NCBI GenBank assembly: GCA_964036665.1
Contig: OZ038526.1
Span: 7,564,001 to 7,628,000, forward strand
From: Gordius sp. MW1
Taxonomy: Eukaryota; Nematomorpha; Gordioida; Gordea; Gordiidae
Direction of reading: 5' to 3'
DNA length: 64,000 nucleotides
In this document: positions 1 through 64,000 of the stretch, one piece after another
Numbering within the stretch: position 1 is the first letter of the stretch
Layout: each line of letters opens with the position of its first letter
The notes under the pieces: generated by a model
Database searches by the model: none
What the model was told of the DNA's origin: nothing
The model's input: only the letters and a program-made list of their open reading frames with translations
Position numbers and translations under genes: made by a program

Positions 1-461
1 ACTAGAATCTTTAAAAAATCTCAAAAAATTATAGACATATCTTACTTTCTTGATTTTCTATGGGTGTAGAGATATTTTCTATAACCATAACACATGTTGT
101 TTTTTCATTCAAAGCTAAATTTGTATTAAAAAACTTTTAAGTTTCTTACTTTGGAGATTTTGTTCTTGTATACAATTTTGGGAATGTTCTGATGTTATAA
201 AATTATTATATCTAAGGACAGCTCTTCCTCATTTACATATACTGTAGTGCCTGCACTTATAGTATACTTGTCCCATCTTACCTGCTCTCTTGATATAGTC
301 AAACTTTTTGAAAGTGACTATATAATTTTTTATATTAGATCTTTTAAAACCTATAACAATATGTGTATACTTGCATAATAAAGCTTACTTATATTCTCTT
401 TGTTATCTTGATTTGCAATAGTTAAAGAGTTTTCCAAATTTCCCATATGTTTTTTTTTCAA

Positions 462-2205
462 AGATGAAGTTAGTTTATTGATATATATCTAAATAGTATT
501 AAATGATACAATTATATAATAATTATATTTAAAAAAACATCATATGAGTAATATGTCTTCATCTTCCTCTTTTAGAAGAGGCCAGGAATCCAAAAAAGAT
601 TTGAAATTAAATTTTGCAATTAAGATAGCTATTGATTGTTTCAATAAAAATGCGGGGGAATGTTTGGAGGGAGGGGATCAGCCTATTTCTTTGAATAAAG
701 CCAACGCCATTTTTCCATAGGATTCTGCACAGGAGGAAACTATTGGGATAAAAATACTAGAGTCCAAAAGGGCCTTGTAATTTTGGAGCTTGCGTTCTTC
801 AGCGAGGGCCATGGGGTCATAATTAAGATTAGAGGGGGCACAGAGGTCTATGCCTGAATCCCACTTTAAAAAGAGACCATTTTCCCATGGGACTAACGAG
901 GAACCGTCAGGACGCATTCGACCTTCAAGGGCAGGATCTGAAGGTTCAAGTATGGAGGGAATGTGGGCCTTTCTAAGGGCTGACTGGATAATAGAACTAA
1001 TTTAAGAGTGTCGCAAGTGTCTAATTTTATTTAGTCTGCAGTGTAACGGGTGGCGTGCTTCTTCATCCACTGGCAGGTTGCAATTTTTACATGCATATGC
1101 CTTGGTGTATTTTATTCCAAGGCGTAGTGCTCTATTTTAGGATAGCTCGCAATCCTCTAACATCATATTGGAGAACCTTCTAGGATTCGCCTCTAGCCAT
1201 TCATGTCCAGATTTATCAAACACCAAAGATCTAAGGTTGTAATGTTGTTTGGTATCGCAGCTCGAAAGGAGATAAGCAACGGAGCGTGAATCCAAACATG
1301 CATCCCAATCCTTTTGATTTGGTGTTTGTGGTGGTGAGCTTTCTGGTAGAACATTTAAATTCAAAAGGGATAGGGCCTGTATAAATGTTTCATCGAGGGA
1401 GTATGAGATTAGTTTGGCGACGATGGATTTTGAGGATAAGTGGGAGGATATAAATGAGGCCGATAAGGAGCTTGGTGAACAAATTCCGACCCCCAGATTT
1501 TGTTGGTAATGTGGCTTGTAGCCAAGTGTTAGTATCGAATGATAAGTTCAGAGTGGCTTCGATGACAGATTTTATGTGGGTTTCGAAATTATGTAAAATA
1601 TGTGTATTAAAAAATGCGCTTGTGGATCGGAAGCAAAATAATATTTTGGCTATATTAAAGTAGTTTTTCAATATGTAAAATGCGTGATGGGCGGGCATAA
1701 GCTTAAAAATTTCATTTTTACATTTTAAATTTTTAAGGTTATCGTCGAGATAACTTCTTAAGCACTCAGGACCGCCTATTGGAGAACCTAGTAAAAATAC
1801 CTCGTCCTTCTCAAGGCGTAGAAAAGATGCAAAGGCCGGGTGGATGTCAGTTGTGCTGTCAGAATAAATTTCGCATTTTGTCGCGCTTAAAGATAGGTTA
1901 AGTTTTATGTAGTATTCAATAATGATGTTAAGTGCTTTGATTAGCTCTTCCGTGGTGCCTGATAGAGTGGCATCGTCGAGATACCATACGTTTAATTTTA
2001 AACTGCATTTTTCGTTGATTTGATCTATTAATGGTTTGATGGCCATACAAAATAAGGGGGGGGGCCAAGGGGGTCCCCCTGTTGAATGCCCTTCGCTAAA
2101 TCAATTAAATAATGCCCGAATTTTAGGCTAGAGGGTGTCCCATAACTTAAAAGGGTATAATTAGCATATTTAGGATAAGTCTCGATAAAAGAATCTTTTC
2201 GGGAT
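462..2205 (-). pseudogene. Non-LTR-like reverse transcriptase element, copy A (5'-truncated, broken)
   Basis: Reading on the minus strand, a reverse transcriptase can be followed from about 2200. A segment with the motif GIQQGDPLGP lies near 2100-2060, then LFCMAIKPLID from about 2055, then the catalytic box VWYLDDATLSG in the open stretch 2046-1390, and LLGSPIGG. The reading frame is broken by a C/G homopolymer at about 2056-2064 and again near 1390 and 1137-917. The C-terminal part (917-678) carries RPDGSSLVPW followed by WD, which resembles the PDG...WD arrangement of a restriction-like (PD-(D/E)XK) nuclease; that assignment is inference. The 3' end near 462 runs into an A-rich tail, as expected of target-primed retrotransposition. 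No terminal repeats are seen. A near-identical inverted copy lies at 15917-17262. Confidence 0.8.
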
Positions 2206-3496
2206 TATGCGAAGGAACCCTTTCTTTTTTTGCATAATATAAAAACTTTCTCCATAAATTGCTTCCTTTTGATAAATAATTGTTTTTTTAACAAAAAAGT
2301 AAGTATTAACAGAGCACAGAATTTTATTAATTGAACTAATTGAATTCATTAAATAGTTTATTTATAGGGTAGGGCATAGACGGGATTACTAAATCGGAAG
2401 TCTAATTTTTTTATTGTAAAATTATTTATAAAATATGTGCACTTTAAATTTAATTAGTAACTTCCCAGCTTTACTATATAAAAGCGATATCTCAGCTAGT
2501 AGTATAGCCGTTGGTAGAATAAATATAGAATGTTTTTTTTATCAATCTTAGATAGAAATTACAAATAACATCACCGAAAATGATTATTAAAAGTTGTCAT
2601 ATCATTTTGTTCGACCAATATATTAATATCAACAATGCTGAGATAACAAGGTAACAACATTAATTTGTCAAAGTAATATAGAATCGTTTATTGAAGAACC
2701 AAAGAAGAAACTGCCTTTTGAAAGATATAAACCTTACAAAAATTTTACTTTCTATCTAAAAAAATCGGATTTTAAGGAGTGTGCAATTGAAAGATTCCAT
2801 AAATGGTAATTAATATAAATCCTAGATGGCTTTATTTTATTCTCATCATGCGTTGTTACACAATTTGAAAAAATATCTATCGAGTAAAGAGTATTTAAGC
2901 GCGTCAACATCAACGCTAAATAGTATATTTTGGAAAGGGGGGAAAAAGGGAAGGGCAAAGTAGCGTGAGCATTGCGGTGTGCTATTAAACAGCCTATGAT
3001 TATTTTTTACTAAAGAACGCTATACTTAATATGCCCTTTATTCTTAATAAAATTTAATTCAATTTGGATCTCTATATTAGATCAATGGTCACGGATATAA
3101 GAGGCTTAAATGTATTTTTGAATATAAAACTTTCATCTCTATGAAGTTGGTGACTTTTTTTTCTATCGATACCATGCTAGACGACTACAAAATTTCGGAG
3201 AAGGAAATAAGGGTACGAATAATTATGATATATCCTTTAAATTAAATTTTTCATACAATACATTGTTTTAAAAATAAAATGTTAAATTTATTATATAATA
3301 AAATGTTTGCACCGATATATGTATTTAGGTTTAATCTCAATTAGTTTTCATCGATATTTTCAAGGAGAATTGTCGGTAAGTCATAGCGCTCACCTGATTT
3401 TCACTTTATATCTTTTTAAACTGTGTTAAGAAGTTAAACGTTGTAAAATTATAAATTATTGCACAATTAATTTGCAAAAAAATAATTCAATTTAAT
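2206..3496. other. AT-rich intergenic stretch upstream of DHFR
   Basis: No coding exon or recognisable repeat was found between the truncated retroelement and the DHFR start codon. A minus-strand open stretch at 2752-2958 has no family features. The DHFR promoter should be in the last few hundred bases, but no convincing core element was identified. Confidence 0.4.
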
Positions 3497-4240
<744 letters not shown>

Positions 4241-5036
4241 TAATATCATAAGTTTTTAAACTTATCAGGCATTTCTAGAATACAGAACAATCAAAAACGA
4301 TTTTAATATTATACGATTAAATCTTGATGACTGCTAATATTAAATTAGTGCTGTTATTTAATTTTATACTAAATTTTAGGCTATTCTAGATTCCAATTGA
4401 TTGAGTGAAATGTATTTTATTAATTACACATTAAATTATACCATTATGACTTTGATTGAAAAAGGTCTAACCATTTAATATTTCTTATTAATATATTTCT
4501 GGCTACATATAATAATTTGGTTTGATAGCTCAATATTTTGACATAATTGGGTTTCATTAAAAGTGTGTTAAAAAATTGCAATAGTTTATTTAACTAAACC
4601 ATGTTGTTTGTACTAGGCTTAAAAATCACTCAAACATCTACAATTTTATTGTAATTAAATACAAGAATAAAGATATGTGATTTTTATATGTAAATACTAT
4701 TTTTTTTAGTATATGTAAAGCAAACCACTTAAAAATTAACACCTTAATGTAAATTTTTGCCATTTTTAATAAATTCATATTACATGACACAAATACTAAA
4801 AAAATTCATTAAAGTTATGGAATAGAAGCCTAACTCATGTTTCTATCTTAAAATTCCTTAAATGTAAAGTTATACTTATATATTAATTACAAGGTGAGTT
4901 TTATATAGATGAACATTTTTATTTAAAATTTATACCTAAAAGTTTCCCAAGTAAAGATTAGGTATATTAGTTTGAAGCATTTTCAATAAAAATTTTAATT
5001 AAAAAATAGTTTATTAAGCATAACATCCTTACTAAT
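4241..5036. other. Convergent intergenic region, DHFR and EME1 3' ends
   Basis: About 800 bases of AT-rich DNA between two converging genes, presumably holding both 3' UTRs and poly(A) signals. An ATTAAA-like hexamer occurs near 4430, but which signal is used cannot be decided. No repeat or further ORF of interest. Confidence 0.4.
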
Positions 5037-5933
5037 CTAAAATTGAAGGAATGGATCATTATGAGTAAAAAAGGTATAAATCCTTTTTGATAATTCAGGA
5101 CCAACTTTTCTTGAAGTTTGTAATATTCCTGCTCCTCTTTTAATATCAAAATCTTTCAACAATAACTGACACTGTTGGATTGCCAAATTTGGGTCAGGAT
5201 GTTTCTTAATTATATCATCATAAGCTTGAATTAAATTATTTATGGAAGGTATGTGAGAAACTATTGCCTCTGCAATATCATTGGTGACATTATTAAATGA
5301 GCAAAGTTGAGCTTTCCAAACTTCTTGCTTCCACTTTTCCATAAAAGATTCTTCATCAGCCTCAGTGGGTAGTTTGATTGTTTTAATGTTTTCTCCTTCG
5401 GGATGAAATGTGAATTTTGAATCATAATATTTTATTTTAACATGTGATTCTGATATAGATTTTGACATTCTAAAAATGATATTACATAAATCAGAATAAG
5501 ACTCTATTGGAATGAATTGAATGTTAAAATGCAGATATAGGTGGATATTAAGTTCGTCAAGTAACTCTTTATTAGAATCGTTTTTGATATCAACAAAAAT
5601 AAGTTTATAATTTATGTGTTGTTTTAAACAATCCTGAGCAAATTTGCTTATAGAATCTATAGCCTTACTATCCTTACATGTTTCAGGCACTTGAATAATA
5701 ACAATCGGCTCATTATTGGTCCATATTTCATTATCAACAATTTCCTTTTTTCTCCATAAACATACAATGGGAGACTTAATGTCTTCGCAAAAATTATAAA
5801 AAATATTTTTGCTTAAAAAATACGCTAAGTCTCTATGAGTAAATTGTTTTTGCAAATGTTTGCCTATTGAAACTTCGATGTTTTCAAGCTTCTTTAACTT
5901 TACTTTTTTTACTTTACAAGTCTTAGATTCCAT
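5037..5933 (-). CDS. EME1: EME1-like subunit of the MUS81 crossover junction endonuclease
   Basis: EME1/MMS4 proteins are the non-catalytic partners of MUS81; the nuclear heterodimer cuts branched DNA at stalled forks and recombination intermediates. The intronless frame gives 298 residues from the ATG at 5933. The frame stays open upstream to 6080, but that extension runs into a foldback repeat (5960-6238), so MESKTCK... is the better start. The middle (about residues 50-190) has the spacing of a degenerate ERCC4 nuclease domain and lacks the catalytic ERKxxxD signature, as expected for EME1. The last 95 residues fit the tandem helix-hairpin-helix part: a WKQEVWKAQL segment, LIQAYDDIIKK, and near the end RKVGPELSKRIYTFF, which closely resembles the RRIGPELSRRIY segment of vertebrate EME1. 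It is shorter than vertebrate EME1 (about 570), lacking the long disordered N-terminus. Confidence 0.85.
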   Translation of the reverse strand: MESKTCKVKKVKLKKLENIEVSIGKHLQKQFTHRDLAYFLSKNIFYNFCEDIKSPIVCLWRKKEIVDNEIWTNNEPIVIIQVPETCKDSKAIDSISKFAQDCLKQHINYKLIFVDIKNDSNKELLDELNIHLYLHFNIQFIPIESYSDLCNIIFRMSKSISESHVKIKYYDSKFTFHPEGENIKTIKLPTEADEESFMEKWKQEVWKAQLCSFNNVTNDIAEAIVSHIPSINNLIQAYDDIIKKHPDPNLAIQQCQLLLKDFDIKRGAGILQTSRKVGPELSKRIYTFFTHNDPFLQF

Positions 5934-5959
5934 GTATGTATAATATGTAAGTTTGGATC

Positions 5960-6238
5960 GAACCAGGCTATGTATTCTCGATTTTGAGTGATAAATAACA
6001 AAACGTAAAACGCATTTCTTAAACGTTCCATTCCCGAGCGCAATCATCGCGTTCGAATTTGTGTGTAATAATCCTTTCAAGTCAAAATTATCTTTAAGGG
6101 ACAGGGTTAAGGTTCGGGGTTAGGGTTTTAGGTCAGCGTTTTAGGTTAGGGTTAGGATTAGATGCAATGGAACGTTTAAGAAATGCGTTTTACGTTTTGT
6201 TATTTATCACTCAAAATCGAGAATACATAGCCTAGGCC
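5960..6238. mobile_element. Foldback element with perfect 66-bp inverted repeats and telomere-like core
   Basis: Arms 5965-6030 and 6168-6233 are perfect 66-base inverted complements. The 137-base centre contains GGTTAGGG-like runs and the string TTTTAGGTCAGCGTTTTAGG. A 9-base direct repeat, gtttggatc, lies immediately outside both ends (5951-5959 and 6239-6247), consistent with a target-site duplication. The insertion ends 27 bases before the EME1-like start codon, so it may sit in that gene's 5' UTR or promoter. Confidence 0.85.
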
Positions 6239-6247
6239 GTTTGGATC

Positions 6248-7497
6248 AGCTTACGATGAGCAGCTGATTTCTGCATAATAATTTATATACTAAGGACCCA
6301 CTTTTAATAGGCCCACTTAGGCAGTGAAAAAATGCTAAAGGAGAGAAAGAAATAGCAATAAAAATAATAAAGGATTACCTAAGTTTAACATTTAATTATT
6401 CGATAAAACAATAAATATGTAGTTTGTCAATATGTGCATCATACATATAGGCCTACTACACACTTGATAAGCTATTCGCCAGTCTTGTAATTAAATTAAA
6501 GTTTGCCTCAAAGACTCTATTGGGAAGAGGTAATATTTATATAAAGTAAAATTAGAGACGAGAGAAAAAAAAAGTTCTGTATATAACAAAGAAGAGCGTG
6601 TTTATATATTTGTGCAGAGAGGTTAGATATCTTCAATCGAATAAATCATGTTGTTAAATGGTTAGCTTAATTATCAATTAACTAGTATCACATAAGTCGT
6701 GAGTTATGATCTACTACACGCGGACAATGTGTTCAATAGGCAACTATATTTATTCATGGGCCAAGCCAGGTTTTGGATTAGAGGGGGGGGGGCGAAACGA
6801 TCAAAAGTTCAATTAGGGGGGGGGGAGGGCAAAACATAATTTTTTTAATTTTTAAGGCTTTTTACGTTCAATAAATACATGGGCGTAGCCGGGGGGGGGG
6901 GGCGAATATCCTTTCGCGTCTACACGGAGTGTTATATGTAATTTACAAAAATATGATTATTTGTTGCTGTTTGATGGCAGGGAGGTTTTAGACACGCTCG
7001 TACTATTAGCCTCTAGTATGTTATTAGCCTACAGTGGTTATTAATGTGGTAGCCGAGTGATTGTTGGGTGAGGCTGTTATGTTATTGAATTAGTATATAC
7101 AAGCCGCTGGTTGACACATCTTTATTCGAATCGTAATCGGCCATCAGTAAGGTCAGCGGCGGGGAGATATTGGTCATATAGATATTATGCATTGCTTTAA
7201 CGTGCAGTCCTAGTCCATTTAGGTGCTAATGATGTTGTGATTTTGTTGAATGGCTGTTGTGACTACGGCCATGTGGAGCTTGAATGGTCAGCAACATAAA
7301 TGTAAATTATATAAGAATCTAGGAGGGCGTCGAGGCTGTCGTCGTAGTAGCCACTAGCTAAATTGCATAATTTCAACATTAGGTCGGCACTACAGGGCTT
7401 CTAGAGGAGGTATAATAAGGGCGGCTCCCCCTAAATGCGGGGTCACCAGTTTTTGGTAGGGGTACTATTTATTTTCAGTAAATTATAAAGAGGAGAT
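6248..7497. repeat. Repeat-rich intergenic DNA with G-tract MITE fragments and one arm of a long inverted repeat
   Basis: 6586-6720 is an imperfect inverted copy of 8985-9119; both contain AAGAAGAGYGTGTTTATATA and TATCACATAAGYCGTGAG. 6755-6910 holds degraded G-tract elements of the GGCGTAGCC type. No gene is seen in 6911-7497. Confidence 0.55.
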
Positions 7498-8896
7498 TAG
7501 TGTTTAGATTTTGTCTCGGTATCGTAAGCAAAATCTCATCTTGTCTCGGGTGTTATTATGAGATTCTCGTCTCGGTCTAAATAAATCTGGGTCTCGTCTC
7601 GACAAGAAATCTTGACATGTCTCAACTTTTTTAACAAAAATCTATAATATTTTAATTTTTTCCCTAATTTATTAAAGTATTGTATAAATATATAAAAATT
7701 TACGAAAATCAAAATGGTGCAACATTTTTTATAACCTCAATAAACGTGTATTAGCATATATGAGATATCTAAGACCCTTAGTTAGCATTGGCAATGGCAA
7801 AGTAAGTAATTTTTTTATAAATTTAAGTAAATAGCTGTAGCCCTCTAAAATAACTTTCATCAGTTAATTTTAAAGAATTTACATGTTTAATATAATATTA
7901 TAAAAACCTTAAAGGATACGAGTGAATACTTTTTATCAATATTCATAACATAAGTAATTAGTTGCACACATAGCAACGTTGTAAAAACGACAGTATAAAT
8001 TGCAGTGCTAGGGGTAGGAATAAGTTTAAAGTTTTCAATAAATTACACATATAGAATTTTATGGCAAATACTTTTACATTCCAAAAGTAACGATTATGAT
8101 AACCACGCTCCATATTATGTGCCAAAATATTTACTTATTTTATTTTTTAAATAATTAGCCACACACTATTTTACTAGTAAAGATTATGCTCATATATTTT
8201 CGCTTGCAGCAAAATCGCACAGAAAATTCTGTGGGGTAAAGATTACATGCCAACCCTTCCTTTATAATGTGAAAGGTAATGATTTCAGAGATCCATGAGT
8301 TCAGTCTTAACAAACTCCTGATAGTCTTATGATTTAATATAATGCATTTAAAAACAATGGTTCAGCAGACAGCAAAGTCTGGGGTGCTCTATTCAAAATG
8401 TCATCATCGGAGAGGATGATGTAATTTTTGCGAAATATGAAGATGATCTAGGAATATTACTACTTCATCAATACTCATTTTAAGTCTGTGTGTTTATATT
8501 ATATCTTAATGCTGAGGATATAAATAGGCAATAAATGTATTAAAAAACTATTTACTTATGGGCCACTCATATTTTATTCAACGAGCTATAATTATTAAAA
8601 TTTGAAATATACGCGGCTACTTGGTTGTGGTAAATTACACAATATCCAAAGTGTTCAAATTATATTATTTACATTTAACATCCAAAATGTGAATAGCAAA
8701 ATAAAAAATGGGCAAATAAATTCATCATATAATGGTTATAAATCAATTAAGAAAATTTTAAGCCGAGTTCTCCTCGGTAAACTCGTATCGTTCCATCTCG
8801 AGGTCAAAATTCTCCTCTCGATCTCGACCCAATTTTATAAAGTCTCGTCTCGAAAAGCCGAGACGAGCCCGAGTTCTCGGATTTTCTGCATCACTA
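7498..8896. mobile_element. Nonautonomous hAT-like element with CGAGAC subterminal repeats, copy 1
   Basis: Begins TAGTGTTTAG and ends GCATCACTA, with many copies of GTCTCG/CGAGAC in both subterminal regions (7505-7620 and 8760-8890). The flanking 8-mers gaggagat and gaggagga are alike at six leading positions, as expected for an aged 8-base hAT target duplication. No transposase was recognised inside. An undamaged relative is at 23848-24995. Confidence 0.7.
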
Positions 8897-10275
8897 GAGG
8901 AGGAAAAGAAGATCAGTTCTATAGGAACTAATCGACTTCCCAGTTCGCGTTAATCATATTAATTGAATATATAAGTTCGAGTGTAATTAAGCATAGCTCA
9001 CGGCTTATGTGATACTCATTACTTGACTATAAACAGCACCATTTAATGAAGTGATTTATTTAAATGTACGAAAATTAAACCCTCTCCACCAATATATAAA
9101 CACACTCTTCTTGGCTATAAAAAAACTCTATTCTATTCCTCTCCAATTCCCCCCCCCCTCCGAAAAAATATCCTAAGACCCTAGTTTGCAATCTAACAGC
9201 GCGCCTCTTCTTATGCTGAATGGCGTATATTGCCACTTCATAACGTGTGTAATTGTGTATCAAATATGGCAAATATGATTAATATGCAGTGTTAATTGGC
9301 ACGCTAATATTTTAGTATTTTTGTACCACACTGTTTTGTAAGAAACAACTAGTAGAGGAGCCGCAATTAAGAAAGAAAGACGAATGAAAAAGGTTATAAG
9401 TGTAAAAATAGATTTGTTATTTTTTATGGGTAATAGTCGGCATTAAATACCATTCTTTGCCAAATGCTTGCATGTCGCAAAAAACCTTGCATTGCCAGCT
9501 GGCATATCATATGAGACTCCCAGAGGCCGACGCCGAAATAGGGATGAGAAGCAATAATTTGTACTTGACTTAATAGGCTAAAAACCAAATTTATTGGCTG
9601 ATATAAGGTTTTAAGAGAGATTTACGGCCTATCCACAAATATTTGCCTTATATTGTGTTAAGAAAATGTGATATACAATGCAATGCATTTTATTGATGTT
9701 GACTTGAAGCTTTGTAGGTTAGGACTGTCAAGAAACAAGATTTCCAATTGTTAAATTGATACAACATTACTTTGAAAGTTTTAAGGCGGGTATGGTCAAT
9801 TGCTCTAATATGCAAATCGCTCAATAAGATTAAATTTTACAAAGGTCCGTCTCTCAGACTTGATTCCACATCTGCTTCAGCATAAATCTCTGGTTTCAAT
9901 CTAAGATCGACATTCTTAAATACGGTTATTTTGTTGCTGATTTCTAATTTTGTCATTTCATAGAGTCATCAAGCATTTACCAGCATATATAAACGCTCTC
10001 CCTTGTTTAGTTTAAAATGAAATCCATACAGGATGCGACAAAGCATGTGTTATAAACACAATGTTAAATATAATTATATCGTTTTACTCAATGCCATCGG
10101 AAGCAATTATGAATTCATCGCCTTACTAAAAATAGGCCTAACAAACTACTTTTTTTATCTCCGTTGCGACCTAAATTGGCTCATATTTGTGGTAAAGAGG
10201 AATAATATCCATTTCCTAATGGAGGAGTATCATCAAAATTATATTTTAATGTTCTTATAGACATAAGGACTCTCC
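8897..10275. other. Intergenic region without recognised genes
   Basis: 8985-9119 is the second arm of the imperfect inverted repeat noted at 6586-6720. A C tract lies near 9150. Open stretches at 9075-9272 and 10033-10260 show no family motifs and atypical composition; they are treated as chance ORFs. Confidence 0.4.
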
Positions 10276-11570
10276 AGGCGCCTAGCCAGGATTTTCTCAA
10301 GGGGGAGGAAAAATTTAAAAAAAAATTTCGACACTTTTATTTATAATATACAAAAAAAAACTTCGCGTACAATATATGCGAAACTTCAAGGCGCTATATA
10401 ACCATCTTTGAAAATATCTCTTCTTCATTAATCAGAGCATTTACTATCGCTTTTATATGCAAGTTATTCAACTGGCAGAAAATATTATAATTTAGGTAAA
10501 ATAAATAATGGCGGAAACCAAAGCAAAATCATATGAGTTTGATCTGAAAAAATTCTCAAGTTGCTAATAAGCAAAATTAAACAGTCACTAAATCTGTTTA
10601 CTTGACATTTTTTAGTACAGCTAAATGAACGGTGTTTAGATAAAAAAAACAAGTTTTTCAAAATTTAAAATCAATGGTGGAAAGTTATAATGGTTGGGTG
10701 CAAGCTTTTAGTCGAAAATTAAAATTGAATGTAAATATTATGTTTCCAGGCTTTTATAAGTGTCTCAAAATATTTTATGCAGCTAAACTATAATATTTTA
10801 ACCCATTTAATCTAATTACACGGTTCAACAAGAAAAATCAACCGGCAAACTGTTAGCAGATTCTGGTAGAGTTTTTCACGGTGAACACAAATATGTTTTT
10901 AGGTTTTTCCCTATACGTCAAGTTTTTTAAATATTCGCTGTCAAAGTTGCCAAAAACGCGATTTTAGCGTTAAACGTCAATAACTTGCAAATTAGTCGGT
11001 AAAAATTTTATTTAATAGATTTAATTCGTAGATATAGGGGAGAGGAATGTATCTACAATTTTGTTTTATCCTAGCACTTTTACTTTTTAAATTATATACA
11101 AAATTAATTATCCCGCACTTAATTCCTAGTGTTGAAGAGGAGGGCGCCCTCAAGTCTGGTGTAATTTATCAATGTAAAAGATAGGGATAATTAATTTTGT
11201 ATACAATTTAAAAAGTAAAAGTGGTAGGATAAAAAATAATTGTAAATACATTCCTCTCCCCTATATCTACGAATTAATTCTATTAAATAAAATTTTTATC
11301 GACTAATTTGCAAGTTATTGACGTTTGAAAAACGCTAAAATCGCGTTTTTGGCAACTTTGACAGCGAATATTTAAAAAACTTGACGTATAGGGAAAAAAC
11401 TAAAAACATATTTGTATTCACAGTGAAAAACTCTACCAGAATTTGCAAACAGTTCGCAGGTTGATTTCACAAGTCCATTATTTGTTGACCAGTGCTATTA
11501 ATCAAAAAATTTTTAAATTTTGGTCAAGGGGCAGAAAAGTCCCGATTTCCGCCCCCTTAACTACGCGCCT
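10276..11570. mobile_element. Mutator-like inverted-repeat element, 1.3 kb
   Basis: Termini AGGCGCCTAGCCAGG and CTACGCGCCT form a terminal inverted repeat. Direct flanks aggactctcc (10266-10275) and gggactctca (11571-11580) match at eight of ten positions, a target duplication of about 10 bases typical of Mutator-like elements. The left part (10276-10470) and right part (11510-11570) match the short element at 61227-61498, showing this is the same family expanded by insertion of other DNA, including the large palindrome 10835-11467. No transposase frame was found. Confidence 0.75.
10835..11467. repeat. Large imperfect palindrome, about 280-base arms
   Basis: 10835-11114 and 11184-11467 are inverted copies of each other with scattered mismatches, separated by 69 bases. 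The spacer includes a 12-base perfect palindrome gagggcgccctc at 11140-11151. Shared landmarks include GCTAAAATCGCGTTTTTGGC in one arm and its complement in the other. It is nested in the Mutator-like element. Confidence 0.85.
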
Positions 11571-11580
11571 GGGACTCTCA

Positions 11581-12414
11581 TATATTTATATATATTTACG
11601 AAAAAAAATCGAAATATCCAAGAATACAAATCCAGAAAAGCCCTATTTTTGGCAAAAATATCCAGTAGAATTCTGAACATATACCTCGTTTATATGGGTT
11701 AACTCGATTGTATAATCTATCATAGATCACCTTAATGAAGAATCTTGATTTAAGATTGATGAAACTAACTCCTTGCTAATCAGGATTCTGTTGGAAGGGT
11801 CTCCTTTTTAAGAAGTTTGGTATGATCTAAGAGACTAAAATTCTCGCACTTTAGACTTTACAAAAAAAGGTGATGTATAAGAGTATCAGCGATACGGGAA
11901 TCCGTTTTAAAGGTTTTTATAATTAGTTCTGATAGGTCGACCTCTCTATATGACTTAAGCGACTCGATAGCTCTGTCACTTCAATAATAAATTGTGGTTT
12001 AATGGGATAGTAAAACCATCTGCAGATGTCCAATCCTAACTGGCAATATGATAGGATTTAATCTGGTTTGAGCCACTGGCTAGATCTTATAACAGGTGCG
12101 TTGGACATTAAATAGTCGATAATTTTTTTTATAAAAAATGCTTTATTATAAAAAAATATTAAATATATAATGAAAACCAAAATATTTATAAATAAAATGG
12201 TTAAATAGGGGATAAAAATTGGATTTAGCGATGGCAATGGCAATTGATTGTTTTAGTAGAAAACTATCTGTATTTTTAAAGGAGGCGAGCGTTTATTTAT
12301 TTAGTTCTTAAAAACTGTGCAGATCTTAATTTTGTATATCTCTCGTTATCGCGTAGGGAGGCGCCACACGCGCTGGTGCTAAGCGTTTCACCATCACTAC
12401 GGTTAAGTAAGGGG
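11581..12414. other. Intergenic, nothing recognised
   Basis: AT-rich sequence with no supported gene. The minus-strand open stretch 12058-12243 is low-complexity and hydrophobic by composition only. Confidence 0.35.
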
Positions 12415-12835
12415 GCGTTCGTGATGACCCGCGAAGCGAAAAAGGCGAAGTGAAGTTTTAAGCTAATTTATCAAATTATTCATTATTTTTCTTAATATCT
12501 TTATATTCATCGTGAAATTTATCAATAATTAATGGTATTTATAGATAAGATCGTAATTATTCTATAAACATATAAAATCATGTAAAAAATACCTACATAC
12601 GAAATTCAATTATTTAACCATCGCGCGAAAAGTACAAAATGATTTGTAACTTATACGCGAAAATAATCGTCTGCGGTTTCACCAAGAACGCATCCCATTT
12701 ACAATTGTTATCTTCGTGATATATGATAAATTTTACGATTAATATAAAGATATTAAGAAAAAAGAATGAATAGTTTGATAAATTAGCTCAAAACTTCACT
12801 TCGCTTTTTTTCGCTTCGCGCGTCATCACGAACGC
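12415..12835. mobile_element. MITE with about 110-base terminal inverted repeats
   Basis: Left end GCGTTCGTGATGACCCGCGA and right end TCGCGCGTCATCACGAACGC are inverted complements apart from small changes, and similarity continues inward through AAGTGAAGTTTT, the TTCTTAATATCTTTATATT tract and CGTGAAATTTA. The centre is AT-rich and non-coding. The target duplication is not clear, so the superfamily is left open. Confidence 0.75.
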
Positions 12836-13431
12836 GGGGTAATTAGTTAAGTGACAGTTCTAACGAGATGAAATTAATTAGAATTACTTACAGTTACATT
12901 TTACCAATTGATGGACGAGTTATATTAAAAGTTACTTCAGTAAATTTAAAAAAAAACAATTTTTAATATAATTTATTCACGTATTAGAATAAAAATCGGA
13001 GGTGATTCGATTTCAATAAAACATTATATTCTATATTGTCATATAATACTTGTCCGCTTTTCACTAAATATTGGTTTACCAAGACTAAATGGGCGCTCGA
13101 CAGGTAGCTGGATTCAAATATCATCTGGGTTTCTTTTTTGTTTAAACAAAAATAGTTAAAAGGATGGCCAAGGTGTTTTGTTTTGAACATGTTGAATTAA
13201 AATAATACAAATATATCATATACAATTATTTGGAAATAAAACTCTATTAATGAAAAATAAGCATTGTAAGAAAAAGTATAAATATAATTCAATAACCTTC
13301 TTCAATAATACATTATAAGTAATATCAAATGGCTTAATGATCAAAATTTGGATGTAAATTTAGCTAAATTTAAAAATTCACTCTCTATGGCATATATTCA
13401 GTGAATTCACATTCACGAAGATAATAAATAA
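12836..13431. other. Intergenic, nothing recognised
   Basis: AT-rich DNA. The minus-strand open stretch 12984-13190 has no domain signature. Confidence 0.35.
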
Positions 13432-13433
13432 TA

Positions 13434-14296
13434 GGGGAGACCGGGGACTAAATAGCCATAACAAATTAAATCACGTTGCAATACATTTTTTTAGTCTATA
13501 TCTTAGAAAAAAAATTGAGAAAAAAATGCTTATAGTTTTTTCCTAAATTGCGTTTAAAAATATAAAAAATCCTAGAAATTTAGTACCCGGAGCTAGTTAT
13601 AGCCCTGTTCAGGGGATTGATTAACCCTGACGTTTTCACTTATCATTAGTGTATGCTAACTAAAATCAATAAAAAGCTTGTTAAATTAGATAAAACATAG
13701 AAGATGCAAACGTAATATGATTGTATTTTATTTAATACAAATAAAAAATGGGTCAAGATAACTAACTATCTGACTTAAGTACATTTAAAAGACGGATTCT
13801 GCAATAGAAAAAATCTTTTAGTCCTTTTTAAAGTATAATTATAGTCTATTTCTATTCCAAATTACACTAAATTAGATTATAAACAAAATTTTTGTTTTTT
13901 AAATCTTGTCATTTGTAAGACAAAATGAAAAATGGCTCGCACTGCCCCCTCCCCAACTAGCCCCGAGCCCTATTTTTATCAACAATTAATAATTCAACAT
14001 GTCATATTGAGAATAAAAACTTAATCAATAGACGGTTTATATAAAAAAATATCCCTTTATAAAATAAAACTTAAATTAGTCCAAAATATGCAGCCAGAAA
14101 AATTTTATGTGCAAAATACAAAATTTTGTCAAGGCAACTATTAACCCAGAAAAATTGTTTTTCTTCTATAAAATTTTTTTACCTATACCTTATGGAAAAA
14201 TACACATATGGTTTAAACTTTAATTAAATATATTATTTTAAAAAATAATTACAAAGATAATAGTAACACCGGACTACGACTAGCCCCGGTCTCCCC
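13434..14296. mobile_element. TIR element with TA target duplication (Tc1/mariner-type MITE)
   Basis: The ends GGGGAGACCGGGG and CCCCGGTCTCCCC are perfect 13-base inverted repeats flanked by TA on both sides (13432-13433 and 14297-14298). Internally there are GCTAGTTATAGCCC near 13600 and CAACTAGCCCCGAGCCC near 13960, degenerate internal copies of the subterminal motif. No transposase frame is preserved. Confidence 0.75.
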
Positions 14297-14298
14297 TA

Positions 14299-15161
14299 CT
14301 TGTAATTTTCTGATAGAATGGAGTACTTATTCGAAATAGTATTAAAATAATAAAAACCGCGAGGAAATTTAAAGCGATGAACACAATCTAGGCGTAAATT
14401 TTTAATTAAAGAATTTTTTTTTTAAAAAGTAACTGTAACTTTAGTTGAATAGTTACTGAATTAATGTAACTGTAATCAGTTACAGTTCCGATTCTGAAGA
14501 AAAGGAACAAGTTGGAGGAACTAGTTACATATAACTAGTTACTAAACAGCTCTAAGAAATACTCATTAAAAATTTCATAATATGGGCATTAGTAAATTGT
14601 TTCGTTTTCAAGCTAAATTTTAATCATTGTTTGACTTCAAATTAATATTTATGACGTTAAGTAAAAAAATTTGCAGTTACACTAAACATGAGCTAGTTTA
14701 ATCACAACTAAATTTGCCAAATTCAAGCAAGACCCCCCTTAGAAATTGTGTTGACTTTTCCTTGTTAACTCCAATTCTCTTCGTTCTTTTAGCCATAAAT
14801 TAATTGTTAATTTGTGTATTTAAAGGCACGTCATAAAAATCCACAAGATAAAGAAAGATCTATGTAAATATAGAGACAAATGGAAACAAATGCTGAAAGG
14901 ACTGACCACTAGCCTAGGTGACAGACAAACAGTCATAGAAAGAAGAAGAAGAAAATATATTTAAGATTAATAGAGAATAAGAAAGCTAATAAAGTAATTA
15001 ATAAGTTTAAAAAATCGTTTTAATATACTTTTATTTTGAGAATCACTAAATTATATAGAACGCAGTTCGCTACAAAGTATAATGCAGCGTATGTCTTCAA
15101 CCTGAATATAATAGACTTTTTTGAAGATAAAATCACTTGAAAATTAGAACAAACATATCTT
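14299..15161. other. Intergenic, nothing recognised
   Basis: AT-rich sequence with palindromic TAACTGTAAC/GTTACAGTTA strings near 14430-14490. No gene supported. Confidence 0.35.
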
Positions 15162-15419
15162 ATAATAATCAGAAGATAATAATAACCCCTTTCAGGAGTG
15201 CCCTAGAAAATTAACTATGGCATACTGATGAGCTCTAATAAGAGCGAAAACGTTATATGTTTGTTATCATTTTTAAGTCACATGCTAAAAAAGATAGGGA
15301 TATATATAGTTCAATTTAGTCTCTAATTAAAATCGCCGATAGATGGCGCTAATTAGGGTAAACCTTTAAGTTAATTGCGGCACTCCTGAAAGGGGTTATT
15401 ATTATCTTCTTATTATTAT
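15162..15419. mobile_element. Inverted-repeat element carrying a hammerhead ribozyme
   Basis: The 41-base arms 15162-15202 and 15379-15419 are inverted complements at 40 positions; both contain AACCCCTTTCAGGAGTGCC. The 176-base centre holds the hammerhead motif (15219-15261) and, nearer the right arm, CGATAGATGGCGCTAATTAG. No protein-coding capacity. Confidence 0.75.
15219..15261 (+). ncRNA. Type I hammerhead self-cleaving ribozyme motif
   Basis: The conserved core CUGAUGA lies at 15225-15231 and GAAA at 15246-15249. Stem II is GCUCU (15232-15236) with AGAGC (15241-15245), perfect, closed by an AAUA loop. Stem III is the minimal palindrome AAC/GUU at 15249-15254. U16.1 is 15254 and H17 is A at 15255, so cleavage is predicted after 15255. 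Stem I pairs GGCAUA (15219-15224) with UAUGUU (15256-15261), including two G-U pairs. A very short stem III is known in type I hammerheads of Penelope-like elements and animal retrozymes, where dimers are the active form. Activity has not been shown. Confidence 0.85.
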
Positions 15420-15916
15420 CGAAAAACCCGCAATTCATTTACTTATTTCTAATATAATATCTTATAGTATTGTTTTGTTATTGTGGTATATCAATTTATA
15501 TTGATTTATTCTAAACTTCCCCCCCCCCGCTTACTTGGTGCAAAGTTGTTTATTCTCCCCCCACACACCTATACTATACGCTATGATTATACCCCACACA
15601 CACGATATATTAATTTTTACGCGTAACGATAATTTTACATTTACCACTCGCTTTTATTGCCATCGCGATCGCGGATATATATTATTATCATTCTTCTACT
15701 TTTTGGTTGTTGGTAATAAATAAATAAAATTCAGAATGTAAGGAGTACGAAAAATAAAACTGATTGATATTCGCGGTAGTTCTAGAAAATAAGTAGATTT
15801 AGCTCGAAATTAAATTAATATATTTCTTTTATCATATACTAATATAATAGTTATCTTATTAATAAATTGGATGCGAGTTCCAATTTGTGAAGTTAAAAAT
15901 AGAAATACCAATAAAG
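15420..15916. other. Intergenic, nothing recognised
   Basis: AT-rich DNA with a C tract near 15521-15529 and short CA-rich patches (15560-15605). The open stretch 15535-15723 is attributed to chance. Confidence 0.35.
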
Positions 15917-17262
15917 TTACCCATTTTACTAGGTTATCCAATAGGCGGGCCTGAATGCTTAAGAAGTTATCTCGACGATAACCTTAAAAATGAAATTTTT
16001 AAGCTTATGCCCGCCCATCACGCACTTTACATATTGAAAAACTACTTTAATATAGCCAAATTATTGTTTTGCTTCCGATCCACAAGCGCATTTTTGCATA
16101 CACATATTTTACAGAATTTCGAAACCCACATAAAATCTGTCATCGAATCCACCCTGAACTTATCATTCGATACTAACACCTGGCTACAAGCCACATTACC
16201 AACAAAATCTGGGGGTATGGGAATTCGTTCACCAAGCTCCTTATCCTTGGCCTCATTTATATCCTCCCACTTATCCTCAAAATCCATCGTCGCCAAACTA
16301 ATCTCATACTCACTCGATGAAACATTTATACAGGCCCTATCCCTTTGGAATTTAAATGTTCTACCAGAAAGCCCACCACCACAAACACCAAATCAAAAGG
16401 ATTGGGATGCATGTTTGGTTTCGCGCTCCGTTGCTTATCTTCTTTCGAGCTGCGATACCAAACAACATTACAACCTTTGATCTTTGGTGTTCGATAAATC
16501 TGGACATGAATGGCTAGAGGCGTATCCTAGCAAGTTCTCCAATATGATGTTAGAGGATTGCGAGCTATCCTACAATATAGCACTACGCCTTGGAATAAAA
16601 TACACCAAGGCATATGCCTATAAAAATTGCAACCTGCCAGTGGATGAAGAAGCACGCCACCCGTTACACTGCAGACTAAATAAATTTAGACACTTGCGAC
16701 ACTCTAAAATCAATTCTATTATCCAGTCAGCCCTTAGAAAGGCCCATATTCCCTCCATACTTGAACCTTCAGATCCTGCCCTTGAAGGTCGAATGCGTCC
16801 TGACGGTTCCTCGTTAGTCCCATGGGAAAATGGTCTCTTTTTAAAGTGGGATTTTACATGCATAGACCTATTTGCCCCCTCTAATCTTAATTATGACCCC
16901 ATGGCCCTCGCTGAATTACGCAAGCTCCAAAATTACAAGGCCCTTTTGGCCTCTAGTATTTTTATCCCAATAGTTTCCTCCTGTGCAGGATCCTATGGAA
17001 AAATGGCGTTGGCTTTATTCAAAGAAATAGGCTGATCCCCTCCCTCCAAACATTCCCCCGCATTTTTATTGAAACAATCAATAGCTATCTTAATTGTAAA
17101 ATTTAATTTAAAATCTTTTTTGGATTCCTGGCCTCTTCTAAAAGAGGAAGATGAAGACATATTACTCATATAATGTTTTTTTAAATATAATTATTCTATA
17201 ATTGTATCATTTAATATTATGTTTAGATATATATCAAAAAAACTAACTTCATCTTTAAAAAA
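15917..17262 (+). pseudogene. Reverse transcriptase element, copy B (5'-truncated, one nonsense change)
   Basis: Homologous to copy A (462-2205) but starting later, at the TTTTACTAGGTT segment just downstream of the catalytic box, so it lacks the YLDD motif. One frame runs 15914-17035, interrupted only by a TGA at about 16480 where copy A has AGA in the string HYNL(R)SLVFDKSGHEW. The C-terminal region has RPDGSSLVPWENGLFLKWDF, with the PDG and WD residues of a possible restriction-like nuclease, and ends FKEIG. The 3' end (about 17262) is followed by A-rich and TA-repeat sequence. The good preservation suggests a fairly recent insertion. Confidence 0.82.
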
Positions 17263-17799
17263 AATATATATATATATATATATTTTTTAACACAGAGCCA
17301 AACATTATGGCTATTTTTGACAAATTTTTTTTCATACAATAAGAGATGCTTTAAAAAAATTTAAAATAAATGCATTTATAGTAAAAATAATTTCTTGCTA
17401 CAGTTTTAAAAATAGCATCGTGTCAACCTTTTTGTTATGGGCCAAATTTAAGGTAACAATTTATTTTAAATTTCCTCGAGCATTTCTCAACGGACGAATT
17501 TCCTAAAATGCCATGTTTAATGTTCTTATTATAATTTCGGTAATAACTTTTTCCTTTATAGAATTATTAACTCACCAATTTTTATATCCCCATCATTTTT
17601 CTTAACAAAAATATTTCCTGCAATTTTGACCAGGATATTTATTTTATTTTATTTAACCTTTTAATCCTATTATAAAATGCTGTTAAAGAGAAAATTCACA
17701 GCCTTTATGGAAATCCTAATCCTTGTTGGTATACATTAAACCCGATTAAACTCTGCATAGGGGATTAGTAAGCAAGCACCATTATTTACTAGTGTTGTG
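17263..17799. other. AT-rich intergenic with a short TA repeat
   Basis: A (TA)n run of about 16 bases sits at 17267-17283, directly behind the retroelement tail. The rest shows no gene or repeat I recognise. Confidence 0.4.
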
Positions 17800-18853
17800 A
17801 ATGAACGCGTTCAAGTTGAAAAATTGATGAACGGCGTTCCTTTTGGGGGGGGGGTGAACTTTGAACGTGAACGCGTTCCGTTTTTTGATGAACGCGTTCA
17901 AATATAACGTTCGTTCAATTTTAGAAAACCCTTTTTTATTTTTATTTATTTGAAAAATAACGTTAATCCGAATTTTATAAGAAAAAAGTCTTATATTTTT
18001 AATCAGCTGTTTTTCCTTTTTCCTATAACCTATTCTGAAATACTTTTAACATACCATAACGTGCAAAAGAAGATAAGATAAAAGTTTATTAATTTGATGT
18101 TAAATTCTGTTTTAGTTTATAGGTTAAAATGGACAATCATATTATTATATCGTCGTCATCTTCAGATTCTGAATATTCAAAATCAGCCGATGAATTGACA
18201 TTGCCATGGCAAAAATATGATGATCACTCATTTCATATAAAGGACCGAATTCAATAATTACTAAATGTAAAAAAGATTCAATTTTTAGTTTTATTGAAAC
18301 AAGGGTTTGAACCCCCTAGAATTGATAATGAGAACTGTCCATTCCAAAATATCATTTTTTGACGAGGAAGTAGTGGGCGGTTTGAGGATGATATCTCATC
18401 GCAATTTTTTGAAGCGAAGGACAAAACATTAAATGCCTTTAATAAATTTTCAGCTTTAAAATATTTGTTTATTAAATGTAATACTCAAATCCCCTCATCT
18501 GCCCCTGTGTAGCGGGCTTTCAGTATAGCTAATGCTGTATTGACTGCCAAGCGTTCCTGCTTATCCGACGAAAATTTTAAAAACAATTATATTATTAAAA
18601 ATTGATAGGAAAAATTTTTTATAAATAAAAAATCTTTATATTGGCTCTATTATATTATAATTATAATATCGAAATAAACCTATTATTTTTTATCATGGCT
18701 AATATATTGTGTTAAAAATATAAGACATTTATTTATATTAAATTAAAAAAAAATTTATCATAAAATTTTGAACGAACGTGAACGCGTTCCTTTTTTTGAA
18801 AACGGACGTGAACGTAAAAGCGTTTAATTTTTTTAAAAATGTTTACAGCACTG
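17800..18853 (+). mobile_element. hAT element, deleted copy 1
   Basis: Begins TAGTGTTGTGAATGAACGCG and ends ...TTTACAGCACTG, the classical hAT terminal pair. The subterminal regions have many GAACGCGTTC and GAACGTGAACG units. A transposase remnant lies inside (18129-18605). Flanking 8-mers do not match well. A second, inverted copy is at 58992-60356. Confidence 0.8.
18129..18605 (+). pseudogene. hAT transposase remnant with C-terminal dimerisation motif
   Basis: An N-terminal piece starting MDNHIIISSSSSDSEYS runs to a stop near 18257; after an internal deletion the last part reads YLFIKCNTQIPSSAPV, stop, RAFSIANAVLTAKRSCLSDE, ending at 18605. This is the well-known hAT C-terminal dimerisation segment. 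The in-frame TAG stands where copies usually have GAG (the E of PSSAPVER). Non-functional. Confidence 0.8.
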
Positions 18854-20358
18854 GGTTTTTCCCATAAGGCTTCTATTTTGATTTAGATTTTATTTGATTA
18901 TTTTAAGTATTTTATTATTAGCTAATCACAATTCTAAAGTTTTTCTAGAATATAAGTTCTCTTAAAACATCATCTAAAATTCAATTATGCAAAAGTAAGT
19001 AGTATTTAAATTTATAAACAAATTTTGTTATTGTGTATTGATTATTTTAAAACAATTCAATGATACTTAGTATTATACTTCCAATATCGGGCACCGTTAC
19101 AATGTATAAGGAATCGAATTGCCATTGTGGTAAGTTTTAAATTAATTATTCATTTGATAAAAATTTTATAACTAATCTTAAGCTCCATAAAACCTAAAAT
19201 ATCATCGTTTAAAAGCTTTGGCTAAGCCCGGGAATAATCAAATATTAAAAGTAGAGGCGGGAGGGGGAAAATGTATTCTGCAAGATTATGTTATAAAACG
19301 AAAGTTAAATATTTAATTTTAGAACATAGAGTTTATAGCAGTGTTGTAAAAATACATGGGTTTTGTTTGGTCGACCTATGGTTTTAGTCGATTAACATAA
19401 AGGTGTTAGTTTTCCTAAGTCGACCGACCGTTGGTCGTAGTTGAACGAAAGGTCAACCAAACGAAACCCAGATCTTTTTGCAAGAATAAAGACACAATTA
19501 CATTTGATATGAGTGTTGTATATATAATCAAAGTTAATTTTTATAGCTTGCCATAGTTTAACATTGTCATCGGGGAGTCAGGGTATAAACAAGTAAGTTC
19601 ATATTCACAAAAATATGTTAAAATTTATCTATTTACAAAAGTATTTAAAATAACAATTTATCAAAATTAATAAGTAAGGATAATATAGATTAGCCATCCA
19701 TGTTTGGTTTTAAATTTACTAGTATATAAATTTAAACCTGTTAATAACCATTTTCACGTCCTCTTTTCTAGAACTAGATGCCTAATTAAGATGGCAGCCA
19801 TATAGATAAACATTTTTAGATTTTTATGTTTTAATTCTATTTTTAATAAACGATTTTAGAAACTAATTATATTATCAGGTTGAATAAAATGTTCAATAGA
19901 AGTTTAATCATTGATTCATCTCTATTTTTATTATTATTGTTTATAATAAAGCAAGCAACAATCAATAAAATAAAGCCTTTGCACTTATGTTTATTTTAAA
20001 ACACTTAATAAATTTTATTACGGTTTATATTGGATGGTGGCGATGGCTATTTAATGATTTAGTTATATCCATCTCATTGATTATATATTCATTTTGAGTA
20101 GTAAAATAAATTTTTATCCCAATAATCTTAGTTTAATAGTATGTAAATAACTTATTTTTCTATATTATAACCAAACATAAAGCCTAAACTAAAATAAAAC
20201 ATTATTCTATGTAAAGTTGTTACAACAGTCGATTGTTTTAACGCGTTACCAATGTGACTATTTGTGTAGGTGTAAAAATGACTAGAAACCTATAAACTCG
20301 TTAATCAGATCCTAAAGCTATGGTAGAATTTTAAGGGTCGTTTATTGATATATGATTA
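18854..20358. other. Intergenic with one hAT MITE
   Basis: 19339-19485 is a member of the GGTCGACC hAT MITE family (CAGTGTTGTAAA, TTTGTTTGGTCGACC, internal TTAGTCGA). The remainder is AT-rich with no gene seen. Confidence 0.5.
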
Positions 20359-21952
20359 CTAGCTGACCCGGCTAACGTTGTTTTGCCATATTAAAAAAAA
20401 ATTAAAAAAAAATTAAAAAATTTAAATAAGAAAATTTAAAACTACCAAAAAAAAATTTTAAAAAACTATACGAAAAAGAACAATAATTGATATTTTTAAA
20501 GGTGGTTAAAAACACAAAATTTAAAAATTTTACCTCAATAATGTTCGAATTTAAATTTTCACCAAGCAAATTTTTTTAAGTCAAATTTACTTATAATCAA
20601 AAAAAATATCGCGCCTGGCCTTTATGATAAAATATAAACAAAAGGCGGATACGGATACGCATATAGTTTATTTAACGAAAAATAACAAATAATTGATATT
20701 TTTAAGGGTGGTTAAAACACAAAATTTTACCTCAATAATGTTCGAATTTAAATTTTCATGAAGCAAATTTTTTTAAGTCATATTTACCTATAATCAAAAA
20801 AATATTGCGCCTGGTCTTTATGATAAAATATAAACAAAAGGCGGATACGGATACGCATATAGTTTATTTAACGAAAAATCAAAGGTTGTTTTGCCATTTA
20901 CCCAGGTGTATTAGCAGAATATATATCATGGGCGTACCTAGGTTTGAATTAGGGGGGGGGGGGGGGGGAAGAGATTATTAAAAAATTTTGCTTGACTATC
21001 CAAAAATTTTCCTGCGACCGTAATTTAAACTAGGGGGGGGGGGGCCAAATTTTTTTAATTTTTAAGGGTATTTGTATTGAAATTGATCCTTTCTTTAATT
21101 AGGGAGGGGGGCAGCCGCGCCCTCTGCCCCCTGGCTAATTAGGGGGGGGGGGCATATAGATAAATTTCAATAGATTATGAATATATCAAATATAATTGGG
21201 AAGTGTTTATTATGCAAAAAATTTTAAACAAATAGTTAAAGAGGGTCCAAGGCCCAGGCCCACCCAAGAGAGAAAACCTGGCTCCATGGCCCCCCCCCCC
21301 CCCCCAAGGAAAAAATCTTTGGCCCCCTGGCCCTTCAAGCAATTTTTTTTATTTTTATGTAATTAAGAAACAATATCATAATCATGGGCGTAGCCAGGGG
21401 GGAGGCTGCCCCCCCCCTAATTAGCCAGAGGGAAGCAAGGGGCGCGGCTGCCCCCTTCCTAATTTAAAAAAAGAAGGATTTCAATACAAAAACAAAAACC
21501 CTAAAATTAAAAAAAAATTATGTTTTACCCCCCCCCCCCCCTTAATTAGCCAGGCGGGGGCAGGGGGCGCGGCTACCCCCCCCCCCCCTATTTGAACTTA
21601 ACTCAAATTAAAACAGATGCGTATTAGCGAATTTACACAAAAATATAAATTATTTTGGTAAAATGAAATTTAAATTACGGTCGCAGGAAAATTTTTGGAT
21701 AGTCGAGGCCTTTTTTATTTTTTTTTGCTCTCAGGAAAATTTTTGGGTAGTCAAGACCTTTTTTTTTATCTGCCCCCCCCCCTAATTCAAAACCTGGGTA
21801 CGCCCATGGATATATCAACATTTATTGGCACTTTGTTAAAAGTATTTTCATTTTTCTCCTTATTTAACGTGCAAAAAATGACAAAATTAGATTTTTTAAT
21901 TTATTTAGCCACGCAGGAGGGGGGGGGACACGACCGTCCTATAATAATAAAA
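20359..21952 (+). mobile_element. CTAGCTGACCC composite repeat, copy 1 (3' part replaced)
   Basis: Starts CTAGCTGACCCGGCTAACG, followed by GTTTTGCCATATT, an internal duplication around GCGGATACGGATACGCATAT (20643 and 20845), and a Mutator-like G-tract element (about 20929-21809). It reaches GGGGACACGACCGTCCTATA near 21925-21944, after which the family's usual 3' section is absent and the tandem cassette 21953-23846 begins. The element class is not certain; repeats of this organisation ending in a CATA microsatellite occur in many invertebrates. Confidence 0.65.
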
Positions 21953-23846
21953 ACTCGGGCCTTCGGCCCTCGTGGGAAGGGGGAGAAGGGAAGGGGAGTA
22001 GGGGAAGGGAAGAGGGGAAGGGGGAACTCTTCTATACTCCGTATAAACGTAGCATATTTGCTATGCAATTTATGGGCGAGAAAGGTGGGAAGGGGCGAGA
22101 ATGCCTATAGGGGGTATTAGATGCAAAATAATTAGTTAATTAGTTATAGGCCCTTGTAGGGGAGGACATAGGGTAATTATCAATGTTAACCAATTCAAAA
22201 ACGAAAAAAAATTTCGATTTATTTGGCCAATGGTTATTTTTTTATTGGTCAGTAGCCAGCGGACGGTCAAAAATTCATATTATCATTGGTATTAACATGA
22301 ACAAATATTAATTTAATTTAAAAAAATTTGAAAAAAAAATTGTCCCCTCCCTGACTTGAACCCCACACCTCCAGTTCACAAGCCGGCGCTATAACCACTA
22401 TACCATGCTGGCTTTAAAATAGGAGAAGTTATTATGTTATTTATATAGATAATGAAATAATAAAGTTGTGTTTTATGTTTAGAAAATCAATATATTTCGT
22501 CGGTCAGTAGCCAGCGGACGGTCAAAAAGTCATATTATCAATGTTATTAACAAAAACAAAATATTAATTTAATGTAAAAAAAAATTTAAAAAAAAAGTTT
22601 TTTTTTAGTTTTAAAAAAGGGCTAAATTCTTAAACTACCAGCCCGATTCGCTCGAAACTTTACCCGTAGGTGCCCAGGGCGGCCGGGGGTAAAATAACCT
22701 TTTCAGATTCCTAAAATACCTTTTCATTTTAAAAATATCGGACATTTCCCTGACACACGTGCGGTGTAATATCTATGACACGTACAAAAATTTTACTAAT
22801 TATATAAACTTACGCGCGCCATCTAATAAAGTACAATTCGTGTTTGAGTTTAATAGTAGATTCAATTTAATTAGAAATAACGGGCTATGATTATACCTTT
22901 GAAGGAGGTTTCGAATTTTGTGTTAGTTTCTATCGATATATTTTATCGTAAATTAGAATCTAATACCTATATTATTTTTTTAAATATTACTTTTTAGGTT
23001 TTCTATGAAATCACAATCTAATTAAATGAAATATATTAACCCAATAAAAAAAATATATGCATTTATAAGGTTAAAAATATATATTACATAGTTGGCTGTC
23101 TGTTAGACCATCTATAATAAATTTTTAGGTTATATATAAAATTTGGCCAATGGTCATTTTTTTTCATTGGTAAGCAGCCAGGACACGGTAAAAGTGGATA
23201 TAAATTCATAAGTCAAAAAAAACGAAAAAAAAAATTTTCGAATCACATTTTGGCCAATGGTCATTTTTTTCCATTGGTCAGCAGCCAGGACACGGTAAAA
23301 GTGGATATAAACTTATAATAAAAAAACTAAAAAAAATTTTCAAATCACATTTTGGCCAATGGTCATTTTTTTCCATTGGTCAGCAGCCAGGACACGGTAA
23401 AAGTGGATATAAATTCATAATAGTCAAAAAAAAACTAAAAAAAAATTTTCGAATTACATTTTGGCCAATGGTCATTTTTTTCCATTGGTCAGCAGCCAGG
23501 ACACGGTAAAAGTGGATATAAATTCATAATAGTCAAAAAAAACAAAAACAAAAAATTCGAATCACATTTTGGCCAAAGTGTGATTTTTTTCCATTGGTCA
23601 GCAGCCAACGGACGGTCAAAAAGGCATAATAGCAATGGTAGTAATAGGAACAATCATAATAGTCAAAAAAAAACGAAAAAATAAACTCGGATTCACATTT
23701 TGGCCAATGGTCGTTTTTTTCATTGGTCAGCAGCCAGCGGACGGCCAAAAAGTCTTATTATCAATGATAGTAACAAGAACAATCATAAGAGTCAAAAAAA
23801 ACTCCGGGATTCTAACCCCAAAACTAGTTAAATTGCATAGCAATTA
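21953..23846 (+). repeat. Tandem-repeat cassette with hairpin terminus, copy 1
   Basis: Opens with ACTCGGGCCTTCGGCCCTCG (a GGGCC-TTC-GGCCC hairpin), then an AAGGGGAGAAGGG purine tract and TTTGCTATGCAATTTATGGG. Tandem units of about 100-130 bases follow, each with TTTTGGCCAATGGTCATTTT, CCATTGGTCAGCAGCCAG and a CGGACGG or ACACGG string (clear units from 23142 to about 23790). CCAATGG and CCATTGG in each unit can pair. It ends ATTGCATAGCAATTA, a 5-bp stem-loop. The matching full cassette is 45882-47031. Confidence 0.75.
22341..22412 (-). pseudogene. tRNA-like sequence (His-like anticodon loop), degenerate
   Basis: Read on the minus strand it has an A-box-like GGTATAGTGGTTA, an anticodon-arm-like CCGGCTTGTGAACTGG (GTG, histidine) and a B-box GGTTCAAGT. 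The acceptor stem does not pair, so this is a tRNA-derived relic inside the tandem cassette rather than a working tRNA gene. Confidence 0.5.
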
Positions 23847-23847
23847 C

Positions 23848-24995
23848 TAGTGATGCGGAAAAACCGAGAAAAATCTCGGTCTCGTCTCGTCTCGTCTCGA
23901 AAAACCGAGACGAGACGAGACGAGAATTTGAAAAATGGAGTCGAGATCGAGACGAGAATTTTGATGTCGAGACGAGACGATACGAGATTTTCTCGGCGAG
24001 ATCTCGACTTTTTATTGATCGTTAGATTTTAGTAAATTATTGTGTATTTTAATTTACATTTAAGGTATTAAGTGTAAATCAATATGTATGGAATATATTT
24101 AATATTAAAAAAATTCACAAGTGTAGTAAATATTATATATTTTTGCAAAAAAAATAAAATTTGGCAATCATTTACCTAAGTATGGTTGATTTTTGTCATA
24201 CATTTAAATACGTACTCTTTAATTTAAAGTTTAAAACCTTATGTTCTTAATTCTATAAAAATGCTGCTTTTATTGTTGTTTTACAACGTTTTAATTTCTG
24301 CAACTAGTTATCAATTCTATAAATAATAATAACATCATTAAATGTCACTCGCATAAACATGCAATAAACACTATGGGCTATAACTGATGATGGTTATATT
24401 AATGGACTTAAACGTTTGCCTTAAATATGTTAAGGTCTACTTTGAATCATTAGCAAAGGTTAATAAAGGGTCTCATTTTGCTCACTTATGCAACTATATC
24501 AACTATAAGCGAACTTATAATTTTCGAAGTCCATTTATAGTTGACAGACACAGTGAATTTGATGCAAATATTATAATTTGCTAGAACAATAAAATTTAAT
24601 CTTTTATATTTCAAATTTATTTATAGTTTTTTTAGTCTGCACTTTTTATAGAAAATGTTATCTTTATGAGTTAATTCATATCTTTATATTGTCAATGAGA
24701 TGTCGTGTCCCGCTAAATCTTTAAAAAGTTTGTGTATTAAAGTTTTTCCAAAAATATAAAATTTGCCATTTGGATTTTTGAACACTTATTTATATTTTTA
24801 ATAAAATAGGAGAAATTTTTATTCCGTATATATTTTTTTTTAAAAGTCGAGACGAGACGAGAATTCTCGTCGAGACGAGACGAGACCGAGATTTTTCTAG
24901 ACCGAGACGAGACGAGATCGAGATTTTCCTAATCGCTCCCGAGACGAGACGAGATTTTGTATTCGAGACCGAGACGAGACGAGATCGAAACACTA
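23848..24995. mobile_element. hAT-like element with CGAGACGAG subterminal arrays, copy 2 (perfect target duplication)
   Basis: Starts TAGTGATGCGG and ends CGAAACACTA. Perfect 8-base direct repeats gcaattac flank it (23840-23847 and 24996-25003). Arrays of CGAGACGAGACGAG and complements occupy 23870-24010 and 24845-24990. The 800-base middle has no recognised transposase. It inserted exactly in the hairpin terminus of the tandem cassette, so it is younger than that cassette. Confidence 0.88.
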
Positions 24996-25003
24996 GCAAT
25001 TAC

Positions 25004-26026
25004 CAAAATTTAAATATAGATATACTTATGCATTAATTTAACGTAGCAATTAAAACCCGACCCCGCCCGAAAGCGAGGGAGATAGAGATGAGGGGTGGGG
25101 CACCTCTTGATAGAGATGAGGGGTGGGGCACCTCTTTCTCATGCATTAATTTAAAAAATCGATAACCTAATATACCCAATGCAAATAGACAGGGAGGGTA
25201 ACGGACGGACAACGGACAGACAACGGACAACGGACAACCAAAAACGAGCCCATAAATTGCATAGCAATTAAAATTAATAATAATTGACGTGAAAAATAAG
25301 CAAAAAATGGCTTTGATATGTTTCAAAGTGCGTATAAAGTTTTCATTTTCCACGACACATGCCTACTCCATTTATCACACTACCTACACGATAGATAAGA
25401 TACGCAGCAGTACGTGATGAGGGCGTTTGATTGACGTTCGATACAACGTCAAAACGCATAAAACAAACTCGAAAACTACTGGACCGATTTGGAACATATC
25501 TTAAAACACGCTCCGGAGTGGCGGGAATAAACTGTGAAATTTTGAGCCAAATCGGTCCGGTAGTTCTCCAAAATTGGTGGCGGGGTACATACATACATAC
25601 ATACATACATACATACATACATACATACATACATACATACATACATACATACATACATACATACATACATACATACATACATACATACATACATAGTTTC
25701 ATTTTTATATATAAGATAACCAATTTTGTATTAAAGTTAGAATATTAAGTATACAATAATTAAAAGTTTATCTTTTGAAATAATCAAGTTAGAACTAATT
25801 AAAATTGTGGTCAACATGAGCATGACCCCTTTTACCAATCGATCCATCATTTTATAACCTGACCAACAGAGTGTAAAATGCGCGTAGTAAGGTTCCTAAT
25901 TGATTTTAATTCCCAATGCCAGACTGATGACTATTTAGCACAGCCAAAAATTTGGAACGACTCAGAGTAGCAGTTATCATACCACCAACTTTTCTTTTTC
26001 CTCCTAAAAATAGCCTTTATTATATA
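25004..26026. repeat. Hairpin-terminus element, solo 3' fragment and CATA microsatellite
   Basis: 25012-25269 is a short element with ACCCGACCCCGCCCGAAAGC, the duplicated GATGAGGGGTGGGGCACCTC and ACGGACGGAC repeats, ending ATTGCATAGCAATTA; a close copy is at 47348-47613. 25272-25717 is the 3' section of the CTAGCTGACCC family, including ACTACTGGACCGATTTGG, its inverted partner AAATCGGTCCGGTAGTTCTC, and an expanded (ACAT)n array of about 109 bases (25586-25694). 25718-26026 has nothing recognised. Confidence 0.65.
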
Positions 26027-27754
26027 CTAGCTGACCCGGCAAACGTTGTTTTGCCATATTAAAAAAATTTAAAAAAAAATTAAGAAATTTAAATAAGAAA
26101 ATTTAAAACTACTAAAATTTTTAAAAACTCAACTAAACGAAAAATAACAAATAATTGATATTTTTAAAGGTGGTTAAAAACACAAAATTTTATCTCAATA
26201 ATGTTCGAATTTTAATTTTCACGAAGCAAATTTTTTTAAGGCAAATTTACCTATAATAAAAAAAATATTGCGCCTGGCCTTTATGATAAAATATAAACAA
26301 AAGGCGGATACGGATACGCATATAGTTTATTTAACGAAAATCAAACGTTGTTTTGCCATTTACCCGGGTGTATTAGCAGAATATATATCATGGGCGTACC
26401 CAGGTTTTGAATTAAAAATTTTTGCTTGACTACCCAAAAATTTTCCTGCGACTGTAATTTAAATTGGGGGGGGGGGGGCAAAATATATTTTTTTTTTAAT
26501 TTTTAAGGGTATTTGTATTGAAATTTGATCCTTTTTTTAATTAGGGAGGGGGGCAGCCGCGCCCTCCGCCCCCTGGCTAATTAGGGGGGGGGGGCATATA
26601 GATAAATTTCAATAGATTATGAATATATCAAATATAATTGGTAAGTGTTTATTATGCAAAAAATTTTAAACAAATAGTTAAAGAGGGTCCAAGGCCCAGG
26701 CCCACCCAAGAGAGAAAACCTGGCTCCATGGCCCCCCCCCCCCAAGGAAAAAATCTTTGGCCCCCTGGCCCTTCAAGCAATTTTTTTTTGTTTTTATTTA
26801 ATTAAGAAACAATATCATAATCATGGGCGTAGCCAGGGGGGAGGCTGCCCCCCCCCCTAATTAGCCAGGGGGAAGCAAGGGGCGCGGCTGCCCCCTTCCT
26901 AATTTAAAAAAAGAAGGATTTCAATACAAAAACCCTTAAAAATTAAAAAAATTATGTTTACCCCCCCCCCCCCCCTTAATTAGCCAGGCGGGGGCAGGGG
27001 GCGCGGCTCCCCCTCCCCCTATTTGAACTTAACTCAAATTAATACAGATGCGTATTAGCGAATTTACACAAAAATATAAATTATTTTGGTAAATTGAAAT
27101 TTAAATTACGGTCGCAGGAAAACTTTTGGATAGTCGAGACCTTTTTTTTTATTTTTTTTTGCTCTCAGGAAAATTTTTGGGTAGTCAAGACCTTTTTTTT
27201 AATCTGCCCCCCCCTCCCCCCTAATTCAAAACCTGGGTACGCCCATGGATATATCAACATTTATTGGCACTTTGTTAAAAGTATTTTCATTTTTCTCCTT
27301 ATTTAACGTGCAAAAAATTACAAAATTAGATTTTTTAATTTATTTAGCCACGCAGGAGGGGGGGGACACGACTGTCCTATAATAATAAAATTAATAATAA
27401 TTGACGTGAAGAAAAATAAGCAAAAAATGGCTTTGATGTTTCAAAGTGCGTAAAAAGTTTTTATTTTCCGCAACACATGCCTACTCCATTTATCACACTA
27501 CCTACACGATAGATATTAGATAGGCAGTACGTGATGAGGGCGTTTGATTGACGTCGATACAACGTCAAAACGCATAAAACCCAATATCTCGAAAACTACT
27601 GGACCGATTTGGCTGGAACATATCTTAAAACACGCTCCGGGGTGGCAGGAATAAACTGTGAAATTTTGAGCCAAATCGGTCTGGTAGTTCTCCAAAAAAG
27701 GTGGCGGCATACACATACACACATACATACATAGTTTCATTTTTATATATAAGA
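26027..27754 (+). mobile_element. CTAGCTGACCC composite repeat, copy 2 (full length)
   Basis: The most complete copy: 5' CTAGCTGACCCGGCAAACG, the internal Mutator-like element 26390-27246, then GGGGACACGACTGTCCTATA, AATTGACGTGAAG, CACTACCTACACGATAGAT, the inverted pair around ACTACTGGACCGATTTGG and AAATCGGTCTGGTAGTTCTC, a short CATAC repeat and the 3' end TTTCATTTTTATATATAAGA. No protein coding capacity found. Confidence 0.7.
26390..27246. mobile_element. Mutator-like inverted-repeat element inside the composite repeat
   Basis: Ends ATGGGCGTACCCAGG and CCTGGGTACGCCCAT are perfect inverted repeats. Outside lie AATATATATC and GGATATATC, a diverged target duplication of 9-10 bases. The interior is dominated by G and C tracts and short GGCTGCCCCC blocks, apparently several rounds of nested insertion of the same family. 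Equivalent insertions occur at the same site in copies at 20359 and 53261. Confidence 0.65.
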
Positions 27755-29440
27755 TATGACCCAACGAAATCTAGAGTTTTAGTTTAGCGCTTAAAAATCA
27801 AATATTGCCAAAATTATTATAGATTTTAAAAATTTTGTCTAGCCATGCATCATGTCATGACAAATACCAAATTTTGTATAAAGGCTTTATTTTGAAAATT
27901 CCTCAATTCCATTTAGATGTATATTGTAATTTTTGGATTTTTCATGGCTACGCTAATGCTGGTAGGCAGCATGCCGTGAACTTCAATTTAAGCAATATAT
28001 TTTTATTTATCAAATACACAAAATGATTTAGGGCTATTTTCACACTTGGGGGCTAGTTGTTTCGAAATCTATAAAGCCTTATCTGGCCTAACCTAACCTT
28101 GAACTTATGTAGGAGGGGACCTTTATCTACCAAACACATCCTACCTCTATTGCAAATTCGGATATTGTTGACAATAATATTTCTATTTATTATTTCATCT
28201 ATGAGCCCGAGAACTTACATATAATTTGTATCGATACAAAATTTAGACTAAAACTAAATAAATCGTGATATTGCCTTATATTAAATAAGTTTTGTAAATT
28301 GCTTGATCCTTTTAAAGTGGTTCAGGTTGCGGTCTCATCGGTCTCAACTTGAGACTCGAGCCAATAAGCCAATGCGCCCATTCAACAAGCGCCGAAGGGA
28401 ATGGTTAGCATGGATTTACTGATATTACTAATTTTATTTTCCACATTTATTTTGAACTCAATTTTCTTGAAATTCTTTTATTTTAAAGCCCTTATGCTTA
28501 TCAGCTTTTTAGGCAAAAAGTAAAATTTTCGAAGGTGTAATAAATAGCATGTTTAACAAAAACTCAACAGATGACGTGAGGTGTGTGCCGGAACTACCAA
28601 CTGTCGCTCCCGGAAATAGAGAAGATGAAGATCCAAATGCGATCAAATGGGTACCCAAACGGAGGGTGGCCGATAGCTTAAAGAGCCGTATTCAGTTAAT
28701 TGAAAATTTGGGCAAGAAAAATAAAGATACGTCGCAACTTTTGAATAGATCCTCAAAATCATGTCACGAGAGCGGTGATGGTTTGTGAAGATTTTTAGTT
28801 TAAAACAAAAATTAACTGTAAAATTGTGATTACTTATAATGATATGCTTTGTATTTTGTAATTTAACTTAACACGTAAACTTGATTTGGCACAATGGTTT
28901 TACAAATGCAACTATAACCGATATATTTACGTCGAGTGTATAAAAGTAAACAATAATACAGCAGTTTGTTCTTAAGTCACATTTTTGATTCCAAATATGG
29001 TGTTATATATAAAGTAAAGTCCCAACAAATACATGGGTCAAATATACATTATTTATAAACTAACATTTTGTAGACGGCGATTTTTAAAACGTTAACTTAT
29101 CATTTTAAAAATAATTATGTTTTGCCCCCCTCTAAATGAACTTTTAAACGTTTTGCCCCCCCCCCTAATTCAAAACCTGGGTACGCCCATGAGATTATAT
29201 TAAATTGATGTATTGTATTGCATAGTGATTATTATCCTGTTAGGCTCTAACTTGTCGAATAGTTAACGTTGTTAACCTACATCCTTTAGTAGACTAATGT
29301 AAATACATCAGCGGTTTTCATTTTTATCTTTATTGAAATTTTAACTAATCGCTAGGAATTGAAAGCAATCTGTTGTGATATTTAATTCATATGCAAAGAC
29401 GGTGGTAAATAATTAAGGGTTTCTTCTTTTTTACCAAGTA
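27755..29440. other. Intergenic with one candidate small ORF
   Basis: Apart from the ORF at 28549-28788, only a G/C-tract remnant at about 29125-29190 (ending CAAAACCTGGGTACGCCCAT) is recognised. Confidence 0.4.
28549..28788 (+). CDS. Hypothetical 79-residue protein
   Basis: An ATG-to-TGA frame with balanced, non-repetitive composition unlike the surrounding chance ORFs: charged, with PNAIKWVPKRRVADSLKSR near the middle and a serine-rich end. No signal peptide, membrane span or known domain is evident. It lies about 2.9 kb beyond the 3' end of the nidogen gene on the opposite strand. It may be a genuine small gene, an exon of a larger one, or a retrocopy fragment; no function is proposed. 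Confidence 0.35.
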   Translation: MFNKNSTDDVRCVPELPTVAPGNREDEDPNAIKWVPKRRVADSLKSRIQLIENLGKKNKDTSQLLNRSSKSCHESGDGL

Positions 29441-30400
29441 TCTAATCCCACACTAGTGGGGTTTGTTATGATGAGTTTCTTCCATCTTGATCGGGTAAGT
29501 GCCATGTCTTGATTTTTCTTCTTAGCTTTTATAACTTAGTCCACTCCCCCTGTCCACGTGACATGAAGTAGTCCTCTTCCTATCTTCCCCGGTACCTCCA
29601 TGTCCAGTACGTTTCGATTTACATTCTTCGTCTCACTTCTTAGTATATGCACACCACCTTAGCCGATTTGAATACCCATTTTTGTCATGAGAAAGTCATT
29701 CGTCATATGGTCGAGCTTAGTATACCCCAAGTTCCACTGTATTATTCTCATCTCCCTGGCTTGTATTAGTTTTTCTTCCGTAGTGTTTAACGCCCATGTT
29801 TCACTTTCATAGAGTAACACCGGTTATACGATGGATTTGTAAGTTTTGCTCCTCAACCATAATGGCATTTTATTGTCGCACATTTTACTGGATATACTTC
29901 GTGATCCTTTTTCCAAGCATTGACTTCTGTGGCGCAACCTCTTGATTTAACATCGAACAGAGGCATGTCAACCTGTATACCTTTGGATACTTAGATAGTC
30001 ACCTTGCGATGGGTTACCTGTAACGTTCATCTCCATGATTACCGTTTTTCGATCGTTGAACTTTAAACCATATCCAGCTGAGCACTTTGACCACTTTTTG
30101 GCCTTTTTGAATACTTTTTCCTCTATTTCTTGGCATAGTAGTATATCATCAGCACATAGCATACACGATGGCTTTTGAATGTCTCTCGTTATCATGCTTA
30201 TAATTATATTAAACAAAAAGAGACTTAAGGCAGAACCTTGATGTAACCCAATTTCAACCCGAAAAGATTAAGAGTCTCCAACTGTCGTCCTAACGCACGC
30301 AATTGAAGCTTCATAAACATTTTTCATAATCCTTATATATACGTCAGGGATATTTTGTTTCCTCGGGCTTCACCATATTAAATCACGAGGGACCCTGTCT
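29441..30400 (-). pseudogene. Decayed RTE-like LINE reverse transcriptase
   Basis: On the minus strand a broken frame shows VEIGLHQGSALSLFLFNIII at about 30265-30200, then CADDILLCQEIEEKV (the YxDD box changed to CADD), LKFNDRKTVIMEMN, and further down PVLLYESETWALNT followed by REMRIIQW near 29760. This order is typical of RTE-clade reverse transcriptases. Several stops and frameshifts show it is dead. Element ends were not found. Confidence 0.8.
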
Positions 30401-31655
30401 TAGCTTTCTCCAGGTTGATAAAGATCATATATAGATAGATTTCTTCACTTTTTACCATATTTGTCCATCATTTACCTTTACTTAATGTTATTAGTGAAAT
30501 AAAAAGTGTCACTGAAGGCTCGACACTTAGTTTAAAAGACTAAATGATGAACAAATTGTTCGGACTTTAATCACCTTTTCAAAGATTTCTAGGATAGCCA
30601 GTGATGGGTAGAAGCAGATTTAAAATCGGAATTTGGTAGTTTTTTATTATTATAAATTAAAACAACATTTAGTGATATATCACTAAAAATAAGGAATTAA
30701 AAAGTCTAGCATCAATTTAAAAGCATTGAAATGTTAACTCCGATTGAAATATAAAAATTACTAAAACTTGAACATTTATTTTCTGACGATGAGATTTATA
30801 TATCACAAATAATTGGTGATTTGCCAACAACACTTTTAATAGATTATTTATTATATATTTGTTTTATGCGTTAAGTTATTCAATAAAAAACTTTACGAAC
30901 AATATGTTTTATTATATTTACAAACCTTTTTAAGTTAGAAAAAGGAATTTTGCAGGTCCCTAGCCTCAACCCAAATAAAAAATCAGGGTCAATTAATATA
31001 GACCAATATAACATATTTAAATGTTTTTTTATTTTCAAATTATAAAAATAAAATTAAATAACCTAATAAAGCTATATTCGTGGGATTTTCGGCGAATTGG
31101 CTAATGACAGACTTTATATAGTCTATTTTATCCTTCACCAACTTTCTGTGACTACTCACAAAATTTAACCTTTCAATTAAACATTAATTTTCTAAAAACA
31201 TTGCTTTGCAAAAAAATTTCTATAGTCCATAAATTCAAATTTGGTGGTAGGAAATAAATGGGTACACAAAAGCAACTAGTAATTTCAATATTCAAATTCA
31301 ATAATAAAAATTGAATTACCGTGTAAATTTGCCAATGATTGTCTATATTATTAATGTTATTATACTGATTAATTTCAAATCATTACCATATTTTAATCAA
31401 GTATTTTTAAAATTTATAATATATTAATACTAATAATTGGACCAAAATGATACAAATATCTTTAACTATATTCTATTTACACATTTTGTCATTTGAGATA
31501 TAGTGTATATAGAGGTAGGATAAAAATGTACAAAACTAAAGCATATTAAGATCAATACTAAATGTACACAATTTCAATGTTATTATTATCATTATAAGTA
31601 GTGACATGAGCAGAATGTGTTGTTTTTCGTGCCTAACTTTCATTATGACATCAGC
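30401..31655. other. AT-rich DNA downstream of nidogen
   Basis: No gene or recognised repeat. Presumably includes the nidogen 3' UTR in its last few hundred bases; poly(A) signals cannot be singled out. Confidence 0.35.
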
Positions 31656-31789
31656 CTAGGAAAGTGTAACCTTTTCTTCTTCGGAACAATTTTTTAAATC
31701 ATCTGGACACAGGCAATTCCTATGATTACTGAGCAAAGGAACGCAAATATACTTGCACCCGCCCTTGTTATAAGTACAAGCATTCGATG
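31656..31789 (-). CDS. NID: Nidogen last exon: C-terminal EGF module
   Basis: Reads TSNACTYNKGGCKYICVPL, then NCLCPDDLKNCSEEE and a TAG at 31656-31658. The N..CxxxxGGCxxxC pattern is the final EGF of nidogens. The joining codon is split phase 1 with the previous exon. Confidence 0.92.
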
Positions 31790-34700
31790 CTATATATAAA
31801 TGGAATGTATATTAACTTTTATTTTAAATAATTTAATAAATGAAAAAACTAACTTCTAGGGCAAGTAGTCATTATACTAGTTATTCCATACAGACGTCCA
31901 TTACCACCTAATGCTGGATTTAGGGGAGAATTCATAAGTCCCCTTTGCTTTTCCGCACTCATTATTTCAGACCTAAAAACATCAATAATGACTTCAAGCC
32001 CGGAAACTATATAAATTTCTAAGTAGCAATTAATGTTGTTAAAAGGGCTGGGTTTTGTTTGGTCGACAGTCCACTAAAACTAAAGATCAACCAAACAAAA
32101 CCCAGCCCTTTTGATAACTCTAGTAGCAATCATACGTTGCCTTTTTAAAATATCTTGTAAAAAAGAAAATGTGTAAATTTTTGTTGAAAATTGAAAAATT
32201 AAAAGGTCAAACCTTTTCCAATCAGTCCAATAAAAGTTAGAATCAGTTTGAGTTAATCCGAAGGGGTAAGTCAAGTTAGAAACCAGAATTCTTCTAGCGT
32301 TGTTATGTACATTCATGCATTCTAATCTTTTGGTACCTTAAAAATATTAATTATAAAATTAAATTAATGATAATTAGTTAAAAAGGTTAGTTTGTGTAAA
32401 AGTGTTGGACCTGCGTCGACCCAGCACAGATCACGTGAATAATCTTCGAAGATTAGACTGTTTGGTAGTTTGATGTCACGTGATACCAGGATTTTTCTAT
32501 CGCTCCCATCCATCATACTACTCTCGATTTTGGGAACGTCTCTACTCCAATCACTCCAATAAACCCTCCTAACATTTATTTACAAAATTATTTAACTTTA
32601 AAAAATTATATAAAATAAATAAAAAATGAAAGGACATTTTGAATATTTTATTGACCTTCGGCAGCCTTACTATACAAATACAACGTACTTTCCAGTATAT
32701 AATAGTATTGTAAAAAGGGGTGGGTTTTGTTTGGTCAACCTTTGGTTTTAGTCGACTAAACATAAGCGAATCCAAGGTTTTTGGTCTAATTTTCTTAATC
32801 GACCCCCAGGCTGTCAAAATTTACAGACTAGAGTTTACCTTAATTAAATCAAAGGCCGACCAAACAAAATTCAACCATTTTTAAAACACTAGCCTACTAT
32901 ATACACATTTAGATTTAAGTTTAATGATGATACATTTTTATTGCAAAACTATGGAAAAATGGCAACTTTGTTTATAAAATCTCTACTAAAACCCGAATAT
33001 TATTTTTGGCTAAGACTATTTATTTCCTAAGGGTTTAAATTGAAAATAAAGTTGTAAGAATTTATTTTTTTTATAAGTTTTTATACCCTTCTCTCCAATC
33101 AATGGCTATTCCTCTGGGATTGATTAAATTTTGATCGACGACAATCCTTCTATGCTTCCCATCTAAACTAGCCATCTCCAAACTTCTTTTCTCCGAATCA
33201 GTCCAAAATATATTTCGACTGGCCCAATCGATCGCTAATAATTCTGGTGTTTTGATACCTTAAATCATCGCCATTTTGAAATTAACAACTTTAGAGTATA
33301 AATATTAATATTATGAAACACGTCTACAAGATAAAAAGTCAACAAAAATTTAATAATTTGAAGAATTGAGAGCTTAATAGTAAGAATGCAAAATGTTAAA
33401 CATAAAAGTTAAGTTGGTTGTCTTCAATCTTCAAGGTAATTATTATAATTATTTAAATCTTTGTAGTATTATACAGTTTAAATAACTAATTATGAAATAT
33501 ATAAAAAAAACTCTGAGTTTAATGTTTGGAAAACATTCCGATGTAGCAAGTGAATTATAAAAAACCAGTTTTTGGGAATCTAAATTATTAAAAAATTAGG
33601 AAAAGAATATGTAAACTCAAAAATTTGATTAAAAATTCGCGTTATAAAAAAGTCAAAATTTGCACTTTACTATAGTTTTTAATACTAAATACGTATTACC
33701 ATATCAACAATTCAAAAATTAAAACTATATAACTAGATTTCTTTTGGTTCTGACGATATAAACTCACTAAATACTTTACCGACAAATTTATTTAAAAAAC
33801 GTTTAAAATTACTAAATTAATCTAAAACATTGAATTCTTTAAATTCACTCTTTTTAGATTATGTATAAACTTTATTTATAAAAACACTAAATCCTAGAGT
33901 ATAAACTTATGTTAGCAATTGCCAAAATCCTTTCAGAATTCAGTATTGTATAGCTGTGCAAATTCAAATGTATCTAAATTTTTACTAATTAAAAGAGAAC
34001 TCTAAGATAAATATCTAACCTAGTTCCAAAAAAGTGTCAATCCTAGTTGCATCATGATTGGATTTCTTAATTTTTCTGCCCGATACATCTGTCCAATATA
34101 TATCACCGGTCAAACAGTCAGAGCCCACGCCCACAGCAATTTGAGATTGATCGCTGGATAAATAATGACCCATATGTTCTAATCCTTCTTTGTCCACTTC
34201 TTCAGGACTATCTTGTCTTTTTCTACTGCCTCCTCTAACACTTGCAGAAGGGGGGAATATAGAAACTGGGATTTGCATTATTGAACTGCCTTGCGCGTAG
34301 ATTAATCCCATGGTTAACGGATTGACCGCTATATCAAGAATTAGCTTTACGAAATAGTTGCATATTTATACAAGTTATTATTTGATATATTAAATACGTC
34401 TATCTTATAAAGAAACAACTATTAGGCTATACACTAGTGTTGTAAGAACGCGGCTGGGGTTTCCTTTGGTCGACCTTTGAATTTAGTCACCTAAACTTAA
34501 AGAGACCAATGGTTAGGTCTGTTTATCGTAGTGGACCTTTAGGCTTAGTCGAATTTTGAAAAGCAGTCCAGGAAGGACCGTTAGTTTTAGTAAAACCAAT
34601 GATCGACCAAACAAAACCCAAGCGTTTTTACGACACTACTACACACTTTATTTAGAGCGAATTATTAAGTAGCAGGCGCGTAGCCAGGATTTTCTCTGGG

Positions 34701-37700
34701 GGGGGGAAATTATAAATTTTTTTTGTAACATTATTTAAAAAAACAAAATAAACATTTGATATTTTTTTTTCGGGGGCGTCTGGCTACGCCACTGTTAAGT
34801 AGGCACATGTAGACTGTGACTTGTTAAGATTACTTTTATAACACTACCAAAAAAGTGCAAAATTAAATGTTTTTTCCAACACAAAATTAAAGAGGAATCA
34901 AATAATTCCATTTAAATGTTTGTTTAAATCATAATAACAAATATGTTATGAATTAAAAAGATAAAAAAAATTAAAATATGATGTTTTTAATCACCTTGGC
35001 AATGCCGACTTCCATCTCCTATGAAACCGTAATTGCATTTACATTTGAAATCTGCGGGCCCATCCCCAAATTGAACGCATTTAGCTTCTCGGTGACAAAT
35101 AGATGGAGTACTGGCACATGAAGATTCTAAATTTTCCCATAAAAAGTTTAAAATAATTTTTAGGATATACAATAAAAATTTGAAATTTTATATTAAGCAT
35201 TCCTAATTGTGTTTTCCTAATAAATTATTTCTACAAAAATATATGAGGTCCATCAGCCAGGATGCCTATATATTGAGCGTGAGTAGATAAAAATATGTGT
35301 TATGCTTTGAAAATAACTTCTATTTAAGTAGTTTAAAATGCCTTTTATGATAGTAATTAGCGCATAAATAGCTCTCGTGCTAAAATGAGTTAATGACAAA
35401 CAGACTTTATATAGTCTAAGTATTTTTACTCTAATATAGCTTTTGGTTTTTCCTATTACATAAAAGTTCAAAATGATCATGATTTTAAAAAATCCTCTCT
35501 AAAGACTGAAAATGATATCAAATAAGTAAATGGAGTGGTCATTGGGATTAGAGTGGGACAAAATAAATATTTTTTTAAATTTTAGCCATAAATTTCAACA
35601 AATTTTTGGATTTAGAGGGGGGGCTGCCCCCCCCTTGGCTATTTACTAATGGATTTGACACAAGTGTTGCCAGATGCAGTGTAACCAGGATGACAATTGC
35701 AATAATGTCTATGCTTGATGGAATCGTATAAACAAGATCCAGCTTCTGGATTTCCACAAATGGAAGGATCATATTTGCAACTTTTATCGAATAGACAACT
35801 ACTAATTCCATCTCCGTAGTATCCAGGATTGCATAGGCATTCGTACCCATTCGTCCTCGTATCGTATGTGCATTGTGCTTTGTGGTGACAAAAATTGCTC
35901 ACGCTACAATCTGTATGTATATAACAACATTAGTTACATTATTCATTATTGTAATATTATTTTAAAATTTCCCAAAGCGTTTACGTTATCTCATGAGTAT
36001 AAAGTAGGCTAAATTTCTAATTTTTTTCATAAAAAAATACATATTTTTTGAAGGCGAGATGAATAAATAAAAAAAAGGTAAAGAATTATAAATATTCGGA
36101 AAACATTCGGCTATGGCTAATGAATTATAATTACAGATAGTTATGGTTGTGATGGAAAAACGGCTCGGTTTTGATTAGTTGGTCTTTGGTTTTAATAGAC
36201 TAAACATAAAACAAACCAAGATTTTTTGGTCTTTTTTTCTTGTCGACCACTAGGCTTAGTCGAAATTTGAAAAACAGACCAGAATAGACCGTAAATCTTA
36301 GTTAAATCAAAGGTCGACCACAAAACGCGGCCGTTTTAACAACACTATCGAGGGCTAGGGTCTGTTGAAGGTAACAAATTTCTCAGAATAAGTGTGATAT
36401 TCATTGACTAACCAAATCTCATATACCTAATTTTTGTCACATAAAAACGAATAATTTTGGCATTTTTATCATCTAAAATTAAAGAAGGGCTTAGTACCAG
36501 AAGAAAAAATCATTTAGTTATAGATATTGTTTTTCTATTTGTCCCCCTTGCCCCCCCCCCCCAAAAAAAAAAAAATTTTTTACCCCCTTAATCCTATAAA
36601 TTTCAATACGACCCTTCCCGAAATGTGAAATTTATATTCTAATAATCGTGAAAATAATCCAAAATTAATATTTTTTAGTTATTAATACCTCCTTTAGAGC
36701 TCTCATCCATAGTTGTGCATGTGATTCCATCTCCAAAATAACCAGTTAAACATCTGCAGGAATGCTTAGATTGCCCAACATTCCAAAAACATTCTGCATT
36801 TACATTACAAAAGTTCGGGATTTTTGAACAGTCCATTTGATCCAAGGATTCACTTTCCACTATCGAGATCGGAGTTGTCATTTTGCTAGTCATATCTGTA
36901 GACAATTTTAATAAGTAAGATATAACGAAAATTATTATTAATTGCTATGTGCAATTTATGAGCTCGCTTTTAATTGTCCGTCCGTCCTGTCCTGTCCAAC
37001 TTGTAATTTTACAATAATTGCCGTGGAAACTTATAAGGGTTTTTAATGGCTGTGGACTTATGCTTCAGTGAAAGACTTTTATTTTGCTTACACAAATAGA
37101 CTAGCTTACCGCTGGTTGGGTTTACTTTTTTCGACCTCGCCCGAGCTCAATATCCATTATTGTTTATGGACCCGACTGATTACATTTATACATAAATCTC
37201 TTTGGGCAACTTATCTAGATTTTTGCTATAGATTTTTTTATAAGTTTTAGTATGACCTAACCCTTTATAATTTGCAATTATAATATATTTCTTTATTTCG
37301 ATTTATTTATTAAAAGTTATAAATATTCCAAAAATAGACACAGTATATAAAAGCTTATATTTATATCCTCGAGAAGGGTACAGCTATCGGTCAGGGATTT
37401 GAAATTGTATTCAGCAATAAAGGTGCCAATTTTTTATTTAATAAAATATTAACATTAGTTTTTCTTAATTTTTGTTGGCAAGTAAAGGTTCTGTTTAATT
37501 TAGTTGTTGTTAGGTCTACGCCCCGAAATAAAATTTTTATAAAATTCCGATAGACTAAGCTTGTGCTAATAATTAAAAAGAGTAGTCAGAAATGTCATTA
37601 ATTAAAAAAGCACACCAAATACATAATTAAAGTCCCTTAGCATTAGGTTTTGTGATAAATAAATTATAAAATTATAAATTTTACAATATGGGTGGATTAA

Positions 37701-40700
37701 CAATCAATCAAATGGGGCATTTATTGCTCTCTATAACAGAGGTCAAAATAAAGGACCATTCTGATATGTAAAGTTTGTTAAAATGGTCAATATCAACATA
37801 TTAAAGATTTGAACCTCGGATTAGTGTTGTAACTGGATTTTGTTTGGTCGATCTTTGGTTCAACTAAGACTGACGGTCCACTCTGGCCTATTTCCCAAAT
37901 TTCGACCAAGCTTAGAGGTCGCCTAGGAAAAACATACCAAAAAATCTCCGGTCTGCTTATGTTTAGTCGACTAAAACTCGAGGTCGACCAAATGAAACCC
38001 AGCCGTTTATACAACACTACCTCGGATGTAGTTGTAATTAAAATTTAAAAAGTTTAGTCCTGTGTCAGCCAACCTTGTGTTTTATCGTTTGAGAGTTCTT
38101 TGCAAAATGTTCCATCTCCAACAAATCCCTTTTTACATGAGCAATGAAAAACACTCAACTTTTCATTCCATTCGCACAGGCCCGCTTTAGAATCGCACAT
38201 TTGCTGATCTTCTCTGCAATCTTGCATACCATACATAAAGAGATTATTGCATGGATTTGATAAAGCTAAATAAGGACAAACTGGAAAACAATATGATTAG
38301 CTCTAAATTTTTAGGACATTTAAATTGGGTGTAAATTTTAAAATTGCTTTGGCAATTATATATTATCATACTAATTGCTATACAATTTATGGGCTCGCTT
38401 TTAGTTGTCCGTCCTGTCCAACTTGTAATTTTTCAATCATTGCCTTGGAAACTTATACGGGTTTTTATTATATCGACTTTACTATTAGGTAAGAGTTATT
38501 CCCATTATTTATCCATTATACTAGCAATTCAAAGTAAATTAATTCAAGGTTAATGTTAGATAAGTAATTAGTTTTATCCCTGTCGTTGCCTCTTGCTCTG
38601 GTTCCTTCTGTAAACAGGCAATGGAATTTTTTAAAGAAATCGGAAAACGCTCATCGAAATCTTAAAATTTTTACGTCCTTTTTACTCATGCAACAACTAG
38701 AAATTGTACAATACAACTTTAAATCCTTTGCCGACTCATGGCCTATTTTAGAAGATAATGATATAGATCTTTGTATTTAATCGATATGTCTTTATTTTTG
38801 TATTACGCTTATATACGTAACTTTGCATTCGTGAAAATAAACTTTTTCCCAATTAACAAATTTATAAGGAGATGCAAGGGGGTAACATTGGATACCATTG
38901 CCTTGGAATCCCTTTTTGCATTCGCATTAATTAATAAAATTTTACTGCTTAAAATTCTGAGGGCGTCGGCAGAAAAAGGCGTTTTTATTAAGAATTTAAC
39001 GTGGAATGTCTCTTTAAAATTTTAAAATTTTGCGAATGAATGATATACCAGTATTAATGGGTTCACAGTCTATTCCATCTCCGAGATATCCAATATTACA
39101 CCTACATCTGTAGCTATTTAAACTTTTATCCAAATAGCATTGCCCATTAGTATGACAAAATCCCTTCAAATGAGAACAATCTATAGTCCCTTCTTCAGTT
39201 TCTGTCATTTTTCAATATTATCATTATTTTATTTACTTATTATTTATTTGTTTACCTTTAACTGAGGTTTGATTCATTGGTAAACAAGTATTGCCATCTT
39301 GCATGAGTCCCAATTTACATTTACAAGAATATGATCCAGGATTATTAACGCAAACAGAATCTGGATGACATCTATCCAATTTTGCCTTACATTCGTCAAT
39401 ATCTAATAAATTTGACAAAAAATATTATATTTTTTTGGTTATAAACTATCATGGGCGTAGTCAGGAGGGGGGGCATGAAGAGGTGGCTGCCCCCTCTAAA
39501 TCCAAAAAATTGTTGAAATTTTTTAAAATTATGGCTAAAATATGAAAAAATGATCATTTTGCCCCTCCCTTAATTATATTTGCCCCCCCCTCTAATTCCA
39601 ATGCTGGCTACCCCCTTGTAAACTTTGCCTTTTTTCCCAATAATTTCTGATTTCAAAACAAAAAAGATAAATTATACCTTTGCAGAGTTCGCCACTTTTG
39701 GAATAACCGTTATTGCATATGCATCTATAGGAATTTTCGACAAAAGTGCACGTTGAATAGGGTGGACACTGAATATCTTTACAAGGATTATGCTCTGAAA
39801 CATAGTATTAAATTATGACATTTAATATATTTCATAAATGAACAAATGTCAATATTATATTCAAAAATATTCATAAAAGATCAAATATCATTTATAGATT
39901 TGACAAGATAACTGTGCGAGTGATCAAAATTCTAGCAAATACTTTTAAATACTAATTTATTAAACTGTATTAAAAAAATAAAATAGTAAAGGTTAAATTT
40001 TTAGTTAATTTGCCACACTAGGAAATTTAATTCAATAAGCCCGCAAAATTTTGGATTTTAGACATTTATTTTTGTTTAAATCTATTTAATAGTCACATCT
40101 ATTATATGTAAAGGCCTGTCTTAATATCGGATTTTGCTGCGCAGCAAAAATCGTCGTACGGGTTATAACATAGTCATGTCTTAACTTCGAATTTACAGCA
40201 TATTTACATTTCAGACACATGATATAACAGCGATTGTGTAAGATGCAAAATTTTTCGCAGGCTTAAATATCATATGTTTTTAATTTTTAGGTATCAGCAA
40301 AGTTTAGATTTAATCTCAAGAGTTGAAATAAACAAAAAAAAACGTTTTTAACTATCCCAAAAAAAAATATAAATAAATACAACCGAGTTTGACCCATGAA
40401 ATTGAATTGGATGATATTTAGAGACAAAGTTAAATTCGCGCAGTTTGAATCTAAACCCTATATTAGATAGACTGCTCATCAACGCACAATATGTGTACCC
40501 TTTTTTCCACCATTTTAATGTTAACATGGTAAACTGGTGATCATATAGGAATTATTAATTTTTGCCAATTAAATGATCTTAAAAAAGTAAATAAAAAATA
40601 TTGAATTGGGTAGATATCAAAAACAGCATTTTAAAGTAAATCTCATTTACACAAAACAAAAAAAAAATTAAAAATGTAAAAAATGTGATGAAAGTTTGTT

Positions 40701-43700
40701 TTAATAATATAGCGTCATCTATATTTTGTATAATATTTTATTGACGTTCGTTCAAATTTATTAACTAGTGAGGAAGGTAAATTGACTGTTATAGCGCAAA
40801 ATTACATGATTCAAATACACCAGTTGTCGTTTTCAAAATGGAGGAATATTCAACACACAATTAACCATATGAAACATATGGCATGAGCAGTCTATCTAGT
40901 CTATGTATGCAATGTCAATAATGATCTAAGGTAAGTTTAAATGTAATAATACCTATAGATTTAATTTTGCTCTGGGAAGCGAATCTCAGAACTTTTTCCC
41001 TTTCATCATAAACTGCAAAATTTCTGGTTACAGCCAAAATTGATGCCAAATCCAATTTATGTCTTTCACTGTGTTGACATTCTTCAAAATGAATTTCTTG
41101 ACTAACCCCAAATGAATATTCTTTACCGTCTATCTTGAAAACTAGTTTTGATTCTGATATTATTTTGCCTGTGTACAATATAAAAAATATATGTATATAT
41201 CTATAAGTTTCCACGGCAATTATTAAAAAATTAAAAGTTAGACGGACGGACGGACGGACTGCATAGCAATTAATAGCCAAAATTATAGGGCCCAATTATA
41301 CTTTTAAGGAAGACGCCAAATATTATTTATTAATTTTAAGAATATTAAATGAATTTAGAGGATTTTTAAAGTAATTAGGATATTAAAATGCCAAATCTAT
41401 TCATACTTAATATCAAGAGAGGACTAGGGAGGCGCGCTAATTTAAATGATTCTCTTATTCTTATTAAAACCTTTTGGCCCGGCCCATTAAAAAATCGAAA
41501 ACTTATTGGTTATTGATATCTTTATTAAGAAATCTCGATTAAATCGGTGGATTTTTAAAGGCTATTACCATATTCCACACCTTGAATCGTAAAAATAGTA
41601 TTAGGATAATTTCTAGGTTAATAACTACAAATATTGTTATTTGTTGACCATTACAACAGTTTTAATTTTTTTGCACAAAAATGGGGTTTTAAATAAGCCT
41701 TTTTAAGGTTATAGTTTATGAGCCTAGGGCGGCGCACTTTTATGCTTAAATCTGCGGGTTGGATGTGCGCGAAAATAATTGTGAGGGTATGGTCAATATT
41801 TCGGCCAATGGAAATAAGAAATGTATTTTTTATTTCTGGAAATTGGTATATGTCAATTAAAATGCATTAAACCCCTAAAACACCAAATCTAATTAGTTTG
41901 CCTTTTAATACAAAAATTTTGAATTTCCTTAAAAAAATCTTAAAGTTTTTAAGTAGTTTTAAATAGATAAGTTAATAAGTTATGCAAAAGTGTAGTAATA
42001 AACTAGGAAAAGCAAATTGTTTAAAATTAGTATAACACGAAATATAAAATTAATTTCATATACGGACTAAAACCGTCTCATAATATTTTGTAATCAAAAA
42101 TTTTTCTTTTAATTACAAAGGTATCGTATCCGGAGATACGAAGATGAAGATATCTTCCCACACCCCCCCCCCCCCCATCTCATCTTATTCCAAAGTTAAG
42201 AGTTCAACAGGCGGTACAACTCTTTTGATCTTACACGTTGTACACTCATAGCGTAGACCATTATTCTTTTACATTTAATTTCTAGTACGCGTATGTTATT
42301 CCCCCCCCCCCTGATTATACGTGTTTGTTAGTTGTATCAATACGCATCAGTGATTTTGATATACGCGTGTGATCATATTGATAATTTTGATATCATTAAT
42401 TAATATATTTTTGATGTGAGATTGAATCAAATAAAACATGTACTAAAGTCGATAAAAATACTTTATATTGAGGCGGTGGAGACGTGTAATCTTGTTGTCC
42501 CCCGCCGGGGCATCACCCAATTTAAAGCTGTAAATTCATCTAAATTAAATGCTTTAGGATCGCCCCTTTAAATTCCCCCAATTAATTCCTAATAATTCTT
42601 CCCTCAAATATTTGTAAATCGTGTTCCGCCCGGAATCTCTTTTTGTATTTATTCCGCGCCGCAGGAACCCGATATAAAGGAACCATATTAAATAAAAATA
42701 ATTCCAGAAAAAAGTCTCAAATGACCGTTTAAAGATTTGTAGGTCGTCCAAGCCCGGCCCGTTATTATTTTTTATGTCGAGATCTGCACCGAGCCTGCCC
42801 AGTGCAGATCTCTAATTCACATTATTTGATCCGCTAAGAATCGCGCCAAGGGTTAAAGCATTTAATTGCAGCTAAGTCTTTACAATTATGCAAGGCACAA
42901 AATACATAGGTACAGACAGGGTAGTGTTGTAAAAACGGCTAGGTGGTTTTTTGGTGTCTGTTTTTCTTAGTCGACCTCTAGGTTTAGTCAAAATTTGAAA
43001 AACAGACCTGAGTCGACCGTTACTCTTAGTTGAACAAAACTTAAATCTTTTGACAACACTAATGCAGGTTTGAGCATAATAAAATAATTGTTCCACATGA
43101 TGAACTATTAAAATTTACCAGTTTCGACGTTTTTGTATTCTTGCATATAGTCAAAAAATTCGATTTGACTATGACTTTGAACGAGAGGGAGATCTCCTTG
43201 GATTTCAGAATTCATGATGAGATTTCCAAAATTATCAATTCCCTCAAAATATTCCCTTATGTCCAATTGTTCGCCCGTCGTACCAAAATTTATGCTGACT
43301 GATCTATTGAAAACTCCACCTAGGAAAACACAATAATTACACATTTATATACATGGGCGTAACCAAGGGGAGCGGGGGGGGCAGGGAGAGGCAGCTCCCC
43401 CCCTCTAAATCCAAAAATTTGTTAAAATTTATTAGAATTATAGCAAAATTTTCTAAAATTATCATTTTGCCCCTCCCTAAATCATTATTTCCCCCCTCAC
43501 CCATGTATATATAATTATAAAACTAAAAATTTTAATGTTGTGAGATAATTAGAAAAAGACAAAACTTGGGTTAGTCAATTAGTATACTTTATAGCCACTT
43601 TTTAAGAAAATATTATAGAAAATTGATTAACAAGTTTATTTTCGATTTTAAAAATAATGACAATTAGAAGAACAAAGCATAAAACTTTAATATACAATTT

Positions 43701-46700
43701 CATAAATTGCATATATATCAATTATCAAAAGGAGATATCTTCAAAAACGCTATCAGGAGATAATTATTTATAATTTTATGAATGTAAAATACAAAAATAG
43801 CAATTGACCAGCATTTTGGTCTCGGGCCGGGTTCAGATAAATTAGATTTAAGCAACGGTCAGCATTAATTTCCAGTGAATTATTTAGTCAGTTTCGCGAA
43901 TATATATATATAAGGCAACAACCTAGATAAATTGTCAATAATGTGAAGGGCAGTAAAAAACAAAAATGAAATTTGAGCTAGGGCGAGGTCGAAAAAATCA
44001 AAGCGGTTATTAGCTAGTCTATATGCGAAAGCAAAATTCAGAAGTATACAGCCATTAAAAACCCCCTTTAAGTTTCCACGGGAATTATTGAAAAAATAAC
44101 AAGTTGGACAGGACGGACAGACAAATTAAATAATATACCGGTCAATATGAACCCATTAGATACGTTGGGTGCGTTATTTGCAAATAACCAATTGATGGAT
44201 TCTGTTAGAGGCAATAGTAGTTTCATGCCGTGACTAATCGTTCCAGGAATTTGACTCAACGCAGTGTAAATCCGTCCATCTACAGTTACTATATAAGCTT
44301 GAAGTTCTACGCCCGTTAAAGCTTGTCCATTTATAATACCGTTTAATCTACCATTTATCCTTTGCGGACTATCTGTCAATAAATTATAAAGCAAAAATTG
44401 GTTATAAGATCCTATAAATTTTAAAATAAAATCAAAATCCTAAAAATTTTAAAAGTAAAAATATTAAAGGTCTAATGGTATCATTGTTTTTGGATTAGGG
44501 AGTCTGATTAGGACGAAATAAAATAGTTAGAAAATATAAAAGATTTTTGATATTTTTTTGAATATAGACCCCTGTGGGTGGATCATTTCAATTTTAAATC
44601 ATATATACTATCCACATGGGCATAGCCAGGATTGGATTTAGAGGGGGGCAATAATGATTTAGGGAGGGGCAAAATGATCATTTTTTGAAATTTTAGCCAT
44701 ATTTTAATAAATTTTAACAAATTTTTGGATTTAGAGGGGGGTAGGGGGTAGCCGGCCCTCCCTCCCCCCCCCCCCCCCTTGGCTAAGCTCATGACTATCC
44801 AGTCTCTTTCAAAAAATATAATATTGCAACCAATTTCGTGGAACAAGTTTTATTGTTTAAATATCTAACGATCTTTGGAATTAGATATTCACTTTAGTCA
44901 ACCTTATGATTAAGTTTGAAAGTAAAAAAAACATATTAAATATTAATTTTGCTGATATATTGAAAAATAAAATTTACTTTAAAAGGTATATACAAATTAT
45001 AATTTATAAAAAGTCTTTATCATTTATTGTAGTTAAATCAAACTTTTCCTTACTCTGAATGAGACAATTAATTCCATTTCCATAAAATCCTGAATTGCAG
45101 GCACAACAAAATCCCGCGCTGTAATTCTGGCATTTCGCGTTATTCGGACAGGAATATTCATCGCACACATTTTGAAATTCATCGCCCACACTTTTACCAC
45201 CTATTTCATGGATAAAAAACAAATTTTGAGCCTGAGCCCGGTCCTAATTTTTTTTTATTTAAAGTACTGGGCCCGGGCCTGGCCTTAGAAAAATGGATTT
45301 CGCAGACCTATAATTGTGTGGTGCACCTAGTGTTGTAAAAACGGCTCTTTGTTTGATCAACCTTTGACTTTAGTCGATAAAACATAAACAGGTTAAAGAG
45401 GTCGACTAAACAAAACCCAGCCATTTTTAAAACACTATGTGCACCAAAGTTCCAAAGCATGAGGTGAAAACATTGTTTCTGTTTTAAATTTTATAATTTT
45501 ACACATATATAAATCAGATTTCCTCTTCAAAAATGCATTTTTCCGCCATTTTGAAATGGCAGGGAAGGACATATAGATTAAAGTGTTTTTAAAGCGTAAA
45601 TATGAAATATCTCTGAAATAATTGGCAAACATTTTGGTAATGAAAACTTTAATTTAGTATCAAAATTACATTGTACCATAGTGGGGTGGAGAATGCATAG
45701 GGAATGGTTCTTCTACGTTCCTCACGAATCCCACGTGATAAATCCAAACTCCTGGAATTCCAACATTAGATCGCCTCCAAAATATCACCAAAACAAAAAC
45801 AACAATATTACGAATAGTCGACAGTAAAAAGAGTTGAGGCTAGAGTTTTCTGAAATTAAAACTCAAAAGTTTAGTAAAAAAAACTCGGGCCTTCGGCCCT
45901 CGTGGGAAGGGGGAGAAGGGAAGGGAAGAGGGGAAGGGAAGGTGGGACGACTCATCTGTACTTCGTATAAATGTATCAGATTTGCTATGCAATTTATGGG
46001 CGAGAAAGGTGGGAAGGGGCGAGAATGCCTATAGGGGGGTATTAAATGCCTAATGATTAATTAATTATTTATACAAATTTTCCATTTATAGGCAAAATGT
46101 AATATAGGCAAAATGTAATATAGGCAAGGGTTAGGGTTAGATTTAGTGTTTGCATCTAGTTGCGTATTACATTAGTTTTTATGGCCTTTAGTGATTATGG
46201 GTCTAACAAACATTATATTATAAAACATCACAATGTTAAGAATTTGCAGAATTGTTGGGAGAAATTTTTTGTTGAATTTGAACAATTTTTAATTAAAAAA
46301 ATCAAAAATTTGGCCAATGGTCATCTTTTCTCTATTGGTCAGTACCAACATATACTCTATAAGTCAATGATAGCCAAAAAAACGGAAAAAAAAATTTTGA
46401 TGCTCACTTTGGCCAATGGTCATTTTTTTCCATTGGTCAGCAGCCAGCACACGGTAAAAGTGGATAAAAATTCATAAGAGTAAAAAAAACGAAAAAAAAA
46501 TTTTCGAATCACATTTTGGCCAATGGTCATTTTTTTCCATTGGTCAGCAGCCAGGACACGGTAAAAGTGGATATAAATTCATAATAGTCAAAAAAAAAAC
46601 GAAAAAAAAGTTTTCGAATCACATTTTGGCCAATGGTCATTTTATTCCATTGGTCAGCAGCCAGCGGACGGCCAAAAAGTCATAATAGCAATGGTAGGAA

Positions 46701-49700
46701 CAGGAACAATCATAATAGTCGAAAAAAACGAAAAAAATAATTTCGATTCACATTTTGGCCAATAGTCATTTTTTCCATCGGTCAGGAGCCAGCGGACGGC
46801 CAAAAAGTCATAATAGCAATGGTAGTAACAGGAACAATCATAATAGTCAAAAAAAACGAAAAAATAAATTCGGATTCACATTTTGGCCAATGGTCATTTT
46901 TTTCATTGGTCAGCAGCCAGCGGACGGCCAAAAAGTCTTATTATCAATGATAGTGACAAGAACAATCATAAGAGTCAAAAAAACTCCGGGATTCTAACCC
47001 AAAAACTAGTTAAATTGCATAGCAATTAAAAGTAAACAACTTTTATTTATGTTTATTATATAATAAATAGAAACAATAATAGAACAAGCGGACGGCCAAA
47101 AAGTCATATTATCAATGGTAGTAACAGGAAAAATATATTAATTTAATTTAAAAAATAAGAAAAAATTTTGCCCTCTCCGGGAATCGAACCAGCAATTCAG
47201 AACGTTCGCCGGGGTTCGAACCCACATTAATAGAGGCATAGGCTTTTGTAGGGGTACAGGGACCCATATCAGTAGAGGCATAGGCCCTTGTAGTGGAGGG
47301 CATAGGGTAATTATAGCCATTAATATCAATGTTACCCAATTCAAAAACGAATAGATATACTTATGCATTAATTTAACGTAGCAATTAAAACCCGACCCCG
47401 CCCGAAAGCGAGGGAGATAGAGATGAGGGGTAAGGCACCTCTTATGCATTAATTTAAATAACACAGCGAGGGAGATAGAGATGAGGGGTGGGGCACCTCT
47501 TTCTCAAGCATTAATTTAAAAAATCGATAACCTAATATACCCAATGCAAATAGATAGGGAGGGTAACGGACAACGGACAACCAAAAACGAGCCCATAAAT
47601 TGCATAGCAATTAATATTTAATTTGGGTTGTGTTACTAAATCAATCTTTCCTCAATCTATTCAATATGGTAAAGATGCTAATAAAAACACATTTTGGAGT
47701 GAGATATGAGTATTAAAATATCGAGGAACGATTAGGCTAGAAAAATTATTTAAAAATCACCTATTTTTGTTTGATGGGGGAAAATTTTTAAAATAATTGT
47801 AATTATACTTTGAAAGTGATAAGACTTTGTAATTTTTAGTTTTGGGTAGGTTGAAAGTTCTAAATCCATCGCCCGAATCAAATCCGACCTGTTATGCCAT
47901 ATATAAATTTTGATGAATTCGCTTAATAAATTTATAATACCCATAGACTGCCGAACAGCTGTTTTTACTATTAAAATCATTCAGACAACATTATAACTGC
48001 CTTCTTGAAGGAAAAACTCAACCACAGGTAAATTATACCTCTCCACCCTATGAAATCTAAGAAAATAAATAAGACTATTTTAGCTTAATTTAAAAATTAA
48101 AAAAACGTAAGTAAAATGGAACGATAATTTATGTTGACTTCTTTACAATTTCCCACAAAATGGCGGTTTCTATATTTCCTAAAAAATTATCAGCTGTTTG
48201 ACAGTCTATGGTTTCATTAGTTTATGATAATACCTGAACACGAACGGGTGGCAAATTGGCTGTCCTCGTCCTCGCCCTGGTGGTGTACCAATTGAGTGCA
48301 TTTCGGGGATACAAAAATATAATGTAAGTTCTTTCATCATCACTGGCTATTATGGCTTGAAAAGTGTTATTCTAAAATATTTATATTTTATTTTGGTTTT
48401 AAATAAAAAAAACATAAATAATCGTTGAAATATTTTAAATTTTTTAACTTGAGGTGTATCTTGTAGATAGCCTTTAACATTTTCCCATGTCGCGGCGAAA
48501 ATGTATTTAGTTGTGAAATTGTCGGCGTCGATCGCTACGTTTTGAACGAGCAAATCGTTTATTTTATTCACAGCTGATTTATCCACATGTTTTCTGACAA
48601 AAGAAATGCAAAAAAGTTTTAAATACAAAACAAAAAATATTCTATATATATTTTATTCTTTTAACTAACAAATTCATTGTTCTTACTAGTTTATGATGCC
48701 AAAATAATAATTTTCAATCAAAATTGTCAATTTTTTTGTGTAAATTTATGAAACAAAATATATATGAACAAAAGCTTGATTTAAATTAGTTAATGGTATA
48801 GTAGTCTACCCATAATATATGGCTCCACCCTGGGTCAAATCTATGTCAGAATAATAAGGAGCTATTATAGGATAACCAATTGGAAATTCTTTATTAACGT
48901 AAGATGGGATTTCGGTTAGGAAGGAAATAATTCCGTTAGAGTTCACCTTAAAAGAAGTACGATTAGAAATTGCGATAATAAAGTAAATTTTATTTTTTTT
49001 TTATCTAAATAGGTTTTAATTAAAATAATACTATTTAAAATTTGGCTTAAAATGGAGTTCAAGATCTCTGTCTTTTTAATCACCAATATTTTAAATATTT
49101 GCATAGAGTGTAAGACACATTTAACAATTAAGTTAATAAAAACGCTTTGCTTACCCTATTTACAATTTCTGATGGTAAAAATATCAAGATAATTGAAATG
49201 AAAATTCAGCAAAACGTATTTATAATTGCATTTTTAATATAATTTGACATAAGATAAATAAATTTTAACCGATTCCGGAATTTAAGAATATAATTTATAA
49301 AATTGACGCAACATTAAAATTAATAAATCGTCTGAATTTCACAATTATTTATATAAATTTAAATTGTATGTACCTTAACCGTTAAAAATAGTTATATTCT
49401 TTTTGGGTTTATATTGGTATTCCCAAAATTTTTTACAAAATCCCAAGGTAAACTGTCTCTATTTGATCCCCAATCATGGGCGTACGCGAGGGGGAGGGGG
49501 GGGGGGGGGGGGTAGGGGGGGGGACGGCTGTTTTTTTTGTCATAAAAATGTCGAGACTAGGGCTGCATCAATATCAAATTTTCAACCGATACCGATACTA
49601 CCGATATTTAAATAAATATACCGATACCGATATTTTACATCTTATAAAAATTAGACTTGTTAGTTAATATTTATAAAGCTTTATTTAAAATATTCCAAAA

Positions 49701-50714
49701 TTTTTTCATAAATAGTAATTTTTCGATAGTCTCAGGTAGAAGAGATCTTCTATGTGGATTATCAATATCACCAGTTATACTAAAAATAGATTCAGAAGGG
49801 ATATTGTTTATATATTATTGGATGATTATTAAGGATATGTTTTCTAAGATTTGTGGTGTTAAAACTAATTGATGTCTTGCCACCTCTTAAAACATTTTTA
49901 TTGCAGTTATCAATTGTACAGGCTGCAATATGTGCTGACGCTGAGTTCTTATGAATTATAAAATAATTCCAAATTAATGACTTGCTTTTACTTTTAGACT
50001 TAAATACATTATATTATAAATTGTAAATACGAACTAACTTACATAATAAGATAAATAAGTGGCGGTAGAAATTTGAATGAATCATTCAATGAAAAAATAA
50101 ATAAGATTTAAGACCAATTAAGTAAAATTTAATAAGTATATAGATATACAGCTCTAACAAATATAATATTTGTAAAAAAAGTTTCAAGTTAACCGATACC
50201 GATATCATTAAAAAATTCTTGATATCGGTACCGATACCAATATCGGTGCAGCCCTAGCTCGAGGCCCTTTTTTTTAATCTGCCCCCCCCCCTAATTCAAA
50301 ACCTGCGTACGCCCATGTCTCCAATTAAAAAAAAATTTTCCCATATACTAAATTACATATATGGTAAATAATAAAACAAAATTTATTGCAGCAAAACGGA
50401 TTTTGTAAGCTTAAATTATAAACAACTAACTCTTATATTATTGAATTAGATGAATAAAAAAGTTAAAAAAAATATAATGTAATTGTAAAACTTACGAATA
50501 ACGATGTGTATTTGCTGTCGTAAAAGTATATGGGTGTGTCCAAGTATATTTCGGGAGAACTAGTTTCATCAAAAGCTGACAATTTTACATCATGATTTTG
50601 GCCTCTATTGTAAGGCAATAAATAAACTAAACCCAAGGAATTTCCTCCTCTTAAAGATAAAACGAGATTTAGCGATAAGATAATAAGAGGGTAGTTCATG
50701 ATAAAATTTAACAT
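31656..50714 (-). CDS. NID: Nidogen (entactin), about 20 exons
   Basis: Nidogens are secreted basement-membrane glycoproteins linking laminin and collagen IV networks. Reading on the minus strand the exons give the nidogen domain order: signal peptide and NIDO, EGF, G2F barrel, EGF array, YWTD propeller, terminal EGF. Splice sites are GT-AG throughout. The middle exons (147, 234, 201, 216, 117, 147, 153, 207, 207, 264, 132, 309 bases) are all multiples of three and phase 1, as usual for shuffled extracellular modules. No thyroglobulin type-1 module (CWCV) was seen, unlike vertebrate nidogens. Introns range from 54 bases (39202-39255) to over 2 kb and carry many MITEs. The end of the NIDO part is the only stretch I could not resolve. 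Details are given domain by domain. Confidence 0.93.
31854..34328 (-). CDS. NID: Nidogen exons: LDL-receptor YWTD beta-propeller
   Basis: Exons 34328-34020, 33258-33087, 32568-32411, 32336-32213 and 31972-31854. YWTD-type repeats seen: GDIYWTDVSGRKI, RNIFWTDSEKRSLEMASLDG, RRVYWSDWSRDVPKIESSMM, RDLCWVDAG and NFYWTDWKR. In the family this propeller binds the laminin gamma-1 short arm. The first exon has an inserted charged loop (RGGSRKRQDSPEEVDKEG), lengthening the first blade relative to vertebrate nidogen. Confidence 0.92.
32031..32122. mobile_element. hAT MITE (GGTCGACC family), 92 bases
   Basis: TAATGTTGTTAAAAGGGCTG at one end and its near complement at the other, with perfect 8-base target duplications gtagcaat at 32023-32030 and 32123-32130. 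Lies in a nidogen intron. Confidence 0.88.
32703..32891. mobile_element. hAT MITE (GGTCGACC family)
   Basis: TAGTATTGTAAAAAGGGGTG start, internal TTAGTCGACTAAACATAA, end AAAACACTA. Nidogen intron. Target duplication not clear. Confidence 0.75.
34435..34638. mobile_element. hAT MITE (GGTCGACC family)
   Basis: TAGTGTTGTAAG start and CGACACTA end, with GGTCGACC near both ends. Flanking 8-mers ctatacac and ctacacac agree at seven positions. Nidogen intron. A G-tract remnant follows at about 34675-34795 (GGCGCGTAGCCAGG...CTGGCTACGCC). Confidence 0.85.
34995..39794 (-). CDS. NID: Nidogen exons: EGF-module array
   Basis: Exons 39794-39678, 39402-39256, 39201-39049, 38280-38074, 36895-36689, 35910-35647 and 35126-34995. 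Each encodes one six-cysteine EGF module, except 35910-35647 which has two, for about eight in all. 39402-39256 opens with DIDEC and has a VNNPGSYSCKC segment, a calcium-binding EGF. Several modules end in GYxGDGxxC, the usual nidogen pattern. All exons are phase 1 on both sides. Confidence 0.92.
36142..36347. mobile_element. hAT MITE (GGTCGACC family)
   Basis: Internal TTAGTCGAAATTTGAAAAAC and terminal AACAACACTA place it in the family; the left end is diverged. Nidogen intron. Confidence 0.7.
36935..37250 (+). repeat. Hairpin-terminus element in nidogen intron
   Basis: Contains TAATTGCTATGTGCAATTTA, then GAGCTCGC, GTCCGTCCGTCCTGTCC and GTGGAAACTTATAAGGGTTT. The 3' part (CAAATAGACTAGCTTACCGC) matches the complement of the element ending at 61571. 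The GTCC microsatellite behind a hairpin terminus resembles Helentron-derived elements. A shorter relative is at 38370-38535. Confidence 0.6.
37822..38019. mobile_element. hAT MITE (GGTCGACC family) with perfect target duplication
   Basis: TAGTGTTGTAACTGG start, ACAACACTA end; perfect 8-base duplications cctcggat at 37814-37821 and 38020-38027. Nidogen intron. Confidence 0.9.
39795..40952. other. Nidogen intron, AT-rich
   Basis: Contains an 18-base perfect palindrome TTTTGCTGCGCAGCAAAA at 40132-40149. No transposon ends identified. Confidence 0.5.
40953..44372 (-). CDS. NID: Nidogen exons: G2F beta-barrel domain
   Basis: Three exons: 44372-44139, 43319-43119 and 41168-40953. They read SPQRINGRLNGIINGQ, YTALSQIPGTISHGMKLLLP, then FEGIDNFGNLIMNSEIQGDL, then EIHFEECQH and VYDEREKVLRFASQSKIK. 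This is the G2F/nidogen-2 barrel that binds perlecan and collagen IV in vertebrates; partner binding here is inferred from the family. Confidence 0.92.
41169..43118. other. Nidogen intron with one hAT MITE and C tracts
   Basis: 42922-43061 is a GGTCGACC-family hAT MITE (TAGTGTTGTAAAAACGGC to GACAACACTA). C tracts lie at 42163-42177 and 42301-42310. A 10-base stem (AGATCTGCAC, 42780-42789, with its complement 42802-42811) is present. 41220-41275 carries the ACGGACGGAC and GCATAGCAATTA terminus of the hairpin family. The rest is unassigned. Confidence 0.55.
45054..45200 (-). CDS. NID: Nidogen exon: first EGF module
   Basis: Encodes VCDEYSCPNNAKCQNYSAGF followed by CCACNSGFYGNG, matching the first EGF of nidogens, which characteristically has the paired cysteines (FCC.C). 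Acceptor TAG at 45201-45203, donor GTAAGG after 45054; phase 1 on both sides. Confidence 0.92.
45201..45881. other. Nidogen intron with hAT MITE 45328-45437
   Basis: 45328-45437 begins TAGTGTTGTAAAAACGGC and ends AAAACACTA; flanking 8-mers ggtgcacc and tgtgcacc match at seven positions, the expected hAT target duplication. The remaining sequence has no feature I recognise. Confidence 0.7.
45882..47031 (+). repeat. Tandem-repeat cassette with hairpin terminus, copy 2 (complete)
   Basis: Starts ACTCGGGCCTTCGGCCCTCG, followed by the purine tract and TTTGCTATGCAATTTATGGG. Six tandem units begin near 46311, 46410, 46517, 46627, 46757 and 46884 (spacing about 99-130), each with TTGGCCAATGGTCAT and CCATTGGTCAGCAGCCAG. 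It ends AAATTGCATAGCAATTA. No coding frame. The start and end motifs match 21953-23846, so these are copies of one discrete element. Lies in a nidogen intron. Confidence 0.78.
47032..48045. other. Nidogen intron: repeat fragments
   Basis: 47085-47340 carries a cassette fragment with tRNA T-arm-like strings (GGTTCGATTCCCGG and GGGTTCGAACCCCGG on minus). 47348-47613 is a close copy of the hairpin-terminus element at 25012-25269. 47614-47980 has nothing recognised. Confidence 0.55.
48234..50714 (-). CDS. NID: Nidogen exons 1-4: signal peptide and NIDO domain
   Basis: Exons 50714-50496, 48946-48810, 48593-48449 and 48371-48234. Exon 1 gives a hydrophobic leader (YPLIILSLNLVLSL) followed by GLVYLLPYNRGQNHD. 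The joins read TSLFVNSNGIISF, APYYSDIDLTQGGAIYY, FAATWENVKGYL and NTFQAIIASDDERTYIIFLY, all landmarks of the NIDO domain. Phases agree across the four exons. A fifth exon is likely near 47990-48046 (reading LPVVEFFLQEG) but its boundaries are uncertain, and the expected segment after GSYNVV runs into a stop. Whether a small exon, a frameshift or an assembly error is responsible is open. Confidence 0.85.
49476..50316. mobile_element. Mutator-like G-tract element in nidogen intron 1-2 region
   Basis: Termini ATGGGCGTACGCGAGG and CCTGCGTACGCCCAT. Flanks atccccaatc and gtctccaatt agree at seven of ten positions. The interior is almost wholly a nested hAT element (49558-50256) between G and C tracts. 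Confidence 0.7.
49558..50256 (-). mobile_element. Nested hAT element with CCGATA subterminal repeats
   Basis: TAGGGCTGCATCAATAT at the left and ATATCGGTGCAGCCCTA at the right form hAT-type terminal inverted repeats; CCGATACCGATA units occur subterminally on both sides. On the minus strand 49803-49677 reads SIFSITGDIDNPHRRSLLPE followed by TIEKLLFMKKFW and a stop, a hAT transposase C-terminal dimerisation segment. Host flanks GTCGAGAC and GCTCGAGG are consistent with a damaged duplication. Confidence 0.78.
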
Positions 50715-51710
50715 TGATATTAGGAAATATCAGTGGCGTAAATGAGGGGGGGGGGGGGGGGACGGGAAATTCTCCCGTCCCCCCGGTTTTTTGATTAATA
50801 ACTAATTAAGATGGGTTAAAATATTATAGTTTAGTTACATCAAAGACTTTAAGACACTTATAAAAATCTAGAAACATAATATAAACATCTAATTTAATTT
50901 GATTTAAATGTTGACAAAATGCGTTGTAAAAAAAAAGTTTTGGCAGATTTCCCCCCCCCCCACGTGTGGGAAATATTGATAGTGAAACTATACATGTGTT
51001 AATTTAATGCTAAAAAACAAAGTAACATTGAATATATTCACATATGGTGCATAAAATATATAGGGGAGGGGAAGGTTAAACTTAAAATGCTAGGAGATGT
51101 TTTGCTTAAAATAGCATTATAACTGCTGTTGATGCTTTTGTAGGAGAAATTTAGTATATATTTTAGTAAAGTAAACTTTCACTTTTTGCTGCTTGGAAAA
51201 GAAAGGCAATTCCTTAGAATGTGCAACTTATGTTCTTGAAATTCCCTCATGCATGAATAGATGGAAGAATCAATGAGAACAACCTCTTTGCTATTTTAAA
51301 TTCTAAAGCATTTTTGTAGGGTGTTAATTTACAATTTTTAATTAAAGTGTAAGAGCCGATAAAATACTTTTTAGAGAAATTTGTTTATAGTTAACTTTGT
51401 TTAAAACAGCATTTATAAATTAAAAACGAATGCACTAAATATACTTGTGATTTTAATTTTATTCTTTTGTTAAGCGTTTTTATATTTTTTTATAGGTTTT
51501 ATTCGATTAATGTGATAAAATCGAGGGGCATAGGCATGGCCAAAAAATTTTAATAAATCTTTTATATTAAAATGAAATAATGTTTCCTTATTTAAATTCT
51601 GGTTAGGCCCATGTCGTAAATCACCTTTAAATATAATGGACTATCCAATCGGTAAACTAACAGGCTCGCTACACAAGCCTTAATAGGATTTCTGGTAAGC
51701 TTATAATTTA
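50715..51710. other. Upstream region of nidogen
   Basis: Likely holds the nidogen promoter and any 5' non-coding exon. G and C tracts near 50749-50783 and 50951-50960 (facing GGTTTTTTGATTAATAAC) mark a short G-tract repeat. No core promoter element could be supported. Confidence 0.4.
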
Positions 51711-53260
51711 CTAGCTGACCCGGCAAACGTTGTTTTGCCATATTAAAAATATTTTAAAAAAAATTAAAAAATTTAAATAAGAAAATTTAAAACTACCAAA
51801 AAAAATTTAAAAACTCAACTAAACGAAAAATAACAAATAATTAATATTTTTAAGGGTGGTTAAAAACACAAAATCTTACCTCATTAATGTTCGAATTAAA
51901 TTTTCATGAAGCAAATTTTTTTTAAGTCAAATTTACCTATAATCAAAAAAAAATATCGCGCCTGGCCTTTATGATAAAATATAAACAAAAGGCGGATACG
52001 GATACGCATATAGGTTATTTAACGAAAAATAACAAATAATTGATATCTTTAAGGGTGGTTAAAAACACAAAATTTTACCTCAATAATGTTCGAATTTAAA
52101 TTTTCATGAAGCAAATTTTTTTAAGTCAAATTTACCTATAATCATGGGCGTAGCCAGGTTTTGGATTAGGGGGGGGGGGGGGCAAAACGTTTAAAAGTTC
52201 AATTAGAGGGGGGCAAAACATAAATTTTTTAAATTTTTCAATGTTTTTGCATTGAAAAAAATTTGGTTTCGCAAATTAGGGGGGGGGGGGGGGGGCAGCC
52301 GAGGATTTCAATACAAAAACCCTTAAAAATTAAAAAAAAATTATGTTTTGCCCCACCCCCTAATTAGCCAGGCAGGCGGGGGCAGGGGGCGCGGCTGCCC
52401 CCCCCTATTTGAACTTAACTCCAATTAATACAGATGCTTATTAGCGAATTTACACAAAAATAAAAGATCACTATGGAAATCGACAAATCTAACACGATTT
52501 CCATACACGGATCAATGCCATCCAATTAGATTTTAACGCGTTTTCTTTTTAATATTTTATTTACCAATGTATTTTACCCATGTGATTATTAGAATAAACT
52601 ACTATTTGTAAAAAAAAAATTGTTTTGGTAAATTAAAATTTAAATTACGGTTGCATGAAAATTTTTGGATAGTCGAGACCTTTTTTTTTTTGCTCTCAGG
52701 AAAATTGTTGGGTAGTCAAGACCTTTTTTTTTAATCTGCCCCCCCCCCTAATTCAAAACCTAGCTACGCCCATGGATATATCAACATTTATTGGCACTTT
52801 GTTAAAAGTATTTTCATTTTTCTCCTTGTTTAACGTGCAAAAAATGACAAAATTAGATTTTTTAATTTATTTAGCCACGCAGGAGGGGGGGGGACACGAC
52901 CGTCCTATAATAATAATAATAATTGAAGCAAAAAATGGCTTTGATAGTGCGTAAAAAGTTTTCATTTTCCGCAACACATGCCTACTGCATTTATCACCAG
53001 ACTACCTACACGATAGATAGATAAGATACGCAGCAGTACGTGATGAGGGCAGGGCGTTTGATTGACGTTCGAAACAGCGTCAAAACGCATAAAACCCAAT
53101 ATCTCGAAAACTACTCCACCGATTTGGCTGGAACATATATTAAAAAACGCTCCGGAGTGGCGGGAATAAACTGTGAAATTTTGAGCCAAATCGGTCCGGT
53201 AGTTCTCCAAAATTGGTGGCGGCATACATACACACATACACACATAGTTTCATTTTTATA
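51711..53260 (+). mobile_element. CTAGCTGACCC composite repeat, copy 3
   Basis: Same 5' start as copies 1 and 2, a duplicated AATATTTTTAAGGGTGGTTA/GATATCTTTAAGGGTGGTTA segment, a G-tract Mutator-like insertion (about 52145-52772), and the 3' module with the ACCGATTTGG inverted pair and CATAC repeat. Its 3' end joins directly to copy 4. Confidence 0.7.
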
Positions 53261-54451
53261 CTAGCTGACCCGGCAAACGTTGTTTTGCCATATTAAAAAT
53301 ACTTAAAAAAAATTAAAAAAATTTAAATAAGAAAATTTAAAACTACCAAAAAAAAATTTAAAAGCTCAACTAAACGAAAAATAACAAATAATTGATATTT
53401 TTAAGGGTGGTTAAAAACACAAAATTTTACCTCAATAATGTTCGAATTTAAATTTTCATGAAGCAAATTTTTTTAAGTCAAATTTACCTATAATTAAAAA
53501 AAAATATTGCGCCTGGTCTTTATGATAAAATATAAACAAAAGGCGGATACGGATACGCATATAGTTTATTTAACGAAAAATCAAACGTCGTTTTATTAGC
53601 AGAATATATATCATGGGCGTACCCAGGTTTTGAATTAGGGGGGGGGGGCAAAATATAAATTTTTTTTTAATTTTTAAAGGTATTTGTATTGAAATTTGGC
53701 GCGGCTACCCCCCCCCCCCCCCTATTTGAACTTAACTCAAATTAATACAGATGCGTATTAGCGAATTTACACAAAAATATAAATTATTTTGGTAAAATAA
53801 AATTTAAATTACGGTCGCAGGAAAATTTTTGGATAGTCGAGACCCTTTTTTTTTTGCTCTCAGGAAAATTTTTGGGTAGTCAAGACCTTTTTTTTAATCT
53901 GCCCCCCCCCCTCTTAATTCAAAACCTGGCTACGCCCACCCATGGATATATCAACATTTATTGGCACTTTGTTGAAAGTATTTTTATTTTTCTCCTTATT
54001 TAACGTGCAAAAAATGACAAAATTAGATTTTTTAATTTATTTAGCCACGCAGGAGGGGGGGGGGACACGACCGTCCTATAACAATAAAATTAATTGACGT
54101 GAAGAAAAATAAGTAAAAAATGGCTTTGATATGTTGCAAAGTGCGTAAAAAGTTTGCATTTTCCGCAACACATGCCTACTGCATTTATCACACTACCTAC
54201 ACGATAGATATTAGATAGGCAGTACGTGATGAGGGCGTTTGATTGACGTTCGATACCGCGTCAAAACGCATAATACCCAATATCTCGAAAACTACTGGAC
54301 CGATTTGGCTGGAACATATCTTAAAACACGCTCCGGAGTGGCAGGAATAAACTGTGAAATTTTGAGCCAAATCGGTCCGGTAGTTCTCCAAAATTGGTGG
54401 CGGCATACATACACACATACACACATACATAGTTTCATTTTTATATATAAG
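53261..54451 (+). mobile_element. CTAGCTGACCC composite repeat, copy 4
   Basis: Begins immediately after the TTTCATTTTTATA end of copy 3, in the same orientation, and ends TTTTTATATATAAGA. It contains a G-tract insertion at about 53613-53942 flanked by ATATATC strings. Confidence 0.7.
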
Positions 54452-54539
54452 ATTATTATCATTTCCTCGCCATCATTACATTTATAATGTCTCATTAAGT
54501 AACTTGATAAAAAATTAAAAAAAAAATCATTGAGGAAAT

Positions 54540-55780
54540 ACGTAATCACTACTTATTATTAGCTCACTTTCCATTTGTTTACTGTCACGCTCGGAATGTC
54601 TTGTCTTGCACCGAATGTCACGCACCGAATGTCTTGTCACCTTTCTCCTTTTTTTCGTCGTGTTTACCACTGAGCGCTCTGAATTCGAATAAACCATCCT
54701 GTGTACGATACCCTGTGCCCCCCTACAAAGGGCTATGCCTTTACTGATGCGGGTTTGAATATCGACGAGGGCAATTTTTTTATTTATTTTTTTAATTAAT
54801 ATATTGTTTTTGTTAATACCATTGATAATATGGCATTTTGGCCGTCCGCTGGCTGCTAACCAATGAAAAAAATGACCATTGGCCAAATTGTGAATCGAAT
54901 TTTTTTCTTCTTCTAATTTTTAATTGCTCTTTGTCTAACATTGATAATTACCCTGTGCCCCCCCCCCTACAAGAGCCTATGCCTCTGCTGATATGGGTCC
55001 GCCCCCCCCCCCCTACAAAGGCCTATGCCCCTACTGATGTGTCGAATCCCGGGGAGGCCAAATTTTTTTTATTTTTTTTTTAATTCATATTGTTTTTGTT
55101 AATACCATGGATAATATGACTTTTTGGCCGTCCGCTGGCTGCTAACCAATGAAAAAAATGACCATTGGCCAAAGTGTGAATCGAAATTTGTTTTTTCGTT
55201 TTTTTTGACTCTTACTTATGTATTTATATCCACTTTTACCGTGTCCTGGCTGCTAACCAATGAAAAAAAATGACCATTGGCCAAAGTGTGAATCGAAGTT
55301 TTTTTTTGTTTTTTGACTCTTATGTATTTATAGACCATCTCTTGGTACTGACCAATGGAAAAAAATGACCATTGGCCAAAGTGTGAATCGAAATTTTTTT
55401 TCGTTTTTTTTTGACTCGTCTGTATTTATAGATCATCTCTTAGTACTGACCAATGAAAAAAATGACCATTGGCCAAAGTGTGGTTAAAAAATTTTCAATG
55501 ACATTTTGAGATGCGCGGTCGTAACAGGCAATAGCGGAGCTATTGCATATCGCTGCTCATTTTATTGTCGTAAGCCTATTATTAATTTTTTGAGCAACTG
55601 TACCCTGTGCCCCTCAACAAAGGCCTATGCCTCTACTAATATAGGGTCGAATCTTGGCCAAGTTTTTTTATTAACCTAACACTGATTGTTCTTGTTAATA
55701 ACATTGATGATATAGACTTTTTGGCCGTCCGCTGGCTATTTTAGAATATTATTGATTTTTTCTAGATATATGAGAAAGAT
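54540..55780 (-). repeat. Tandem-repeat cassette, inverted orientation, degraded
   Basis: Units read TGACCATTGGCCAAAGTGTG preceded by GCTGCTAACCAATGAAAAAA, at about 54836, 55130, 55250, 55340 and 55445, the complement of the cassettes at 21953 and 45882. GCCTATGCCTCTACTGAT and TCGAATCCCGGGGAGGCC strings (tRNA T-arm-like) recur between them. Neither end of the cassette is clear. Confidence 0.65.
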
Positions 55781-55916
55781 TATAAAATAGAAAAATACAA
55801 GAATATTATTCATATATTCGTATAATAAAGAAAAATATCTATATTCATACAATAAAGGTAAAAAATGTATTTTTTGTTTTATTTTTTCCCCATGTTAATT
55901 GCTATGTTACCATAGG

Positions 55917-56220
55917 AAATGTTATCTTTAGGAATTAGTATGTCGTGTTGCGCTAAATCCATAAAAAGTTAGTGTATTTAACTTTTTAAAAAATATGAAG
56001 GTGTGCCATTTGGATTTTCTTAACACTTTTAATATTTTGAATAAAACAGGAGAAATTTTTAGAGATTTTTTTAAAAAGTCGAGACAAGTCAAGAAATCTC
56101 GTCATGAGACGAGACCAAGATTTTTCTAAACCGAGATGAGACGGAGATTTTCATAATCGCTGTCGAGACGAAACAAAATCCTGCTTTCGAGACCGGGACG
56201 AGAACGAGATCGAAACATTA
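55917..56220. mobile_element. Truncated copy of the CGAGAC hAT-like element
   Basis: Matches the right-hand 340 bases of 23848-24995 (ATGTTATCTTTA, then CAGGAGAAATTTTTA, then CGAGAC units) and ends CGAAACATTA at the same point. Confidence 0.75.
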
Positions 56221-57091
56221 AGAGTATACTTTGACCGAATTTCATAAAAATCTTTCCTGTCTAGCCAATTATGTTAAAAAAAACTAATTTTCATTTTATG
56301 GTATGATTTCAAGGATCTATTATCATGGCTATATAAAGCCTTGGCATATATATACACAGGAAACAAAATCTACATAGATTTCTAAATTTTAATACCCAAA
56401 TTAAATTCCAATAAAAATAATTAAATTGTGTTTGCAAAAGGAAGTTAGGAGCAAACACTGACCTTAATTATTATATTAGTGTCCTAAAGAGACCTTTAAA
56501 TTAATTGGTGTCATTCGAATTCTTTGCCTAGGCATAGCTTTTCCGCCTAGGCATAGATGGCCGTAATCAATAATAAAATACTTAATAATGAATAAGTTAA
56601 AGCCTATATATTGTTGAATCAAACATCCAATATAGAATACGAAAAATTTAATTAACATATTTATCATTTTTACATTGAATTATTAGCATTGTTGGCTAAA
56701 TAAATAAACTTCTCTTCTTCAAACAATTAAAAGGTAAAAATAAAGTAAGTTAAACTGCAAACAAAAAAGAAGCCTAAAAGATAGTTAGATTAATTGTACT
56801 ACTTATTGGACTACATACTTGTTTTAATAATAATCATATATCTTAAAATGAAATTATAAATGACTTTCAAATATAATGTTTTAAAATTAATATGTAAAAC
56901 AGTTTTTAAATTTGTATATTTTATTTGCACCCCAACAAAGTTATAAATTTTTTAGATTGTTTATGAGGGTAGATTTACGAAAAAAACATTATCTTTTTTA
57001 ATAAATATATTTCAAATTGGAAAGTGCATTTTTAATATACGCTATGTTGCCTAAATTGAAAATTTCAATAATTTGTTAAAAAATTTTAAAC
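56221..57091. other. Intergenic, nothing recognised
   Basis: AT-rich; a short internal duplication of CCTAGGCATAG near 56527-56556. No gene supported. Confidence 0.35.
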
Positions 57092-58860
57092 AGGCGCGTA
57101 GCCAAGGGGGCAGAAAGCGGGAATTTTCTACCCCCTTGACCAAAATTTGAAAATTTTTTAAAGGTCCATGTCCTTTTTTAACACTGTCGGTCGGGTGGGG
57201 TCATTTTTTTTTTGAAACAAATTATTAAAACCCATTATTGTAAACCCATTTGTAAAGAAATTTTTTGTATACATATCTTTTTATTTAAAATATTAAAGTT
57301 TTAAACTCTGATTTTAACATAATAAATTTTCCTCGTGGTATAAGTGCTTATTTGTGTGATTTTTACGGGAACCGGTCAAAGTCGCAGGAAAAAGCAGCAG
57401 AATTGGTCAGAACTGGTCAGATCAAGATTGGTCAGGAGGGTTAGGGTTAGGGTTAGTGTTTTAGGTCAGCGTTTTAGGTTCGGGTTAGGGTTAGATGCAC
57501 ATCAAATTCCTTCCCCATTTGAGATTTAATTCTAATATATTGATTATCTAAAATCTTGATCTGACCAGTTCTGACCAATTCTGCTGCTTTTTTTCTGCGA
57601 CTTTGACCCCGATTCATTTTTACTGCATTTTTTGATTTTTTAATAAGTTTAATATTAAAAAGTGCAGTTTTTTTATAGTTCTTCGTCTTAAGATGGTATA
57701 TGAACATAACAGTTATAACATTTTATCAAGTTTCTTGATGATTCTATGATTACGTATCCTAGAGTAGTCATGAATCTCTGAGTGAGTTAACAGGAATTAA
57801 GATGAGAAGAGTTAATTGATATGCCTAAAAAAATTAGTTACTTTTATAGAAAATAACTTAGAAGCTTTTATTATATAATATATTTCAAAGGAAAAGTCAA
57901 TACTAAGTGGCACAAAAAATTGTTATAATAAAAATGTTAGAATAAAATAGAATTGTGTATTTCATTTAACTGGAGTAAAGCCATATGCATGGGCAACCAA
58001 AACTCCTCTTGATTGTTTTAAATTACTTATTAAAGATGTAATAATAAAGAGTAGAGTGAAATTTAGCAAATTTATGACTATATAAATATATGTAGAAAAT
58101 GTCTATGTAACTATTTTTGTGACCTCATAAAATTTCTTATATAACATTTTTCATTTAAATATTTTTCATTAATTTTGATCTTTTATTATGATTCTATATA
58201 AAAATCTATATAAAATAACATTTAACTTTATAAAAATATGAGTTGAGACTAATAGTATCTTTTTTGGATTAAAAAATTTAAAGCCAAAAATTGCCTAAGT
58301 TTGACCATCTCTATTTTTTTGTATTAGGGTTTATTTTTCCCAAATTTTCTACATTTATAGTTTCAACCTTCTTTTATAATATCTTATTAATTAAACCATA
58401 AAATATCATATGGTTTTTTGGGTATGAGGAAAAGTAGTCGTTAGGGGAAAAATTTTGGGGGTTGTTCTAATTCTAAATATAGATATAAAATTTTAACCAC
58501 TTGATCAAATAGCCAAATTAATATATTAATGAACGTATAAGAGTTGAAATATTATTCTTGCAAATTTTGACAAGTTTATATTATAAAATAAGGAAGTTAT
58601 AGCTATTTAAAGTTTGGGGTAATAATAATCCCAAATACCATCCGTGTTAGCATTTTAGACCCGACCGATGGAGTGTTAAGGGACAAAATCGATGGTAAAT
58701 GCTCTGATTTGAAGAGAAGAGATTTTTCCAAAGCAGGCTATATAGCGCCTTGAAGTTTCGCATATATACGCGAAGTTTACTTATGTTACATTATAAATAA
58801 AAGTTCGAAATTTTTTTTTAAATTTTTCTTCCCCCTTGAGAAAATCCTGGCTACACGCCT
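57092..58860. mobile_element. Mutator-like inverted-repeat element, 1.8 kb
   Basis: Left end AGGCGCGTAGCCAAGGGGG and right end ATCCTGGCTACACGCCT; both subterminal regions match the short element 61227-61498. Flanks aattttaaac and gtttttaaat agree at seven of ten positions. Contains the foldback element 57367-57615. The rest of the interior is AT-rich without a recognisable transposase. Confidence 0.65.
57367..57615. mobile_element. Foldback element with telomere-like core, second locus
   Basis: Arms 57374-57428 and 57553-57608 are inverted complements apart from a substitution and an A-tract length change. The core has GGGTTAGGGTTAGGGTTAG and TTTTAGGTCAGCGTTTTAGG followed by GGTTAGGGTTAGATGCA. 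The 8-mer atttttac lies on both sides (57359-57366 and 57616-57623). The arms have no similarity to those of the foldback at 5960-6238, but the core does. Confidence 0.78.
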
Positions 58861-58991
58861 GTTTTTAAATATTAGTTTCCAACGCGTTATTAGATGGAAT
58901 ATCTGAAAAGTTAGCTAGCGGGGGGAGGGCGGTTCTTTTACATAGGAAGTGAGAAAATTGTATTAAAATAAAACTCATCAATGCTTCAAAC

Positions 58992-60356
58992 TAGTGCTAT
59001 AAACAGACAAAAAACGCGTTCACGTTCGTTTTCAAAAAACACGTTCGTTAAAAATTTAATGATAAATATTTTTTAATTTAATTTATTATAAATATATTTA
59101 TATTTTTTAACACAATATATTAGCCATAATAAAAAATAATAGTTTTATTTCGAAAATATAAAAAAAATTGCCCTCGCCGAGATTCGAACCCACATCAGTA
59201 GATACAAGTGAAGGGAAAACCTCAGGTTTTCTCGACCTAACCTAATAGGTTAGGTTCGGTTTCAAAAAACCTTGAGGTCTTTTGGAAATCTAACTTTAAC
59301 CTCGAGGTTAATGGTCAAAATTAACCTTAAACCTCGAGGTCAATTAGAAGCTTATAGCTTAGGTTAGAGCGCAAAATTAACCTAAACGCTTATGTTATAT
59401 CCTAACTTTCCCACCACTAGGATGGACAGACAACGAAAAGCGAGCCCAATAAATTGCATAGCAATTAATATAAATACAAAATATAAATATAATATAATAG
59501 AGTAAATATAAAGATTTTTTATTAATAAATAATTTTTCTTATCAATTTACAATAATAATTGTTTCAAAATTTTCGTCGGATAAGCAGGAACGCTTGGCAT
59601 TTAAAACAGCATTAGCTATACTAAAAACCCTCTTCGTAGGGGCAGATGAGGGGATTGGACTATTGTACAACAAAAGCAGGAAATTTATTAAAAACATTTA
59701 ATTCTTTGTCCCTCGCTTCAAAAAATTGCGATAAGATATTATCCTCCAATCCGCCCTCTACTTCCTCGTCAAAAAAACGATATTTCGGAATCGATAGTTC
59801 TTTCATTATGAATTCTAGGGGTTTCAAACCGTTTTTTCAATAAAACTAAAAATTTATATTTTTTACATTTAGTAATTATTGAATTCGGTCCTTTTTATGA
59901 AATGAGTGAAAAATATTTACCATATTTTGGCCATGGCTATGTCAATTCATCTGCTGATTTTTAATATTCAGAATCTAAAGATGACGACGATTTAATGATA
60001 TGATTGCCCATTTTAACCTATAAATTCAAATATAATTAATAATATCAAATTAATAAACTTTAATCTCATCTTCACGATATGGTATGTTAAAAGTAATCGG
60101 AATAGGTAATATGAAAAGGCAAAACGATTAAAAATTATGAGACTTTTTTGTTACAAAATTGGGATAAACATTGATTTTCAAATAAATAAAAATAAAAAAG
60201 GGTTGTTAAAATTGAACGAACGTTAAATTCGAACGCGTTCATCAAAAAAAAGGAACGCTTCACGTTCAAAGTTCACCAAAAAAAAGAAACGGCCGTTCAT
60301 CAATTTTTCTAAAATTTGAACGCGTTTAAATTTGAACGAGCTCCTTCACAACACTA
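58992..60356 (-). mobile_element. hAT element, deleted copy 2 with an insertion
   Basis: Inverted relative of 17800-18853: TAGTGCTATAAAC at one end and TTCACAACACTA at the other, flanked by cttcaaac and tttcaaat (six of eight alike). The transposase remnant is on minus, 60011-59542, ending RVFSIANAVLNAKRSCLSDE and a stop. An unrelated fragment (about 59160-59468) with TTCGAACCC, AACCTAACCT strings and the ATTGCATAGCAATTA terminus has inserted. Confidence 0.8.
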
Positions 60357-60429
60357 TTTCAAATCCAATACCGGATTTCTATGGACGGCGGATCTATTGA
60401 AATTCTCGTAGTGTTATTTTTTTTAAAAA

Positions 60430-60860
60430 ACCGTTCGATATTATAAACCCTCATCAATAAAGGCATAGGCCGTAGGGGGGGGCACAAGGACCCATATCAG
60501 TAGAGGCATAGGCATTTGTAGGGGGGCATAGGGTAATTATTATCAATGTTAACCTAATATAGCAATTCAAAAACGAAAAAAAAATTTCGATTTACACTTT
60601 GGCCAATGGTTATTTTTTTCATTGGTCAGTAGACAGGATACGGTCAAAAAGTCATATTGTCAATGGTAACAAGAATAATATATTAATTAAAAAATTGAGG
60701 CATAGGCCCTTATAGGGGGGGGGGCACAGGGTAATTAACAATGTTAACCAAATATAGCGATTTAAAAGACGAAAAAAAATTTTTGATATACACTTTGGCC
60801 AATGGGCATTTTTTCAATGGTTAGTAGCCAGGAGACGGTCAAAAAGCCATATTATCAATG
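60430..60860 (+). repeat. Fragment of tandem-repeat cassette
   Basis: Two units with TTTGGCCAATGG (about 60598 and 60796) alternating with GAGGCATAGGCCCTTATAGG strings, without the cassette start motif. Confidence 0.6.
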
Positions 60861-60929
60861 CAAAATTTAGGTTAATAAAAAGAAACAATAATTCACAAAG
60901 CAGCAAAAATAAAATTAAAACAACAATAA

Positions 60930-61571
60930 ACCAAAATAATAGTTTTGGCCTTTGGCCGGGGTCAGATAAAGTAGAAAAAACGGTCATCATTAATTTGACG
61001 AGAATTATTTAGCCAGTTTCCCTAACATCCGATATATAGAAAGAACCTTGCAAACAGAATTTATGAATAAAGCTAATCAGTCGAGCCAATAATGGAATTT
61101 GCGCTGAGGCGAGGTCAAAAAATTAAAGCCAACCAGCGGTCATAGTGTATTTGCGAAAGCAAAATAAAAGGCACTTACAGAAGCATAAAGCCACAGCCAT
61201 TAAAAACTCTTATAAGTTCCCACGGCAGGCGCGTAGCTAGGATTTTCTCAAGGGGGAAGAAAAATGCAGAAAAAAATTTACACTTTTATTTATAATGTAA
61301 CATAAGTAAACTTCGCGTATATATGCGAAACTTCAAGGCGCTATATAACCTGCTTTGGAAAAATCTCTTCTCTTCATTTATCAGAGCATTTACTATCGAT
61401 TTTATACCTTAAAAAAGGACATGGACCTTCAAAAAATTTCCAAATTTTGGTCAAGGGGGTAGAAAATTTCCGCTTTCTGCTCCCTTGGCTACGCGCCTGT
61501 TCCACGGCAATTATCAACACAGGACACTCAAGACAACAAAAAGCGAGCCCATAAATTGCATAGCAATTAAT
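60930..61571 (-). repeat. Hairpin-terminus element, split by a MITE
   Basis: Ends AAATTGCATAGCAATTA at 61571 and contains AAGCGAGCCCATAA; its other part (60930-61226) matches the complement of 36935-37250 (ATAAAGCCACAGCCATTAAA). The two halves join across the MITE 61227-61498 at CCACGGC. Confidence 0.65.
61227..61498. mobile_element. Mutator-like MITE, 272 bases, with about 10-base target duplication
   Basis: Perfect 11-base terminal inverted repeats AGGCGCGTAGC and GCTACGCGCCT. The flanks gttcccacggc (61216-61226) and gttccacggc (61499-61508) differ by one C and reconstitute the host element when the MITE is removed. It defines the compact form of the family seen at 10276-11570 and 57092-58860. 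Confidence 0.85.
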
Positions 61572-63911
61572 GATTTACACAAATAAATGCGACTGCTACA
61601 GAATCGCGTTCTCAAACTTGTATACCCACTTATTTGCGAAATTTTTATGGCATGATCCCCAACCAAATTAAATGTTTAGAAAAATTTACCAAAAGATCGA
61701 AAAAGTGAAATTATATATAAAGGAAATTTATACTAATCGAGCCCAAAAAATAGGATTTTGGCCTTGGACCGTACTCAGACAAATTTTTTAACAGTGGTCA
61801 ATAATTAAAATCTACAAATTTATTTTAAAGAAATTAATAAGGTGGACAAGACCGACTGACAGAGGACACGACGAACATTTTTTATGTAATTTAATTTTCA
61901 TAGGCCTCCATTATTATGCATATAAAATCGTGCGAAAAGAAAATTAAAAAGAATCCAGATGTATCATAAATTTTATTTAACAATATTTATTAGATAAAAA
62001 AAATATCCCGCACACAAATAACCATCAAACGTTGATTAATAGGCGAAACGCAAACATAATTAACGAGCGGTAAAATTTCTACAATATAAATACAGCCACA
62101 AGCCATGTGAGAAGTGTTAAATTGTTAGGCAATAATAGACAATTTAATATTTATAAATGTAGTTAATCAGCTAACACATTTTTGTCAACCACTCGCAAAA
62201 CAAATATGAATATTTGAATGATATGCAAGATCGTAGATAATTTGGCTAAAGATACGAGTATAAATCTTTCACCACATATAATATCACTCACTCCGCAGTT
62301 CCTGAAAAAGCATAAGTTTATTTGCCTGGGCTCAGATGGCTGCCTCAATGAGGCTCACTCTTATTTCGCCTCATGTCAAACAACTTTAATCCTTAGATCC
62401 TAAGTCTTTTTAAATTTTTTATAAAAGTAGAAAGATCAAGCTAGCACCTGCTAATGTTGGGCACAGGAGTTAGAAAATAAAGTTCCGTCGATAGCAATGT
62501 CGTAATATAAATTAATTTCATGTGAAAAACACATCATGACCAACTATTAAATGCTATACCTCGATTTATGGACCACCCCATATGATATATGACTTATTTT
62601 CAACAATTATTAAAAAATTTATGATATATCAATCCACAGGATTACCACAACGGTTCGCAACAACTTCAAGCTTTATTAAAGAGGAGATTAACCCGTAATT
62701 TTACAATTGTAACAAAACAAAGCTTAAGAGTGTCGAAAAAACGGCTAGTGTGTTGTGTTTCTCAAATTTCAATTTTAAAATGCTCATCATATTACTTTCT
62801 GTAATAAAATATCAGGCAAAATTAGTTTGCCCTATGATTTGCTATAAATTTTTGAAGTTTCTTAAAGTTCTCAAAAGTTTTGTAGGAATCAAAAAATACA
62901 ATTTTCGAAAAAATATAAACTTAGGGAAGTGATAAACCCTATTTGAGGGTTTAAAAATACGACACATCGGAATTGAGGGGGAGGGGGATATGAATAGCCC
63001 TGGTGGTTGCATCGCCCATTTAACCATTTTCTATAAAAACTCTTTAGTAGCACCCGTAACCCTTTAACCCGCCGTACTTGAGTAAAAATAAAGTTGAGCC
63101 AAGGTAAATGCTAGAAAAGTCACTGCCTGCCAGCATGTACATTAATATTTAAATTTACGTTTTTTTAATATTAGGACTTGTTTAAATTAAATTTGGAGAC
63201 ATTAAATGAAAAAAAAACATAAAAAGCGAATAAAAATATTATTCATTATAATATGATTCGATATAATCACATATATCGTCCACAAGAGCAGCCTTCTGTT
63301 TACGAGAAATTCAAATAAATTCAACCAATTTATTTCAGAGGTTCATTATAATGCCTGTGGTGAATATTAATGAAATGCCACCATAGATTGAATGATGTTG
63401 AACAGGAATAATTTCTGCAAACGTACTTTTTAAAACAATATAGACTATTTAAAGCCTGTAAAGTTATTTTAGAAGAGCTCGACATTTAACACTGAAAAGG
63501 AGTTATTTCATTTCAGAAATTACCATTTTTGAATAAGAACTAAACCAAGTTAAAGAAAATGGACCAAAAGTATTGTCAGACAAAAAAATTTAAATTCCTA
63601 AATTGGAATTTAAGATTAACAGTTTGGATGAATCGAAATTATAATCAACTCATAGGGGTTATCAATAAAAAACTTCTCAGCCATGCGAAACTCAGTATAG
63701 CCTTTGATGTACCAGTCAAAATATTAATTGTTATGCCATTTATGGGCTCTTTCGATAAAAAATGTCCTGTCCTGAATACATTAGGTTTAAAATGGAAAAT
63801 CGGGAAAACTAGATAAAAACGATTTCAAAATGGCGTCATGGGGTTACTTACAAATGCCTTTAATTAAGAAGCCCTGTCTTTAATTACGTCGCGTTTGGAA
63901 TCCAATTTAAA
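61572..63911. other. Intergenic, no supported gene
   Basis: Overlapping open stretches at 62163-62403 on both strands, 62750-62932, and 63559-63816 lack family features; the last reads through a hairpin-terminus motif (TTGTTATGCCATTTATGGGC, 63728-63747). A G-rich patch lies at 62974-62988. Confidence 0.4.
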
Positions 63912-64000
63912 CTCGGGCCTTCGGCCCTCGTGGGAAGGGGGAGGGGAGAAGGGGAGGGGAGAAGGGAAGGGGGGAAGGGAAGGGAAGGGGGGACGACTCA
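63912..64000 (+). repeat. Start of a third tandem-repeat cassette, cut by the window edge
   Basis: ACTCGGGCCTTCGGCCCTCG followed by the AGAAGGGGAGGGG purine tract, identical in layout to the starts at 21953 and 45882. Confidence 0.75.

Follow-up and report, generated by a model that had tools for sequence, protein, structure and literature searches.

A Hammerhead Ribozyme Repeat of Gordius sp. with the Insertion Anatomy of Penelope-Like Elements and Its Probable Mobilisation in Trans

The window analysed here, a stretch of 64,000 nucleotides from contig OZ038526.1 of Gordius sp. MW1, includes a 347-aa open reading frame with an EME1/MUS81 C-terminal domain (PF21292; 5037-6080, minus strand), whose sole protein-search match was to Gordionus sp. 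at 40% identity. Two short frames on the minus strand (34015-34311 and 35575-35850) resemble, by eye, YWTD and EGF-like exons of a large extracellular protein. Tandem repeats at 23142-23801, 46376-46983 and 55244-55482 consist of related units of about 95-129 bp (TTTGGCCAATGGTCATTTTTTTCCATTGGTCAGCAGCC...), seen by eye in both orientations, and represent a candidate satellite. Broken copies of one reverse transcriptase (RT)-bearing element, alike at 94% over 1.36 kb, occupy 15887-17035 (plus strand) and 1390-2046 (minus strand), the RVT_1 match being weak and confined to the latter frame. Among the fetched sequences the RT of 15887-17035 recurs only at window 445-1796 and at two further, separate loci, one (L008/L063) matching at 96% and the other (L009/L040/L051) at 77%. 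The insertion described below lies at 15155-15466, and no open reading frame of 90 aa or more overlaps this interval in the window.

On the plus strand of the insertion, positions 15219-15261 form a type I hammerhead ribozyme motif with a minimal palindromic stem III, identified from the window sequence, Rfam comparison and genome counts. Stem I (15219-15224 with 15256-15261) has six pairs, two of which are G-U. It encloses the core CUGAUGA (15225-15231), stem II (GCUCU at 15232-15236 with AGAGC at 15241-15245, loop AAUA at 15237-15240), GAA (15246-15248) followed by A15.1 at 15249, and the palindrome AACGUU (15249-15254), which sequence and energies suggest is able to pair as helix III with a second ribozyme copy. 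A17 is located at 15255, and cleavage is predicted after it. The succession CUGANGA...GAAA...UH over 15225-15255, with cleavage after H17 and an open helix I, is that of the type I class. Every core part of the complete type I hammerhead named by the initial annotation is present, and the predicted cleavage position that it had given, after 15255, was derived again from the core layout.

Within a single molecule, stem III can consist at most of the pair A15.1-U16.1 closing an ACGU tetraloop; three helix III pairs need a second copy, because a 3-bp stem III has no loop. The computed active pairing amounted to -19.1 kcal/mol for the double hammerhead compared with -2.2 kcal/mol for each monomer with its one helix III pair, and the modelling upholds the earlier proposal that the minimal stem III favours dimers. 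Since the palindrome AACGUU is the sole possible helix III, the dimer is the likely active form. The minimum-energy folds (monomer -10.1, dimer -24.2 kcal/mol) do not coincide exactly with the active pairing in either case. The minimal hammerheads of Penelope-like elements (PLEs) reportedly cleave as dimers, a result said to come from Lunse et al. 2017 and Cervera and de la Pena 2014. As far as these accounts go, the present ribozyme resembles them in its type I topology, its tiny helix III and the expected activity of the dimer, and differs in being placed in a non-coding unit.

The relaxed pattern CTGATGAN{4,30}CGAAA matched once in the window, where 0.11 matches were expected, and was present in 11 of 100 shuffles; the pattern in the window alone is weak evidence and not decisive. 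The Rfam scan of the window gave no match at any gathering score. The best match, obtained with a 901-base stretch, was to Hammerhead_HH9 (RF02275) with 25.5 bits and an E value of 6.8e-4, the gathering score being 52. The initial annotation had named two outcomes that together would speak against the ribozyme, namely no covariance-model match above threshold and no cleavage of a dimeric transcript, and the first of them is what was found. Four copies in L027 and L010 scored 24.8-27.5 bits, and such sub-threshold scores probably arise because the models expect a longer helix III.

In the 211.8-Mb genome (12 contigs) the 35-nt ribozyme gave 462 matches with up to three mismatches, and the reversed control gave none. 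Three blocks of 35-37 nt beside the ribozyme gave 85, 137 and 109 matches, so that, of these four blocks, the ribozyme has been kept most widely, these pattern counts being the whole basis for conservation across subfamilies. The fetched copies were found to be tandem, inverted or single fragments of a non-coding unit of about 368 nt, and tandem units of approximately 368-375 nt, as in retrozymes, occur in L010, L027 and the array L067. The latter (C1:7848000-7857900) represents a subfamily with units of about 375 nt and contains 25 units or part-units in 9.9 kb, 16 of them full; its monomer and the reference unit align at 86% over a length of 172 nt. The reference unit is one real copy, L027:872-1239, whose rotation was chosen to place the common 3' end at position 368.

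The comparison of the ribozyme core with the downstream part of the unit gave no signal of ribozyme conservation in young copies. In 37 copies chosen by whole-element similarity the differences were 5.2% in the core and 4.9% downstream, and within the C1 array (16 units) they were 4.2% and 2.3%, the ribozyme there being less well kept. A further 13 copies showed 0% in the core and 8.9% downstream because they had been selected by the ribozyme pattern. Post-insertion decay would yield such a result, and these data give no support for present selection on single copies.

The insertion in the window is bounded by the 10-bp direct repeat ATATCTTATA (15155-15164 and 15457-15466), a target-site duplication that overlaps each element end by 3 nt. 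It is composed of two arms placed head to head. The inverted arm (15162-15202, minus strand) begins at a site designated A (unit about 325-328), comprises 41 nt with 98% complementarity to 15379-15419, and corresponds to unit 289-328 on the minus strand. The main arm (15203-15459, plus strand) is a 5'-truncated copy of the 368-nt unit (unit 112-368, 93% identity) that ends at a second site, B. On the plus strand of the main arm, site A falls at about 15416-15419 and site B at about 15456-15459, and in other copies the corresponding ends cluster at unit 320-332 and 356-368. The stretch of about 40 nt between the two sites (15416-15459, plus strand), delimited by the outer ends of the inverted and main arms, has the form of the PLE-type 'tail'. 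RNA folding predicted a stem-loop at 15373-15435 (plus strand), with the core stem AATTGCGG (15373-15380) and CCGCAATT (15428-15435) and a loop that would hold site A; the z score of -2.5 against 200 mononucleotide shuffles refers to the same stretch in the unit copy L027 and not to the window copy.

The insertion ends were compared in 61 groups with no shared flanks, 39 of them from loci chosen by whole-element DNA similarity (L001-L028 and L037-L066) and 22 from loci chosen by ribozyme pattern (L029-L036 and L068-L086), which come from about 100 listed places of the 462. The arrays L067, L030 and L068, groups near locus ends and duplicate loci were removed beforehand. Inverted arms were present in 23 groups and absent from 38; adjacent same-strand pieces were present in 27 and a single piece in 23, these classes overlapping. 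From 83 outer 3'-type ends, 22 were located at A (unit 320-332), 35 at B (unit 356-368) and 26 elsewhere, which places 57 of the 83 at two sites 40 nt apart, as in the PLE tail. Some of the copies with off-site ends are old or truncated, which may account for these ends. The two clusters are not a product of the rotation, because both recur with the unrotated unit: among 96 matched pieces, 24 end at 243-251 (equivalent to B) and 18 at 203-207 (equivalent to A), while 39 reach the query's own end and 15 stop elsewhere.

The 23 head-to-head inverted groups comprised 15 with the ends A/B, one A/A, no B/B, three B/other, one A/other and three other/other. The window copy is one of the 15, with A on the left and B on the right (15459); 12 of the 15 came from whole-element-similarity loci and three from ribozyme-pattern loci. 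With A and B drawn independently and with equal chances, at least 15 unlike pairs in 16 would have a probability of 2.6e-4 (own arithmetic). The duplications flanking the 15 A/B insertions measured 10, 13, 15, 14, 12, 6, 15, 12, 12, 7, 8, 7, 12, 14 and 12 bp (range 6-15 bp), and reached 10 bp or more in 11 of 15 cases compared with 1 of 210 when the left flank of one insertion was matched with the right flank of another. The eight remaining inverted groups had duplications of 13 bp (two) or 4-7 bp (six). Of the 37 linear groups with a 3'-type end, 21 ended at A or B and two had a duplication of 9 bp or more. Tandem and inverted copies with target-site duplications, an arrangement characteristic of PLEs, are found among the 61 groups.

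Taken from the window alone, the 41-bp inverted arms resemble terminal inverted repeats, as though the insertion were a foldback, MITE-like DNA transposon that contains a hammerhead by chance. This reading is extremely improbable and was dropped because arms and duplications differ between copies: the shortest arms have about 40 nt and the longest exceed one unit, each end is a different sequence end, the duplication lengths vary, and most groups, as counted above, have no inverted arm. The fixed terminal repeats and fixed duplication of the MITE/TIR class were not found in these copies.

Twin priming yields inverted 5' parts and duplications of similar size, and it should leave one end fixed and an internal point that varies. 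If the insertions were made by LINE machinery, the inverted arms would be ordinary twin-priming products. Such an origin is nevertheless very unlikely, given that 15 of the 23 inverted groups have one of two fixed sites, 40 nt apart, as the outer end of one flank and the second site as that of the other, that most printed flanks show by eye no poly-A tract after the ends, and that a resident PLE family, B, has a like two-site pattern.

Two further features of the insertions were observed. The arm 5' ends gather near unit 81-84 and 110-116 (6 of 85 arms in each of the bins 81-90 and 111-120; L001, L008, L028, L033, L034, L058, L064 and L066), and could reflect, upstream of the ribozyme, either the start of transcription or a strong stop. 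The insertions of L014 and L018, at different places, have the common target AACTAGTT with mutually reverse complementary duplications, and that of L028 adjoins ACTAGTTCAAGTTC; a preferred target repeat is possible on the basis of these sequences.

In the accessible part of the study of an anole PLE (PMC11167929), reverse transcription is described as starting at two adjacent internal sites, and the intervening tail is called unique to PLEs. The two-site ends and duplications of the ribozyme unit correspond, as judged from the sequences, to this signature. The same source states that both target strands are cut and extended, predicts a PLE dimer, and reports start sites alike on top and bottom strands, a result compatible with the A/B coupling seen here but no demonstration of it; hammerhead mutants are reported to have no effect on insertion in vitro (PMC11167929). 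For rotifer Penelope the available text of PMC3846280 describes a 31-bp tail that one pLTR of an inverted pair can carry, duplications of 8, 9 and 10 bp with none in one described insertion, and pLTRs that suffice for integration in trans. According to these partial accounts (PMC11167929; PMC3846280), PLEs share with the ribozyme unit the tandem and inverted copies, a tail of 30-40 nt, the duplications and a hammerhead placed upstream of internal start sites.

The genome contains 147 GIY-YIG matches at E <=1, seven of them marked below the curated cut-off, with tandem PLEs among them. At L088 (C8:28243000-28249000) two intact-looking 854-aa frames follow each other with a period of 2957 bp, and the GIY-YIG table places PLE copies in both orientations side by side in this region. 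For PLE family B a 331-nt query across the start gave 45 rows, drawn from the best 40 of 444 candidates scored: 28 end at 176-192, 12 at 145-151, four are full length and one ends otherwise, the end modes being 33 nt apart. Four of five opposite-strand pairs within 1 kb were A/B when counted by hand. At the level of sequence this shows in PLE family B two-site ends and inverted pairs like those of the ribozyme unit. In PLE family A the best 40 of 771 candidates had mostly one end cluster, near 166, and not two.

The predicted folds are also comparable. In the window copy, in PLE B and in the unit copy L027, the folding leaves site A unpaired within a predicted stem-loop and puts site B 3' of it. 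The distance from the stem to site B is 16 nt in PLE B; in the window copy it is 21 nt when measured from the core stem, and with the longer stems predicted for L027 and the window copy it comes to about 7 to 14 nt. PLE families A, B and C all show a hairpin at their start codon, with GAAAUAU following it. A first hammerhead motif scan of the PLE starts, which disallowed an extra U, found none; this U was seen by eye in the start-codon hairpins of the PLEs of this genome, whereas stem II of the ribozyme unit joins the core without it. The 5-bp hairpin scan gave start-codon hairpins in PLE B, PLE C and the ribozyme unit. The hairpin of PLE A, with a 4-bp stem by eye, is outside the list of that scan, and the energy fold pairs the stretch somewhat differently. 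In PLE A the core reads CUGAAGA and the cut is predicted after frame nucleotide 25 by our own count, compared with the cut at 26 reported in the accessible text for the anole PLE (PMC11167929). In an Rfam search at E <=1 neither L090 (PLE B) nor L094 (PLE A) gave a hammerhead, and Rfam recognised none in L088; the start-codon hammerheads of these PLEs are therefore motif readings.

A direct link between the unit and a partner PLE was sought in several ways. No PLE with the ribozyme unit as its own pLTR was found in the sampled PLE families of the genome, and when the sampled PLE 5' regions were compared with the unit by blastn, the matches were short (30 nt or less), the long match of PLE family D being the neighbouring insertion itself. 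The unit is to be distinguished from PLEs by the absence of an RT/GIY-YIG frame as well as by the lack of any match above 30 nt to the sampled 5' regions. Its derivation from a resident PLE by internal deletion was rejected, because the 5' regions sampled from families A, B and C matched it over short lengths only. The window insertion contains no open reading frame with RT and GIY-YIG. The RT remains at 15887-17035 were likewise rejected as a partner: the GIY-YIG table has no place in the window, the duplication of the element precedes the remains, and among the fetched sequences their RT recurs only at the few places given above.

These results bear on the view that the copies are debris of an autonomous PLE, that is, solo or tandem pLTRs whose ORF-bearing copies are extinct or unsampled, a view that has the PLE mobilisation step in common with the one preferred here. 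The succession of ribozyme and start sites is that of a PLE pLTR and ORF start, an ATG is located within the CUGAUGA of the hammerhead just as the PLE start codons of this genome coincide with a hammerhead-like hairpin, and solo pLTRs are described for PLEs in the available part of PMC3846280. On the other hand, no attached PLE ORF was noticed in the 9.9-kb subfamily array of 25 units or in the other fetched copies, and the frame that follows the ATG is short and, by eye, different in the array monomer. Moreover, of 96 places (84 ribozyme-pattern places listed and 12 unit places) a single one has a GIY-YIG match less than 5 kb away, and the copy there carries its own 13-bp duplication. A debris origin is accordingly considered rather unlikely.

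The preferred reading, which we hold to be highly probable on the sequence evidence, is that of a non-autonomous, retrozyme-like ribozyme element, with a unit of about 368 nt and a subfamily of about 375 nt, that is mobilised in trans by a PLE enzyme. The enzyme must come in trans because the unit has no long ORF, and internal initiation at two sites, coupled on opposite strands, indicates that the machinery is PLE-like. The initial annotation had recognised the ribozyme type, the dimer preference and a mobile, non-coding element with kinship to the retrozymes of animals and the hammerheads of PLEs, all of which stand; it overlooked the unit of about 368 nt with the insertion anatomy of PLEs.

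The arms contain information about the RNA template. The predicted cleavage site is crossed without interruption in 62 of 85 insertion arms, none of the 85 ends within 3 nt of the cut, and 23 of 85 exceed one unit. For the 62 crossing arms the template was therefore not a linear monomer cut at the ribozyme, and would have consisted of circles or uncut multimers. A more specific version of the preferred reading, in which the template is a ribozyme-made circular RNA and not the multimeric transcript of an array, has a fair amount in its favour and is still judged somewhat more likely to be wrong than right. The crossing arms and those longer than one unit agree with it, as does the sharing of rare variants, which amounted to 0.65 per 100 nt within insertions (32 pairs) compared with 0.11 between them (2564 pairs). 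Unshared differences within insertions, however, were 5.6 per 100 nt, near the 7.0 found between insertions (32 and 2564 pairs), and in L027 two of three units have common variants that are absent from the third, which fits an array template. In the accessible part of the in vitro study of the anole PLE, the dominant substrate was unprocessed RNA (PMC11167929).

Among known systems, the animal non-LTR retrozymes (Cervera and de la Pena 2020, PMC7229834) are comparable in being, as the accessible text describes them, non-coding AT-rich repeats of 170-400 nt in tandem copies, with a type I hammerhead, duplications longer than 4 bp and a genome that also contains PLEs. The two-site PLE tail and the head-to-head inverted pairs distinguish the present unit from that description (PMC7229834). 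The helix III is minimal and nearest to the newt/axolotl Amex1 type, one pair with a palindromic tetraloop, in the same partial source (PMC7229834). The SMalpha and W-elements of Schistosoma (PMC8490949) are also non-coding repeats with type I hammerheads and suspected mobility; the part of that report available to us mentions one possible duplication and makes no mention of PLE-type ends. Assignment to the plant LTR retrozymes, with a type III hammerhead in LTRs, PBS, PPT and a 4-bp duplication, was rejected in view of the type I topology and the 10-bp duplication found here. PLEs have been put forward as a strong candidate for the mobilisation of animal retrozymes from common hammerheads, tandem copies and coexistence (PMC7229834), PLEs or LINEs have been proposed as mobilisers from shared features and coexistence (PMC7229834, PMC7761336, PMC11722881), and retrozymes have been suggested to be reduced PLEs (PMC11722881), as stated in the accessible portions of these papers. 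What is new here is the insertion anatomy, a PLE tail on a retrozyme-like hammerhead repeat; no report of such a tail on a retrozyme was found among the titles and abstract openings retrieved, preprints and most subscription papers being outside that scope.

From the ribozyme motif, the unit, its tandem and inverted arrangements, the paired end sites, the duplications and the likeness to a resident PLE family, we infer the following course of events, in which transcription, cleavage and mobilisation in trans by a PLE protein are putative steps. The unit or a tandem array would be transcribed, and the hammerheads, mostly paired through AACGUU/AACGUU, may cut the multimers to monomers or circles. 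The PLE protein would bind the RNA 3' of the ribozyme, and the nicked target would prime reverse transcription internally, either at A in the loop of the stem-loop or at B 3' of it. Where both target strands serve as primers, usually one would do so at A and the other at B, and the joining of the cDNAs head to head would give an inverted insertion with a target-site duplication of 6-15 bp.

It is tempting to speculate that this holds for the whole class, that is, that animal hammerhead retrozymes parasitise PLE enzymes and that both target strands are primed together at A and B; this extension is tentative, and the balance of our judgement is against it. The near-strict A/B rule (a single A/A and no B/B next to the 15 A/B insertions, and four of five pairs in PLE B) suggests that both strands are primed together, for example if a PLE dimer held one ribozyme RNA and each of its protomers primed one strand. 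If this is true, integration would involve two strands and two sites, with a ribozyme circle or multimer as the minimal substrate. To our knowledge such a mechanism is not known from other retrotransposons.

If the assignment to PLE machinery is right, insertion anatomy at the nucleotide level would point to the class of enzyme that moves ribozyme repeats, and the unit of about 368 nt would be a candidate substrate for PLE biochemistry. The test of insertion ends, which needs a genome only, could then be applied to every known animal retrozyme.
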